From Owenia fusiformis (Eukaryota > Annelida > Polychaeta > Sabellida > Oweniidae): a stretch of DNA of 64,000 nucleotides. Both the position numbers and the translations under genes were made by a program. The notes under the pieces are model-generated. The model made no database searches. It was not told where the DNA came from and saw only the letters and a program-made list of their open reading frames with translations. The stretch spans positions 6,408,571 through 6,472,570 of the forward strand of contig CAIIXF020000011.1 of NCBI GenBank assembly GCA_903813345.2. The letters run 5' to 3'. Below, in pieces: positions 1 through 64,000 of this stretch (the stretch's first letter is position 1; the number at the start of each line of letters is the position of its first letter).

Positions 1-639
1 TTAATTTAATTTTTCATTGATGACATCAACATACAATGGAGGTGGGGTTACTCTAGAAGTAGGGTTACTTCCAGATTGCCTTGCTGTATGAACATATCCT
101 GTACGGTCAGATGGCTCATTATTAGCTCTATTACTAATATCTGGAGGAAGCACGTGCTGTTGCATGACAGAGTCGTAAGACGGTGGGGCTGAATTAAGAT
201 CATCAGCTGTAATACTATTGCAATGCGGGGCGCTTGGTTGAGCCATTTGCAACGAAACTGTTGGTGCTCTTGGATTTATGGATGTCGTAACAGATGCCCT
301 AAATGCTGGTTCTATATCGTTGCTTCTACTACGAGCCAATGTTACACTGGTACCATTACTTGTTACGTTTACCACATTAGATTCACCAATCGTGTTCTTA
401 TTAACACCTTTATGTATCTTTTTGCACCATAGTATCCCAGATATCAAGCTTAGTATGCTAAATGCCAGTATGATTGGTCCGATAGTACAGAAACCACTGG
501 CACGAATTCCACCTCCACAGCCTACCCCTGTCACTGTTCCGTCATAGCTAGTAAGATAAGACCAGTGCTCATACACTGCTTTGCCCTTAAAGTCGCTAAA
601 GTATGACCTGCTGCTCCATTGGAAGGAAAGATAGTCCAC
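1..639 (-). CDS. 3' coding part of a single-pass membrane protein with PPxY motifs
   Basis: An uninterrupted minus-strand reading frame ends with TAA at the window edge. Numbering from the GTG at 639, it has a short extracellular-type part with two cysteines near the membrane (41, 51), a hydrophobic segment at about 52-72, a basic stop-transfer stretch (KKIHK), then a polar Ser/Pro-rich tail with PPSY (152-155) and PPLY (200-203). This plan (short luminal part, one membrane span, cytosolic PPxY motifs) is that of Shisa, WBP1 and VOPP1-type adaptors, whose PPxY motifs bind WW domains such as those of Nedd4-family ubiquitin ligases. The frame stays open to a TAG at 688-690, so 639 is not a true start. 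It is an internal or terminal exon with an uncertain acceptor between 640 and 687. Upstream exons should lie at higher coordinates, but I found none. The family assignment rests on architecture only. Confidence 0.6.
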   Translation of the reverse strand: MDYLSFQWSSRSYFSDFKGKAVYEHWSYLTSYDGTVTGVGCGGGIRASGFCTIGPIILAFSILSLISGILWCKKIHKGVNKNTIGESNVVNVTSNGTSVTLARSRSNDIEPAFRASVTTSINPRAPTVSLQMAQPSAPHCNSITADDLNSAPPSYDSVMQQHVLPPDISNRANNEPSDRTGYVHTARQSGSNPTSRVTPPPLYVDVINEKLN

Positions 640-727
640 CTCTCGGTACCCGTGTGCCTGGTCCTTGAAGGCATTCCCCTTTGACTTCTACCTCCTCGAC
701 CACGTCTCTCTCCTGCGTTAATATGAT

Positions 728-1860
728 ATACTCACGTTTGGTGTAGACAATGTTCTTCACATTATTTCGATGTTGTCAAAGTCGATCACGTTTGGTGTAG
801 ACAATGTTCTCCACATTTATGTTGTCAATATTACTCACGTTTGGTGAAGTCAATGTTCTCCGCATTTATGTTGTCAATATTACTAACGTTTGGTGAAGTC
901 AATATTCTCCGCATTTATGTTGTCAATATTACTCACGTTTGGTGAAGTCAATGTTCTCCGCATTTATGTTGTCAATATTACTCACGTTTGGTGAAGTCAA
1001 TATTCTCCGCATTTATGTTGTCAATATTACTCACGTTTGGTGAAGTCAATGTTCTCCACATTTATGTTGTCAATATTACTCACGTTTGGTGAAGTCAATG
1101 TTCTCCACATTTATGTTGTCAATATTACTCACGTTTGGTGAAGTCGACGTTCTCCGCATTTATGTTGTCAATATTACTCACGTTTGGTGAAGTCAATGTT
1201 CTCCGCATTTATGTTGTCAATATTACTCACGTTTGGTGAAGTCAATGTTCTTCACATTTGATGTCAAAATCGTTCACGTTTGGTGTAGACAATGTTTTTC
1301 ACATTTGATGTTGTCAAAGTCGCTCACGTTTTGTGTAGACAATGTTTTTCACATTTGATGTTGTCAAAGTCGCTCACGTTTTGTGTAGACAATGTTTTTC
1401 GCATTTGATGTTGTCAAAGTCGCTCACGTTTGGTATAGACAATGTTTTTCACATTTGATGTTGTCAAAGTCGCTCACGTTTTGTGTAGACAATGTTCTTC
1501 ACATTTGATGTTGTCAAGTCGCTCACGTTTGGTGTAGACGATGTTCTTCACATTTGATGTTGTCAAAGTCGCTCACGTTTTGTGTAGACGATGTTTTTCA
1601 CATTTGATGTTGTCAAAGTCGCTCACGTTTTGTGTAGACGATGTTTTTCACATTTGATGTTGTCAAAGTCGCTCACGTTTTGTGTTGACAATGTTCTTCA
1701 CATTTGATGTTGTCAAAGTCGCTCACGTTTGGTGTAGACGATGTTTTTTCACATTTGATGTTGTCAAAGTTGCTCACATTTGATGTGGATAATTTTCCTC
1801 ATGTTCGATTTTGTCAAAGTTGCTCACGTTTGGTGTAGACAATGTTTTTCATATTTGATA
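728..1860. repeat. 49/50-bp minisatellite, two subfamilies
   Basis: About 23 head-to-tail units. Units from about 780 to 1250 have a 49-bp period with the core TCACGTTTGGTGAAGTCAAT. Units from about 1260 to 1800 have a 50-bp period with the core CTCACGTTTTGTGTAGACAA. The array starts about 40-90 bp from the 5' side of the exon at 1-639. On the minus strand each 49-bp unit contains AAACGTGAGT, which matches a 5' splice site. Neither period is a multiple of three, so the array is not a coding repeat. Confidence 0.9.
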
Positions 1861-3039
1861 TTGTTAAAATGTTTTTCACATTTGATGAATGCTGCTCGCG
1901 TTTGTTGGGTTAGTTTATTAATGTGAAGGAACTTATATAGCAGGCAAGAGATTCACAGTTAATACGCACAATATTCAAAACCTATGCAAGTATCGTATAT
2001 GCTAGTATGTATGCCTATGTTATTAATTATTAGGACTGCACTATTTGCTTTTGTATTCTCTTGTTGTATTATTGTATTACTCTGTGCTTGTTCATCGTAA
2101 ATAGTACAGGTTATCTTATTTTAATAGTCTATGGAAAAATATTTGTTTATTTTGAAAATAATTTCTTGTAGAGAGGTGTTCCTTGGGACAGTTTTTACTG
2201 TTTAGGATTGTTTGTCCCAGACACAGGGGCTCAAAGGATTCTATGCCTATTCAATGTAAATAGTTTATGTTAACTTGTGAACATGGAATCAATGAAAACC
2301 TATTTGGATATTTTAAATACCACAGTTCCTCCTAGAGAGGCGTTCCTTCCAAAAGCTTTTGGATAAATATATTCATCTCATTTACCCTATAGGGTCAAAA
2401 AATGAGAGCTCTTTCAATGTAAATAGTTCATTGATCTACATTAGACGTATCTTAAGAAATAAATACCTCTACAAACATGTGGTAGCAAGAAGAAAAGACA
2501 GTATCATTTGGTTTTTTAAAATATTTAATAAAACAAAAACTAAAATATTACATAATAAAAAACGTAATATTTTTCGATAACTTGTTTATTACAAAAAATT
2601 TGATTTTTCATTCACCAAATCATAACCAGTACTTTGCAGAAAACGAGAGGCAGTCTTACACCCTATAAGTTGACAAAAATATTGTACTTTTTCTGAAGGA
2701 TAAAAATGGTAGCTATAATGATATGTACCATTTCTCAGTGATGTCAGAGGAAAATGTCCAAAATCCCATCATGGAATACCATGGCCCTCTCCTTTTGCAT
2801 CATCGATTGAATTAAACACAGACAGTTTTTCAGAATGCCATCATCCTGTTTTCATCATTCAGTTGATCCATTTCTATTGTGTATAATAGATGGCGAATGA
2901 GTAAACAATTGAAGATAACTCTGCACATGTACAATGATCATGTACACTAATGTAGTACTAAAGATACCTGTTAAATCATCAATGTACAACACAAGACAAT
3001 CAGGCAAATCTGTTTGTGTCTACACCATGATATATTATT

Positions 3040-3222
3040 TTCTTCTCAGTTTTACAGCATTTGTACATAAAAACAAGTTTCTAAATGAGGCTGGGAAGCA
3101 ATTGTAAATATGTTTGTTATGAAATACTTAATTGTTAAATACTTATTTACTGTATGTACTTTTGCCTAATACCCTTTATTTGGGTGATGGTATAATAAAT
3201 AAAATTGAAATTGAAATTGAAA
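3040..3222 (+). mobile_element. probable 3' end of a CR1/jockey-type LINE
   Basis: A stretch resembling a 3' untranslated region (GGGTGATGGTATAATAAATA) ends in a short microsatellite of AAATTG/GAAATT units at about 3199-3222. Truncated CR1/L2/jockey-group non-LTR retrotransposons commonly end this way. No reverse-transcriptase reading frame is present, so this would be a 5'-truncated copy. Confidence 0.4.
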
Positions 3223-4511
3223 TAGAACCCTCCCTAGAGTGCAACACAAGCGCAAGGCAAAAGTCATTGATCCGATCTTTTAAAGGACAGGTGGCGGTAA
3301 ACCCCTCTTTTAGCCCCCCTACAAAACAAGTATATATTAACATGGAATCGAAGAGGAAGTATGACTTATTACTTAAAATGTGATTTCTGATAATTTTGAC
3401 ATTTGACCTTGACATAAGGGTGGTTTAAAGGTCAACTTTGAGAGATGCTATTTTTGTCAAAATTTTGTAGTTTTCTAATACAAGGAATGAAAGCAATTGG
3501 CTTAATTTTGATTATGACTGACTGAAGACATATGAATGGAAATAAAAATATTTTTTAATAAATTCTCACAGGCAATTACATGAAAATCTTGAGAATATTC
3601 TTGTTACCTTTTGAGACTCCAATAGTACCTTAAGCATGTTTTAATAGTTGGGATGTGATTATTATTCTAAATGCCCATGGGCAATTGGGATAAAATGTCT
3701 GCAATTAAATGCATACAAGGGCAGTTCCATGAGAATGGATTTTCTTATTTCAATTGCTTCTCGCCAGTTTTCTAAACATGTTTGCCATATTCTAAATAGT
3801 TATAGGGTCACTTTTAATAAATGCCCATTGGCATTTGCTTTTTTGCTTTGGAATTTGAAATTAAATGCCTGTATGGACACTTAATCTTAAAGTTATTTGC
3901 CAATTTGCAGTTCCCATATTTGAAACACAAATAATTCAGAGATATCCTCTTTTAGTATATATCATAAAACATAAGGCAGCATCATGTATAAATGACACTC
4001 AAAGGATTGCCTAAAATAATTTCTCTTATTCCCTATTTAGAAAAACACTTAGGCCATTCAAAGATATTTTTATAATTAATGTCACTAAATTCTATGTTTT
4101 CAGAAAAAACAAAATGTTCCCATGTAATGCATATAAATGACAAAGGGAAATGTGATCTTGGATTATATTGTAGTGGAATGAGTTCCAAGATTGATTAAAA
4201 ACTCCATGTATATAAGCTTCAGTATTGTCTCATTAACAATGTCATCTGAATCAAGAGGTGTGTTACTTGTTTTGCCACAATGTGCTATTGCATTTTCACT
4301 ATTAAATAATATATAAAACCCTTTAATTAATAAAGGTTTTGTAGTTTTTAATATAAGGCCCATCATCAGAATGCCAACATATAATTAATTTTGAATGGCC
4401 TAATCTGTACATGCAGTTATGTAGTGCACATGTATGCCCAGGTTAGCAGCCATATTGAAAACATAAACCAGTCAGCCTTATTTTCATCACAAAAGTTAAG
4501 TTTTAGTGGTG

Positions 4512-4606
4512 AGCCCACACTCCCACAACAATGATATTTGCAGAGAAGCTACTGTACAGTCTCTGCATTATACAGTTTCAATATCTTTTTTGTGGGAGTG
4601 TGGGCT
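4512..4606. repeat. 95-bp hairpin element
   Basis: The outer arms AGCCCACACTCCCACAA and TTGTGGGAGTGTGGGCT are exact reverse complements. Inside them GCAGAGA and TCTCTGC pair again around CTGTACAG. It is probably a small inverted-repeat transposon derivative. Confidence 0.75.
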
Positions 4607-5072
4607 GATGGTTAAATTTTCAACGAAAGGGAATGAGCACCATGCTAAAACTTGATAACAAAGTGAACAAAAAATGACAATTTTCTCCAGATTTGCATTG
4701 GTAAACTTCATACATAGCTGGATTCTGTTAATGTTCTACTCCGAATGCTTGTATGCCATATGTTCCATGTAATAAAGTCTATATAATGATAAGTTTTGAT
4801 ATTATTTTGATGGTAAACGTAGTGTGTACCCATATTCAGACTACCTTGTGATAGGGGTTCTTACTGCCAATTTTTCAAAGAAACTGAAAACTAATGCCAC
4901 TTTTTGAAATTGCACATCTCAAGAAAAAAGGTTTACCTACAACTTGCAATCGGTTTTAAAAGTAAATGGAAGAATGAGTTTTTTGGAAAAAGTCTAAGTG
5001 GATCAATAGTCTGTTAAATGGACCTGTTCTTTGGGTCAGCCATTTTCTCAGCATGTATCAAACAAAGCATTA

Positions 5073-5202
5073 ACATACAAAATGTCACAACCTGCCATTT
5101 GTTACAGACACCAAACTCCAAACATCGAGCACCATCTGCCGTCACAAAAAAGTTGGAGACCATAACAATATGTCACCAATGTTGGTTGTGACATGAAAAT
5201 AA
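5073..5202 (+). repeat. dispersed 'ACCAAAC / gtcacca' repeat, copy 1
   Basis: This family recurs through the window. It has ATTAACATGCAAAATGTCAC near one end, a degenerate run of CCAAAC/CCAACTGCC words, TTGGAGACTATAACAATATG, then a terminal GTCACCA...TGGTGACAT stem. Other copies lie near 14178-14312, 15624-15720, 17480-17870, 19318-19470, 34974-35310, 48826-48985, 59013-59140 and 59925-59975. The repeated gene-free body and terminal stem suggest a non-autonomous element. Confidence 0.7.
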
Positions 5203-5398
5203 TAATAACATGGGACCTTGTCATAAATTCATATTTGACAAATAGATATGAAATCCATAAGTAACCTGCTTCCATTTTCCATGCTTGTGAAGGTAAAGTG
5301 TGGAAAAGAAAGGGGGTAGGAGCTCATTAGAGCTCCATGCCAGTTCTTCATATAGTGTCAGCCTTAAATATTTAAGTCATGACATTCAAGTCCCAGAA

Positions 5399-5622
5399 TT
5401 ATTTAATGTTGAGGTCATTGATGGTGTATATTGTCTCATTATCAGTGCCACATAGCAGTGTGTTGTTAACTATGTCCAAGCTGTTCACTGGCATTATGTT
5501 ATCAGGAATCAATGATGTTATATCAAGTCTGTGTTTGGATGCATCACTTGTCAACCAAGGTGATGAACTACTGGACCCTTGGACATTTAAACCTCTTGTT
5601 GTATAATTTGAACCATCTAACC
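5399..5622 (-). CDS. Nup43: Nup43 exon 8 (stop codon), proximal acceptor
   Basis: 73 codons plus TAA, entered in phase 1 from acceptor TTTATAG. It reads GLDGSNYTTRGLNVQG, SSSSSPWLTSDASKHRLDIT, then SLIPDNIMPVNSLDIV and LLCGTDNETIYTINDLNIK. It matches the human C-terminus (WLSTDPAKDRIEITSLLPS and CGTDAEAIY). The reading frame continues open upstream to 6199 through copies of this exon start, so longer isoforms are possible. Confidence 0.93.
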
Positions 5623-8600
5623 CTATAAATATAAAATAGAATGGAGTTATATCAAGGCTGTGTTTAGATGCATCACTGGTCAACGAAGGTGATGAACTAC
5701 TGGACCCTTGGACATTTAAAGCAATTGTTGTATAATTTGAACCATCTAACCCTGTAAATATAAAATAGAATGGAGTTATATCAAGGCTGTGTTTAGATGC
5801 ATCACTGGTCAACCAAGGTGATGAACTACTGGACCCTTGGACATTTAAACCTCTTGTTGTATAATTTGAACCATCTAACCCTGTAAATATAAAATAGAAT
5901 GGAGTTATATCAAGGCTGTGTTTAGATGCATCACTGGTCAACCAAGGTGATGAACTACTGGACCCTTGGACATTTAAACCTCTTGTTGTATAATTTGAAC
6001 CATCTAACCCTGTAAATATAAAATAAAGTGGAGTTATATCAAGTCTGTGTTTGGAAGCATCACTTGTCAACCAAGGTGATGAACTACTGGACCCTTGGAC
6101 ATTTAAACCTCTTGCTGTATAATTTGAACCATCTAATCCTGTAAATATAAAATAGAATGGAGTTATATCAAGTCTGTGTTTAGATGCATCATTGGTCAAC
6201 CAAGGTGATGAACTACTGGACCCTTGGACATTTAAACCTCTTGCTGTATGATTTGAACCATCTCAACTAAAAGATATAAAATAGACTATTAAATAGATGG
6301 CAATGCTACATAGAACATGGTTTGTATTCATTTTAACTTCATTCAATTAATAGGGGTCAAACGGTTCAAAATTCCAACGGTTCGGTTTGGTCACGGTTTT
6401 TAGGTTCACGGTTCGGTTCTTTCACGGTTCTCGCGGGTCTCGTAAAATGTTAATATTTCCTTATAAAATAGTAAAGACAGCTCATAAAGAAACAGGTTTT
6501 AGCTTTCTATCTAGCCTTGCCCATGTTGGCCACTTTCTATCCTGGTCCCACTATCCTTTTTTATTAAATTGACTTGACAAAGCAAAGTTTATTGGCCTAG
6601 TGGCCAACTTTAAATTTTAAACTTTAGATTTTTCTGTCCTTGATTGTATTAAGAGCTGAGATCTACATGTAGCACAAGCAGTAACATAGCCCCGGGAACA
6701 TGCATATAAAGATCGAGTCGAATACACCAAGTAAAGAGATCTCTTTACTTGGTGTATTCAACTCATCTTTTTTATTATACATTTTCCCAGACCTATGTCT
6801 TAACTTAACTTGAGGAAAAAATTTAGCCTAAGAAAATATTTTTCTCACCGTGAAGATACTTTATGATCTCCCTACAGATTCTGCATATTGATACATTGTC
6901 CTCTGATTACCCATTCCAAACGTTGCTTTTGTATTTCAATAATTGAGATTTAATCTCGCAATTCTTGTAGTCTGTCAAAGCAGTCATGCTGAATCAGCAC
7001 AGATGGCGCTGCGATTGTGCGGGAGATTTAAACACAAACATGTTTCAAGTTTTTAACAAAGACATTAGTAATGTTATAATTTCTGTAATTGTAGTATTTT
7101 TTAAATAATATTGATTAAAAACAAACTTATTATAACAGACAAAACACCTCCACGAAGCAAAATTAATTATACTATGAATAGCGTAATCTGGCGAGACCAA
7201 CTTCCGGTCTATTTAAATGTCACAAAATGTAAACAATTACTTGTCTATCGATTTGTGAGCGATCTGTTTCACATCTAAGGTAAGAATTGAATGTTTTCTA
7301 TTGCTATTAACATGTTTTTAAGGAATATATTCATGAAGAATAAGTTCATGTCGAACGAAAGAGAGAATATTGAAGACTAAAAAATTTTATTTTTCTAGAA
7401 CAAATCAGTATTATAGAGTTGCTTATAAGAGCAAAGAAACAGTAATTTTTTCTCTCATTTCAGATGATCATCATTTACTAGGATCTAGGTGACATAGTGC
7501 GAATGAGTTACACTGTCAATTCTGATGTATGCACCATTTTTTAGGGAGTAGGAATATGTAGAGATTGGGAATACATGTATAGTACTTATTGTTCATTGAA
7601 GAAATGATCTAATATATAAATAACCTACCATGCATTTGTATAGAGTTGCCAGTTGTGCCGTCCCAGTGCCAAACAGAGCCATCTTCACTACAGCTAAACA
7701 GGTTGTCAGGGGAGGTAGGGTGGAATTTCAACTCCCACACTAAAATAAGATATTCATGTACACTGGATCAATCAGAATTATGTATTTAGTCTGTTTATGA
7801 GCAGTTTGTCAGGGAAGGTAGGGTGGAACTTCAACTCCCACACTAAAATAAGATATTCATGTATAGTGGACCAATCAGAATGAAGCATTTAGTCTGGATG
7901 ACCAGGTTGTCAGGGGAGGTAGGGTGGAACTTCAACTCCCACACTAAAATAAGATATTCATGTACAGTGGACCAATCAGAATTATGTCTTCAGTCTGTTT
8001 ATGAGCAGGTTGTCAGGAGAGGTAGGGTGGAACTTCAACTCCCACACTAAAATAAGATATTCAGGTACAGTGGACCAATCAGAATTATGTATTTAGTCTG
8101 GATGAATAGGTTGTCAGGGGAGGTAGGGTGAAATTTCAACTCCCACACTAAAATAAGATATTCATGTTAAGTGGACCAATCAGAATGAAGTATTCAGTCT
8201 AGATGAGCAGGTTGTCAGGGGAGGTAGGGTGGAGCTTCAACTCCCACACTAAAATAAGATATTTATGTATAGTAGACCAATCAAAATTATGTATTTAGTC
8301 TGTTTATGAGCAGTTTGTCAGGGGAGGTAGGGTGGAACTTCAACTCCCACACTAAAATAAGATATTCATGTATAGTGGACCAATTAGAATCATGTATTTA
8401 GTCTGTATGAGCAGGTTGTCAGGGGAGGTAGGGTGGAATTTCAACTCCCACACTAAAATAAGATATTTATGTATAGTAGACCAATCAAAATTATGTATTT
8501 AGTCTGTTTATGAGCAGTTTGTCAGGGGAGGTAGGGTGGAACTTCAACTCCCACACTAAAATAAGATATTCATGTATAGTGGACCAATTAGAATCATGTA

Positions 8601-11600
8601 TTTAGTCTGTATGAGCAGGTTGTCAGGGGAGGTAGGGTGGAATTTCAACTCCCACACTAAAATAAGATATTTATGTATAGTAGACCAATCAAAATTATGT
8701 ATTTAGTCTGTTTATGAGCAGTTTGTCAGGGGAGGTAGGGTGGAACTTCAACTCCCACACTAAAATAAGATATTTATGTATAGTAGACCAATCAAAATTA
8801 TGTATTTAGTCTGTTTATGAGCAGTTTGTCAGGGGAGGTAGGGTGGAACTTCAACTCCCACACTAAAATAAGATATTCATGTATAGTGGACCAATCAGAA
8901 TGAAGTATTCAGCCTGGATGAGCAGGTTGTCAGGGGAGGTAGGGTGGAACTTCAACTCCCACACTAAAATAAGATATTCATGTATAGTGGACCAATCAGA
9001 ATGAAGTATTCAGCCTGGATGAGCAGGTTGTCAGGGGAGGTAGGATGGAACTTTAACTCCCACACTAAAATAAGATATTCATGTATAGTGGACCAATCAG
9101 AATGAAGTATTCAGCCTGGATGAGCAGGTTGTCAGGGGAGGTAGGGTGGAACTTCAACTCTCACACTAAAATAAGATATTCATGTATAGTGGCCCAATCA
9201 GAATGAAGCATTCAGTCTGGATGAGCAGGTTGTCAGGGGAGGTAGGGTGGAACTTCAACTCTCACACTAAAACAAGATATTCTTGTACAGTGGACGATTC
9301 ATTGTAAAAGTTCACATTAATTTTCAGTTTTATCTTAATCTACTTTCCCATGTCTGGTCTTTGAAATTCATGGATAATCGAATTGCTGGAAAGTTTCAAA
9401 GTAAATATTATCCAGGAGTCCGTTTTTGTACCGTTCGTAGTAACGAACGTTCGCAATTCGTAAATTCGTAAATATTTAAAAAGTTACGAATGAGTTACGA
9501 ATTCGTAAAGTTGCGAATGGATCATTTTTGTACGCTTTCGTAAGTCATTCGTAACTTTCCAATTGTTTAGAGTAAGATTTACGAATTGGTTGACGTCATA
9601 TTCAACAGTTGTCAGGACAGATAGTACAACAAACAGGGTTGATCAAAATAATAAAACCAAAGTCATACAATAAGAACTTTATAAAAATAAAGATTCCGTG
9701 AAAAGTACTAAAATATATATAGAAATAGGTTGATAATACGTTGATAACAGTGTTGCCCTTTGTGTTCTCTGATTTAGAATGACAAAATGTCACAAATCAC
9801 AATATAAATGAATAAATAAGAGGCCGTTCGCAAAGTTACGAAAGGGTCAGAGGTGGTATTAAATCTACGAACGAAAACAGGCATGACGTCACTATTTTCG
9901 TAAATTTACGAATCGTTCGTAACTTTACGAATCTTACGAAAATGCAACTTTGCGAAATTCGCAAATTAAACAATGAACTTACGAACGTTCGTTACTACGA
10001 ACGGTACAAAAACGGGGCCCTGGGGGTCATTAACAGAACTTTCGCAAAGTTACGAATTCGCAAGTCAATTGTTTATTTTACGAATTTGGTAAATCTGCAT
10101 TAACAGAACTTTCGTAAAGTTACGAACGATTCGCAAAGTTACGAAAAAATGACGTCACGCATGCTTTCGTTCGTAACTTTAATAGCACCTCAGACCCTTT
10201 CATAACTTTGCGAATGGCATATTTCTCATCCAGTTCTTATGTAAAGTATACGGGTTGGCAAAAATAAATTGTTCTTTAGATGCATGCTAAGTTTCAAGCT
10301 AAAATATCTACCTATTCTTACATGATAAGCAAATATGTTCCTGAGCTGGGAATCTTTGAAATCGCGCAATGATATCAAATGACATCATATTTTTATTTGT
10401 GCTAAATGATGGTATAAGATGACGTCACAATTTGAAATTCGTTTACGAACCATAAAACTTATGAATGACTTACGAAAGTGTTCTGTTAATGGCCGATTCG
10501 TAACTTTACGAATTCGTAAGTCATTCGTAACTTTTTAAATATTTACGAATTTATTCGTAACTTTGCGAAAATTCTGTTAATGACCCCCAGATTAAATGCT
10601 ACTTTCTTTAAGATAAGCTACTTTCATGAAGAAAAATGTCCTCATTAATCTTAGAACTTACTATTTGCATCGTGTCCATCTAATATTGTGACAGGGAACT
10701 TTTCTTGCCTCATATCCCATATGTTCAGTTTACCATCCTGTCCCCCTGTTGCAACTATGTGTGGCTGATTGGGGTGGTTACTAACACAGTGCAAAGGTGT
10801 CCTTTCCCCAGTACTGAAAATACATATTTTACATAGGTTTTTCCAAGGCGATTGGTGCATTTAACTGGAGGATTCAGGATTTTGAAAACCTTTCTCACAT
10901 TTTTTAAATTGCGCATAAAAATATTGGCTACCATATTCTCTCTAATGAATGCATAGTTCCATTAAGCACACATGCATGTTGAATATGATCTCAAGAAAAC
11001 ATGACTTTTAATGCATTTGTTTTGATTATTTACACAACAAGATATTGATTGATGATTATATTTAATGCAGAGAAAAAAATACAGGAGCTGAAGAGTATGT
11101 AAACCTTAGTGATAATGACTAAAAAGATTATGTGCGATATTCTTTTCTCAATTTGTTGTATGTGTGCTTATTGGAATCTCTCAATATCTTACCCTTTTGA
11201 ATTTCAATTTGGAAACCACATTGTGTGCTCGTTAGAGAGAATATGATATGTATATAAACAGTTTTTCATTCACAAAAACATATTTCAACTTGTGTCAACA
11301 ACTTTGAAAAATTAGAAACCAGATTGGTTTGAAAAAAATTTAAAGGTTGTAACAAAAAATATTTATGTGCTATAAACCAACATGAAAAAGTGCCAATTTA
11401 ATATTTTCAATAACAAAAAAACTCACAGTACAAATATTCTTGGTTCTACATCTGGCTGTCTGAGATCCCACACCTTCAACTGTCCAATAGAGTTCACTGT
11501 TACAATTTCAAACTGTTTCAAATATGCAACGCCATTCATTGAGCTACTGTCCGCATTATCTGAAACATAAATAGGATAAAATCAGAATACAATTGTATTT

Positions 11601-14600
11601 CACCTAGAAAATGAGAGTATCATGAAATATAGGCATATTTTGACCAAATATGGTCTAAATCATGAAAATAAGAATTTTGCACCAACTTGAGAAAAAATTC
11701 TTTGGAGAACACTGCAATGTAAGCGCTGGTCCAGTGGCCCAAAGCCAGTAAGTTTCAATCTGGACTCACTGATTTTTTCATGATAGGGAAAATGTCAAGG
11801 GAGGGACAATACACGGCATTAACACGCAAAGAATAATTCGTGAACGGACACAAAAATCCTTATACTTAAAATATGGCAATCAGTCTAATTTACAGTACAT
11901 GTAAACTGAAACACATTTATGTGGAATGAGATTCCACTTAGAATCTTTTTCTCTCCGTACTTTTAATGCCTACATTTGTAAGCAGGAGCCAGCATGAATT
12001 TATTTCTAACAATGTGTGAAAATAGATTAACTCTCCAATTTAATTACATTGGTAGAAATCATAAAAATTCCACAGATGTTCTAACTAAACCAGTATTCTA
12101 TAATGTATATGGCATTTACAGAAAAACAAGTTGTTTTTATAACAAAACTATAAATTATGGATTTTTAAGTGGATGCCTATCTTCCAAAGATTCAATCTTT
12201 GTTATGAACGTATTAAAAGTGCATTAATTCTCAGAAATAAAAGAAACAATTTTATCTCGTTTTTCTCACTTCGACTTCATATAATTAATTGGTATAATAT
12301 AAATAATATATAAATCATCTTTACATCATTTGCTGTAGATATTACAATCTTCATATCGCAGATTATCCTACACTTAGTGTACTAAATGTATAATAACATG
12401 AAAAAATAAATTTGATATTTATTGGCAAAATGAATATCCGGAGGATATCGTTACGATATACTCCGGGCGGAGGATATCGTGACGATATACTCCGGAAAAC
12501 CCAATATGCGGAGGATATTGTGACGATATACTCCGCTTGTTGATTTCCCGCCAAATTGACTCTATTTGGCATGAAATTCATTTTACAATGATATTATACA
12601 TTCAGTACACTCCTTGTAAGTGTAGGATAATAAGAACATCCTATGATTTTTTCAGAATATCATTTTAATCTACTCGGTGATATTGATATATGCACTCGTT
12701 CGCTTCGCTCTCTCGTGCAGATATCAATATCACCTCGTAGATAAAAATGATATTCCTCAAAATCATAGGATATCCTATAAATATCAAATGGATATACTGA
12801 ATTGCCAGCAGAGTTTAGTTAATCAAATCATGGCAGTGATCTCCTCTGGATTTTTTTTCAAGTGGGTGCAAAATTCTCACTTTCCCAATTCAGACCAAAA
12901 ATGGTCAAAATATGCCCATATGGATTCTCAGTTGAGTGCAAGCCTATTATCAAAATCTCAGGTGGGTGCTGCGCCCACTTGCTTTAATGCTGGGGAGATC
13001 AAATCATGGTTTTATTTTGTTTCATTGATATACTGGTGAATTAATTGGTACAGTTAACCTCTGAATAGTACTCTGTACTTTACTACCTCGTAACAGATGC
13101 ACCTTTATCCAAAGGTATATTTTCTATAATTCATATCTTTTCATGATATACTAAGAAAATACTTTTACAATTGAAACAATTTTTACAAAATGATTTGTTA
13201 TTCTTATTTATCCCTATGTAAATATATCACTGGCAGATCCAAAGGAGCCCATGGGGCCCGGGCCCTCCACACACTTGAGTGGGCCCAGAAATCTTGAAGG
13301 GCCTCAAGAAATGGGCGTTTTTGGGCATAACTTAGGCTTTTTGGGCCTTTATAGGCCGAATTTTCAAAAAATGGGCCTTAATTTTTCAAATTTTGGGCCT
13401 AATTTTTTGTCTTAGGAGCCCAATTTTTTCCCCGACTTGGAATTTGGGCGCCCCTTCGCTAGCTTCTGGATCTGCCAGTCTATATGCACTATATGACAGA
13501 ACTCTAACTAGGAAATTATTAGGGTGTGACGCTGATCACATATAATTTAATATTGACAACAAGTAGTTGTGGCAGAGTAATATAACTTGTGGTATGATCT
13601 GATTAGATGTTGGTGCCGTTCACTTTTTCAATTCTAATGAATTGGAACTTTTGTTTTTGATGAACTAATTGTATATTTTTCACAAATTCATAATCACAAC
13701 AATAAAATTGAACTGAATACATACTTATAGTGCGAACTGGATCACGCTGCTCAATATTCAAAATATGGATCCTGCCATCTTCTCCCACTGTTGCTATGAC
13801 ACCATCATTCTTGGTTGCTATGGCAGTACAACTGCATCTCTTGTTGCTATGATGATGAATGTTGTCCCAACTGTTGACAGCTTTCAAAACCTTTATAAAA
13901 ACATAAATATTGTCGCATCAGTTTTCGCCCCAAAATTCTTAAATTGGATAAAATTTCTCATTTTTATAATTTTGTAATTGGTCAAATTATTTGCAATTTT
14001 TCATGATTTTTCTCATATCCAAATGGGGCTTCAAGTGGGTGTTGCCCTATTTTCAAATATCAAGTGGGTACAGTTGCCACTTGTTTAAATGTTAGAGAAT
14101 AGAGAGGTCACTGAGAGTAACTGCAAGAAGTAACACCTATTTAAAGGAAAAAGGGATAGAGAGAGGTTGACACGAGACATTAACATGGAAATCTCACCAC
14201 TTGCCATTTGTTTCAGACAACAAACACCAAACGCCAAACACTATCACAAAAATTTGGAGACTACAATATGTCACCACTTCTGGTTATGGCATGACAAGTT
14301 GAGAGTGACTTTCAAAAAATGACAATTTTACATTATTTCTTGCTCTGACCATTCCAGATTGCAGATGCCCATTTTCTAAAATGCGGTTGCAAAATTCTCA
14401 ATTTCACATTTCAGCAATTCCGATCAAAACTGGTCAAAATATGCCCATTTTTCATGATTTTCTTATTTTCAAGTGGGTGCAAATGGATTCTCAGGTGGGT
14501 TCAAGCCTATTATCAAAATCTCAGGTGGGTGTTCGCCCACTTGATTTAATGCTAGGGAGATCACTGATAAGGGAAACATAAGGAGGCCTCTTGAAGAGTG

Positions 14601-17600
14601 CTTTTCTTATTTTATATTTTAATCAAATGATGCGGAATAACCAAGGTTAAACATGGCATTTTTATGAGTCAACATTTGTCATAATTCCGATTATTATCAA
14701 ATTTTAATCAGTTAATATTAGTTTTATTGTACATTTCCTAGTTTAATTACATTAAAATATACAACAGATGCGATCCATGAATAGGCAAACTGGCACTCAT
14801 TGTACGGAACATACTGTAAGTTACATCAATTTGGCATGATTCGAATTGTAGTTTTCATAATCATTTACATTGGCAGCTATTTCTTTTTGTGAAATCTCTT
14901 AATGTACCACGGTAGAACATTTGAAGTTAGACTTTGATGAACATTGGTGAAATTGTAGAGAATTGGTTAATCCACGAATTAAATATGGTGCCAAAATGAC
15001 TATATTTACAGTATTTAATTACTGAATAGAGGTAATGTCTTTGGAAATCGTTATCAAATAAGTTCATTTGTATGAATGGTCGAACAATTAATCACTTCTC
15101 TTAATCAAAAATTAAATCTCATGTATAATTAAAGGGTAATCATGTATTGAACAAACACCATCAGTTACTCAAATGGATTTCAATTAACGGATGTTTCACA
15201 GAAAAGGTAAATAAATATTTATTCAGGTCAGGTATCTAGAATGCAAAAATAGGTGAATTTGCGAGAATACAGAAGCTCGTTATAAAGAGAAATATTATTC
15301 AAATTTTAAAAAAATGCATAGATCCTGTTGACTTGCTATTTACTACATTTGAATAGATTACATAAATAAATGTATAATAAGATTGTGTTAAAAATCCATA
15401 CTTACATAAGAAATATTTACATCCATAATTTAATGAAGAATATTCAATTAAAATGAGATATCATATTTATCCATAAGTCAGGATTAATATAATTTCTGAT
15501 TATGAAGTGATGTTGAAATTAATACTATGGACTTTCATTTCAACAAAAATATAGACTTGTCAATATTTTAAGATAGTGGCATAAAATTAAGAATGGAGTT
15601 ACTGAAATAAGCTCATACATTCAAGACAAAGCATTGACATGCAAAATGTCACCACCTGTCATTTGCTACAGATGCCAACCACCAAACAACAACCATCGAA
15701 TGCCAAACACCGTCTTGAATTCATATTTTCTTTTCAAAATGGGTCTTTATTTCAGGTAGAGCAACAAGATATACATCATGTTTTTAATAAGACGTGCTGC
15801 CCTATTATATAGCACATTACTACTGGGTATACAATTCGTAAGACTAAGGACTACACAATCTCTACCCCCAGGGCCAGATCACTCAATAACAGGCACAGAA
15901 ACTGACATTCACTTTGGCGGACTCGGATTTGCCACCTTCAAAGACCCAGTTCCAATCCAAAATTGCAAGCTGCATTTCATTTACGAAAATGCTCCGACGA
16001 AAACGAAAAAATATGTCATCAATCCTGGCAAGGCTTGTTGTATGATTGAATTCGTTAATATAACTCGCATTGGTAAAATGGAGTGTCGCAAGGACTGTTC
16101 GGATTATTCAAAATTTGATTTTCTGGATAAGCCACCTCGTATCACAAGTTTTGAATGTAAAGAACCAGACTCCCCCAGAGACTGGTCACACGAGGCATTA
16201 ATTGAGGAAGGGATTCTAAAATTTAATTGCGACTCTAGGCGGAAGATAATAGGTAAACAATGCTTAAGACGACAAAAATATTTCAAAAACTGTTGTTACT
16301 TGAGTTATGAATTACCAGCTTATATATGTGATTTTGAATGTATGAGAAAATAAAGGTCCCTTGAAACTAAATTTCGATGGAAAACGGGAAATTCAGCACT
16401 GGATTCTATTGTTTTTGTATATTATACTGTGATTATGTTTAGCTATGCAGACTGCATTTTGAAATATACTGCAGTGATATACCAATAAAAAAAAAATTAC
16501 AGAAGGTAACTTAGGTATCCAGTTGTTATCCCTCCAAGCATTTCAAGAATGCTAAACTCCACCCTTGGTATACCCAGCTACTGATAATGGACAGGTTGGG
16601 TGTCAACACATGACTGGGTGCCGAAGCATGACTAGGATGGAGTCAATGGTTATTTTTGAATTCAAATTAACTATATCTTGCTAATATCAACTTTTTTAGT
16701 AAATTGGTATTTATAATACTTTGGGGTGTTCGGAAGCTCAAAATTCCCCCATATTCTGGAGTTCTACATTATATTCAGTTGACGATACAGTAAAACCTGT
16801 AGAGGAACACTTTTGTTACCTCTAAAAATGTTCCACTTGGGAGGTGTTCCACTTGGGAGGTGTTCCACTTGCAGGGATTCATTAACAATAAGTCAATTAG
16901 CTTTAATAGGACTTTGCAGGATTTTGAAAAAGTTTCACTTTCAGACGTGTTTCAATTTACACCTGTTTTACCGTATTTCATAAATCGAGGAATTAAGTGA
17001 TTTTTGCCAATTGTAAAATATTAGAAATAGTATTCTGGCCTGGTCAAAACCATTACTGCCATGTTTTTTTCCATCGATATAGCAAGCCTTCTATTGTGAC
17101 AGCTACCAAGGCCACTAAATGCAATAGATAACATACAGGATACTATGACACGACTGAATCAAATAGGTCTTGTTTTAGCACAATCATAATTCTATCTTAC
17201 TCAGCAGAAAAGTCAACAAAGAGACATCATTCTCATGACAGGTAAACATCACTTTTTAAATATTTGTTTTCAGAAATTATGTTCTATTAGTAGACTTGAA
17301 AACAGAAAGATTCATCATATTCTTGTTTTAATTCATATTTAAAGGAACAATATGAGAATAGGAGATTTCTTCAAAATGTCTCGACGCATTTTTTGCTTTT
17401 TTTAAGATGAACTGAGGCATATTTTGAAAAAAAATTCTTGGGATAAGAAAATCTCTTAAAAAAGATCACAATTATGGTATACTTTTGGCCCATGTCTCAC
17501 CATAAGAATCCGGATCAAACAATCTGTATTTGTTTCAGATTTGAACTGGATTTGAATTGACAACTTGTAGATGATTTGAAAAATAAATTTGGTCAATTAG

Positions 17601-20600
17601 TAGCAAGTTGAAAAAGGACCTCTTTGACCTTGAGAAGGTCATTGAAGGTCAAATCTCAAAACGAGAGTCAGATTTGAACTTCTGAGAACTTGTAGATGAT
17701 TTAGAAAAAAATTGAAGTCAGTCTAAACTGTATTTGTTTAGGTATTGGAAGTTGTTACAGAATTTGATACAGACGCCAACCACCAACTGCCACCTGCCGA
17801 CTGCCAACCATCATGATAGAAAACGGAAACCAAACAATATTTCACCACTTTTTGGTGGTGACATAAAAAAATGAACTGAAAATTTCTGGGGCTTTTTTGA
17901 GTGAACTCCTACCAAAAACAAAATTCCCCGAACCAAAAATGAAATGTTGATTATTATATTCCTCATATTCCCCCGAAATGGTCAATTCCAAGATTCTGCA
18001 GATCTCTGAACCATTTAAGGCAAATTCTATCTGTATTCAGCAGAATGGGAAAATTGGATACAGTAAATGAAATAAAATACCCGGAATACTGAGTTGTTAA
18101 GTGCTCTGACAAATTACATTTACAGACAGGATTGTTGAAGTTCAACAATAAAAATGTCAGTTAATGTTTTACCTTCAACTGTTATATGTATAAAGAACAA
18201 GTCATTAGTATGACATAATATGACAGCACTTGGTTGGAATCACAAAAGAAACTGTAACCATTTGTTACAAAATCTTATTTCGACTACATGGTAAACTTGC
18301 ATTTTGTACTAGATGCAAATTAACGTGAAATCGAACATGACAGTATTCAAGCCTTCTCTAACTGTCAATATTTCACCCGGGTTATATTCGTGAACAAAAC
18401 CCCTGGTAATATGAGTAATGTGTGATGTCGTAAAGGCGGACCATAATGAATATTTGGAACATTTTGGTGAGTTTTCATGTTCGAATCGTAATATGGACCT
18501 CAGAGCAGGTGTAATATCATCAAATACACCCCTTTATAGTGCTAGGCACAAAAGCTTTCGAACCAGAAAACGTTTGTGCCTAGACCTGCTGGGTGTATTC
18601 GATGATATTACACCTGCTCTTAGTCTATATTTCTTAATTAAAGATGCACACAGATTGAACATGTTTCATAGTAACTGTAACCATTTGCTACAGGTACAGA
18701 AATCCCAAATGTCAACACTATTCAGGCCTGTAGCCAGAATTTTCCAAGGGGGATTCACTTTTCCCAAAAAATTCTAGAGGGGTTCACTTTGGCAAATTTG
18801 GCCAAGAATCACTCAAAAAATAGTCAGAATGGTGAAAAACTGCCTGATTTTGAAAGAAATTTTGGCCTGAACCCCCCCCCCCCCCTGAACCCCCCGAAAC
18901 CCCCTGGCTATGGGCCTGCTATTCAAGAGTCACAAAAATGTTTTTTACAATATGTTATCACTTTATTTCAATTCAAAATTTAGTAGAAAGAATTATTGAA
19001 GGTACAATTCACTGAATATTCATCATTTCAAATAACTTATTCATTCTATTAAAATGACGATCATGATCTCCAAAGTATCAATAGTGAAGAGAGTGGAAGA
19101 AAAGTTTTGGGGTAACAGGCCTATGACAAATTGAGATAAACCTCTTTTACATGCTTCTAAATTGTGAGGGGTACAATTTTTGGTTAGATCACTGCCTTTG
19201 TTTTCTAGAAAACTAATCGGTTCAGATTTAAAATTAAAGTCAGTAGAAGGATGAATTTTGATTTATGACAGACAGACAACAGTACAGAGGACTTTCTAAC
19301 CCAGTGAAAGAAACAAGACATTAACATGGAAAATATCACCCCCTGCCATTTGTTACAGATGCAAACTGCCAAACGTCAACCACAAAACACCAACTGCCAA
19401 ACACTATCCATAAAAAAGTTTGAGACTATAACAATATGTCACGTATCTTCTGGTGATTACATATAAATGAACAATTATATAACTTTCTTCTTGGCTTAAC
19501 CACTTCAAAATATCACAGAAAAAGTTATTCATGAGCACTTTTAAATCAATATCTATACCTTGTTTTGTTTACCCTCAAATATTTATTTTGATGTGTTAAC
19601 TTGTTCTTGTAAACAAAAACAAGCCCTTGCAATATTAATAATATCTTATAAAATTACAATATGGGAAAAATTATTATATTATCTCAACTGATTTTACAAC
19701 AGAATTTCAACTACTTCCACTGAAACTCAGTTTAATTCATGCTTCTATGAATATTAATTTTTTGAATCATTCCCTTATAAAGAGCAGTTAGTCACAAACC
19801 ATTATCATTAATCAATGTGGAATAATAATATGCATTCATTTTTTAAGTTGAACAATAAGCCACATGTCACGGGTAAGTAATTTCTTATTAATGGCATGTA
19901 TAACTCTATATTCTAATCTTTCCTACTACTGAATTTTTCATTCAAATGATTGACTAAGCACGCAGTATAGTAACAGCCTTCACAGATAGTCATTTCGTGG
20001 AAAGCTGTAAGCTGATTGCGGAATCTGTTCGCCAGGTAAGACATTTCGACGTTTGACCTTGAATTCTAAACTTATGAATGGTCAACATCTATAGTAGAGG
20101 TCAAGTTTGTAGGTTAAAGGTCAAAAGGTCAATTTTGATTACCACATGAATTTTAAGCCAGATTAGAACATGATACTGGAATCAAATTTTGACCGAAACA
20201 CTACATGTTGAAGAATTTTCACTGGCTTGATTGTAATGAACTAAGAATTTTCATAATATACCAACTCAATTTCAATGTTAATGTTAATGTTGATTGTGTA
20301 TTCAGACAATATCTTTTAGTCATTAATAACAGCCAATATTGTCAAACAGAAAATGAAGTTCACGAAGATAAGGAATTAATTACGAAGACTTGCCATGTTC
20401 CCTGTAAATCAAATCAAACCAAATACAAGCTGATTTTATAATAAAAACAAGAACACAAATGTGTACAAAATGTCCCCACCAAGTGGTGATCCCGTGAAAT
20501 GGTTATCCTGAAAATGAGTAGACAAGACTTTACCAACACAATTTGAGGACGGAAAATCCAAAGTGGCCACCTTAACATTTACCCAGAATGCCAAAAATTT

Positions 20601-23600
20601 AGTCAGTTCTAGATTTTCATACTAAGAACCACCCCTGAAAATTTGAAATTGATCCGTCACACAGTTAACCAGAAAACATGTAAACAAGACTTTACAGACA
20701 AGATTTCAGGATGGAAAATCCAAAATGGCTGCCTTGACATTTACCCAGAATGTCAAAAAACTAATCTGTTTGTAGATTTTCATACTAAGAATCATCCCTG
20801 AAAATATGAAATTGATCTACCAAACGGTTCACCTGAAAACGGGTAGACAAGACTTTACAGACAAGATTTTAGGACAGAAAATCCAAAATGGCTGCCTTAA
20901 CATTTACGCAGAATGCAAAAAAAGTAATCAGATGTAGATTTTCGTACAAAGAATCATCCCTGAAAATTTGAAATTGATCTATCAAACCGTTCTCCTAAAA
21001 ACGCGTAGACAAGACTTTACAGGCAAGATTTTAGGACGGAAAATCCAAAATGGCTGCCTTGACATTTACCCAGAATGCCAAAAAACTAATGAGATCTAGA
21101 TTTTTATACTAAGAATCATCCCTGAAAATTTAAAATTGATCCACCAAACGGTTCACCTGAAAACGCGCAGACAAGACTTCACAGACAAGATTTTAGGACC
21201 GAAAAATCCAAAATGGCCGACAATAAAAAAGTCCTTATGAGTTTTTGCTGATTTCTTTTTACAAAATTATCACATATAACTACTGTTAACAATAAAGTAG
21301 GCTTTTACAGCAAAGTACATCTGAAATTATTTATAAAGCTACTAAATAGTTAAAGTATGAAAACTCAAAAACACCATTCAATATGATACAAAGTATTATC
21401 GCGCGCTAACTTTTCTTAAGACATTCAAAATGGCTGACATGACTGAGCTAGCAGGTCCAAAACCTAATCAAATCTAGAATAAAGTGAGTTGAACAAGATG
21501 TTAAAGTTTTAAAAGCAACTGTGAAGCAGTTTTTCTTAAAGTTTGCAGACAAGGATTTTAGCATTTGACTTCAAAATGGCCGACAGGAAGTAGGTATCGA
21601 GTTAATTTTTTTTCATCCACATCTGTATGCACTCATAAGTTATCCCTGAAAATTTGAAGGTGATATCTGTAGCGGTTTTGGAGAAAACTGCCGGACGTAC
21701 GGACAGACAGACGGACAGACAGACGGACAGACAGACGGACGGACGCGCCTAGGCCGACAATATGGCCCCACACTATGCTATGGTATGCTGAATAGTCAGG
21801 ATAATTTTTATGAAAATTCATAATCATCATCATTTATCCACTTGTCTTGGTGACATAAAAACTGAATGAAGTTTTATTTTCTATTTCAGAAAAGTACAAT
21901 GACGTTGCTACTCTTCTATTCGCTATGTATCCTCGTCCAAGCTTCAATAGTTATCTCCGAATTACCACCTCCGCCCGGAGCAAATTTGTACGACGACTAC
22001 AATGGGCACCATAATACGGGTCTATTCAAATTCCTGATGTCAACCTCGCTTAGAAGTAGTCACTGCGCAATAGGATTTACTTACAACGATGGGATGAATA
22101 TACGAGACAGAGATCGCATTATTAACCCAAACGAGGCATGCTGTATTGTTAAATTCACTGATATAGGACAAAGTGAAATTGATGATATAATTTGCCAAAA
22201 GGTGTGTAAGCTTGAACGGTTTGGAGAAGAATACACGGAGGATAACACATTTTGGTGTAACCTGCCACTAGAAGCTGTTTCTAAAATCTGGTCATTCAAA
22301 ACATTAATGGAGGATAACAAACTTCATTTTCAATGCTCTGATGAGAAAACCCTATGTAGGGACAGGAAATATTTTTTTGAAAATTATTGCACGCTGCGGA
22401 TTAATCTACCCGATTTTATGTGCTCCCAAGCCAATGTGATTGAAAAATAACACTTTTCATCAATAAAACAGATGTTAAGATTTTTCTCAGATTGAAGTAG
22501 AGATTGGTGATATCCATAGATAAAGATGAGAATCAAAGAAAACCATAGATAATGTTTATCCTAGCCTTGCTATAGAATATTTACTAACATTCATCTTGAA
22601 TTAAAATTTAGGTGGAAATAAAACTATGCATCTTCAAATAACACATTACATGTATAACTTCATTAAACCATATAAAAGTTCCCTAAATATTAAAATAAAA
22701 TTGGAATAATATAGAATAGGTGTATATGTTTCCAGTATGAGAGATTATATTTTGGCAAAACAGATGGTGAAGATTTCTGTCAATCAAGAGAAGTTAACAT
22801 CTCTTTAATATCAGTCTTTAAACTAGGGCATGCCAAAAAATCGTGTATCATAATACCTCTATACCAAATACCCAAAACAGTTCCTTACTTGGGAACATGT
22901 AGGCCTATTAGGATAAACTCCATATCTAAAACCTCCTATAAAATAAACATAGTACTCACCTTGTTTTGGCCTTGTCTGTAGCAGGTTATTGTTCCACGTG
23001 ATGATGCACTGACCAAATTCTGCCCATTGACATACTATAAATAGACAGTACTATAAGTTATTGAATGATTTGAAGTGCAATACAGGATATATTCTGCTCG
23101 AGAAATTCTGTATTGGCACTCGACAAAACGTTTTTATTGTGTGATCCTCTGTATTGCTATAGAGATTGTCCCCTCCGTACCAATATTTTCTGTATTGCGA
23201 CAGAGATGATCAATGGGGACAATCTCATTAGCAATACAGATTGGTACAGCACAAGAACTGACCAATCAGAAGGCTTCATTTTACAGATCATACGATAAAT
23301 GCGATTATTCAAATGGATTATTCAAATTATATACATTCTACATTCATACTAGGGGTACTGTATTGTTTCATCAAAGTAAACGGACAACATATGTAAACTC
23401 ACCAGCTTTAATTTCCTGAAATATGTGACTAAAAAAAACAGCGTGTGCCATCTTTTGAAATAAGCAAGAACTGGTCGGGAATAAAAAATCTATAGCAGAC
23501 TGTGATTTCAATCTTTTATAGAAGCGAATCAAAATATTAGAAATGGTATTCCTTACCGCTAGATCTGTGACATCTCCATTGTGTTCAATGTCAGAAACAG

Positions 23601-26600
23601 GCTGTGGCTCAAGTGCTGTTTCTGATTCTTCTCTGTTTACTTGCCACAGGGAAATGTGATTCTTCTGAAAAGGATGACATGAAGTTTGTTTAATATTTAA
23701 GTTCATCGGGTTCGAGACACAGTCAGCACTATCTCATAAAATAAGATATAGTCTATCTAAATGAAAATGAAAGTCCAATTACTCTTTGCCATTTTGGTAA
23801 AAATTTACAGATACCCTACTTTTCAAACTAAGATTTCGACGTTTCCACACAAGTGTTTCTCTATCATTTTTAGTGACGGAGGTCCAAAAGATACCAAATG
23901 TTCATAAAAACAAAAGTCCATACCTCAAATTATGAGGAGATAATAGAAAACAGTTAAAATGTGATCATTCTTCACAAAATGTTTCTCAATTGCGTCCTCT
24001 CGCTGAATTTCGTTTGCAATCTGTGCAAGATTCCATTTTTTGGTTCGGTTTATGGCGCACGCGCATCAAACCCAGTGATCTGATTGGTTCAAGTTATCAT
24101 GACGCATGCGCAATCAATAACTTTATATGAACATTTAATTTGAGAATATTAGACGTCACTTACGTTCATTATTTCATAATGCACCATATATTGCAGAAAC
24201 ATTTTTGTTAAGTGTCAAAACAAGTATACACCTAAAACAAATCTAATGATATAATGTCAACCTGCCCCAGATTCGTGGACGTTTGTTCTACAAACTTAAA
24301 CAGAACAAATGGTAGAAAAGCACTTTGAATCATGGGAATGAAGTACTTCCCTTAATGAAAAACCGAACAAAGTAAAAACCGAACCTCGCACAGATTGCCC
24401 CGACTCCACTGTTGACACCAACAACCAATCAGATGTGTTTTACATCAGAGCGTGCTTGCGTATTGGAGGGAGTGGATGGATCAAGTGATTTGGACCAATT
24501 TTTACAAGTTTGACCTGGAAATCACTCTTAATTTGGTATGTAAGTAACTTTTTTAATCATATTGGTATGTAACATAAATGTCACAGTTTGAAGGGTAAAT
24601 GGAAATATAAACACTTTAGGTAAATATTCTGACATTTAGTTTTCGGACTTCTCTTATTAATAGAGTTGGCATCAAATGTCGGAATGGTCGATTGTCAGTC
24701 GAATGCTCTCTGCGACACCCATGTCGACACAACGCCTCTTGATCGACAGTCGGAACTCACAACATAATAAGCTATTTCCCTATGAATTAAAATCTTTGTT
24801 ACTACCTGCTGTATGGTGTATTTTAGTGAAGTTTTACCGCCTACATTTTCAAATTTTCTTTTTTGTTTTGATCGACTTACTGCTCTCGAATTAGGTCTCG
24901 GGGCCCCTCGAGATTTACCCTCGAGATTTATTTTCAATGGCTGCCCGGAAATAACAACAGAAATCATAGTTTTATGTCTATTTATTGCTTTTTCGTCAAA
25001 GTCTGATACTTGAACATGGTTTACCTGTAAGTTAAATATAAAACATACAACTGAGGATGACTATTGTGCATCGTATTGCTAATTACAAGCCTAGAAAATC
25101 TAAAATTCAGACGGATTTTCTTCAAAATTTTTTTCATTTTTCGAATATCATTGGACCTGACAATGTCGATATCGTTGTCGATCGAGAGCTCCGACATGTC
25201 AACATTAAAATCCTATTCGATGCAAGCTCTACTTATTAACTAAAGTAGAATATACCATTGATAGTGCTGACTTTGGTTCGAGTATCATAACTCTAAAGAT
25301 AAAACACAAATTCTAGTGAGAAGCTCATATGGTTAAAATAACAAAATAATGAAATGTTACCATGTGTCTACTTAGCAGTTTGTTCTATGTCATCCATCCT
25401 GCTAGGTTACATTGTGGAACGCAGCCAAACACGACACTGAAGGCAACAACATATCGATCTTGATCTTAGAAGAAGTTTTGGAAATTGAAATCATCAATTT
25501 TGCAAGCTCACGTGACTGATCATGTGACACGTGTCTGATCATGTAACTAGTTACTGTATCGATCATGTAACTAAAATACCCAATGAACGAAACTGCTAAA
25601 TTGTATTTCGTGCCTAACAGGCCCAGTACGCAACGAAAGAAACTGCTAAATTGTATTTTTAGTCTGCTTATTGATGTATTGATTCATAAAGACCTGAAAT
25701 GATGCATTCAAAAAAGATCGCCTCCTAAATGAAAATACTATACATAAAGTGGTAAAAAACAACGAACTAAAGTTAGAAGATTGCAACGTTCACTTTTTTG
25801 TTCAATTCCAGAAATCTCAAAGGGGCTGCAAATGGGAAATTTTTTAGATTTAGATTTTATAACTTCAGAATACTGCCTTCAGTGTCGTGTTTGGCTGAAT
25901 TCCACAATGTAACCTAGCAGGAGGGATGACATAGAACAAACTGCTAAGTAGACACATGGTAACATTTCATTATTTCGTTATTTTAACCATATGAACTTCT
26001 CACTAGAATTTGTGTTTTATCTTTAGTACAGAGTAAGGATATAGTCCTGAGTAAGGACACTAGCGGTTACCGTTTGTGATTTGGTTTTCTGTATAAAAAG
26101 TCATTTTTCTCCTTTCCTACCCCATTGGAGCGCCATCTGGCGTATGGGAAGTGAATTGGGACTAAATATTTATAAGGTAGGTCCTGATTTATCTGAAAAC
26201 ATGTCAAAGTTCAGTGGGAAATCTCATTTTAAGCTGGCGGCGGAGTGATTTTGACCTTGGTGATTTTACCAGAATTCTCTGAGAAATCTGACCATAGAGG
26301 GGGTTAAACTTAGTGTCTTCAAGTTTATTTATCTCAAAAATTCGGTGGACAACCCGTGGTAAGATTGTTACATGTATAGCAGGTTAGGCGAACACTGTGG
26401 TATGTTGCACTAGGCTTGGATACTAGTCGTTAATAAGATACAGGGTAAAATGTTATAATGGCCATCTATGGGAAACTCTACTGTCACTAGGGACCACGGA
26501 GGTTTTTTAAAAAATGCGTCAAAAAATCTGAAAAAATCCATATAAATGTAAAATTGGCTGAGAAAATCAATGAAACCATTCCCAAAGTTGTAGCTTGAAC

Positions 26601-29600
26601 AATTAACAAGTTATAGGGGTCTAAAGATGGAAAATCGAAAAAAAAGTTTTGTCAAAAAGTGTGTGTCACATGACATGGGATGTCATATTCCGAGTCACTG
26701 ATGGGTGTCATATTTTTTAATGTTCTCAAAGTATACAAAAAAGGTATTATTAATCTGAAAACCAAATGTAAATAGCATGATTGGTTCAATTTTTATAACA
26801 AAAACAACAAAATGTGTTTTTTTTATCATAAAAAAAGTATTTGTTTGAAGTTTTCATTTCAAGTGTATCAGGGTTGGGACCACAAATATCTTTTAAAATA
26901 TGCAGCAAAAAATCTGAAAAATCTACTTATATGTGTAAAATTGGCTAAGAAAGGCAATGAAATCATTTTCAAATTGATAGGTTGAATGATTAAAAAGTTA
27001 TAGGGGTCTAAAGATGAAAAAAACTTTAAAAAATGTCAAAAAGTATATGTTATAATTGTCATATGACACAGTATGTTATTATATGTTGTCACTGATAGTT
27101 GTCAAATCTTTTTTACCTTAAAGAAGACTAAAAAGATATAAATATTCTGGAAACTACAAGCAGATAGCATGACTGGTTCAGTTTTTATGACTAAAACAAA
27201 AAATAAGGTATATTTTGGTTATACATAATAAATATTTTAAAATTCTGTTTAGTCAAGTATATTGATCAATTCATTCAAAATCATATTCTACAGCTAAGAT
27301 GGTGTGAGGAATATTTTTATCTTGATGCAAAACTCAGACTTTGCCTCTTTATTTACATGTAAGTTAAGCAGCATGAATAAATAAATCAAGAAGTACGAAG
27401 GCTATTTATTTCGACATTTATAATTTAGGTATCATGATTTAGGTATGACTTATCTTGTTCCTCTCTAACATAACAAGTTACCTTAAGATCTTTTTGATGG
27501 GCAGCAAGAGCAATGAGACTACTACTAAGTATTATTTGGCTCTCAGAATTTGCCTCCCAAATAATACCTGCAAATATAGAGATCAACTTGTGCCTCCTTA
27601 GTAATAAACAATTATCTAATAATCATCATGTGCTGTTCAAGACAAGTAGGAATGCTTGTAGAAATGAGTAGCATGATCAATAAGAAGTCTAATTTAGATG
27701 TGCCTCTTTATGAAAATTCTGTATTTTCAAAAAGTTTAAGTCAAGTAAATGGCTCAAAATATTGCTGATGCAAAAATTTAATTCTCAAACATTGAAACAC
27801 CTTTTGATTAAATGTTGCCTTTTTGATGAGTAGCAAGAGCGATGTGATTATTTTTGCCTCTTTTATATCTTGAATAAATACAAATGTAAAGGCCAATGTG
27901 TGCCTTTAAATGATGGTTATCAATCTCAATTATAATTGTGAGTCACTCCAATCAATTAGAAATAGATGTGCAGCTGGTAAGTATTTCTTCAAGCAGAAGC
28001 ATAATGTACCTCTTTAAGAAAATCAGATTATGCCTCTTTAACTTCCCAAAAGTTCTAATTTTGGATTAATCCACAACATCATGCAAAATAAGGAATTTGA
28101 ATCATATTTAGTTTCTTATATTATCATTTAAGTGATATATGATAAGACTAACAAACGTTATTAAACAATTAAGTTCAAGGGTAGTTCAAATAGGCTGAAG
28201 TGAATTTGACCCTATTATCGCCCACTTCCGGAAGTCACGTTTTTGCAAAAAAATTATTACTTTCTTCTGCTTTCCTGATCAAATAAATGTGATACAGTCT
28301 GACCTTAAGATAAATTTATAAAGGTAGGTAGCATATATATTAAACCAAATATGCTGACAGACTTGCATAAATCATGGCCAAAAGACTGACTGAGTGACTG
28401 ATCTTGAACATGACAAAATGGCGGAAGTAGAACCAAAACAATATGGCGGAAGTAGCTTGAATTTTTTTAAATCGTTGGTGCATTTGGGTGCACTTGATTT
28501 TTGTATTTATTTTTTGTAATTTTGAAAGAAAGGTGATTTTTCTTGCGATTGAGCTTTTGAACGGTGTTTGAACGGGAGTCAAACAATGTGCGATAGTTCA
28601 GTCAAAAATATGCTCCACTTCAAACTCAATTTCGAATAATTATAAGCGTTTATTTGGGCAAAATTGTAAAAAAATGAAATATTTCACATGTTATTACTTC
28701 ATTTCGATGTATTGAGAGTAATTATCTGTCCCATTATTATTCAAAAAACGGTCATCAAAACTTGGGTGAATTGCCAATGTCAACAAAAATTTTCGAAAAT
28801 GGCGGCGAAAATGGTTTCACCTCTCTTATATTTTGCTTCATAACAATCAGCACAAGACAGGTTACGCTACATATTAAATACCCAATGGTAAATCTTTGAT
28901 TAGAGTCCATTTCACTGCTTCAGTTCATCAGTAGAACGGCAAAAATAAGAAATTGGGAGACCATTGTGCAATAATATATGGAAAAGTATATTCATAATGT
29001 ACATGAATGACATTTGTATATTTCAGATTTTTTAGTTTTTTGTGCAATAAGCCTGTGCCGTCTTGTAATTTGAAGAATTTCAGCCATGTTAATCTTATTG
29101 AAAATAACATGGCAGAGAAACATCCAAATATAAGAGGCCACACACTTTATAAGCCAAACTAGAAGCAATCCAAGATATACAAATGTCATTCATGTACATT
29201 ATGAATATACTTTTCCATATATTATTGCACAATGGTCTCCCAATTTCTTATTTTTGCCGTTCTATTGACGAACTGAAGCAGTGAAATGGACTCTAATTAT
29301 TAATTTGAGACCAATTTCATGAAATTGGGTGCAATAGTTTATTGTAAAATAAATTGTAAAGTTTCATAATTTAACATGTGAACAGATACGAGCTGAAAAT
29401 AAGCCTCAACCTCTGTGGTCCCTACTGTCACTGTGCAGTGTGTACAAAAAAATCAGTCAAGCAGGCCACTCAAATTGTACATTAGTTTACTCGATAATGG
29501 TTGAATACCAGGAAAATCCACTTACTTTGTTATCCCAGCTACCTGTGGCAAACACATCAGAACGTTGTAAAGAATGGTCAGATGCCGGACACCATCTTAT

Positions 29601-29645
29601 TTTGCTGATTTTCTGGGATACGAACTTTGCAAAAACGTCAGCCAT
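5399..29645 (-). CDS. Nup43: Nucleoporin Nup43 (gene span, 8 exons)
   Basis: Nup43 is a WD40 beta-propeller subunit of the Nup107-160 (Y) complex, the scaffold of nuclear pores that also sits at kinetochores. The coding exons, in order, are 29645-29526, 23664-23557, 23034-22960, 13890-13725, 11559-11427, 10813-10662, 7739-7629 and 5622-5399. All use GT-AG borders and all phases agree. They total 1089 nt (362 residues plus stop), against 380 for human Nup43. Recognisable stretches are AKFVSQKISK near the N-terminus, ATGSWDN, TVGEDGRI, VNSIGQLKVWDLRQ, GERTPLHCV, ATGGQDGKLNIWD, LFSCSEDGSVWHWD and LLCGTDNETIY near the C-terminus. Introns 6 and 7 carry tandem copies of the following exon's acceptor. 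Intron 3 holds two opposite-strand genes, and intron 1 a 2.9-kb transposon-like insertion. Confidence 0.95.
5623..6265 (-). repeat. 129-bp array repeating the Nup43 exon 8 acceptor, in frame
   Basis: The word TATCAAG recurs at 5521, 5650, 5779, 5908, 6037 and 6166, exactly 129 bp apart. On the minus strand each unit contains TATATTTACAG (TTTATAG in the copy nearest the exon, TTTTAG in the farthest) followed by the first ~100 nt of exon 8, up to the codons for LDIT, then the intron end again. Since 129 = 43 x 3, the frame is open across the array. One unit adds a 43-residue segment, and the intron piece reads PFYFIFT. Confidence 0.95.
6266..7628. other. rest of Nup43 intron 7
   Basis: It contains degenerate CGGTTCGGTTT-like words (6365-6450), which recall low-complexity transposon ends. 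It also contains the perfect-type palindrome at 6708-6769. The rest is AT-rich with no exon I can support. Confidence 0.5.
6708..6769. repeat. 62-bp near-perfect palindrome
   Basis: Arms AATACACCAAGTAAAGAGAT and ATCTCTTTACTTGGTGTATT meet with no spacer, and pairing extends outwards through AAGAT(C/G)GAGT. It would form a 30-bp cruciform stem, probably a tiny hairpin transposon relic. Confidence 0.85.
7629..7739 (-). CDS. Nup43: Nup43 exon 7
   Basis: 111 nt. It reads (M)WELKFHPTSPDNLF, then SCSEDGSVWHWDGTTGN, with donor GTAGGT. The true acceptor (TTATTTTAG at 7740-7748) is the copy closest to the exon body. Fifteen further copies of this acceptor plus the first ~41 nt of the exon follow upstream (7741-9300). 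Only the proximal copy continues into the rest of the exon, so only it gives an intact product. Confidence 0.93.
7740..9300 (-). repeat. 101/103-bp array repeating the Nup43 exon 7 acceptor
   Basis: The word ACTCCCACAC (or ACTCTCACAC) recurs 16 times from 7731 to 9258, with spacings of either 101 or 103 bp. Longer units have CTGTTTATGAGCAG where shorter ones have CTGGATGAGCAG. Read on the minus strand, each unit is intron end ATCTTATTTTAG, then exon-7 sequence TGTGGGAGTTGAAGTTCCAC onward for about 41 nt, then back to about 60 nt of intron. The periods are not multiples of three, so inclusion of extra units would shift the frame. Confidence 0.95.
9412..10022. mobile_element. MITE rich in TTACGAA words (first of two abutting)
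   Basis: Terminal inverted repeats of about 40 bp: GTTTTTGTACCGTTCGTAGT at 9422 faces its exact reverse complement near 9992-10011. The inner part repeats TTACGAA/TTCGTAA many times, interrupted by an ordinary AT-rich core (9600-9830). There is no transposase. It lies in Nup43 intron 6. Confidence 0.8.
10020..10590. mobile_element. second MITE rich in TTACGAA words
   Basis: Starts CTGGGGGTCATTAACAGAA and ends with its reverse complement. Pairing continues through TTTCGCAAAGTTACGAAT. The right subterminal part is the reverse complement of the left part of the neighbouring element, so they are related despite different tips. The core carries TGACGTCA-type words. Confidence 0.8.
10662..10813 (-). 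CDS. Nup43: Nup43 exon 6
   Basis: 152 nt between acceptor TTTTCAG and donor GTAAGT. It reads TGERTPLHCVSNHPNQPHIV, then ATGGQDGKLNIWDMRQEK, the best conserved blade of the protein. It ends with one base that joins TG from exon 7 to give the Met of MWELKFHP. Confidence 0.95.
11427..11559 (-). CDS. Nup43: Nup43 exon 5
   Basis: The acceptor is TTTCAG and the donor GTGAGT. It reads NADSSSMNGVAYLKQFEIV followed by TVNSIGQLKVWDLRQ, a nearly unchanged Nup43 blade. The exon enters in phase 1 and leaves in phase 2. Confidence 0.95.
12362..12631. mobile_element. inverted-repeat element enclosing three tandem palindromes
   Basis: Outer arms ATTATCCTACACTTAGTGTA and its imperfect complement end at 12631. 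Inside, at 12438-12466, 12467-12495 and 12508-12536, the 28-29-bp palindrome CGGAGGATATCGTGACGATA-TACTCCG is repeated three times. Confidence 0.75.
12638..12771. mobile_element. 134-bp hairpin element
   Basis: Near-complete foldback. ATCCTATGATTTT pairs with AAAATCATAGGAT, GGTGATATTGATAT with ATATCAATATCACC, and the loop is GCACTCGTTCGCTTCGCTCT-CTCGTGC. No coding capacity. Confidence 0.8.
12833..13004 (+). repeat. 'GCACCCACTTG' family repeat, copy
   Basis: Bounded by AGTGATCTCC and GGGGAGATCA. The body reads AAGTGGGTGCAAAATTCTCA and GGTGGGTGCTGCGCCCACTT. Related copies lie at 13975-14110, 14375-14567 and 40195-40412 (opposite orientation). It is a dispersed non-autonomous element with GTGATCTC-type ends. 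Confidence 0.7.
13230..13478. mobile_element. MITE with CTGGCAGATCCA ends
   Basis: The left end CTGGCAGATCC and right end GGATCTGCCAG are inverted repeats. The body is made of GGGCC/GGCCC words (GGGCCCGGGCCC, TTGGGCC). It lies between Nup43 exons 5 and 4. No reading frame of interest. Confidence 0.75.
13725..13890 (-). CDS. Nup43: Nup43 exon 4
   Basis: 55 codons plus one base, from VLKAVNSWDN to RDPVRTI, with donor GTATGT. It contains TVGEDGRIHILNIEQ, a WD-type strand, and aligns with TVGEDGRINLF in human. The acceptor is TTATAAAG, chosen because it keeps phase 0 after exon 3. A second AAAG 10 bp further in would break the frame. Confidence 0.93.
14375..14567 (+). repeat. 'GCACCCACTTG' family repeat, copy
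   Basis: Same family as 12833-13004: GGTTGCAAAATTCTCAATTT at one end, GTGGGTGTTCGCCCACTTGA and GGGAGATCACTGAT at the other. A partial copy precedes it at about 13975-14110. Confidence 0.7.
15778..16353 (+). CDS. Secreted cysteine-rich protein A, nested in Nup43 intron 3
   Basis: A 191-residue frame. ATG is at 15778, 22 bp after an acceptor (TTTATTTCAG at 15746-15755), so an upstream non-coding exon is likely. AATAAA follows the stop at 16484. Residues 7-20 form a hydrophobic core of a signal peptide after two arginines, and the mature part starts near SLPPGPDH. It has twelve cysteines (63, 87, 88, 103, 107, 127, 151, 162, 172, 173, 184, 188) and one N-glycosylation site (NIT, 94-96). Key words are INPGKACCMIEF, MECRKDC, WSHEALIEEG, RRQKYFKNC and ELPAYIC. 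The gene at 21899-22450 is its paralogue and shares ten cysteine positions. I do not recognise the family; a secreted effector, ligand or structural role are all open. Confidence 0.8.
   Translation: MFLIRRAALLYSTLLLGIQFVRLRTTQSLPPGPDHSITGTETDIHFGGLGFATFKDPVPIQNCKLHFIYENAPTKTKKYVINPGKACCMIEFVNITRIGKMECRKDCSDYSKFDFLDKPPRITSFECKEPDSPRDWSHEALIEEGILKFNCDSRRKIIGKQCLRRQKYFKNCCYLSYELPAYICDFECMRK
16484..16489 (+). terminator. polyadenylation signal of protein A gene
   Basis: AATAAA followed by an A-run, 130 bp after the stop codon. No other exon-like sequence intervenes. Confidence 0.6.
16796..16878 (+). mobile_element. one end of a pogo/Tigger-like MITE
   Basis: Starts TACAGTAAAACCTGTAGAGG and continues with repeated GTTCCACTTGGGAGGT words. 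The opposite end is missing. It belongs with the more complete elements at 51791, 52013 and 53240. Confidence 0.55.
17480..17870 (+). repeat. long copy of the dispersed 'gtcacca' repeat
   Basis: It extends the short family version with a block of GACCTT/AAGGTC words and AACTTGTAGATGATTT repeated twice (17567 and 17689). It ends in TTTCACCACTTTTTGGTGGT-GACATAA, a terminal stem. The reverse-oriented copy at 34974-35310 has the same order of parts. Confidence 0.75.
18502..18620. mobile_element. 119-bp hairpin element
   Basis: AGAGCAGGTGTAATATCATC faces GATGATATTACACCTGCTCT. Inside, CTAGGCACAAA pairs with TTTGTGCCTAG. It is an almost complete foldback with a short loop. Confidence 0.85.
18723..18918. 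mobile_element. MITE with CAGGCCTGTAGCCAG ends and 5-bp duplication
   Basis: Left end CAGGCCTGTAGCCAG, right end CTGGCTATGGGCCTG. It is flanked by CTATT on both sides, a 5-bp target duplication. The inside has facing GGGGTTCAC/GAACCCC words and a C-run. Relatives: about 52236-52396, 62897-63048 and the large 60346-61948. Confidence 0.8.
19318..19470 (+). repeat. dispersed 'gtcacca' repeat, copy
   Basis: ATTAACATGGAAAATATCAC, then CCAAAC words, then GAGACTATAACAATATGTCAC and a GGTGATTACAT end. Same family as 5073-5202. Confidence 0.7.
20500..21230 (+). repeat. about 163-bp tandem repeat, 4.5 units
   Basis: AGACAAGACTTTAC or a close variant recurs near 20521, 20687, 20846, 21007 and 21168. 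Each unit carries AAAATCCAAAATGGCTGCCT, AACATTTACCCAGAATGCC, AGAATCATCCCTGAAAAT and AAATTGATCCACCAAACGG. A related tail continues to about 21690 (TATCCCTGAAAATTTGAAGG), followed by the GGAC/AGAC run. This looks like a dispersed repeat whose central part amplified. Confidence 0.85.
21692..21745. repeat. (GGACAGAC)n microsatellite
   Basis: Runs of GGACAGACAGAC following GAAAACTGCCGGACGTAC. It closes the repeat element that starts near 20500. No coding role. Confidence 0.9.
21899..22450 (+). CDS. Secreted cysteine-rich protein B, paralogue of A
   Basis: 183 residues from the ATG at 21899, nine bases after acceptor TCTATTTCAG (ends 21889). An in-frame ATG at 21866 lies in the presumed intron and was not chosen. 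MTLLLFYSLCILVQASIVIS is a clear signal peptide, and the mature protein starts ELPPPPG (SLPPGP in A). Cysteines are at 56, 81, 82, 99, 103, 120, 146, 153, 164 and 175, and all ten align with A. Shared words are IINPNEACCIVKF (A: VINPGKACCMIEF), ICQKVC (A: ECRKDC), WSFKTLMEDNKLHFQC, RKYFENYC-like and LPDFMC. AATAAA occurs 12 bp after the stop. Family unknown to me. Gene order and spacing suggest a local duplication inside the intron. Confidence 0.82.
   Translation: MTLLLFYSLCILVQASIVISELPPPPGANLYDDYNGHHNTGLFKFLMSTSLRSSHCAIGFTYNDGMNIRDRDRIINPNEACCIVKFTDIGQSEIDDIICQKVCKLERFGEEYTEDNTFWCNLPLEAVSKIWSFKTLMEDNKLHFQCSDEKTLCRDRKYFFENYCTLRINLPDFMCSQANVIEK
22462..22467 (+). terminator. polyadenylation signal of protein B gene
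   Basis: AATAAA, 12 bp after the TAA stop. This is unusually close and implies a very short 3' untranslated region if used. Confidence 0.5.
22960..23034 (-). CDS. Nup43: Nup43 exon 3
   Basis: 25 codons in phase 0 (YVNGQNLVSASSRGTITCYR...), between acceptor TTTATAG and donor GTGAGT. It matches the blade segment that reads IVAASSTGCVTVF in human. It is too short to be found by reading-frame length and was placed by homology and phase. Confidence 0.9.
23149..23241. repeat. imperfect inverted repeat in Nup43 intron 2
   Basis: CTGTATTGCTATAGAGATTG-TCCCC faces GGGGACAATCTCATTAGCAA-TACAG, about 45 bp apart. It is probably a short foldback transposon relic, and it fills much of the 522-bp intron. 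Confidence 0.65.
23557..23664 (-). CDS. Nup43: Nup43 exon 2
   Basis: 36 codons in phase 0, starting KNHISLWQV after acceptor TTTTCAG and ending HNGDVTDLA before donor GTAAGG. It corresponds to the first propeller blade (YISLW and HHGDVMDL in human). The acidic linker EESETALEPQ between them is a surface loop that varies in the family. Confidence 0.93.
23665..25292. other. first part of Nup43 intron 1, no recognised element
   Basis: Mixed unique-looking sequence. Two short open frames occur on opposite strands at 24676-25013. They lack splice context, a signal peptide or a familiar motif, and I do not call them genes. The CTCGAGATTTA word is repeated at 24907 and 24920. Confidence 0.4.
25293..26026. 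mobile_element. 734-bp element with 153-bp terminal inverted repeats
   Basis: Left arm 25293-25445 and right arm 25874-26026 are near-identical inverted copies. They start CTAAAGATAAAACACAAATT and end inside at GTCGTGTTTGGCTG...TGCC. The middle has CACGTGACTGATCATGTGAC words and two copies of AACGAAA(A)CTGCTAAATTGTA. No transposase frame is present, so it is non-autonomous. Confidence 0.85.
26489..29423. mobile_element. 2.9-kb transposon-like insertion in Nup43 intron 1
   Basis: Ends AGGGACCACGGAGG and CCTCTGTGGTCCCT form 14-bp terminal inverted repeats with one mismatch. Both flanks carry ACTGTCACT (26480-26488 and 29424-29432), a 9-bp target duplication, which fits Mutator-like or possibly hAT elements. 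Two diverged copies of a ~380-bp block start at 26489 and about 26872 (shared: AGTTATAGGGGTCTAAAGAT). A 399-bp foldback element sits at 28899-29297. Between 27300 and 28050 TGCCTCTTTA-like words recur about nine times. No transposase was recognised. Confidence 0.8.
28899..29297. mobile_element. foldback element with 123-bp arms
   Basis: Arms 28899-29021 and 29175-29297 are near-perfect inverted repeats. The left starts ATTAGAGTCCATTTCACTGC and contains CATGAATGACATTTGTATAT. The loop is 153 bp. It is nested near the right end of the 2.9-kb insertion. Confidence 0.88.
29526..29645 (-). CDS. Nup43: Nup43 exon 1 (start codon)
   Basis: It encodes 40 residues from MADVFAKFVSQKISK to ATGSWDNK and ends at donor GTAAGT. 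The start is set by alignment with the known Nup43 N-terminus (AKFVSQKISK directly follows the first few residues). An in-frame ATG further upstream would read through the transposon junction and is not supported. Confidence 0.95.
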
Positions 29646-29707
29646 CTTTAATTTACCGCGAACATCCGGGTAATCAGTGCACTGAACGAAATATAAATCC
29701 AATGAAT
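29646..29707. promoter_or_regulatory. Nup43 side of a split bidirectional promoter
   Basis: The 62 bp between the Nup43 ATG and the 7.4-kb insertion, ending in the target duplication CAATGAAT. On the minus strand it contains ACCCGGATGT, resembling an ETS site. With 37115-37351 it would make a ~0.3-kb shared promoter. The promoter role is inferred from position. Confidence 0.5.
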
Positions 29708-30949
29708 GGGTGTTACTAAATACCACCTAGGTGTCCCACACCTAGGTTAGTATGTATCCAACAGACTGACTAGGAGTCAGTCTGTTATGATGTACTACTT
29801 TCCTGTGGAAATTGCAGTGAAATTTTTTGCACAAAATTATCAATTAGAGGAATCATTTCTTCGATGAAATAAACATTACAAAATTTTAATTAAATAGTAA
29901 GGTACAATTAAAAGCAATAAAAAGTAACACAGCATATTGTCAAGTGGAAATAAAGCTAGCTGAAGTAACAAATGTGCAAATGAATTTTACCCAATCGGCC
30001 ATTTTGAATAGCACTTCCTATGTAAACAAATATTTAGAATTGCCAAACTTTAACATAGGTGCCTTATAGTCTGAATATAATTCAGACTAAATAGGATATA
30101 GTCTAACACCTAGGTGCCCCTTTCCAGGTGTCCCTTTTCAGGTGGCGGCGTGGGGCTTGGATATTGGTTGATTAGACTTTGATATAAGTCAAATAATAGT
30201 ACTAGAGTATGAATGGAGTTGTACTTTACTTGATGAGGTAAGAATAAAAGTAGTTTTGTGACATTTTAGAGAGAAAAAAGTATTTTTTTCGAGATTTTTT
30301 TCTGACGCCATGTTGCTTTCGGAAAATAAAAATTTCTCAACTTTTTATCAGCATTTCCAACACTGGTCTTTGTAATAACAAAACCAAAAGTTGTTGTATG
30401 TGTTCATCGTTATATCATTTATATGAGATGTTTACAACAAGTCTAAAAATTCAACTGTCTTGTCAAAGATGACCCAGGACCCTATCCTACAGATTTTCTC
30501 TATCAAAAGCCAGATATCAGTTCCTGGTCAGTTAGACTAATACTGTATCCTCTAGTCTGATATTGGATATAGACTAGGCAGCCAGTGTACATGTAAGTCA
30601 GAGATCCTGCTGTCAAGTCAGTTCAACGTTACCCTGCGCGCAGAGTGTAGTTATAAACTACACTCTGCCTAGTATCTGAGACTAACATAAATGTTAGTCT
30701 CAGCTAGTATAGACTACATGTATACTTCAGTTTAGCAACCCCGCCCCGAAGATTGGTGCCTGTGACAGCCCGGGTAATAAATAATTTCGGGTTTACGAAA
30801 AACACCGACCGCCGACCACCAACCAGTCACTCTCCACAGTTGGGTACATGTGGTCGGTGGTCGGCTGACGGTCTTTTTCATAAAGATGAAAAAATGCAAA
30901 ATTACATTTAGAAGTAAAACTAAAACTGGGAATCCAATGACTATAGTAC

Positions 30950-31042
30950 CTTTACTAGGTCGTGATTAGTTAGAAGACCAATTTCATCCTGTTTAGTCAC
31001 TTTGGAAAAAAACGCACGTAACATTGCATTAAGTTCGTTCAT
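30950..31042 (-). CDS. possible exon inside the 7.4-kb insertion (uncertain)
   Basis: 31 codons from ATG to a GTACTA donor-like site, reading MNELNAMLRAFFSKVTKQDE, then IGLLTNHDLVK. The composition looks like protein, and the frame is closed exactly by a GT. No matching next exon was found. It could be a leftover of the element's own gene or chance. Confidence 0.25.
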
Positions 31043-31726
31043 ATGAAACGCAATAACAAAAACACACAAACATCGTCGATGTTGACGTCGTAACGTTATG
31101 TTTGATTTCTCAGTTGTCAAACGTCAACTGGTAAAAACTACATTTGATATGACAAAAAAAACTTTCTAATGGTGTACTGAAATGGCAAGTCACTTTTAAT
31201 CCCGATAAGAGAACGCATGTAATATCGTGTTCAGTATTCAGTAGGCTATGACGATAACAAATCATTTTTGTTTCGAAATTGTTAAATTTCAGTAAAAAAT
31301 TAGGATAGATTCCCGTAGAAACGATAGATTGGTTAATGATAGGTTAGGACCTAAGGCAGGACAATTAATTGAGAGGAGACGGTCATGCCCAATTTGTTTG
31401 CTTGCCATTCGTTGCAAGGTACAAAATCGGTAAAATGAAAGAGTGAAGATGAAGCTTTCTTTTCAGAAGTGAAGTCAAACGAATGCAAAGGGTAGTTCAA
31501 CGTAATACACATGTGTGTCACCTGCGATCTCAACATCTCAGTTATGAGAGTGCTTTAAAGCTCAAATATTGTTATATATCATTTTGCTACTGTACCAAGA
31601 TACGACCACTTCCAAGTCAAGATTGTCCATTCATGAGTGCCTTGATAAGATCTACATTCTCTAAGTCATCATTTTTTTTAATAATTCAGTATTTGTGTAT
31701 CCTTATCATTCAATGTTCACTTTCAG

Positions 31727-31856
31727 CATTACAACTCGCCATCAAAGTGCTGTACAAAGTCCGATCCAAATGATGCTGAAATAGTAAAAGGCTGTGTGAA
31801 AGTGTTAGCTTGCCTCCATCCACCCAAGCTTTCCCCAAGACTAGAATCGTCATCAG
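31727..31856 (+). CDS. possible exon inside the 7.4-kb insertion (uncertain)
   Basis: After acceptor CACTTTCAG it reads HYNSPSKCCTKSDPNDAEIV and KGCVKVLACLHPPKLSPRL without a stop for 43 codons. It ends at a weak donor, GTTTGA. If joined to 32209 the frame ends after 17 more codons. No known domain. Confidence 0.22.
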
Positions 31857-32208
31857 GTTTGATATTAATGTTCAAATAATTATTGTTACTAGTTCCAGGC
31901 ATAACCTAAAAGAAGAAATTTCTAGTATCTATGTAAATTGTTCTAATACTGGATTTCATTTGATTGAACAGATTCCTCAATATTTCATTAAGTTTATAGT
32001 CTGATTGGATTTTGCTCTTGTAAATCCTGATATATGCCTCATGGTGTCATTGTGTATAACATGTAGCTATTTTGTAATAATATAACATAATATGTATAAT
32101 GATAATTTGTGAGAATGCACTTAAAAGTATCATTACTATAATTGTCAAAGTATAACCCAGTGGTCAAAACCCTTTCAAACAGATATGTTGATTTTTCTGT
32201 TATTTCAG

Positions 32209-32320
32209 CCAGAAGAGCAATTCAATGTTTTGGACACCACAACACAAAACAAGAAAGATGAACAGTGGTTTGTGCTGACTCATTTAAACCAGGCAACAAT
32301 AGTCTCAAAAATAACTAGAG
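32209..32320 (+). CDS. possible exon inside the 7.4-kb insertion (uncertain)
   Basis: Bounded by TTATTTCAG and GTAGGA. In phase 0 it reads PEEQFNVLDTTTQNKKDEQW and FVLTHLNQATIVSKITR; the other two frames have stops. The splice signals are good and the composition protein-like, but I do not recognise the sequence, and no consistent neighbour exon was found. Confidence 0.3.
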
Positions 32321-32390
32321 GTAGGATATAATATAATATTGTGATGTCATCAAGCTTAAGCAAGTTAACAAAAACAAAGAAAATCATTTT

Positions 32391-33790
32391 TCAACTTTAA
32401 TTTCTTTTTTTCCTGGTAAAGAAAGGTAATATAAAAAGAATTTCAAAAACAATATTCAATTTGAAAGATGTAACTTAAATAAAATCAATTTTAGAGATCA
32501 GTCCTACTGAACTCAATGTAAAATGTTCAAAACAGAAAAAATGCCTCTTACCCAAAATCATTCACTGGCTTTATTTTGGACATTCTAATGTTCTTTCCTT
32601 GTAATATACAAGGTGGCCCACTCTTTAGAAAAAAATCACTAAATTATTCCATGATTTCAACATTTTATGGTTATTTGCGTTTGATGGTTTGGTGAGCCTC
32701 TATAGCCTATAGAATGCTTTAGTGCAGTTGGAGTGAAATATAACAAAAATAAAAAATTCATTTTTCAACTTTGATTTTCCTTTTTCCTGGTAAAGAAATG
32801 TACAGTATTATAAAGATAATTTCAAAAACAATATTCAATTTGGAAGATGTAACTAAGAGAAAATCAATTTTAGGGATCGGTCCTACGGAACTCAATGTAA
32901 AATAATCAAAACTGAAAAAACGGCTCTTAGCCAAAATCATTGACTGGCTTTATTTTTGACTTTCTAATGTTCTTTTCTTGTAATATACAACATGGCGCAC
33001 TCTTTTGAAAAAAATCACTAAATTATTTCATGATTTCAACATTTTACGGTTATTTGCGTTTGATGGTTTGGTGAGCCTCTGTAGCCTATAGAATGCTAAT
33101 GCAGTTGGAGTGAAATATAACAAAAATAAAAAATTCATTTTTAATTCAACTTATATATTCCCTTTTCTTGGTTAAGAAATGTATTATAAAGATAATTTCA
33201 AAAATAATATTCAATTTGGAAGATGTAACTAAGAGAAAAGCAGTTTTAGGGATTGGTCCTACTGAACTCTTAATGTAAAATATTCAAAACTGAAAAAATG
33301 GCTCTTACCCAAAATCATTCACTGGCTTTATTTTTGACTTTCTAATGTTCTTTCCTTGTAATATACAACATGGCGCACTCATTTGAAAAAAAATCACTAA
33401 ATTATTTCATGATTTCAACATTTTACGGTTATTTGCATTTGATGGTTTGGTGAGCCTCTGTAGCCTATAGAATGCTAATGCAGTTGGAGTGAAATATAAC
33501 AAAAATAAAAAATTCATTTTTTCAACTTTGATTTTCCTTTTCCTAGTAAAGAAAAGTATTATATAAAGAATATCAAAAACAATATTCAATTTAGAAGATG
33601 TAACTTAGAAAAAATCAATTTTAGGGATCTGATCTCAATGTAAAATGTTCAAAACTGAAAAAACGGCTCTAACCCAAAACCATTCGCTGGCTTTATTTTT
33701 GACATTCTAATGTTCTTTCCTTGTAATACAACAACATTTTTCAACTTTGATTTTCCTTTTTCCCAGTAAAGAATCCAATCAAAGCAAAAT
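32391..33790 (+). repeat. about 375-bp tandem repeat, 3.5 units
   Basis: The word TCAACTT recurs at 32391, 32765, 33146, 33532 and 33741 (last unit shortened). Each unit contains ATTCAATTTGGAAGATGTAA, TCAATTTTAGGGATCGGTCC, TTTTTGACTTTCTAATGTTC and GTTATTTGCGTTTGATGGTT. It lies inside the 7.4-kb insertion. Confidence 0.9.
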
Positions 33791-34970
33791 CTATTTCATC
33801 TTGACAAAAAGAAAGAGATTAAAATTTTCAAAGAACTTATGATTATACAATACATTCTTACATTATAGCATTTATAAACAATGCTTTGACTTAATTGTTT
33901 GCATTTACATGTTGCATATTACCCTTTAAATATCTCAAAGGACTAAGGATTATAAAATATTTTCTTCAATGATAGTTCTCAAAACAATGCCTTGACTTGT
34001 TTACAAATGCTGTTGTATAATGCCTCTGTTATCAAATTCTAATCTTCTTCAACTAGAGAAAGAGATTAACTATTTTAAAGAAGTATACATTTTACAATAT
34101 CAATATATACCATTGGGCATATGAATTTTTAGATGACTACAATAATTAAAACTTTAACTTTATAAGTCATACATAAGATTTCTAATAGGGAATTATTTTC
34201 AAATGACAGTAAAAAATGAACTTTCTTAGTAATCATTGCATAGGGAGATAAAAGGGTATCCCATGTAAAAAAAACTTGATATGTTTGGAATAACACATAA
34301 TTTGTGTCTTGATACTGTAATTGCAGGATACAGGGTTATGAGAAGGTCGCAGGTAAACTGTTCTCCACTTTAATGCTGCCGTAACATCTTGCTCCATCTG
34401 GCCTTGGCACAGGGTGTATGAGATATATACAACCAACTATGACTACCACCAGCAATACCCTGTTGCCATCTCTCATAGTCCTTATTCCAAGTGTGGACGG
34501 TCTGATGTAGAAACAGTTGTACCTTGATCTGCAGATAAAACTTAGTGAGAATCTAGCTGCATCTGATCAACCATAACCACTCGGATTGTTAATATATGAA
34601 GTGAACTACTTTATCAATAATGAGTTAAAGTCTGGATTACAACAGAGATTATTATGAATGTACTACGTCATGGATTGTATTCTGCATTGAGGATTACATG
34701 TATATACATGTAGTTCAAACTACATCCTGAGTTATATAGTGCATTATGGATCATATACTTCAAGCTGACTGTATCAGCAATTATGACTGACTCTGTCTGC
34801 GATTAGGGAGAATGACAATCATTAGTCCCTGTAATGAACTGTAGAGCTAAGCTTGAAGTTTGCATAATTTCAAACTTGAACTACTATGGTATCTATAGTT
34901 ATAAAAAGAGGATCTACTGCTATTGATGCATCATGTTGTTACTTTGTGAAATAATTGACTTGTAGCTTTG
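33791..34970. other. inner part of the 7.4-kb insertion, nothing recognised
   Basis: AT-rich sequence with only short frames and no splice-bounded open segment that I can support. Confidence 0.4.
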
Positions 34971-34973
34971 TTA

Positions 34974-35310
34974 TGTCACCACCAAAAAGTGGTGACATAC
35001 TCCATTTTTTGACAGGGGTTGGTGGCTGACGGTTGGAAATCAGCATCTGTAACAAATTCTTACAACTTCCAATAACTTAACAAATACTGTTTAGACCGAC
35101 TTCAATTTTTTTCAAAATCATCTAAAAGTTTTCAGAAGTTCAAATCTGACTTTACATTTATGTTTGACCTTGACTGACCCTCTCAAGTCAAAAAAGATCA
35201 AAAAGGGTATTTTTTCAACTTGCTTCAAATTGGCCAATTTCTTTTTTCAAAATCATCTATAAGTTCTCAAATGTTCAAATCTGACCATAGATTTGACCTT
35301 CAATTACAAT
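34974..35310 (-). repeat. long 'gtcacca' repeat, reverse copy
   Basis: Starts TATGTCACCACCAAAAAGTG-GTGACATA and then follows the parts of 17480-17870 in reverse orientation, including AAAATCATCTAAAAGTT and GACCTTGACTGACC. Confidence 0.75.
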
Positions 35311-36149
35311 TACTAAGCCTGGTTTAATCTTTAACATCTAATTATTATGTACATGAAACTATGTTGTTTAAATATTAAATATTCATTGTTTTATTTCATT
35401 ATTTTTTATCATTTAAAAATACACGTGGAATGTAGAAAACAAGTTGTCCTAATAAAGTTCATTTATACACACAAAAAGATTTTGAGTCAATATCGTTTTT
35501 AGGAAGGAGTAATGGTGGTTTCGGCCAACAAACCACTGCATGCCACTTAAAATTTTGTTGAATCCCTCCCTGTGAATTTCATCTTATAGTGCACTTGATC
35601 AGTTTTTAACATCCAGGGTGTCCTAAAATATATGCACTCTGTTTATGTTGTTCTGATTTGTTTTCCAATATTTATAATATTTTCTCCATTCTCCATACTT
35701 AATAAATGATGAACAATAGACTAGATGCGAGTAGAAATACTTTGATTTATGTCATTAAATATTCATAATTCAGTCAAAATTCAGTCTTAAAATCTACATG
35801 TTAAAACACTTTTAGAAATATGGTTTTGAAAATTGCTTATCAACTTTGAGGATTTAATCTATGGGAAAAATGTGATTTCTAGTTCAGGGAGATTCCCCAT
35901 AGGCCCCATGTTATAAAACCACAAAAGTCTCACAACCTCTGATTTTTCAATTTCAATCTAACAGATGTTTTTTTATATTTGAAGTGAGTAAAAGATGTGG
36001 CATTGTCCAATTTTGTGAACTCTATAATATATCTAATATAATATAATAGCAAGGACTTTATTTAGATAAATGTACTATGCCTCATCTCTGGCCTCACCTA
36101 TGATATAGATGATACTAGCAACACTTATGTTGACATAATTCAAACAGGG

Positions 36150-36345
36150 TAGGTCTGAAATTAGTCTGAATCCCAATGGTCTGAATCCCATTGGTCAAAA
36201 TCCCAGTCGTCCGAATCGCAATTGCTGAATCCCAATCATCCAAATCCAAATTGTCTGAAACCCATATCCAATCCGAATCATCCGAGGCCAAATTCCATCG
36301 GTCCAAATCTGAATCCAGTGGGATTTAGTCGATTGCGATTTGGAC
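36150..36345. repeat. degenerate 12-15-bp repeat of GTCCGAATCCCAAT words
   Basis: About 14 loosely spaced copies of (GT/AT)C(C/T)(G/A)AA(T/A)C(C)CA(A/T)T, for example GTCTGAATCCCAATGGTCTG. A TATATATATATA run follows at 36372. Frames across it on both strands are artefacts of the repeat. Confidence 0.8.
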
Positions 36346-37114
36346 AAATGGTGTGTAGTCTTTCTAACAGTATATATATATATATATTGAACTATGATTA
36401 TTATAGTCACCATTCAGGCCTCATTATCTGATTATTCATATCATGTGGATATACATGTATTGGTATCCATTGGCAAAATGCAATTTGGTGCTATGGGTCT
36501 TGGCTGAGACGATCATAAAATTGGAAAGCTTGTGTTACTGTGTTATAATGAACAATCGCAACACAAATGTGCTATTTCTATACAGAATAAGAGTGTAATA
36601 TACACAGTGACTGACATAATCGAATCGGAAATGACTCTAGTCTACAGTATGTGACTACAAATTTATAAATCAGAAGTTGATATATTATGAGTCTTTATGA
36701 CCGTCGATTGACCTCATTATGCGACATAATTTCGCAAAAATACTAGTTCATGACTTTTGTGGATAATATTTCGGTATTTTGAGCAAATTTATTAAGCATA
36801 TCGTCGTTAAACATTATGTATTTCGACCATACACGACCACTCGTAAACCCAAGTGGCGGCCATTTTATTTTTTTTCGTCGAAGCCCACTTCTTTAACACT
36901 TTTTTCATGCTATACAATGTCAGAGTCGTATTAATTTATCAACCAACGGAATATTTACAAAGCCATTTAAGTTACTGTAAAGTTTCAAAGATTATCCTTC
37001 ACTAAAACATCGTTAATCAGTAGTCTAAAAATCCAGGTGCCCTAGGGGACACCTAGGTGTCCCCAGGTGGGGGCACCTAGGTGCGGGACACCTAGGTGGT
37101 ATTTAGTATTACCC

Positions 37115-37351
37115 CAATGAATTACTAAACGTAGTGTTTTTATGATATTCTGTGTTCATAAATTAGACAGACCTTGTGTGTTTTCAACTCTAATCTTACA
37201 TAACAATGAATGAAATCTACATAGCTTGTTTCTTTGAACATTGTGTATTACTATTGTCTTTTTAATTAGACTGTAAATATACAATGAACTATGAATAGAC
37301 TAAGTTTGGAACTTGCAGTGTCGTTCGGAAATTACTTACATCACACCGGAA
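37115..37351. promoter_or_regulatory. MRPL21 side of a split bidirectional promoter
   Basis: 237 bp from the target duplication to the MRPL21 ATG. CACACCGGAAATGG directly at the start codon holds an ETS-type CCGGAA, common in promoters of mitochondrial and pore proteins. The promoter role is inferred from position. Confidence 0.5.
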
Positions 37352-37424
37352 ATGGCTCGTGCATTTCAAAATATTTCAAGACATTTTCACTTACAGTTTC
37401 GTCCAAAAGGGATACCTAGCAATG
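37352..37424 (+). CDS. MRPL21: MRPL21 exon 1
   Basis: 24 codons plus one base, MARAFQNISRHFHLQFRPKG..., with donor GTAAGT. Arg-, Phe- and Ser-rich without acidic residues, as expected of a mitochondrial transit peptide. Confidence 0.85.
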
Positions 37425-40400
37425 GTAAGTGACTAAACAGATAGCACTAGTACCATACTTCGTTATGATACTATATTACCCGCATAATATACACGAATGG
37501 GAGTAAAAAATTACAGCCCTGAAAAAGTTATTTTTCATAAAATTTTTCAAGGCAAGTGCCAGAAGGAGTGAGGTAGCTCCCTAATTATTTTCCATTACTT
37601 GCCACTCATTGACATGATAATTAATCAGCATTATGTACATAAGTCAATATTCCATCCAATCAATTTTGAAGCACGAGAGGTGTCACGGTCCAGAAAAATT
37701 TGGGGATGAGACGGTACAGGATTACTTCGGTCCAAAGCCTTCTCTATATTCCGGCTTTGAGTGATTGTTTACAGCCGTCTTGATATTCAACATTTGTAAA
37801 TCATGGTGACACATGCATAGTTGTTATGGCATAATTATATGAAACATAACTTTATACATACATATTAGACTATATCCTCTACAGTGCTGGTGGATATTAA
37901 TTGATAAGTCGTTTAATTGGCATATTTTCTTGAATTTTAACATTTAATGTCCCAAACTCCCACAAGCTGCAGACAATTATACACCATAAATCATATTTAC
38001 CAAAATGAGTGTCTCCAAGGCTTCACACCAGCTTATCCCGTGCCAGGACTATAGTCCTGCGAACGTCTTATTCTTTTGCCTGTACGATTACAACTTGGGA
38101 GAATTATCTACGCCCTTTACACTTAAGATACCTATTTCAATAGATTCCTGGGTATTTTAGCATTCTTTTCGTGTAGTCGAATCCACAATTGTTTGGGTAT
38201 ATCGGCAGAATTGGAACATTTTTCCTTTTCATCGAGAGATATTCCATCACTTTCCAAGATGGCGGTTGGATTTAAAAGGGGATTCCCCATTTGACTGACC
38301 CGGAAGTGGGTCGGATAACCAATAAATGGAAGAATTCGACGGTTGAAATAAGTTAAATATTACACGCAAATTTTGCGATCAAAAACGAAAATTTCTTTGT
38401 TCTGCCAATAAACCCACACAATTGTGGATTCAACTACATGAAAAGAATGCTAAAATACCAAGGAATCTATTGAAATAGGTATCTTAAGTGTAAGAAGCGT
38501 ATCCCATGTTGTAATCGTACAGGCAAAAGAATAAGACATTCGCAAGACTAGAACGTAGAGATAGTCTTGGAACGAGATAAACACCAGCGTATGCATAATG
38601 CATTTGTCATGAGTTTGTAGTGTTGTCGCGATTAATCGATACATCACGATATACATCGCCAAAGCTGATTCTGGCGATGCATCGATGTCTGAAACAAAAC
38701 ATCGATGTTTTTAAAAAAAATGATTTGCTTAAAATCATCCTTTCTTATCTTATTTTGACGCAAATCGCTTACCTTTCTCATGTCTTATCTCATTTTTTCA
38801 ATGTTTTCTGATATTCTTTCGCTTTAAAACTCTTTTAGCTAGTCGAAATGAACCATTAATCTAAAAAAATTACTTTACTTTCATTTCACCATTACTAGAA
38901 GTTCCTAGATGTACAGGATGTTCGGTATTTTAGTGCATTAGCGTTCAGTATTTCAGTGCACTTTTCTCGGACTTTTTCTCGATGTACTGTACATCGCGAT
39001 GTGCATCGATGTTTATAACTGAAAATTGCCGATGCATCGATGTACGATTATGGCACATCGCGACAACACTACGAGTTTGAGCTTAAATATCGCCAAAATG
39101 AAGTAGGCTAAGGGTAGTCTATGTCAGGTTTGTTTATTGTGGTAAGCTTATAAGTGCTCAGAAGCAAATAATTCATGTGCGCAAAATAATCAAATAATCT
39201 GATTGGTTTAAACTTTGCTGCACATGCACACAATATGTGCCATGTTTTTTCTAGTGATTTCTTTTCGTTTCATGGAGTTTGCGTTTCAGTGTAACTTCCG
39301 CAAAAATGGCGGACCATGGACAGAATTAACAGGTAAAATCACTTCGAAATTTCAAGAGAACTTTTTACCTATAATAGCAAAACTTTTGTTTTATTTGTGC
39401 ACTATCAGATAAGAGTCTCAGGGGTATGTAGGCAAATTCATTTTGGTAGGAGCACTCTGTTAAGTTTGAAAACGAACCCTTTATTATTATATATCAGCAC
39501 TTTAGTCTGATATTTTTTTTTGAAATTTGGAATGAAAATATTCAGACTATAGCCCACATATATTAAAACTTGGGATTGAAAATTATTTGTTTACATAGGA
39601 AGTGCCATTCAAAATGGCTGATTGGGTAAATTAATTTGCATATTTCTTACTTCCCCTAGCTTTATTTCCATTTGACAATATGCTGTGTTATTTCTTGTAG
39701 CATTTAGTTGTACCTTACTACTTAATTGAATTGTTATAATGCTTATTTTGGGGAAGTGAAGTTTCTTAAAATTGATAATTGTGTGCAGGAAATTTCCTGT
39801 TTTTCCCACAGGAGGGACATAATGATCAATAGACTGAATTCTCAGGAAATTCAATCTATTGGATATAGACTAGCATACATATGATGTCACACTGACAAGA
39901 ACGATTGATTTACTTATTATGATTGTAGGACTTCTAAGTTTATATGTTGAATTTAAGTTTAACAATAGACCATAAAATAATCATTCAATTTATCTATATT
40001 TTCAGATGTTGCACCCCAAGTTTGTTCAAAATTGTTGCTATCATCATCAGAATCTCACCAGATTCCCAGCAGATGTCTCTCCATTTTATCGCCATTGACA
40101 ACCCACGTCCCTAGTGATGGAACTTTACCTTATAAGAATACAATACATACATCTGCATTCACTAATAGGAGTAATAGGTATGCTCTACAGATTATTAGTA
40201 CCAGTGATCTCTCCAGCATTAAAGCAAGTGGGCACAGCACCCACCTGAGATTTTGATAATAGGCTTGCACCAACCTGAAAATCCATTTGCACCCACTTAA
40301 AAATGAGAAAAATCATGAAAATTGGCATATTTTGACCAATTTTGGTCTGAATTGTGAAAATGAGAATTTTGCACCCACCTGAGAAAAAATCCTGGGGAGA

Positions 40401-43400
40401 TCAATGATTACCTTGTTCTAAATACTATACTCCATTTTGATTCATCAAGAAATGGTCAGTAGTTTTGATTATTGACTGCAAATTTACACAAGAGCATCAC
40501 AGAATGTCTGAATTTGTCCTCAAACAGAACAATTATTTTATACCTCATCACCATTTTTGAATGTCAATTTTTTCATCATTTTTTCAATTTTTCATCAATT
40601 TGTACACCCATGTATTTGTTTGCTTTACAAAACACACAATTTCTTAAAAAACATCAGTGACTCTGTGTCTATTGAATGAAACAATATAGTGAGAACTTTT
40701 AGCCATGCTTTAATGAGTAAATGTGCACTGGAGTTAATCAGTGTGATAATGAGTTCACAGTAATGTTTAAATTTTTCTAGATCCAGTTATGGGTTGAAAA
40801 CGAAGGACAGAGACCTTGCGAAAATACAAGACCCAGAAACACAAGATGCCAAAGGTAAACCTCTTAACCCTTGACCTGTAGTCAGCGTTTGCCAAAAGGG
40901 GGGGGGGTAAAAATCCCAGGGAGGGGGGGTGGTTAAAATCCCAGGGAGGGGGGGGTTCAAATTTGATAAGTTTAGCCATAAATCATTTGATAAATACTTA
41001 AAATGGTGAAAAAACTTCATAATTTTGAAAGAATTTAAATCATAAATCCATGAATTTGTGTCTAAATTCTAATCTTTTAGCATCTAAATTATGCAAAGAT
41101 CATTTTCTGTTTAGTGAATGGAATTATTTACCCATTGTCTCTTTCAGGTTTTAAATCCCAAGAACAACAACATCTTGGAAGCTCTATAATGCAATTTTCA
41201 TAAATGGTATGGTTCAATATTCTACCTTCAGATGTTGCTGAACAGATATCTAATGTAGCCCAAGATGAGCACACGCTGGGACGCCTCTTTGCTGTGGTTC
41301 AGGTGTTTGGAAAACAGCGCAAAGTCACCCCGGAAGACATCATCGTCGTGGATAATATGATGGAAGCTGATATTGGCGATAAAATAAGATTAGAAAAAGT
41401 GCTTTTAGTCGGAAGCCAAGATTTCACCCTAATTGGCAGACCATTACTTAGGTAAGACGTGGAATGTTTGCTCAAATTTATTGTCTTTTTTTAGTTCATG
41501 TTTGTTGTTACAGTAGATAAGTTTTAGGATTATTTCTAAGGTGACTTTAAAACAAGGAGTTATATGAATAGATCACCTAATAGGTTTAATGAGTACCTTG
41601 TACCTCAATTACTTGTTTAGATCAATCAACTTGTAGTTTAAGTCAAGCAACAAATGGCTTGAATCAATCAATTTATAGTTTAAAGGGTTTAAAATCATTC
41701 ACCTTGTATTATGTATTATGCAATCTAAATCCTTTAATGTGTAGTTTAAATCAACCAATAGTTTCAGTCAAACATCTCAGAACTAGTGGCTTAAGCAAAT
41801 CAGCTTACAGCTTAAATGGTTAAAATCAATCAACTTGTACTTTAAATCAATCAACTTATAGTTTCAGTCAAACAACTCATGACTTAAACAAATTAACTTA
41901 CGGCTTAAATGGTTAAAAAGCAGCCCCCCCCCCTTCCAGTAAAAAATGTTAGAATGAATGAGGATGAATAGCAACACATTGCATGGTATTGTAGAGCTTT
42001 AACTCGATAAAAAACATTGAATTTTATCTTGGGTTTAGTTCTCAGAGTCTAAAAAGATGGCACTAAACATAGTATTAAATTCTAAAATAAAACTAGAGAC
42101 CTTGTGTTTGTATTTTCAGTCGCAATATGGTGAACGTCGAAGCTACTGTCGTAGAAAAAACGCTAGAATATGTTAAAATATTTTTCACATATAAAAAGCG
42201 AAAGGATGTGCGAAAAATGCGACGTAAGTGTTTTTAAAAATGGCTAATAATTCTCTACTTTTGTATTCTCTAACACCTGTAGATGCGAGAATCTTACAAT
42301 CAGTTTCAATTCACCAAAAGTTTCATTCAATAGGAATATTAAAATATATGTTTAGGATTTAAACCCTGGACTCAATGCAATGTGGAATGACCATTTCTTG
42401 AAAGTGTTGCTTTCCAAAATTTGCACGAGATGCAGAGCATCGAACGTTAACTTTAAGAAGCAACATTGGAAAGGAATGGTCATTACACAATGAATCGAGT
42501 CTTGGGCTTAAATTCTTTTCACACATTGCAACATATTTTCTACAAAATCATCTAAAAGAAAGGAAATCACTTAAAGAACATATTTTCAATTAAACCTTTT
42601 GCAAGTGTCAAGTTTGCAAGGTATCAATTTCAGTCTGATTAGTCCAGTTGTCATCTTGACAACCGTTTAAGTAGTGACCTTGAGTTTGTTATTGGTCATA
42701 TTAGGTCAGCAGCTGAGCAAATTTAAAAAAATAAGTTTGTCCCCTAAGTTTCTTACTGGATTCATGTAGAGCAAGGTCTTGGGCTTATTTTGAGCTTGGG
42801 TTCTCTGTCCTAGCCCCGGCAACGAATTTGAAAACTGGTCCTATAGGTGGCACCCCCTACAATTCACCCCCAAACTTAAAACTAATTATTATTTTCATAA
42901 TTGAAACATAAAGACATCTCAAATAGCTTAAATTGATCAATGGTACATTAAATTATGCATTAAAATTTTTTTCAATGTGTGAAAATCTTAATTTATGGAG
43001 AAATAGTTGATTAACCCCTTAAAACGCCCCTATTTTAAAGGGGGTACTTAAGTTAACTTCCGTAACTTTTGTGTTATTCAGGATTCTGGCTTAAAAATGT
43101 TCCTGAATATGTATAATTATGCTGTTGAGAGATTGCAGTAACCCTATGTTCATAGCTTTATCACTTTTTGAGAAAAAAAATAAAACGTATTTCCATATAA
43201 TTTGGTTTCGTATTATTTTCAGATAAACCATCATCTATACTTTTTAATTTACTTTCCGCACCTTATACCCATGCATAGTATTGATAGTTTTCTTTCATTT
43301 TAAACCAATATAGATGACTGGAGTTCATAATAGTTCATAATAATAAATAATAAAATAAAATTTAAGCAGAAATAATTGATTTACCCCTTAAAATCCCCCC

Positions 43401-46400
43401 TATTTTAAAGAGTGTGTGTGGGAGACTAAGGAAATATTTTTGAAATTCACATGCATTGAAAACTTATGATGTTTGGCAATGAATGTTTTACTATGCTGGT
43501 ATTCATAATGGTGAGTTTAATATTAATAGCAAATGTAAACCATCGAACATTTCTGAATAAAAACAAAATTATAGTCGTCATGAGACAACCCCAAACCTGA
43601 TAAATCTCCTAGCGACCATTAAGTCCATGTTTTCACCAAGATCCACAATCCAATAACTGAGTTTTAAATACTCTAGCATGCATTCCAAGAGGATGAACCA
43701 ATGTATGGGCTTATATAATTAAAGATTCAATCTCTCCTTGCAGGTTACTTACTAACATGTAAAGTAATTAAAACAATTACTACTTAACATATATTGTTTT
43801 TTGGATTGTGCTCAATGACTGAATAAGTACATTTATTTCTCTTTGTTTGCTTCATCAAGTGATCTGAAAGATGAGAAGTAATAATGTACATACAGGGTAT
43901 TTCATATCTTTGCACCCCCCCCCCCATAAACTCATACATCTAGCATTGCTACCCTATCATTTTATGTATCATATAGAAAGTTACATAGGATTGCAAAGTT
44001 TCAGAATCAAGGTGTATCGCTGAAAAAAGATACATTGTATCAAAGATTGCGGGTACGGGGTCATTTAGAGGGCATTTTCTGGTGATTTTTGGACCGGTGA
44101 TCTGTGCACTTTTTCTCGTATCCATTTTTAATGATAGAGGTCGCACCAGGGTCCCTGGCCTCTCCATAAGCCACTGCAAGAATCCTATCTATACATCTTT
44201 GTGCATAACTGTCACACTCATGTGCACTGAACTCTGCCATGATGACAACTGTTTGAAATTTGCAATACAGAAACTTAATTTCCCCTTAAAAGTGCCTTCA
44301 AACTGACCAGAAATTCCCCTCGAAATGACCCATACCCACATACTTTGATACGGCATTTCTTTTTTCAGGGATACCGCTGGATTCTGAAACTATGCAATCC
44401 TATGTAACTTTCCATAAGGAGCAAAATATATATAACATGATGGTGTGGCAATATGACATGTATGAGTTTATGGGGGATTTATACATATGAAACACCCTGT
44501 ATGCATATATTAGTTTAAGTGTAAATGTACAGATATAAATATTTCTCCATACAAAGAAAGATATTTACTGGTTGTGTTGAAGTGATTGTGCCAACAAAAC
44601 CCAGTATATTGTGTCAGCACAATACAAAAATGATAAATAGATAGCTTCAATTAGCTCTTCTATAGCCTTTGGTGATTCCCTAGAATGCCATGGAGGTGCT
44701 TTAATAGCCCCCTTTTATTCCTTAATAGCTTTACTGATAACCAGTATGCCCTGGTTGTGCTTTAATAACCCCTATTGATTCCTTAGTAGCCCTTGGGGAC
44801 TGCTTAGAATGCTTGGTGTCTGGTTGTGCTTTAATAACCCCTATTGATTCCTTAGTAGCCCTTGGGGACTGCTTAGAATGCTTGGTGTCTGGTTGTGCTT
44901 TAATAACCCCTATTGATTCCTTAGTAGCCCTTTGGGGACTACTTAGAATGCTTGGTGTTGTTTTAGTAATCCTGTTTGGTTCTTTAATAGCTTTAGTAAT
45001 GGCCTTAGTGATAAGATCGCATGCCCTGGTTGTGCTTTAATAACCCTTATTGGTTCATCAATAGTCTAGGCAATAACCTAGTATATCCTGGTTGTGCTTT
45101 AAACATATGGTTCCTAATAGACCTTTGTGATTCCTCTGTATGCTTGGTTGTGCTTTGATTTCCCCCATTGGTTCATTAAATAGCCTTAGCAATTACCTAC
45201 ATGTAGTATGCCCTGGTTGTGGTTTAATACACCAAATTGGTTCCTTGGTAGTCTGGTTGTGCTTTAAACATATGTTTCCTAAAATACCTTTGTGATGATT
45301 GGTTGTGCTTAACTCCTATCAGGTTCATGAAATAACCTTAGCAATAACCGAGTATGGCTGGCTGTGGTTTAATATCCCAAATTGGTTCCTTTTAAAGTGT
45401 TAAAACCTAGTATGCCCTGATTGGCTCTGATTGAACTTGATAACCACAATTGGTTCCTTAATAACACTAAATGATTCCTCAGTTTGCTTAGTGATGCTTT
45501 AATAATCCCTATTGGTTTCCAAATCTGCCCTACTACTCCCTAATATGCCTTGCTGGTGCTTTGATAGCCACAATTGGTACTTTAATATCAATTAGTGATT
45601 CCCAAAGATGCCCTTGTTGTGCTTTTGTCACCCACATTGGTTCCATGTAGCCTCTAGTGATTCCCTAGTATACTCTTGAAACCTCATGATGGTTCCAAGT
45701 AGGTCATCATGGTGTTCTGTTAGCCCCTAAAGAGCCACTACAAGGCATATTAGGGAGCACTAATGGGTATTTAGAAACTAATTAAAGCTCTCTGTGTATA
45801 CTAAGGAATTGATAAGGGATATAATGAAACAAAAATATGGGGTATTATGGCACAACCAGTGCATATTATGATAGCACTAAGGCTATAAAATAACCAAAGA
45901 ACCAAAAGAGGATATTAAAGCACCTCTTTCAGTCTTTAGCTTACTAGGGGTTCAGTTAAGACTATTGAAAAACCAATTTGGGATATGGTATGTGTAATAT
46001 TTTTTTGTATTGTGCTGACCTTATTGACTGGGTAGTGCTGGCACAATTCCTGCAACACAACCAATAAATACCCTTCTTTGTTTATGGAGAAATATTAATG
46101 CATGTACACTTTAACAAATATATATATTATTTCTCGTCTTCCTGACCAATATATACAAAGATACAACATACGAAGAAAAACACTTTCTGCTGGTTGTGTT
46201 ATGATGATTCTTCGAAAAAACATACATATAGTATCACAGTGATATCAGATTAATAAGTTCATGCATTACTTACAACACTTTCTAAAAGCTTAATTAGATG
46301 GTAATTACAGTTACCACTTCCCTTGCACTTACAAAACGTGCAACAATTAATTTTGTTCAGTTCACATAATCTGTTTTGTACCACACTTACTATATAATAA

Positions 46401-48280
46401 ATTAGATGGAAGTAGAAATAATCTTGATTTGCACCATTAAAAATTCAGTCAAAGTGATATCATATTTGAAATTTACATGTAAAATTACATCTAGGAATGT
46501 GTTTTTGCAACTTTGAAAATTTAATTTTCTTTGAAAATGCAATTTCTAGGTCGAAGAGATTCCCCATAGACCCCATGTTAATAAAATCACAAGAAGTGAA
46601 ATATCTTTGCTTGTATTGGACAGATAACATTTTCTTTTACTGGGCATATTTTTTAATTTGTACTGTGTATAACTATCAGATACATAAGGTGATATGAAAA
46701 TTGAAACACTAAAGCTGATGAATATCCAAGTTTAGGGGAACTTTCTAATACCCTGCCATGTTATCGGCCCCGAATTAGCCTCCTGGCGGTGAAACTGGTA
46801 ACTGCCTATTCGCATCTGGTTTATTACATTGTAAAATCAGATCATCAGGTGATATACAGAATATCCTTTGTATCAAGATCATTTTCAAGAACGAAGCCAT
46901 ATATTCCAATGGGTCAAGCTGAGTATTTGATAAAGTCAGATACCGTTGTCACAAATGGCGGACATAACTGTCGCTTCAACTCTTTAATCATTTAGTCCTC
47001 GTTTCTCATGGGATTTTATCATCACTAATTCTGTGCATGTATTAAGCTCATGTGATGATGTATTATATGAAATCCAAACTATCAAATGGGGTCGTGAATC
47101 GCCACAATATAGCGTCTTCGATATCATCAATGACAACAGAATCTGAATTTGAGATAATTTACAAAGACAACAGCATATGGTAAATTATTTATTTATTTAG
47201 AAGCAAAGGTTAACTATTAAGTCTCCCACACACACAAGTCTTCAAATTCAAGCATATTTTCAAGCCTAAATATTGAACGAAACATAAGTTACAGTGAGTT
47301 ATAGAAGCTATAGTGTATGTATCCCTTAAAAGGGGTATTTTAAAAGGTAAATCAATAATTTCTGCTTAAATTTTTTATTATTATTTATTTTAAGTGAACT
47401 ACAGTCATCTATATTGGTCTAAAATGAAAGAAAAGTATTAATACTATGCATGGGTATAAGGTATGGAAAGTAAATTAAAAAGTATAGATGATGGTTTATC
47501 TGAAAATAATACAAATCCAAATTATATGGAAATACGTTTTATTTTTTTTCTCAAAAAGTGATAAAGCTATGAACATAGGGTTACTGCAGTCTCTCAACAC
47601 CATAATTGTACATATTCAGGAATATTTTTAAGCCCAAATCCTGAATAACACAAAAGTTACGGAAGTTGACTTAAGTATCCCCTTTAAAATAGGGGGTGTT
47701 TTAAGGGGTTAATCAACTATTTCTCCATAAATTATGATTTTCACACATTGAAAAATTTTTAATGCATAATTTAATGTACCATTGATCAATTTAAGCTATT
47801 TGAGATGTCTTTATGTTTCAATTATGAAAATAATAATTAGTTTTAAGTTTGGGGGTGAATTGTAGGGGGCGCCACCTATAGGACAATTTTTCACATTCGT
47901 TGCCGGGGCTAGGACAGAGAACCCAAGCTCAAAATAAGCCCAAGACCTTGCTCTACATGAATCCAGTGAGAAACTTAGGGGACAAACTTATTTTTTAAAA
48001 TTTGCTCAGCTGCTGACCTATATAATAGAATGCAGTTATGTGAAATAGCATCTTCGGATTGGCTGGAATTGGACACACATTGCCAAGCTATGTAAGGATA
48101 TTAATTTAAGAAGCTAAATGATTTTTCAAATGATCAAATGAGCGTGAAAATCCTACTGATTTAATTTTCCATTTTCAATTCTTTTTTTCAGTAACACGTC
48201 AAGGGCAGACATTTTTACGAATAAACAGTATAGAAGTTAACTTAGAGACATTACCAGACATGATTGGAAAACAAAAGTGA
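37352..48280 (+). CDS. MRPL21: Mitochondrial ribosomal protein L21, bL21m (gene span, 6 exons)
   Basis: bL21m is a protein of the large mitoribosomal subunit, imported into the mitochondrial matrix. Exons: 37352-37424, 40006-40177, 40781-40854, 41232-41451, 42120-42223 and 48192-48280. Borders are GT-AG, phases agree, and the total is 732 nt (243 residues plus stop); the human protein is slightly over 200. The L21 core is clear: GRLFAVVQVFGKQRKVTPED, then GDKIRLEKVLLVGSQDFTLI, GRPLLSRNMVNVEATVVEK, FTYKKRKDVRKMR and the C-terminal LRINSIEV. The first three exons (106 codons, Ser- and basic-rich) are the transit peptide and a variable N-terminal part. AATAAA is at 48375. The last intron contains a 5.3-kb inverted-repeat element. 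Confidence 0.94.
38050..38552. mobile_element. foldback element with about 145-bp arms
   Basis: Left arm 38050-38198, right arm 38408-38552. Paired words are CTTATTCTTTTGCCTGTACG and CGTACAGGCAAAAGAATAAG, and ATTTTAGCATTCTTTTC and GAAAAGAATGCTAAAAT. The centre has AAGATGGCGG and CCGGAAGTGG. No reading frame. Confidence 0.85.
38618..39071. mobile_element. hAT-like MITE
   Basis: Ends TAGTGTTGTCGCGAT and ATCGCGACAACACTA. The flanks are TGAGTTTG and CGAGTTTG (8-bp duplication with one mismatch). The inside repeats CATCGATG/ACATCGCGATG words. No transposase. Confidence 0.85.
40006..40177 (+). CDS. MRPL21: MRPL21 exon 2
   Basis: Acceptor ATTTTCAG, donor GTATGC. It reads VAPQVCSKLLLSSSESHQIP... 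to FTNRSN. Not conserved in sequence; placed by frame and phase. It lacks acidic clusters, fitting an extended transit/N-terminal region. Confidence 0.78.
40195..40412 (-). repeat. 'GCACCCACTTG' family repeat, reverse copy
   Basis: CCAGTGATCTCTCCAGCATT to CTGGGGAGATCAATGATT, with AAGTGGGCACAGCACCCACC and TTTGCACCCACTTAAAAATG. Starts 18 bp after MRPL21 exon 2. Confidence 0.75.
40781..40854 (+). CDS. MRPL21: MRPL21 exon 3
   Basis: 74 nt between TTTTTCTAG and GTAAAC: SSYGLKTKDRDLAKIQDPET followed by QDAK. Phase 2 in, phase 1 out; both neighbours agree. Confidence 0.8.
41232..41451 (+). CDS. MRPL21: MRPL21 exon 4 (L21 core)
   Basis: Acceptor TACCTTCAG, donor GTAAGA. It reads VAEQISNVAQDEHTLGRLFA, VVQVFGKQRKVTPEDIIV and IRLEKVLLVGSQDFTLIGRP, the beta-barrel core of L21. 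A stronger-looking acceptor at 41136-41147 would add 84 nt with an in-frame TAA at 41201, so it cannot give full-length protein. Confidence 0.93.
41590..41925 (+). repeat. degenerate AATCAATCAACTTGTAGTTTA repeat in MRPL21 intron 4
   Basis: Words such as CAATCAACTTGTAGTTTAA, CAATCAATTTATAGTTTAAA and CAATCAACTTATAGTTTCAG recur at irregular 25-60-bp spacing, ending at a C-run. A decayed minisatellite. Confidence 0.7.
42120..42223 (+). CDS. MRPL21: MRPL21 exon 5
   Basis: 104 nt, RNMVNVEATVVEKTLEYVKI then FFTYKKRKDVRKMR, acceptor TATTTTCAG, donor GTAAGT. It carries the lysine/arginine-rich rRNA-binding segment of L21. Confidence 0.93.
43891..44501. mobile_element. MITE with TACAGGGTRTTTCATAT ends
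   Basis: TACAGGGTATTTCATAT and ATATGAAACACCCTGTA face each other; TA on both tips fits a Tc1/mariner-type TA target. It is an imperfect foldback, for example ATAGGATTGCAAAGTTTCAG against CTGAAACTATGCAATCCTAT. Nested in the 5.3-kb element. Confidence 0.75.
44690..45700 (+). repeat. decaying 66-bp minisatellite of CTGGTTGTGCTTTAATAACC
   Basis: Three nearly exact units at 44753-44955 (CTTAGTAGCCCTTGGGGACT, GCTTAGAATGCTTGGTGT). Around them are many diverged units in which TGGTTGTGCTTT, TTGGTTCCTTAATAG and GTGATTCC words recur to 45700. Part of the pattern reappears inverted to about 45960 (GGCACAACCAG). Confidence 0.85.
48192..48280 (+). CDS. MRPL21: MRPL21 exon 6 (stop codon)
   Basis: Acceptor CTTTTTTTCAG. 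It reads TRQGQTFLRINSIEVNLETL, PDMIGKQK, stop TGA. LRINSIE matches the C-terminus of animal MRPL21. It lies 6 kb from exon 5. Confidence 0.92.
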
Positions 48281-48374
48281 GATAAAGACCAACATAAGTT
48301 GTTGTTTTTTTTATAAAAGGATTGTGTGAAAGTTGCTAAAAATATCAGGTGGAACTAGCACCATCTGCAGTGCC

Positions 48375-48380
48375 AATAAA
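48375..48380 (+). terminator. MRPL21: MRPL21 polyadenylation signal
   Basis: AATAAA 95 bp after the stop codon, the first one downstream. Confidence 0.6.
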
Positions 48381-48424
48381 ATAAGACACTAAATGAGGTA
48401 CTCACTGATGAATTTCTAGATACT

Positions 48425-48665
48425 GTACATAATTGGCAGTACCAAGGAACTTCTTGGATCCAATGGACCTTTAGGCACCAACATAATTCACACTATCACT
48501 TTCAATTAACCAATATAATTGGCAGTGTCAATGAACTTTTAGGTACCAACACTATTGGCTGTAATAAGAAACTTTGGTACCTGCTTTGGCAGTACCAATT
48601 AACTCAAAAGTAATTGGCAGTACCAATAGGTACCAATGAACGTAATTGGTGGTACCAAAATAAGA
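48425..48665 (+). repeat. degenerate ATTGGCAGTACCAAT repeat
   Basis: About eight irregular copies of AATTGGCAGTACCAA/TAGGTACCAA words, directly downstream of MRPL21. Confidence 0.7.
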
Positions 48666-48825
48666 TTAGTCAAACAGGATTGTCATTTTCGCCGAGACAT
48701 TAAAAATGATTTTTTGTTGACAAATATGAATTGAAATTTGTCCACTGTGTTTGAATAAAATCTTTATACTCTGATAGTTATTCTCCAAAACTTGTTAAGA
48801 TATGTATTAAGGCATGTTATTCTAG

Positions 48826-48985
48826 TTATGTCACCACTTATAGTTATGTCACCACCAAGTGGTGACATAATTGTTATGATTGTCAACTTTTTGTGAATTG
48901 TGCTCGGCTGTTGGTGTTCAGCAATCAGCGTTTGGCTTTGTAACAAATAGCAAGTGGTGACATTTTGCATGTTAATGCCTTGTTG
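48826..48985 (-). repeat. dispersed 'gtcacca' repeat, reverse copy
   Basis: AGTTATGTCACCACCAAGTG-GTGACATAA at one end and GTGACATTTTGCATGTTAAT at the other; same family as 5073-5202. Confidence 0.7.
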
Positions 48986-48989
48986 AATT

Positions 48990-49400
48990 TACAGTAAAAC
49001 ATGTCTTAGTGAACACCTCTAGTGAACACCTGTGTTTAAAGAACACCACCTTCATTAATGTTAGATATAAGGAAGGGTCAAAGGCTTGGAACAAGATATT
49101 GGAAGGGGCCATACAGACTTGGAATAAGATATTGGGAGGGCCAGAGACTTGGAATAAGATATTGGGAGGGCCAGAGACTTGGAATAAGATATTGGGAGGG
49201 CCAGAGACTTGGAATAAGATATTGGGAGGGACCAGATACTTGATGTGATATATTAGCCAGATGAACACCACCTTCAAGACACATTTTTCATTGACTCCTG
49301 TATAAAATTCCCTCTCTGTAGTAAACATCTACTTACAATGAACACATTCTTGTGGCTCCATTAGGTGCTCACTATATACAGGTGTTGCTGTTTACTGTTG
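48990..49400. mobile_element. pogo-like MITE with an internal 30-bp minisatellite
   Basis: Starts TACAGTAAAACATGTCTTAG and ends in a worn complementary tip near 49400. The body has GAACACC words. At 49085-49232 five units of 30 bp (TTGGAATAAGATATTGGGAG plus GGCCAGAGAC) form a tandem array. Because 30 is a multiple of three, all frames across it look open. Confidence 0.75.
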
Positions 49401-49667
49401 GTATATAAAGATATGTTTCACCCCCAAAATCTAATCTGATTTTCGACGCTGTTTCGGTGCCAAAATTTGGTGTCAAATGGACTGACTAGTCCGGTGGCAA
49501 ATTTTGGTGTCGAAAGGTTTCGGTGCCGGAACAGCACCGAATGTTTTCGATGCTGAAATGGCGCCGAATTATATTGGCTGTGTATAAGGCGGTATTACAT
49601 ACCTAGGAAAGCATTCGTATGGAAGTCAATGGGAAATGGGGATGTTTAGGATATTAAGGTATGTTTC

Positions 49668-50054
49668 CTTCACTCTTGCCTAAATATACAGCCTCCCAAG
49701 GTCAGCCTATATTATAGATCTCAGGCATATTTCACATAATAGTGACATAACCTTTTAGTATAGATGTGCAACTTATCTACATCCTATTTTGATACTTAAG
49801 TCAAATAGTACAAAAATCGATATCACTTTTTTATCTAGATTTTAATTTTCTGAATATTCTGTGAATAAAACATGCTTTTTATTATATGAATATCTGATAT
49901 TGCCATCATATCAGTAGAACATTTAAGGATTTAAGTGTTCTGATGGCTGGAATTGGACACGCCTTGCCTCGTTATGCGTGAATTTCATATTTAACACTTG
50001 GAAGATCATTTATAGGCTGACCTTGGGAGGCTGTATATTTGGGCAATAGTGAAG
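49668..50054. mobile_element. MITE with 40-bp inverted ends
   Basis: CTTCACTCTTGCCTAAATAT-ACAGCCTCCCAAGG faces CCTTGGGAGGCTGTATATTT-GGGCAATAGTGAAG. It contains GGCTGGAATTGGACAC, also seen at 48060-48075. Confidence 0.8.
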
Positions 50055-50749
50055 ATTTTGTTAAAAAGATTCATATTTTGGATAAAATTTTAAAAGTGTT
50101 CATTTTAGATACAAGATCATTTTTGAAAGTTTTTCACTTAAAAGAGATGATAATTCTAGAAATATGTTTACTTCAGACATAAGATTTTGCTAGAAAGGTG
50201 CTCACTTCACACAAGCTCATTCTAGAAATTTTTTACTTTGAACAAGTTCATTCTCGAAAATTTTTCACTTAATCAGTTAAGAGATAATAATGTTCACTAT
50301 ACTTATCCTCTAAGCCGTCTATTTAAAGTACATTTCACATCTAAATTTTTCTAAAGCCATTACATGCTCTCTGTTAGTTTCATTTTGCCTTAAGTTTTTT
50401 CTTCTGTTTAATGACCTTGAACAACATATTCAATATCTAGACAAACATCAACACTTATCTCAATAGATGTCAGTCTGACATCTCCGTATTTGTTCAGTTA
50501 TTCTAGTGCATAGCAGAATGACAGGTCCCTATTTGAAATTCAGTTTCATTCATGATTCAAGCTAAAGACCTGCTGAAATCTAATTTGAAATGGTGACTGC
50601 ATTTCGTGCCTTATCTTGACTTGATATTGGAGGAACTTAGCCTAGCCTATCCTGGATTTAGTACTATATAATCAAGGACCATGTGGATATGTTTTATCAG
50701 CGAAGATTACCTGCAAACATTGGATCACCTACAGGATAGCTAGCACACA
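50055..50749. other. sequence upstream of the signal-peptide exon
   Basis: Likely holds the promoter and 5' untranslated region of the gene starting at 50750. No TATA box or other decisive motif is evident. Confidence 0.35.
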
Positions 50750-50825
50750 ATGATAAATTTCTTCTTTAGTTGTTATATCTTGGGATTTGTCTGCTTTCAC
50801 AGGGTTTTAACTCAGACTGAGCAAG
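50750..50825 (+). CDS. first coding exon of a secreted or membrane protein
   Basis: 25 codons plus one base from ATG to a consensus donor (CAAG-GTAAGT). The peptide MINFFFSCYILGFVCFHRVL followed by TQTEQ is a typical signal peptide. The phase-1 donor is the usual arrangement before modular extracellular domains (Ig, EGF, LDLA). No second exon was found in the remaining 13 kb, so the first intron is long and the protein unidentified. Confidence 0.6.
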
Positions 50826-51790
50826 GTAAGTGACCATTTATGATATATATTTTTATAGAAATGGCATAGTGGGTGGGTAGGTGTGTGTAGAAGAAAAGAG
50901 GAGGCATGTTTTTTAAAGTTGATATGTTTTGGGTGTTTCAGAAAACACCTGTCAGAAAACACATGTCAGAAAACACATGTCGATTGAAAAAGGATGTGTT
51001 TAATTGAAATAAACAAATTGCAAATTGTTGATAATATTTTTAATGATGGAGCAGAAAATGGTGTGTATTTCAAAATTGATTGACAGGGATTAACTAATTT
51101 TAGATTGTTCACACTGTTTTTCGATAGCCTACCAAAAAACGGCAGGCTGATATTCCAAATTGATTTGCAAAAGGAATGTGCTTGATAGGATAATTAAAGT
51201 GATATTAAATTGTTCAAAGGTTATTTTTCACTCTGTAGTATACCAGAAAATGTATTCAGTATTCAGAAAGTAATTAATGTTTTACCATTATGTTAATAGG
51301 TTGTAAAAATATATACAGTGCTTCAAGTAAGCAAGAAGTATGTTTAGAGTAATGTGTATTTAATTGATTTTAATTGATTTTTTATCTTTAAGATATGGTT
51401 ATTCATTAATTACCAGTGTCATACAATGGGTAAATGGATTTAGTTGCATGCCATAGATTTATATGTTTTACTTATTTTTGAAAGTATTTTTAAATGGAAG
51501 CTGTCATCCTTGGTCCAAGGGTATTTCAATTCTTTCCTGAGCTATGTAATAGCAAAGACCTGATCAAGAAGGATGGAAAACTATATATAACTTTTTAGTG
51601 ATACAACTGTTTTCATTTCTTGTCGCATATACTTTGACTAGACTTGTATAGTTGTGTTTACTCTTAAATACGATTACATTGATTTACAATCAAAGTTCAT
51701 TTTTGAAAAACGTGTGCATAGATCTAGTTATTGATTTATTTATTTTATATTCATAGACTTAAAGTATGATCTTAAGCACTTTTTGCTAAG
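50826..51790. other. AT-rich intron-like sequence
   Basis: After the donor at 50826 a small repeat CAGAAAACACCTGT/CAGAAAACACATGT occurs at 50939-50980. Nothing else recognised. Confidence 0.4.
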
Positions 51791-51975
51791 TACAGTAGAA
51801 ACTGCGAAGTGGAACACCTCTGTAAGTGGAACGGGTTTTTAAAAGTCCTGTGGTCCATTGACTCTGTGTTAATGTACCTCTCTGTAAGTGGAACACCTCT
51901 GTAAGTGGAACACCTTGTAAGTGGAACTCTTTTTTGTGGTACCAAGGGTGTTCCACTTACACAGGTTCTACTGTA
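51791..51975. mobile_element. pogo/Tigger-like MITE
   Basis: TACAGTAGAAACTGCGAAGT to ACACAGGTTCTACTGTA. The body is repeated GTAAGTGGAACACCT words. TACAGTARAACC-type tips with a TA target are typical of pogo-group elements. Confidence 0.75.
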
Positions 51976-52012
51976 TTCTTAAGGAAGAGTCTGTTATATG
52001 AAAGGATAGTTA

Positions 52013-52199
52013 TACAGTAAAACCTTTCTAATCAGAAAGTCACAGGGTCCTCTCAAAGTGTTCAGATTAGCAGGTGTTCACATTTCAATGTTTTCTTAAT
52101 ATGTGAGTCTGGAGATGACAAAATTGGGATCGAGAATAAGTGTTCGCATTGAGAGGTGTTCAGATTAGAAAAGTGTTCAAATATACAGGTTTCACTGTA
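52013..52199. mobile_element. pogo/Tigger-like MITE
   Basis: TACAGTAAAACCTTTCTAAT to ATACAGGTTTCACTGTA, with GTGTTCAGATTAG words. Only 38 bp after the preceding element. Confidence 0.75.
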
Positions 52200-52235
52200 C
52201 CATGAATATTGCTATTTTACTGAAGATGTAGTGTG

Positions 52236-52396
52236 TAGGCCCTGGGCAAAAAACTTTCAAAATCATGCAGTTTTTCACCATTCTGAGCACTTTTTAAGTG
52301 ATTTTGGCCATTTTCGGACCAAAATTTCACAAGTGAACCTCCCCTGGAATTTTTCAAAAAGTGAACCCACCTTGGCAAATCCTTGCTATGGGCCTG
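52236..52396. mobile_element. worn relative of the CAGGCC...GGGCCTG MITE
   Basis: It ends GCTATGGGCCTG and contains AAGTGATTTTGGCCATTTT and TTTTTCAAAAAGTGAACCC, as in the copy at 62897-63048. The left tip is degraded. Confidence 0.6.
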
Positions 52397-53239
52397 AGTG
52401 TTTGATCACCATACTTAAAGTAGGCATTGTTACCCATGTATGAGCCTTTAAGAATTATTTTGTTACCCATGTTTGAGCCTTTAAGAATTACTATTCCCTT
52501 GCAATACAAGGTCAGGTTGAACTGGACTTTTGACATTTTGAATTTCTGTTTTACTGACAAACATTTGCTTGGCCTACTTTAATCTTTTAGACAAATATTA
52601 CAAGACAAATTTTTCAGAATACTAGAATTACTGTATCGGTGTTTGCTATTGCATTCTGTTGTATCCATACATTAAAAACAGGTCCCATAGGTGCTAAATT
52701 AAAACACATAAGTTATATTTTACTAGTAATTTTTGATGATGGATTCTAAAATCATTTCACCTTATTTTGTTGTCTTGACCTATTTATGTGTTATTGGGGT
52801 TTAGATATGGGGTTTATCTTGATGAAAAATGGTATATATCTGCAGAAACTGAATACGGTATATGAGGGCTATGTTATGGAAGGTTATGGATATGGGGTAT
52901 ATCCTGAGGGAAATATAGATATTCTGTCAAGGGCTAAAGAGGGTATAGAGTAAGATATCGTAGTTTTCTCGGAAAATTATTGAACTGATCTGGTCAAAAA
53001 CTTTTGGGCAAAGATGCAACTGAGTAGGGAGATTGTTCCATTTCCTGCCAGTGACAGATATGATTTTTATATCCAACTATTATCTCCTTGAATCACTACT
53101 TGAATCACATGTAGTACATGGTATAGAAGGTTACATTGCCTTACTGAAAGATACATTTTAGATTTTTATAAGTGACAGTTTAAGTGCATGTATTTAATAG
53201 ATATCAAGGGTCTAAAACATTTTGAACAAGATTGCACAT

Positions 53240-53421
53240 TACAGTAAAACTTGTGTATAGTGAACATTTTTTTGCCAAGAAAAAACGTTCACTGTAGGAA
53301 GGTGTTCACTAGAGAGAGGGTAATTTATACAGAAGTCAGTGGACTATGTGAGTAGGAAGGGTGTCCACTAGGGACAGGTGTTCACTAGAGGGAGGTGTTC
53401 ACTAAGACAGGTTTTACTGTA
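53240..53421. mobile_element. pogo/Tigger-like MITE
   Basis: TACAGTAAAACTTGTGTATA to AGACAGGTTTTACTGTA. The inside repeats GGTGTTCACTAGAG(G/A)GAG words. Confidence 0.78.
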
Positions 53422-55875
53422 TTTATGATTTTACATAACCGCTGATCACCGTACACTAGTTTGAATTTAAAAGACACCATGAACATTTATACCTTGGAAA
53501 CCGAAAATGGAAAATAGCATCAAGAAAGTGAAAAAAAGTGTCATGCTAAAATGATATCATAACTTCAAAGAAGAATTTTGCATGATGGATATTTAATTTA
53601 AATTTAAAGCCATAATTTAATGAAACAGAAAATGTTTTTAAATGCTAAATTTCAAATTTACCGTATATTTTGGTTTTCCCAACTATCAAATTATAATGAT
53701 GTCACCATCTCAAGGAAGTTGAGCAATAGGGATTTGATTTAAGTTGGGAAAACCTATTAATACTATTAATTTAAAATAAGGACATACATAAGAATCAAAT
53801 ATGCCTACTTTGTTTACATGCCTTGTTACAATGATATTTTGATAATTTAGATGCTTAAATTGATAATTAAAATCAAACTGACCCTACATCTTAGTTGCAA
53901 ACCGCAGCTGCAACTTAAGGAAGTACCAACCGATTGAATTTTACATTTAATTTTTCTACCTTTGATCATATATCCTAAATAACTTCTTTCATATTTGGAT
54001 ATCATTTCAAAAATCAAAACTCAAGATGGGGTATCAATACATAGGATCAAAGATTGCGGAACAATGAGTTGATATACATGTAACAGACATTGTATCTTTA
54101 ATAATTTAACAATGTTTTCGGGTTTGCAGATTTGGTCGAGCAGCCTTAAGGGCCAGATAAAACTCCAAAACATTTCTGAAAGTCTAGGTCATTGTGATCG
54201 ATCATTTTTTATTATTCAGTTATTGAAAGATTCTTGATTTGTTTTCAAATATAAGTGCTATACATGTCATTGAAAACAAGAGGCATACACTCCCCTCCAT
54301 AAGTTTAGCAACCTGGCAACTGGAAAGTTTCATTGGAAAGCATCAAAGTCTGTCAATGTCAATCTTAATTGTGTTCATTATTTACAACAGTTTGGATATT
54401 TATGACAAAAATTAAATATTTAAAATCACCAAACACAGGCGAGCTTTGATGCATGATCCAAATGATAACTTTCGGTTGCCAAATTTATGGAGGGAAGTGT
54501 ACATCTCTATACATGATTGATGTCAAAGGCCACAACTTTGCTTGAATATCAATAATCCCAAAGGTTTGGCAGTAATTGAAATGAAAATGTAAAAGAATCG
54601 GAAATTTACAAAAATGATTAATATAAAATGTATACAAGGAAAATGAATTCTTATTAATATTTATGTATTTTTTCATTTTTTCATTTATTGCTGAGCACAA
54701 TGTAGTTTCAGTTTGTGTTTAATCTCATGAATACCAGAGCATTTTTCATCTTTTTCTTGCTTATGTCATATTTCTTCTTAGTGTACACAATACTTGATAG
54801 TTATATTACTGAACATAGAAAAAACACATATATTTTTTCACATTTTGTGTAAATTGAACAAAATTTGTGATTTTAGTGAAGAATTCAGTGACTGATATCC
54901 ATCGCCCTAATTTTACATTTTTTGTCAAAATGTCTCACTATTCACACCATTTTGACAAGAGTGCATACATATTTCAATAGGGTGGCATGTAATTTTCTAA
55001 TTTTCAATAGTGTACACTCCCAATTGCTCTAATCCTGAGGAAAGCACTGAATGTATTTCAGAAAAAAATTAATGGGAGTATAGTATTGTAATGAACTGAT
55101 TCAATGTGGCATAAACCTCTATTCATATCTCCTTTGATAGACATAACCTTATACTTGTATTATATAGTGACTGTTAACTGCATCTCTTGCAAAAATCATT
55201 CTGCCATCTTAATAGTTAGAATGTAATTGACCACCATGTCTGTTTTATTCTTTGGAGGATTCAATTATGATCATTCAAAGCAACTGACCTACGGCAAGTT
55301 TGAACTTTTAATTTGCGTTTCAATTAAAATGCTATAACTCAGTATACCTTATAGATGTTTAACTGTCTTGGCCATAAAACTGAAATCATAAAAAGTTGAA
55401 ATTTTGACAGACAAATTACTATAGGTGAAACTTCATATGAGTTATAGCTGAGGCGCATGATAAAATCTAAAACTACTACGGTTGTCAAAAGTTCTAAAGA
55501 AGTCTTGTCTATACATCTTTTTCAGTCGTTTCAACGCCAACTTTATTTCTTTACATATTTTAATTTAACTTTATAAAGCAAACTTCAAACTAAGAGTGAA
55601 CTTGTTTTCATCATTCCTCACCCTTAAAAATAACATGATAAAATTTTTAACAAAAAAGTGAAAAATATAAAATAATTTAAATTGTTTGAAAGTTATATTA
55701 TTATTTTCTGATAGTTATAATCATTTCTTTTGATTATAGGTCTTCAGTTATGTAGTAAATGAGATTTTCAGCAGACGAGTCAGTCATTTAAAAACTGATA
55801 ACTGTTTTTGTATCTCTATACCTTTCTAAGGAGTAACAAAACTGTAGTACATTATGAAACTATAACATCTGATTT
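53422..55875. other. no recognised gene or element
   Basis: Low-GC sequence without splice-bounded frames, long inverted repeats or clear tandem arrays. Presumably intron or intergenic. Confidence 0.4.
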
Positions 55876-55876
55876 G

Positions 55877-56277
55877 GTTGCATTTCTCTTATCTAATTGG
55901 TTGCATTTCTCTTATCTAATTGGTTGCATTTCTCTTATCTGATTTGGTTGCATTTCTCTTATCTGATTCGGTTGCATTTCTCATATCTGATTTGGTTGCA
56001 TTTCTCTTATCTGATTTGGTTGCATTTCTCTTATCTGATTTGGTTGCATTTCTCTTATCTGATTTGGTTGCATTTCTCTTATCTGATTAGGTTGCATTTC
56101 TCTTATCTGATTTTGTTGCATTTCTCATCTAATTTGGTGGCATCTCTTATCAGATTTGGTTGTATTTTTCTTATCTGATTTGGTTGCATTTTTCTTATCT
56201 GATTAGGTTGCATTTCTTTTATCTGATTTGGTTGTATTTCTTATCTAATTTGGTTGCATTTCTCTTATCAGATTTGG
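55877..56277 (+). repeat. 24-bp minisatellite, about 17 units
   Basis: GGTTGCATTTCTCTTATCTG plus ATTT, varied at a few sites. Because 24 is a multiple of three, a frame reading WLHFSYLI over and over stays open; this is not a gene. Confidence 0.95.
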
Positions 56278-56303
56278 ATTTCATTTCAAATAATATGTTA
56301 TCT

Positions 56304-56436
56304 AATTTTAAGTTCTGGGAACTCCAAATATTCCAGATTCCACTTATGGAGGATGGGCATATTGTTTTATAAGCCCAGTATGCCCATCCTCCATAAGTGG
56401 AATTTGGAATGTTTAGAGTTCCCAGAACTTAAAATT
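56304..56436. mobile_element. 133-bp hairpin element
   Basis: AATTTTAAGTTCTGGGAACT pairs with AGTTCCCAGAACTTAAAATT, and CCACTTATGGAGGATGGGCA-TA with its exact complement, around a 17-bp loop. It lies 25 bp after the 24-bp minisatellite. Confidence 0.9.
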
Positions 56437-58408
56437 AATGTTTTAGCACCACATGTTTTCATACAGTAAAATCTAAACACCATTAGGACTGGCCAAAAGT
56501 CATATCATATTGTCATGAGTTCACAAAATTAGTTTTCTTTAACATGGACGTCTTTGGTTGATTAAAAAAATGGAGAAATTAAAAGGCTCTAGCAAAGGTA
56601 AAGGTCATGTCTAGTCAAGTTCTAGATCTTGTTTTTAACATACATGGACACCCGCAGGGGAAGCTCCTCATGTTAAATTTGTCTACACTGTTTACTACTG
56701 TTCAAACATTAAAAACAAGTAAAACTTAGCATAACTTTGTGTAACTTCAATTTAAAAGCTATCAAATATGGTGAAAATAGGGTTTAAACCACTTATGTAC
56801 TCTCGCCCTTGGCAAGAAGTGGCGATTTTTGATTAATAATTACTTTATAACTGTAGGTTAACAGTTACAAAGCTGTGCTTAAAATCTTTAAAGATTGGAC
56901 CCCTGACTTGTCCACAATATATTTTCTTTTTTTTCACAGACTCCAATCTAATGAACAACAAGTCTGCATTGTGTCCCGTAGTTGCAAACAAATTATTGTA
57001 ATTTTGTCCAACTGACTATGTCAGCAGTGGTGTTAGTTTGACAACCAATAAATGGAATTCATACCCACCAGCCCAGATAGGTGTTTTTTAGGGGTGTGCC
57101 TTTGCATAAAATACAATAGATAAAAGTATGCAACAAGATGTGTTCATTTGCCTAGCCAAATGTTGACCTTTCACCCAGTAGGCAAAAGGTTATAAAGCAT
57201 CAGTTATAAAGGATGGAGGGCATTTGGACTATAGAATGCCCCCCCCCCCCCTATCAAAAACTGGAGAAATAGCATCTAATGCATTTTTCAAACATCCAAA
57301 ATCTTTTTTTAGAGTCTGACATATCGTTTTTATTCAATGCTGAAGAGCGAACCCCCCCCCCCTCCCTTAGATCCTGCATATGTTCTGAGACAAGAATAAT
57401 GTCAGTCTCAAATATATCCTGATCTTTTAAGTCAGTCTATGAACTTATAATTTTGATTAAAAATAGTGAGTGCCACACTTGTTTACAAATTGAAAAGCTA
57501 AAAGTAATTCATGCACTTTTGATATAATTCATTCATTTAAAAAAAGTATATAGTCATTTTATTCTTATTCATAAGCTTTTAAGAGCTGTCTCCCACCCAT
57601 ATAGTCTACTTCCTTAAATTATATTGCCATGCTGTGTCTGTATATAAAAGAGCAGCCAAATTTAAACTCTTATCAATTGTATTTTTTCCTATAGCAAGTA
57701 TACATTTACAAGCAAGAATTAAACATTGACTACGGGCACCAGCTCATGTTTCTTACTGAACTAAATTTGCATAATGAGTTTTATTTGTGAATGAAAAGGC
57801 CGTTTGATGAATGATTAAGTGTAAAAATAATTTTTTAAACTGTCATTTCATTTTATTGTTTTTCATCAAAATATTTTTGTTTTAAATTTTGGACTTCTTT
57901 ACAGCTTTGTTTTGCAGTTAGGGAGCGTGTCAAAAGTAATGTCAATGTAGTCCCCCTCCCCCTGTTAACCATATATGGATAACAAAATAGAATGTTTGAA
58001 GAATTGAGTAAATGACCCCGTGAACCTTTTTTTAGTTCTTATTAACTAAATGCTTAGAAAACTCAAACCGGGGTTATGACCTTGCAATGATCATTCGGTA
58101 CAATCTATTTGACACTATTGTTGTAACTTGCAAGCACATTTCAAAACACATTTAAATGGCATCGAACCATTCAGATGTGCTCTGGTTGGGCAATAATTAT
58201 GAGTGGGCGTAGGCCATAGGGGTAGGGGAGGCAGAGATTGCCTGATATATAACGACCCTTGATAACAAGTTGAAATTTGAATTTTTGAGAAATGATTATG
58301 CTCACAACTTTTTTTTTAATTTTTCTTTTTTCAAAAACCTCTAAAATAACTTTTAAAGTCATGATAAAAAAAATATTTTCAAACTTCACATGGGGACTTT
58401 AACTGAAG
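56437..58408. other. no recognised gene
   Basis: It contains C-runs at 57240-57252 and 57352-57362 and otherwise unremarkable AT-rich sequence. Confidence 0.4.
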
Positions 58409-58483
58409 TCATTATATAACTCAGTTGGTAGAGTATCAGGCTTTGGATCTGAGAGTCCAAGGTTCAATTTTCACATTAAATTT
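58409..58483 (+). repeat. tRNA-Lys-like segment, probable SINE head
   Basis: TAACTCAGTTGGTAGAGTAT matches a tRNA D-arm/A-box, then TCAGG-CTTTGGA-TCTGA gives a worn anticodon stem-loop, then AGAGTCCAAGGTTCAATTTT a T-arm/B-box. The layout resembles tRNA-Lys, but the acceptor stem does not pair, and TTG would sit at the anticodon. A tRNA-derived SINE or tRNA pseudogene is likelier than a working tRNA. Confidence 0.6.
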
Positions 58484-58657
58484 AGCACAATTTCTTTAAT
58501 CTGGATGTATCTAGCGAGTTACAGTATGCTCAGCATTTGGCCAGTCTCTGGAGGCGCACTTGTGTCATTACAATATAATTTCTCAGCATTATTATGATTG
58601 AGCAGTTTCCCCTCTGTGATAGTTTGTTTTTGTTTCTTTTAAAGAGAGTTTAATAAA

Positions 58658-58894
58658 CAGGGTGAGACAAAAAAAAGGTAGCCCAAACAAATCTTAATAA
58701 CTGAGTCATCCAGGATGGATAGTGTAAAGTCATATTTGGCACAATTGAACCGTGTTTAATATGTTTTTCATTTTACTAAGTTTCATTGGTCTATCTTTAA
58801 TGGTCACGATTTTATGGCCTGAGGACTTAAAACCCATTCTGGATGACCGAGATATTAAGATTTTTTGGGGTTACCTTTTTTTGGCTCACCCTGT
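58658..58894. mobile_element. MITE with CAGGGTGAG ends
   Basis: CAGGGTGAGACAAAAAAAAG-GTA faces TTACCTTTTTTTGGCTCACC-CTG. Paired words inside are ATCTTAATAACTG and GAGATATTAAGAT. No transposase. Confidence 0.8.
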
Positions 58895-58934
58895 ATCATA
58901 CATAAGGCATTTAGTTCTATGGTACAGTAATTAA

Positions 58935-59260
58935 GTACAGAAAAACTTGAATATCTGAACACCTCTTTTATCTGATCACTTCTCAATGTAAATACTTTTT
59001 TGGTCCCATTTTTATGTCACCACCAGAAATATTGACATATTGTTATAGTCTCCAACTTTTTTTGTGGACAGCAGTTATTGTTCAGCGGTCATGTCTGTAA
59101 CAAATGGTAGGTGGTGACATTTTGCATGTTAATGCCTTAATTGTTTAATCAGTGCCACAAAATCCCATGTTAAAAAACTTGAAATGTGAACACCTGCCTA
59201 TCTGAACTTATTTGGCTGATATCAGTGTTGTTTAGATTAGGCAGGTTTAACTGCTGTGAA
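58935..59260. mobile_element. worn pogo-like MITE invaded by a 'gtcacca' repeat
   Basis: ACAGAAAAACTTGAATATCT at 58937 and AGGCAGGTTTAACTGCTGT near 59242-59260 are degraded complementary tips. The reverse 'gtcacca' copy (59013-59140) lies between them. Confidence 0.55.
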
Positions 59261-60345
59261 AGATGAATGAAAAATGTTTCCTATATTTAAAAAATATTAA
59301 GTTATCGTTTAAAAATATATTTTTACGGCATACTTTACTGGTCGTTCCACCTCTTTACTCATTTTGTAGAAGGTTAAATCATTCCCCGAATTCCACTCAT
59401 TTCAGAGAGAAAATGTCATGGTAGTCATATTTTAAAATGCAAAATAAAGAGGAATTGAGTGAAATTGGGGAAAATGAAATAAATTAGCTTATACTCAAGA
59501 CACTCAATTGTATAAAAATGTCAGAAAATCAGATACTTCAATCAAATTTTGGAGAGAAATTGAGTAAAATTTGCATGATCGGAGAGTAATTTTGGTGTGG
59601 TATTTCATGGGAACTAATGTGACATGTTCTGTGACCTTCAGGAAAGGTTGCCAGTGTGTCTGTTGCCAATTACAATTCGATCAATTACTTTCTCGTTACT
59701 AATTTTAGAATTTTTCGGAGATTAATATGTTCTGTACATTTTCTAGTGCGTGAAAACAAAACAAAATAATAATAAAGGTAAATAATGTGTCTTCCATATG
59801 ATTAATACTTAAAACAGGGATGGATCAAGGAATTAACTCGGGAGGTATGAGGCAAGTGAGGCTAATTGCCTCACCAAAATATGAAGCTCTAAAAATGTTC
59901 CATACCAGAAAATTACCTTGTTGATATCACCACCTGCAGAAGTGGTGACATATTGTTATGGTCTTCTTGCGGCTTCATATTTAATAAGTTCCTCGAAGTT
60001 TCATTTTTTAAAAAGAAATAAAGTTTCTGATTGCATAAATATTGAATTTATAAAGTTTATAAAGTAATTGATATCTAATTATACAAAATGAATCTATTGT
60101 AAATTTGGTAGCTATTTTGAAATCTAATTGAATTAATCCAAGCAAAAGATGCCTAGTTTTCATCAGAGATCATTTAGAACCATCAAAAATATATGAAAGT
60201 TAGATCGGCAGCAAATTCAGAATGTCACTTAAAATCCTCATCAGAAAAAGGACTCCATTGAAAATATATCTTGTAAGAATACTGTATTTTTATTATATAT
60301 TTTGCACAATCAAAATGTATTTTGAGGACAATCTTGTCGTATGTT
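59261..60345. other. no recognised gene
   Basis: AT-rich, with a fragment of the 'gtcacca' repeat at 59925-59975 and nothing else supported. Confidence 0.4.
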
Positions 60346-61948
60346 CAGGGCCGTCAGATGGGGGGGTGCGATGGGTGCGACCGCACCCCCCTTTGTCACC
60401 CCCCAAAATAAATTTGAAAAAAAATTTTGAAAAAAGAATTATTTTTTTGAAAAATATTTTTTTTGTAATTTTTTTTCATTGACTCATACACTTTGAAAGT
60501 ACCCAGAAAGCACCAAATAGCATCTTATAATTGTAAAAGTTTCTAGGGGCATTGGCCACCCCTGACACCCCCCGCAAAACAATGGAAAAGTTCTAAATTT
60601 ATTTTAGTGTTTTGTCTCAGACACTTTTAAAGTGCCCAGACATCATCAAATAGCTCCTTGATATAGTAAGTGTTTCTGGGGGACTTGCTCCCCCTCTTGC
60701 ATCTTGCACTTGCATAACCCCCCCCCCCCCCCTCTGGCGCCCCCCCCCCCCCTTGACCAAAAAAAAAATTGTGATTTGTGACTCATACACTTTGAAAGTG
60801 CCCAGAGAGCACCAAATAACGTCGTAAAATTGTAAAATTTTCTAGGGGGAGTGGGCCACCCCTCACACCCCAAACAAAACAATGGAAAAGTTCTGAATTT
60901 GTTTTATGTATTGACACTTTTAAATTGCCCAGATATCATCAATAGCTCCTTGATAATGTTAATGATTCTGGAAGACTAACACTTAATCGCCCTCTGGCAT
61001 CCCCACTCCACCTCCCCCTCTGGCATCCCCCCCCCTAACACCCCCCTTTGAAAGTGCCCAGAAAGCACCAAATAGCATCTTAGAATTGTAAAACTTGGGA
61101 AATAGGCACTTTTAGGCACAGACACTCTTAAAGTGCCCAAACTTCATCGAATAGCACCTTGATATTGTAAATTTTGATATGGTGGACAAACACTTGCACA
61201 AAAAAATGTGATTGTTTTTCAATGTTTTTATTGACTAATACACTTTAAAAGTGCCCAGAAGCACCAAATATCATCTTCAACTCGTAAAATTTTCTAGGAG
61301 AGTTAGCCACCCCTCACATCCCCCACAAAACAAAAGAAAATATTCTGAATTTCATGTATTGTCTCAGACATTTTTTAAGTGCCAAGACATCATCAAATAG
61401 CACCTTGATATGGTCAATGTTTCTAGGGGACAACCCCTTGCTCCCCTACTGGCACCCCACCCCACTTCACCCTCTCATCCTCTTTGACACCCCCAAAAGA
61501 ATTTGAAAAAAGATTCACATTTTTCTTATTGACTCATATAACGCACAGGCTTACCAGATGGTTGCAAATTCGCTCCAAATACAACCAAATTACCAAATTT
61601 TCCTGAATGCTCGGTTTTTATTCACTCAACTCTTATTCCTGTGATGGTGGCGTACTACTTGGAAACTTACACTTTGAAAGTGCCCAGAAAGCACCAAATA
61701 GCATCTCAAAACTGTAAAATTTTCTAGGGGGAGTGGACCACTCCTCATGACCCCCACAAAACAATTGGAACGTTTGGAAGTTGCATTTGTTAATTCCAAA
61801 CCAATATAGAGAGTAACTGAGCCCCCCCCCCCCCCCCCCATCTGACTTACGCGATTTGATTTACGCGGCAAAAAGTTGACAATTTTATATTCGTCTTTAG
61901 TCAGCTAAAAACCGCACCCCCCTTGGAGAAAAGTGTCTTACGGGCCTG
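60346..61948. mobile_element. 1.6-kb CAGGGCCGT element with internal tandem expansion and 5-bp duplication
   Basis: Left tip CAGGGCCGT, right tip ACGGGCCTG, flanked by ATGTT on both sides. Inside, a 200-300-bp unit recurs about five times (near 60480, 60780, 61040, 61220 and 61670): CACTTTGAAAGTGCCCAGAA, AGCACCAAATAGCATCTTA, TTTCTAGGGGGAGTGG. C-runs separate the units. It has the same tip type and duplication length as 18723-18918. Confidence 0.8.
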
Positions 61949-62896
61949 ATGTTAATGTGACATGGTAGACCACTTCAAGGACTATAGAAAGAACTTCACT
62001 AAAGGGAAAACACACTCAAGTGTTTGAATACATTGAATTCAAACAAAATATGGGTCGATTTGTTGTTCATAATATGTCTCCATACAACTTGTTAAAAAAT
62101 CAAAGGATATATGCTGTTGTGCTATTGTGCTCTACTAAATTTGCAGTTTACTCTTGGAAGAATAAATGGATTGATGCGCTAATTTCTCTTAAGTCTACAT
62201 TGACTAAAATTCTGATCCAATCAAAGCTTCTTCCTTTTTTGTTATCACAGATGTAAAACAAATGTTATCTCTAATATTGCTTAAACGGAGCATTCAAAGT
62301 AATTTATATAATCATACTCCTTGTACAGTTATAAACCAAAGTGCTAAGAATTCTCAAAGATTGCTCATGCTTGAAATCTCTAGTTCTAAAGTCATTTTTT
62401 CATGTATATTCATTATTTGACAGAGACTTGAATGATATCACTTCTTTCTGTCTCTTAACTAACAGCACTTTAGAATTCATTCCCTGTCTCTAAATACTAT
62501 ATATACTTTGTTTTTTGAATTTTTCACTTTGTCATTTTACTCATGGGTTAAGTAATTCCAATAAATAATATTGTATTTGCAATCTCCAGATTCGGTTTGT
62601 TCTGATAAGGAGGATGATTGTTGTGGGGGCAGGGGTGAGGGTGAGGGTGGTAGTATTGATGTCATTTGTCACATTTGCTGGCCCATTTTTTAGGGCCTGT
62701 TTGGGCACAGATATTTTTCCTGGGCTCCTACTAGGGAGGTGAGGGGTGATGGCCCCCTGGGCCTTTTTAGAAATATATGCCTTGATTTTTGAAAAAAGCC
62801 CCAATGTATTTTCTGTTCAAGTGGACCAACTTCTTTTTATCACTCTCCCAAATATCAAGGGGGGGGGGGTAGAGTGACCCCCCCACCCTCTCCCCC
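61949..62896. other. no recognised gene
   Basis: It includes a GGGTGAGGGTGAGGGTGG run at 62632-62652 and C/G-runs near 62860-62885. Open frames here are short and lack splice context. Confidence 0.4.
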
Positions 62897-63048
62897 TGGC
62901 CAAAAGTTCTTTCAAAAACAAGCAGTTTTCACCATTTTGAGCACTTGAAGTGATTTTGGCCATTTTTAGGGCCAATGTTGTCAAAAGTGAACCCCCTGGA
63001 TTTTTTTCAAAAAATGACCCCCCTTGGCAAATCCTGGCTACTGGCCTG
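62897..63048. mobile_element. relative of the CAGGCC...GGGCCTG MITE
   Basis: CAGTTTTCACCATTTTGAGC, AAGTGATTTTGGCCATTTTT, TCAAAAGTGAACCCCCTGG and CTGGCTACTGGCCTG, in the same order as 52236-52396. Confidence 0.65.
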
Positions 63049-63383
63049 CCCTCTACTTGGTAATTTCTAATTCCACCCTTGAGCTTTTGAAAGTGCTCTT
63101 ATTACCTCAATACATAATCTTTTTCTTCACATTTCCAGTTTTAACATGAGATATTTGATACCCTTGGCTCTAGGATGTGAGTTGATTGAATGAAAGTCAA
63201 TGTATATCTGGAACCAATTACATGAAATTACTTCCACATTCTGTAGCTGGCGAGTGATTTCGTCAGATTTATCTACATTCATAAAAACTATGTGAATCAA
63301 CATTTTTAAACCCACAGCTACAATACTCAATAAATATTCTGTTTTAAAATAGAATTTTCTTTCTTTTATACATTTGTCTTTAA

Positions 63384-63691
63384 CCCTTTCACGACGATTG
63401 ACTCCATATGAAGCTCTATTATGTAACACCTTTCTGGACAATAGTCTCCTTTTGGCACAACTATTTTTACATACATCAATGAAATGGCAATATCTCCAGT
63501 TCTATTCAGTATTTTTACACCAAACTTTGACAAGTTGTTGACATGTGATAAAGCTCATTAAAAATTGTATATTAATGATAAAATTGAAAGTATGGGTCCC
63601 GGGGTATATATCATTTCCAGTTTTTACCTAAAAACTGCTCTTGCCTATCTATCACCAGGCCAACATTTTCCATATTCACGTCGGGAAAGGG
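63384..63691. mobile_element. piggyBac-type MITE
   Basis: CCCTTTCACGACG and CGTCGGGAAAGGG face each other, and TTAA flanks both sides (63380-63383, 63692-63695), the target used by piggyBac transposases. 308 bp, no reading frame of note. Confidence 0.8.
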
Positions 63692-64000
63692 TTAATGGAT
63701 AATAGATTGTTTTAGAGTCTTGACACGTTTGTCTTATATTTGAGACACTAGACTTCTTTCCAATTGAGACACTGGACTTGTTTCCAAACAATGAATTTGT
63801 TCAACATTATTGAGATGAACTTAAAGTGATGTATTTCATTTCTCATTCATCAATCCATGTGGGGGTTATATGCCAAAGAAATATTAGTAACAGAAGTCAT
63901 ATTGTAAAAATAATTGCGGAATGTAAACAGACCAAACATACAAAGTGCAACTTGTTTGAAAATAAAGTATTCAAAATAACATCTATAGTACGTTCAGTTC

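Follow-up and report, generated by a model that had tools for sequence, protein, structure and literature searches.

The closest described counterparts of the arrays considered here are the "mirages" of amphioxus, minisatellite-like tandem duplications of exon–intron boundaries found, for example, in BflGb6, BflGb9, and Adh3 (PMC3087553), to which PGBD5 and TnC have been added (PMC3902484). In BflGb6, units of 150–160 bp combine the 3′ end of an intron with the 5′ part of an exon, and the two haplotypes carry six and three of them (PMC3087553). In the same work, RT-PCR results suggest regular splicing of the genes concerned, units evolve in concert within a cluster, and a model of intron gain is put forward in which mirages would give rise to new introns by way of tandem duplication (PMC3087553). 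Among the matches listed in the literature searched, no report of mirages outside amphioxus was found.

In the window—the whole stretch of 64,000 nucleotides of DNA that was analysed—two successive introns of a single gene, Nup43, carry boundary arrays. Tandem acceptors of the NAGNAG type, in which several acceptors compete for one donor, could add in-frame residues; the spacing in Nup43, however, is 129 or approximately 101 bp and not a few nucleotides, and the exon start is itself repeated. Coding VNTRs such as mucin repeats are in-frame minisatellites that could vary protein length, whereas the Nup43 unit contains an intron end together with an acceptor and would be intronic by default. Introns may also be gained when AGGT proto-splice sites undergo tandem genomic duplication; there, too, an internal duplication carries splice signals, but Nup43 shows no new intron, an existing one being lengthened by default.

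Sequence comparison identifies the gene as Nup43, a WD-repeat nucleoporin, in agreement with the initial annotation, which was made from the letters of the window. A query with exon 6 (10662–10813; all features of the gene are on the minus strand) returned Nup43 as the best match in the PDB set. Joining exons 4–8 at GT–AG sites, with the innermost exon-8 acceptor, gives a product of 261 residues, which aligns with 6lk8_C over residues 6–255 (E 1.4e-82) and with 5a9q_0 over residues 7–256 (E 3.4e-79); we take these chains to be frog and human Nup43, respectively. The match covers all the recovered exons, reaching query residue 255–256 of 261 with short gaps in one variable stretch. Exon 4 (13725–13890; numbered as in the initial annotation, its start being uncertain) enters the alignment at its residue 6–7, and exons 5 (11427–11559) and 6 are likewise placed by alignment. 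Exon 7 (7629–7739) is placed by its GT–AG reading: the exon ends in CATG and is followed by gtaggt at 7628, which bears out the exon end that had been set at 7629. Around the junction of exons 7 and 8 the alignment with the solved chains is poor, and any extra units inserted there would therefore extend a loop ahead of intact last strands.

The array at exon 8, the last coding exon, occupies 5517–6285 and was delimited by Tandem Repeats Finder (TRF), repeat search, and unit alignment. TRF gives a period of 129, 6.0 copies, 94% matches, 0% indels, and a score of 1354, and with these figures the array is not a product of chance. Each unit comprises approximately 21–23 nt of the end of intron 7, including the acceptor, and approximately 106–108 nt of the exon-8 start. 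Exon 8 proper (5399–5622, with its stop codon at 5399–5401) aligns with solved Nup43 when read from the innermost acceptor, ATAG/GG. Unit alignment places four duplicate units with in-frame acceptors beyond it, at 5623–5751, 5752–5880, 5881–6009, and 6010–6138. All six copies retain an AG acceptor and five of these are in frame, so that exon starts at 5622, 5751, 5880, 6009, and 6138 correspond to 0, 43, 86, 129, and 172 added residues. In the outermost copy (6139–6285), sequence reading finds the AG (TTTTAG) shifted by 1 nt and hence out of frame, with a TGA in the frame of the array. That frame opens at 6262 and runs uninterrupted as far as the stop at 5399, a length of 287 amino acids.

Divergence is greater in the flanking copies than in the inner ones, which are homogenised. 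The units anchored at 6004 and 5875 (5881–6009 and 5752–5880) are identical at 129 of 129 positions, and the unit at 5746 (5623–5751) matches both at 124 of 129; between the two outer units and the three middle ones, 116–123 of 129 positions are held in common. In the innermost copy, 4 of 108 exonic positions depart from the consensus, one of them at the unit end, and before the unit end all differences of the true exon 8 are synonymous. Much of the initial annotation thus stands: a 129-bp unit of 43 codons, built from intron end, acceptor, and exon-8 start, with near-identical middle copies whose recent expansion was rightly judged. Its five in-frame copies and its open frame from 6199 need amending, since the five in-frame acceptors include the one adjoining the exon body, the array has a sixth copy that is off by one base, and the frame is already open from 6262.

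The four outer in-frame acceptors have CAG at their end, against TAG at the innermost, and by a simple count the pyrimidine content of innermost and outer sites is equal (0.80); on sequence alone, the innermost acceptor therefore has no advantage. A search for the donor motifs GTAAG, GTGAG, and GTATG found none inside the array. In the single assembly, the array gave one strong match and no second haplotype was found; two weak matches, on contigs C7 and C1, both lie inside separate tandem arrays. A Pfam scan of the 287-residue frame returned seven unrelated families, of which one (TadZ_N) was above the cut-off, and these were rejected as sums of weak matches over a repetitive protein, no stretch passing on its own.

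A second array, absent from the initial annotation and situated one exon upstream of the first, spans the start of exon 7 (7699–9295, minus strand; TRF and sequence reading). Its unit of 101–103 bp, repeated 15.7 times, consists of the end of intron 6, an acceptor (CTTATTTTAG), and approximately 41 nt of exon 7, and the array holds 16 acceptors at sites matching CTT(A/G)TTTTAG. From every outer acceptor (15/15), the exon frame runs into a stop after 1–33 codons; the array therefore cannot lengthen the protein through its outer acceptors. The two outermost copies carry GTGAG at 9265 and 9164, and apart from these the array is without any GTAAG, GTGAG, or GTATG.

Boundary arrays recur across the genome. 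The survey sample consisted of the best 30 of 92 myosin-head matches and the best 30 of 144 kinesin matches, which merged into 50 segments totalling 174.4 kb, and reading of these revealed at least eight boundary-spanning arrays, a count that takes in two with approximately two copies. Four are on the acceptor side (C6 kinesin, 42 bp × 3.5 and 93 bp × 3.9; C1 kinesin, 87 bp × 3.0; C1 myosin, 61 bp × 4.5) and four on the donor side (C7 myosin, 41 bp × 4.0; C9 myosin, 121 bp × 2.8, truncated where the locus ends; C10 kinesin, 47 bp × 2.0; C10 myosin, 17 bp × 2.2). The exons at arrays L026 and L033, picked up because of their arrays, we take by recognition to be myosin sequence. Those of the 60 merged arrays that lie near conserved blocks were read, together with some that have a boundary-like unit, and eight is thus a minimum that should not be read as a rate. 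Arrays S42, S47, S23, S49, S36, L010/S01, and the 60-bp array of L024/S07 were read and left out of the count, and S46 and S10 were judged by coordinates or block text.

Outside the surveyed loci, evenly spaced kinesin matches drew attention to an exon, which we take to be KIF4-like, at C2:23265900–23270100. It carries a 159-bp unit repeated 17.9 times with 18 acceptors, and all 17 outer acceptors lead into a stop, which falls at the copy's codon 45. Evenly spaced exon copies were found in none of the 60 chaperonin and 52 DEAD-box matches, inspected as match rows and not as letters; arrays with a long exonic part are thus not common. Taken together, boundary arrays have the look of repetitive DNA that recurs in this genome and that splicing is able to pass over; they do not look like a means of lengthening proteins.

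The arrays of Nup43 are probably the outcome of neutral minisatellite growth across a splice boundary, as in mirages, with the innermost acceptor used for the most part. A tandem duplication would by chance have begun in the end of an intron and stopped within the next exon, and slippage or unequal exchange may then have expanded the duplicated units and made them uniform, as happens to minisatellites in this array-rich genome. With the upstream exon spliced to the innermost acceptor, a normal mRNA would result, and the other copies would form part of the intron. Such arrays could persist because the body of the exon occurs once, so that one acceptor (or donor) alone yields the normal exon.

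Exon definition pairs an acceptor with the nearest downstream donor. For internal exons such as exon 7 and the KIF4-like exon, this would favour the innermost acceptor, other choices being expected to give truncated transcripts. A last exon has no downstream donor by which it could be defined; with a terminal exon, CAG against TAG, and equal pyrimidine content, some use of the outer exon-8 acceptors is therefore plausible. As the exon-8 unit is a multiple of three, such occasional use would add a loop, and this may do little harm.

The exon-8 array shares four features with mirages: a minisatellite-like repeat, a unit spanning the boundary, splice signals in the copies, and homogenised inner copies with diverged flanking ones. 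The amphioxus arrays are likewise tandem units across a boundary, with splice signals in many copies and homogenised inner copies (PMC3087553). On these four features, the best explanation is that the exon-8 array belongs with the known mirages; it is known from one assembly and its sequence, whereas the amphioxus arrays are also known from RT-PCR and haplotype comparison. The present arrays differ further in that two adjacent exons of one gene are affected, that a single array holds up to 16–18 acceptors, and that one of them sits on a terminal exon, where its unit is open and in frame. The present genome, in contrast to that of amphioxus, also looks spiralian, for in the C1 Hox cluster a Lox5-type homeodomain is followed by KLTGP, presumably the spiralian Lox5 signature; if so, the genome is not that of amphioxus. 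A search with mitochondrial COX1 as a marker of phylum gave no match. In the two accounts cited, mirages are reported from amphioxus (PMC3087553, PMC3902484), and several arrays in a spiralian-looking genome suggest that they may occur wherever the minisatellite load is high.

The initial annotation had drawn a different conclusion from the exon-8 array, namely that the gene may make a C-terminus of variable length. Under such a reading, Nup43 would form a regular ladder of isoforms, with zero to four extra 43-residue units (exon residues plus the translated intron piece PFYFIFT) ahead of the last propeller strands and with lengths that differ between individuals. The unit of exactly 129 nt, the frame open from 6262 to 5399, and four outer CAG acceptors equal to the innermost in pyrimidine content would all suit such a ladder, as would a terminal exon in which donor pairing is unneeded and an insertion point within the poorly aligning stretch. 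We nevertheless regard it as unlikely. The exon-7 array of the same gene is unusable, and this array (15/15 stops) and that of the KIF4-like exon (17/17) indicate that such arrays arise without productive use.

The copies themselves also speak against the isoform ladder, as they display no clear coding constraint: the unit at 5623–5751 carries R10I, G11A, W23S, and R32S, the third of which replaces with serine a tryptophan common to both solved Nup43 chains. In the exonic part of the six copies, eight distinct non-synonymous codon changes (one of them to a stop) stand against six synonymous ones, the change at the unit end being omitted; with few changes and small numbers, the pattern fits freedom from coding constraint. 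An open frame across 21 nt of intron is unremarkable, because windows of seven codons are open in 3381 of 5381 cases (63%) across four stretches of Nup43 introns, and the chance of a unit length divisible by three is approximately one in three. The anatomy, the 43-codon unit, and the recent expansion put forward by the initial annotation thus hold, but a length-variable Nup43 is possible but unsupported, nothing in the sequence favouring it.

It is also quite unlikely that cells use several of the five equivalent exon-8 acceptors to give Nup43 a loop containing translated intron, its length varying among individuals as the minisatellite mutates, and that, more broadly, boundary minisatellites have repeatedly supplied proteins with new segments in animal phyla far apart from one another. 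Neutral minisatellite growth remains the preferred reading, and the placement of arrays relative to exons bears on it.

Arrays make up 9.5% of the surveyed sequence outside conserved blocks. An automatic criterion finds six arrays that overlap a block edge, where random placement predicts 15.3 (95% range 10–21), and six or fewer overlaps occurred in 0.2% of 2000 trials; inside blocks, two arrays were observed and 4.2 expected. The comparison set 60 merged arrays against the 131 blocks that remained once 10 of 141 had been dropped by hand (transposon-like, non-motor, or repeat copies). One boundary was placed by hand, the method of defining blocks is an approximation, and each locus has a strong family match at its centre. 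Among the six automatic overlaps, S23 showed no boundary duplication on reading and S07 is weak (17 bp × 2.2). With six overlaps against 15.3 expected, boundaries are therefore not favoured sites, and we infer that boundary arrays are the remainder of frequent arrays after some purging.

This deficit weighs against selection on splicing as the force that keeps the array, whereby repeated acceptors would reduce or adjust the efficiency of splicing or channel Nup43 transcripts into nonsense-mediated decay. Such a role would be in keeping with arrays on two successive introns of the gene and with the early stops that the outer exon-7 acceptors would yield; similar arrays, however, occur in motor-protein genes, on acceptor and donor sides alike, and we consider the proposal very improbable. 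That misassembly created or multiplied the copies is scarcely credible—even though tandem arrays are error-prone in assembly, a single assembly is at hand, and two identical 129-bp units could be miscounted—as private substitutions distinguish most copies, the array lies in a 37.3 Mb contig with the locus found once, and arrays of the same kind occur in several genes.

Genes with up to 18 near-identical acceptors, of which only one gives the full protein, provide a ready-made experiment on the choice of a 3′ splice site by the spliceosome. Nup43 supplies both halves of a comparison, since its internal exon has an array that splicing must pass over, whereas at its terminal exon splicing is under no such necessity.

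Several further features were observed. Intron 7 of Nup43 holds a 36-nt inverted repeat (6704–6775) without spacer and 83% complementary. In the 93-bp acceptor array on C6 (near 34.54 Mb), every copy reads TTTTGTAG directly followed by GTATGC, and its sites could in principle serve as both acceptor and donor, that is, in recursive splicing. At C9:37986009–37994334 (minus strand), one stretch of the myosin head (profile positions approximately 18–84) is matched twelve times at uneven intervals, in what looks like a cluster of alternative exons. Within the window, a 49-bp minisatellite of 22.9 copies (731–1868) lies immediately upstream of a minus-strand reading frame that resembles a membrane protein; the position of the acceptor there is uncertain, and the array seems to abut it rather than span it.
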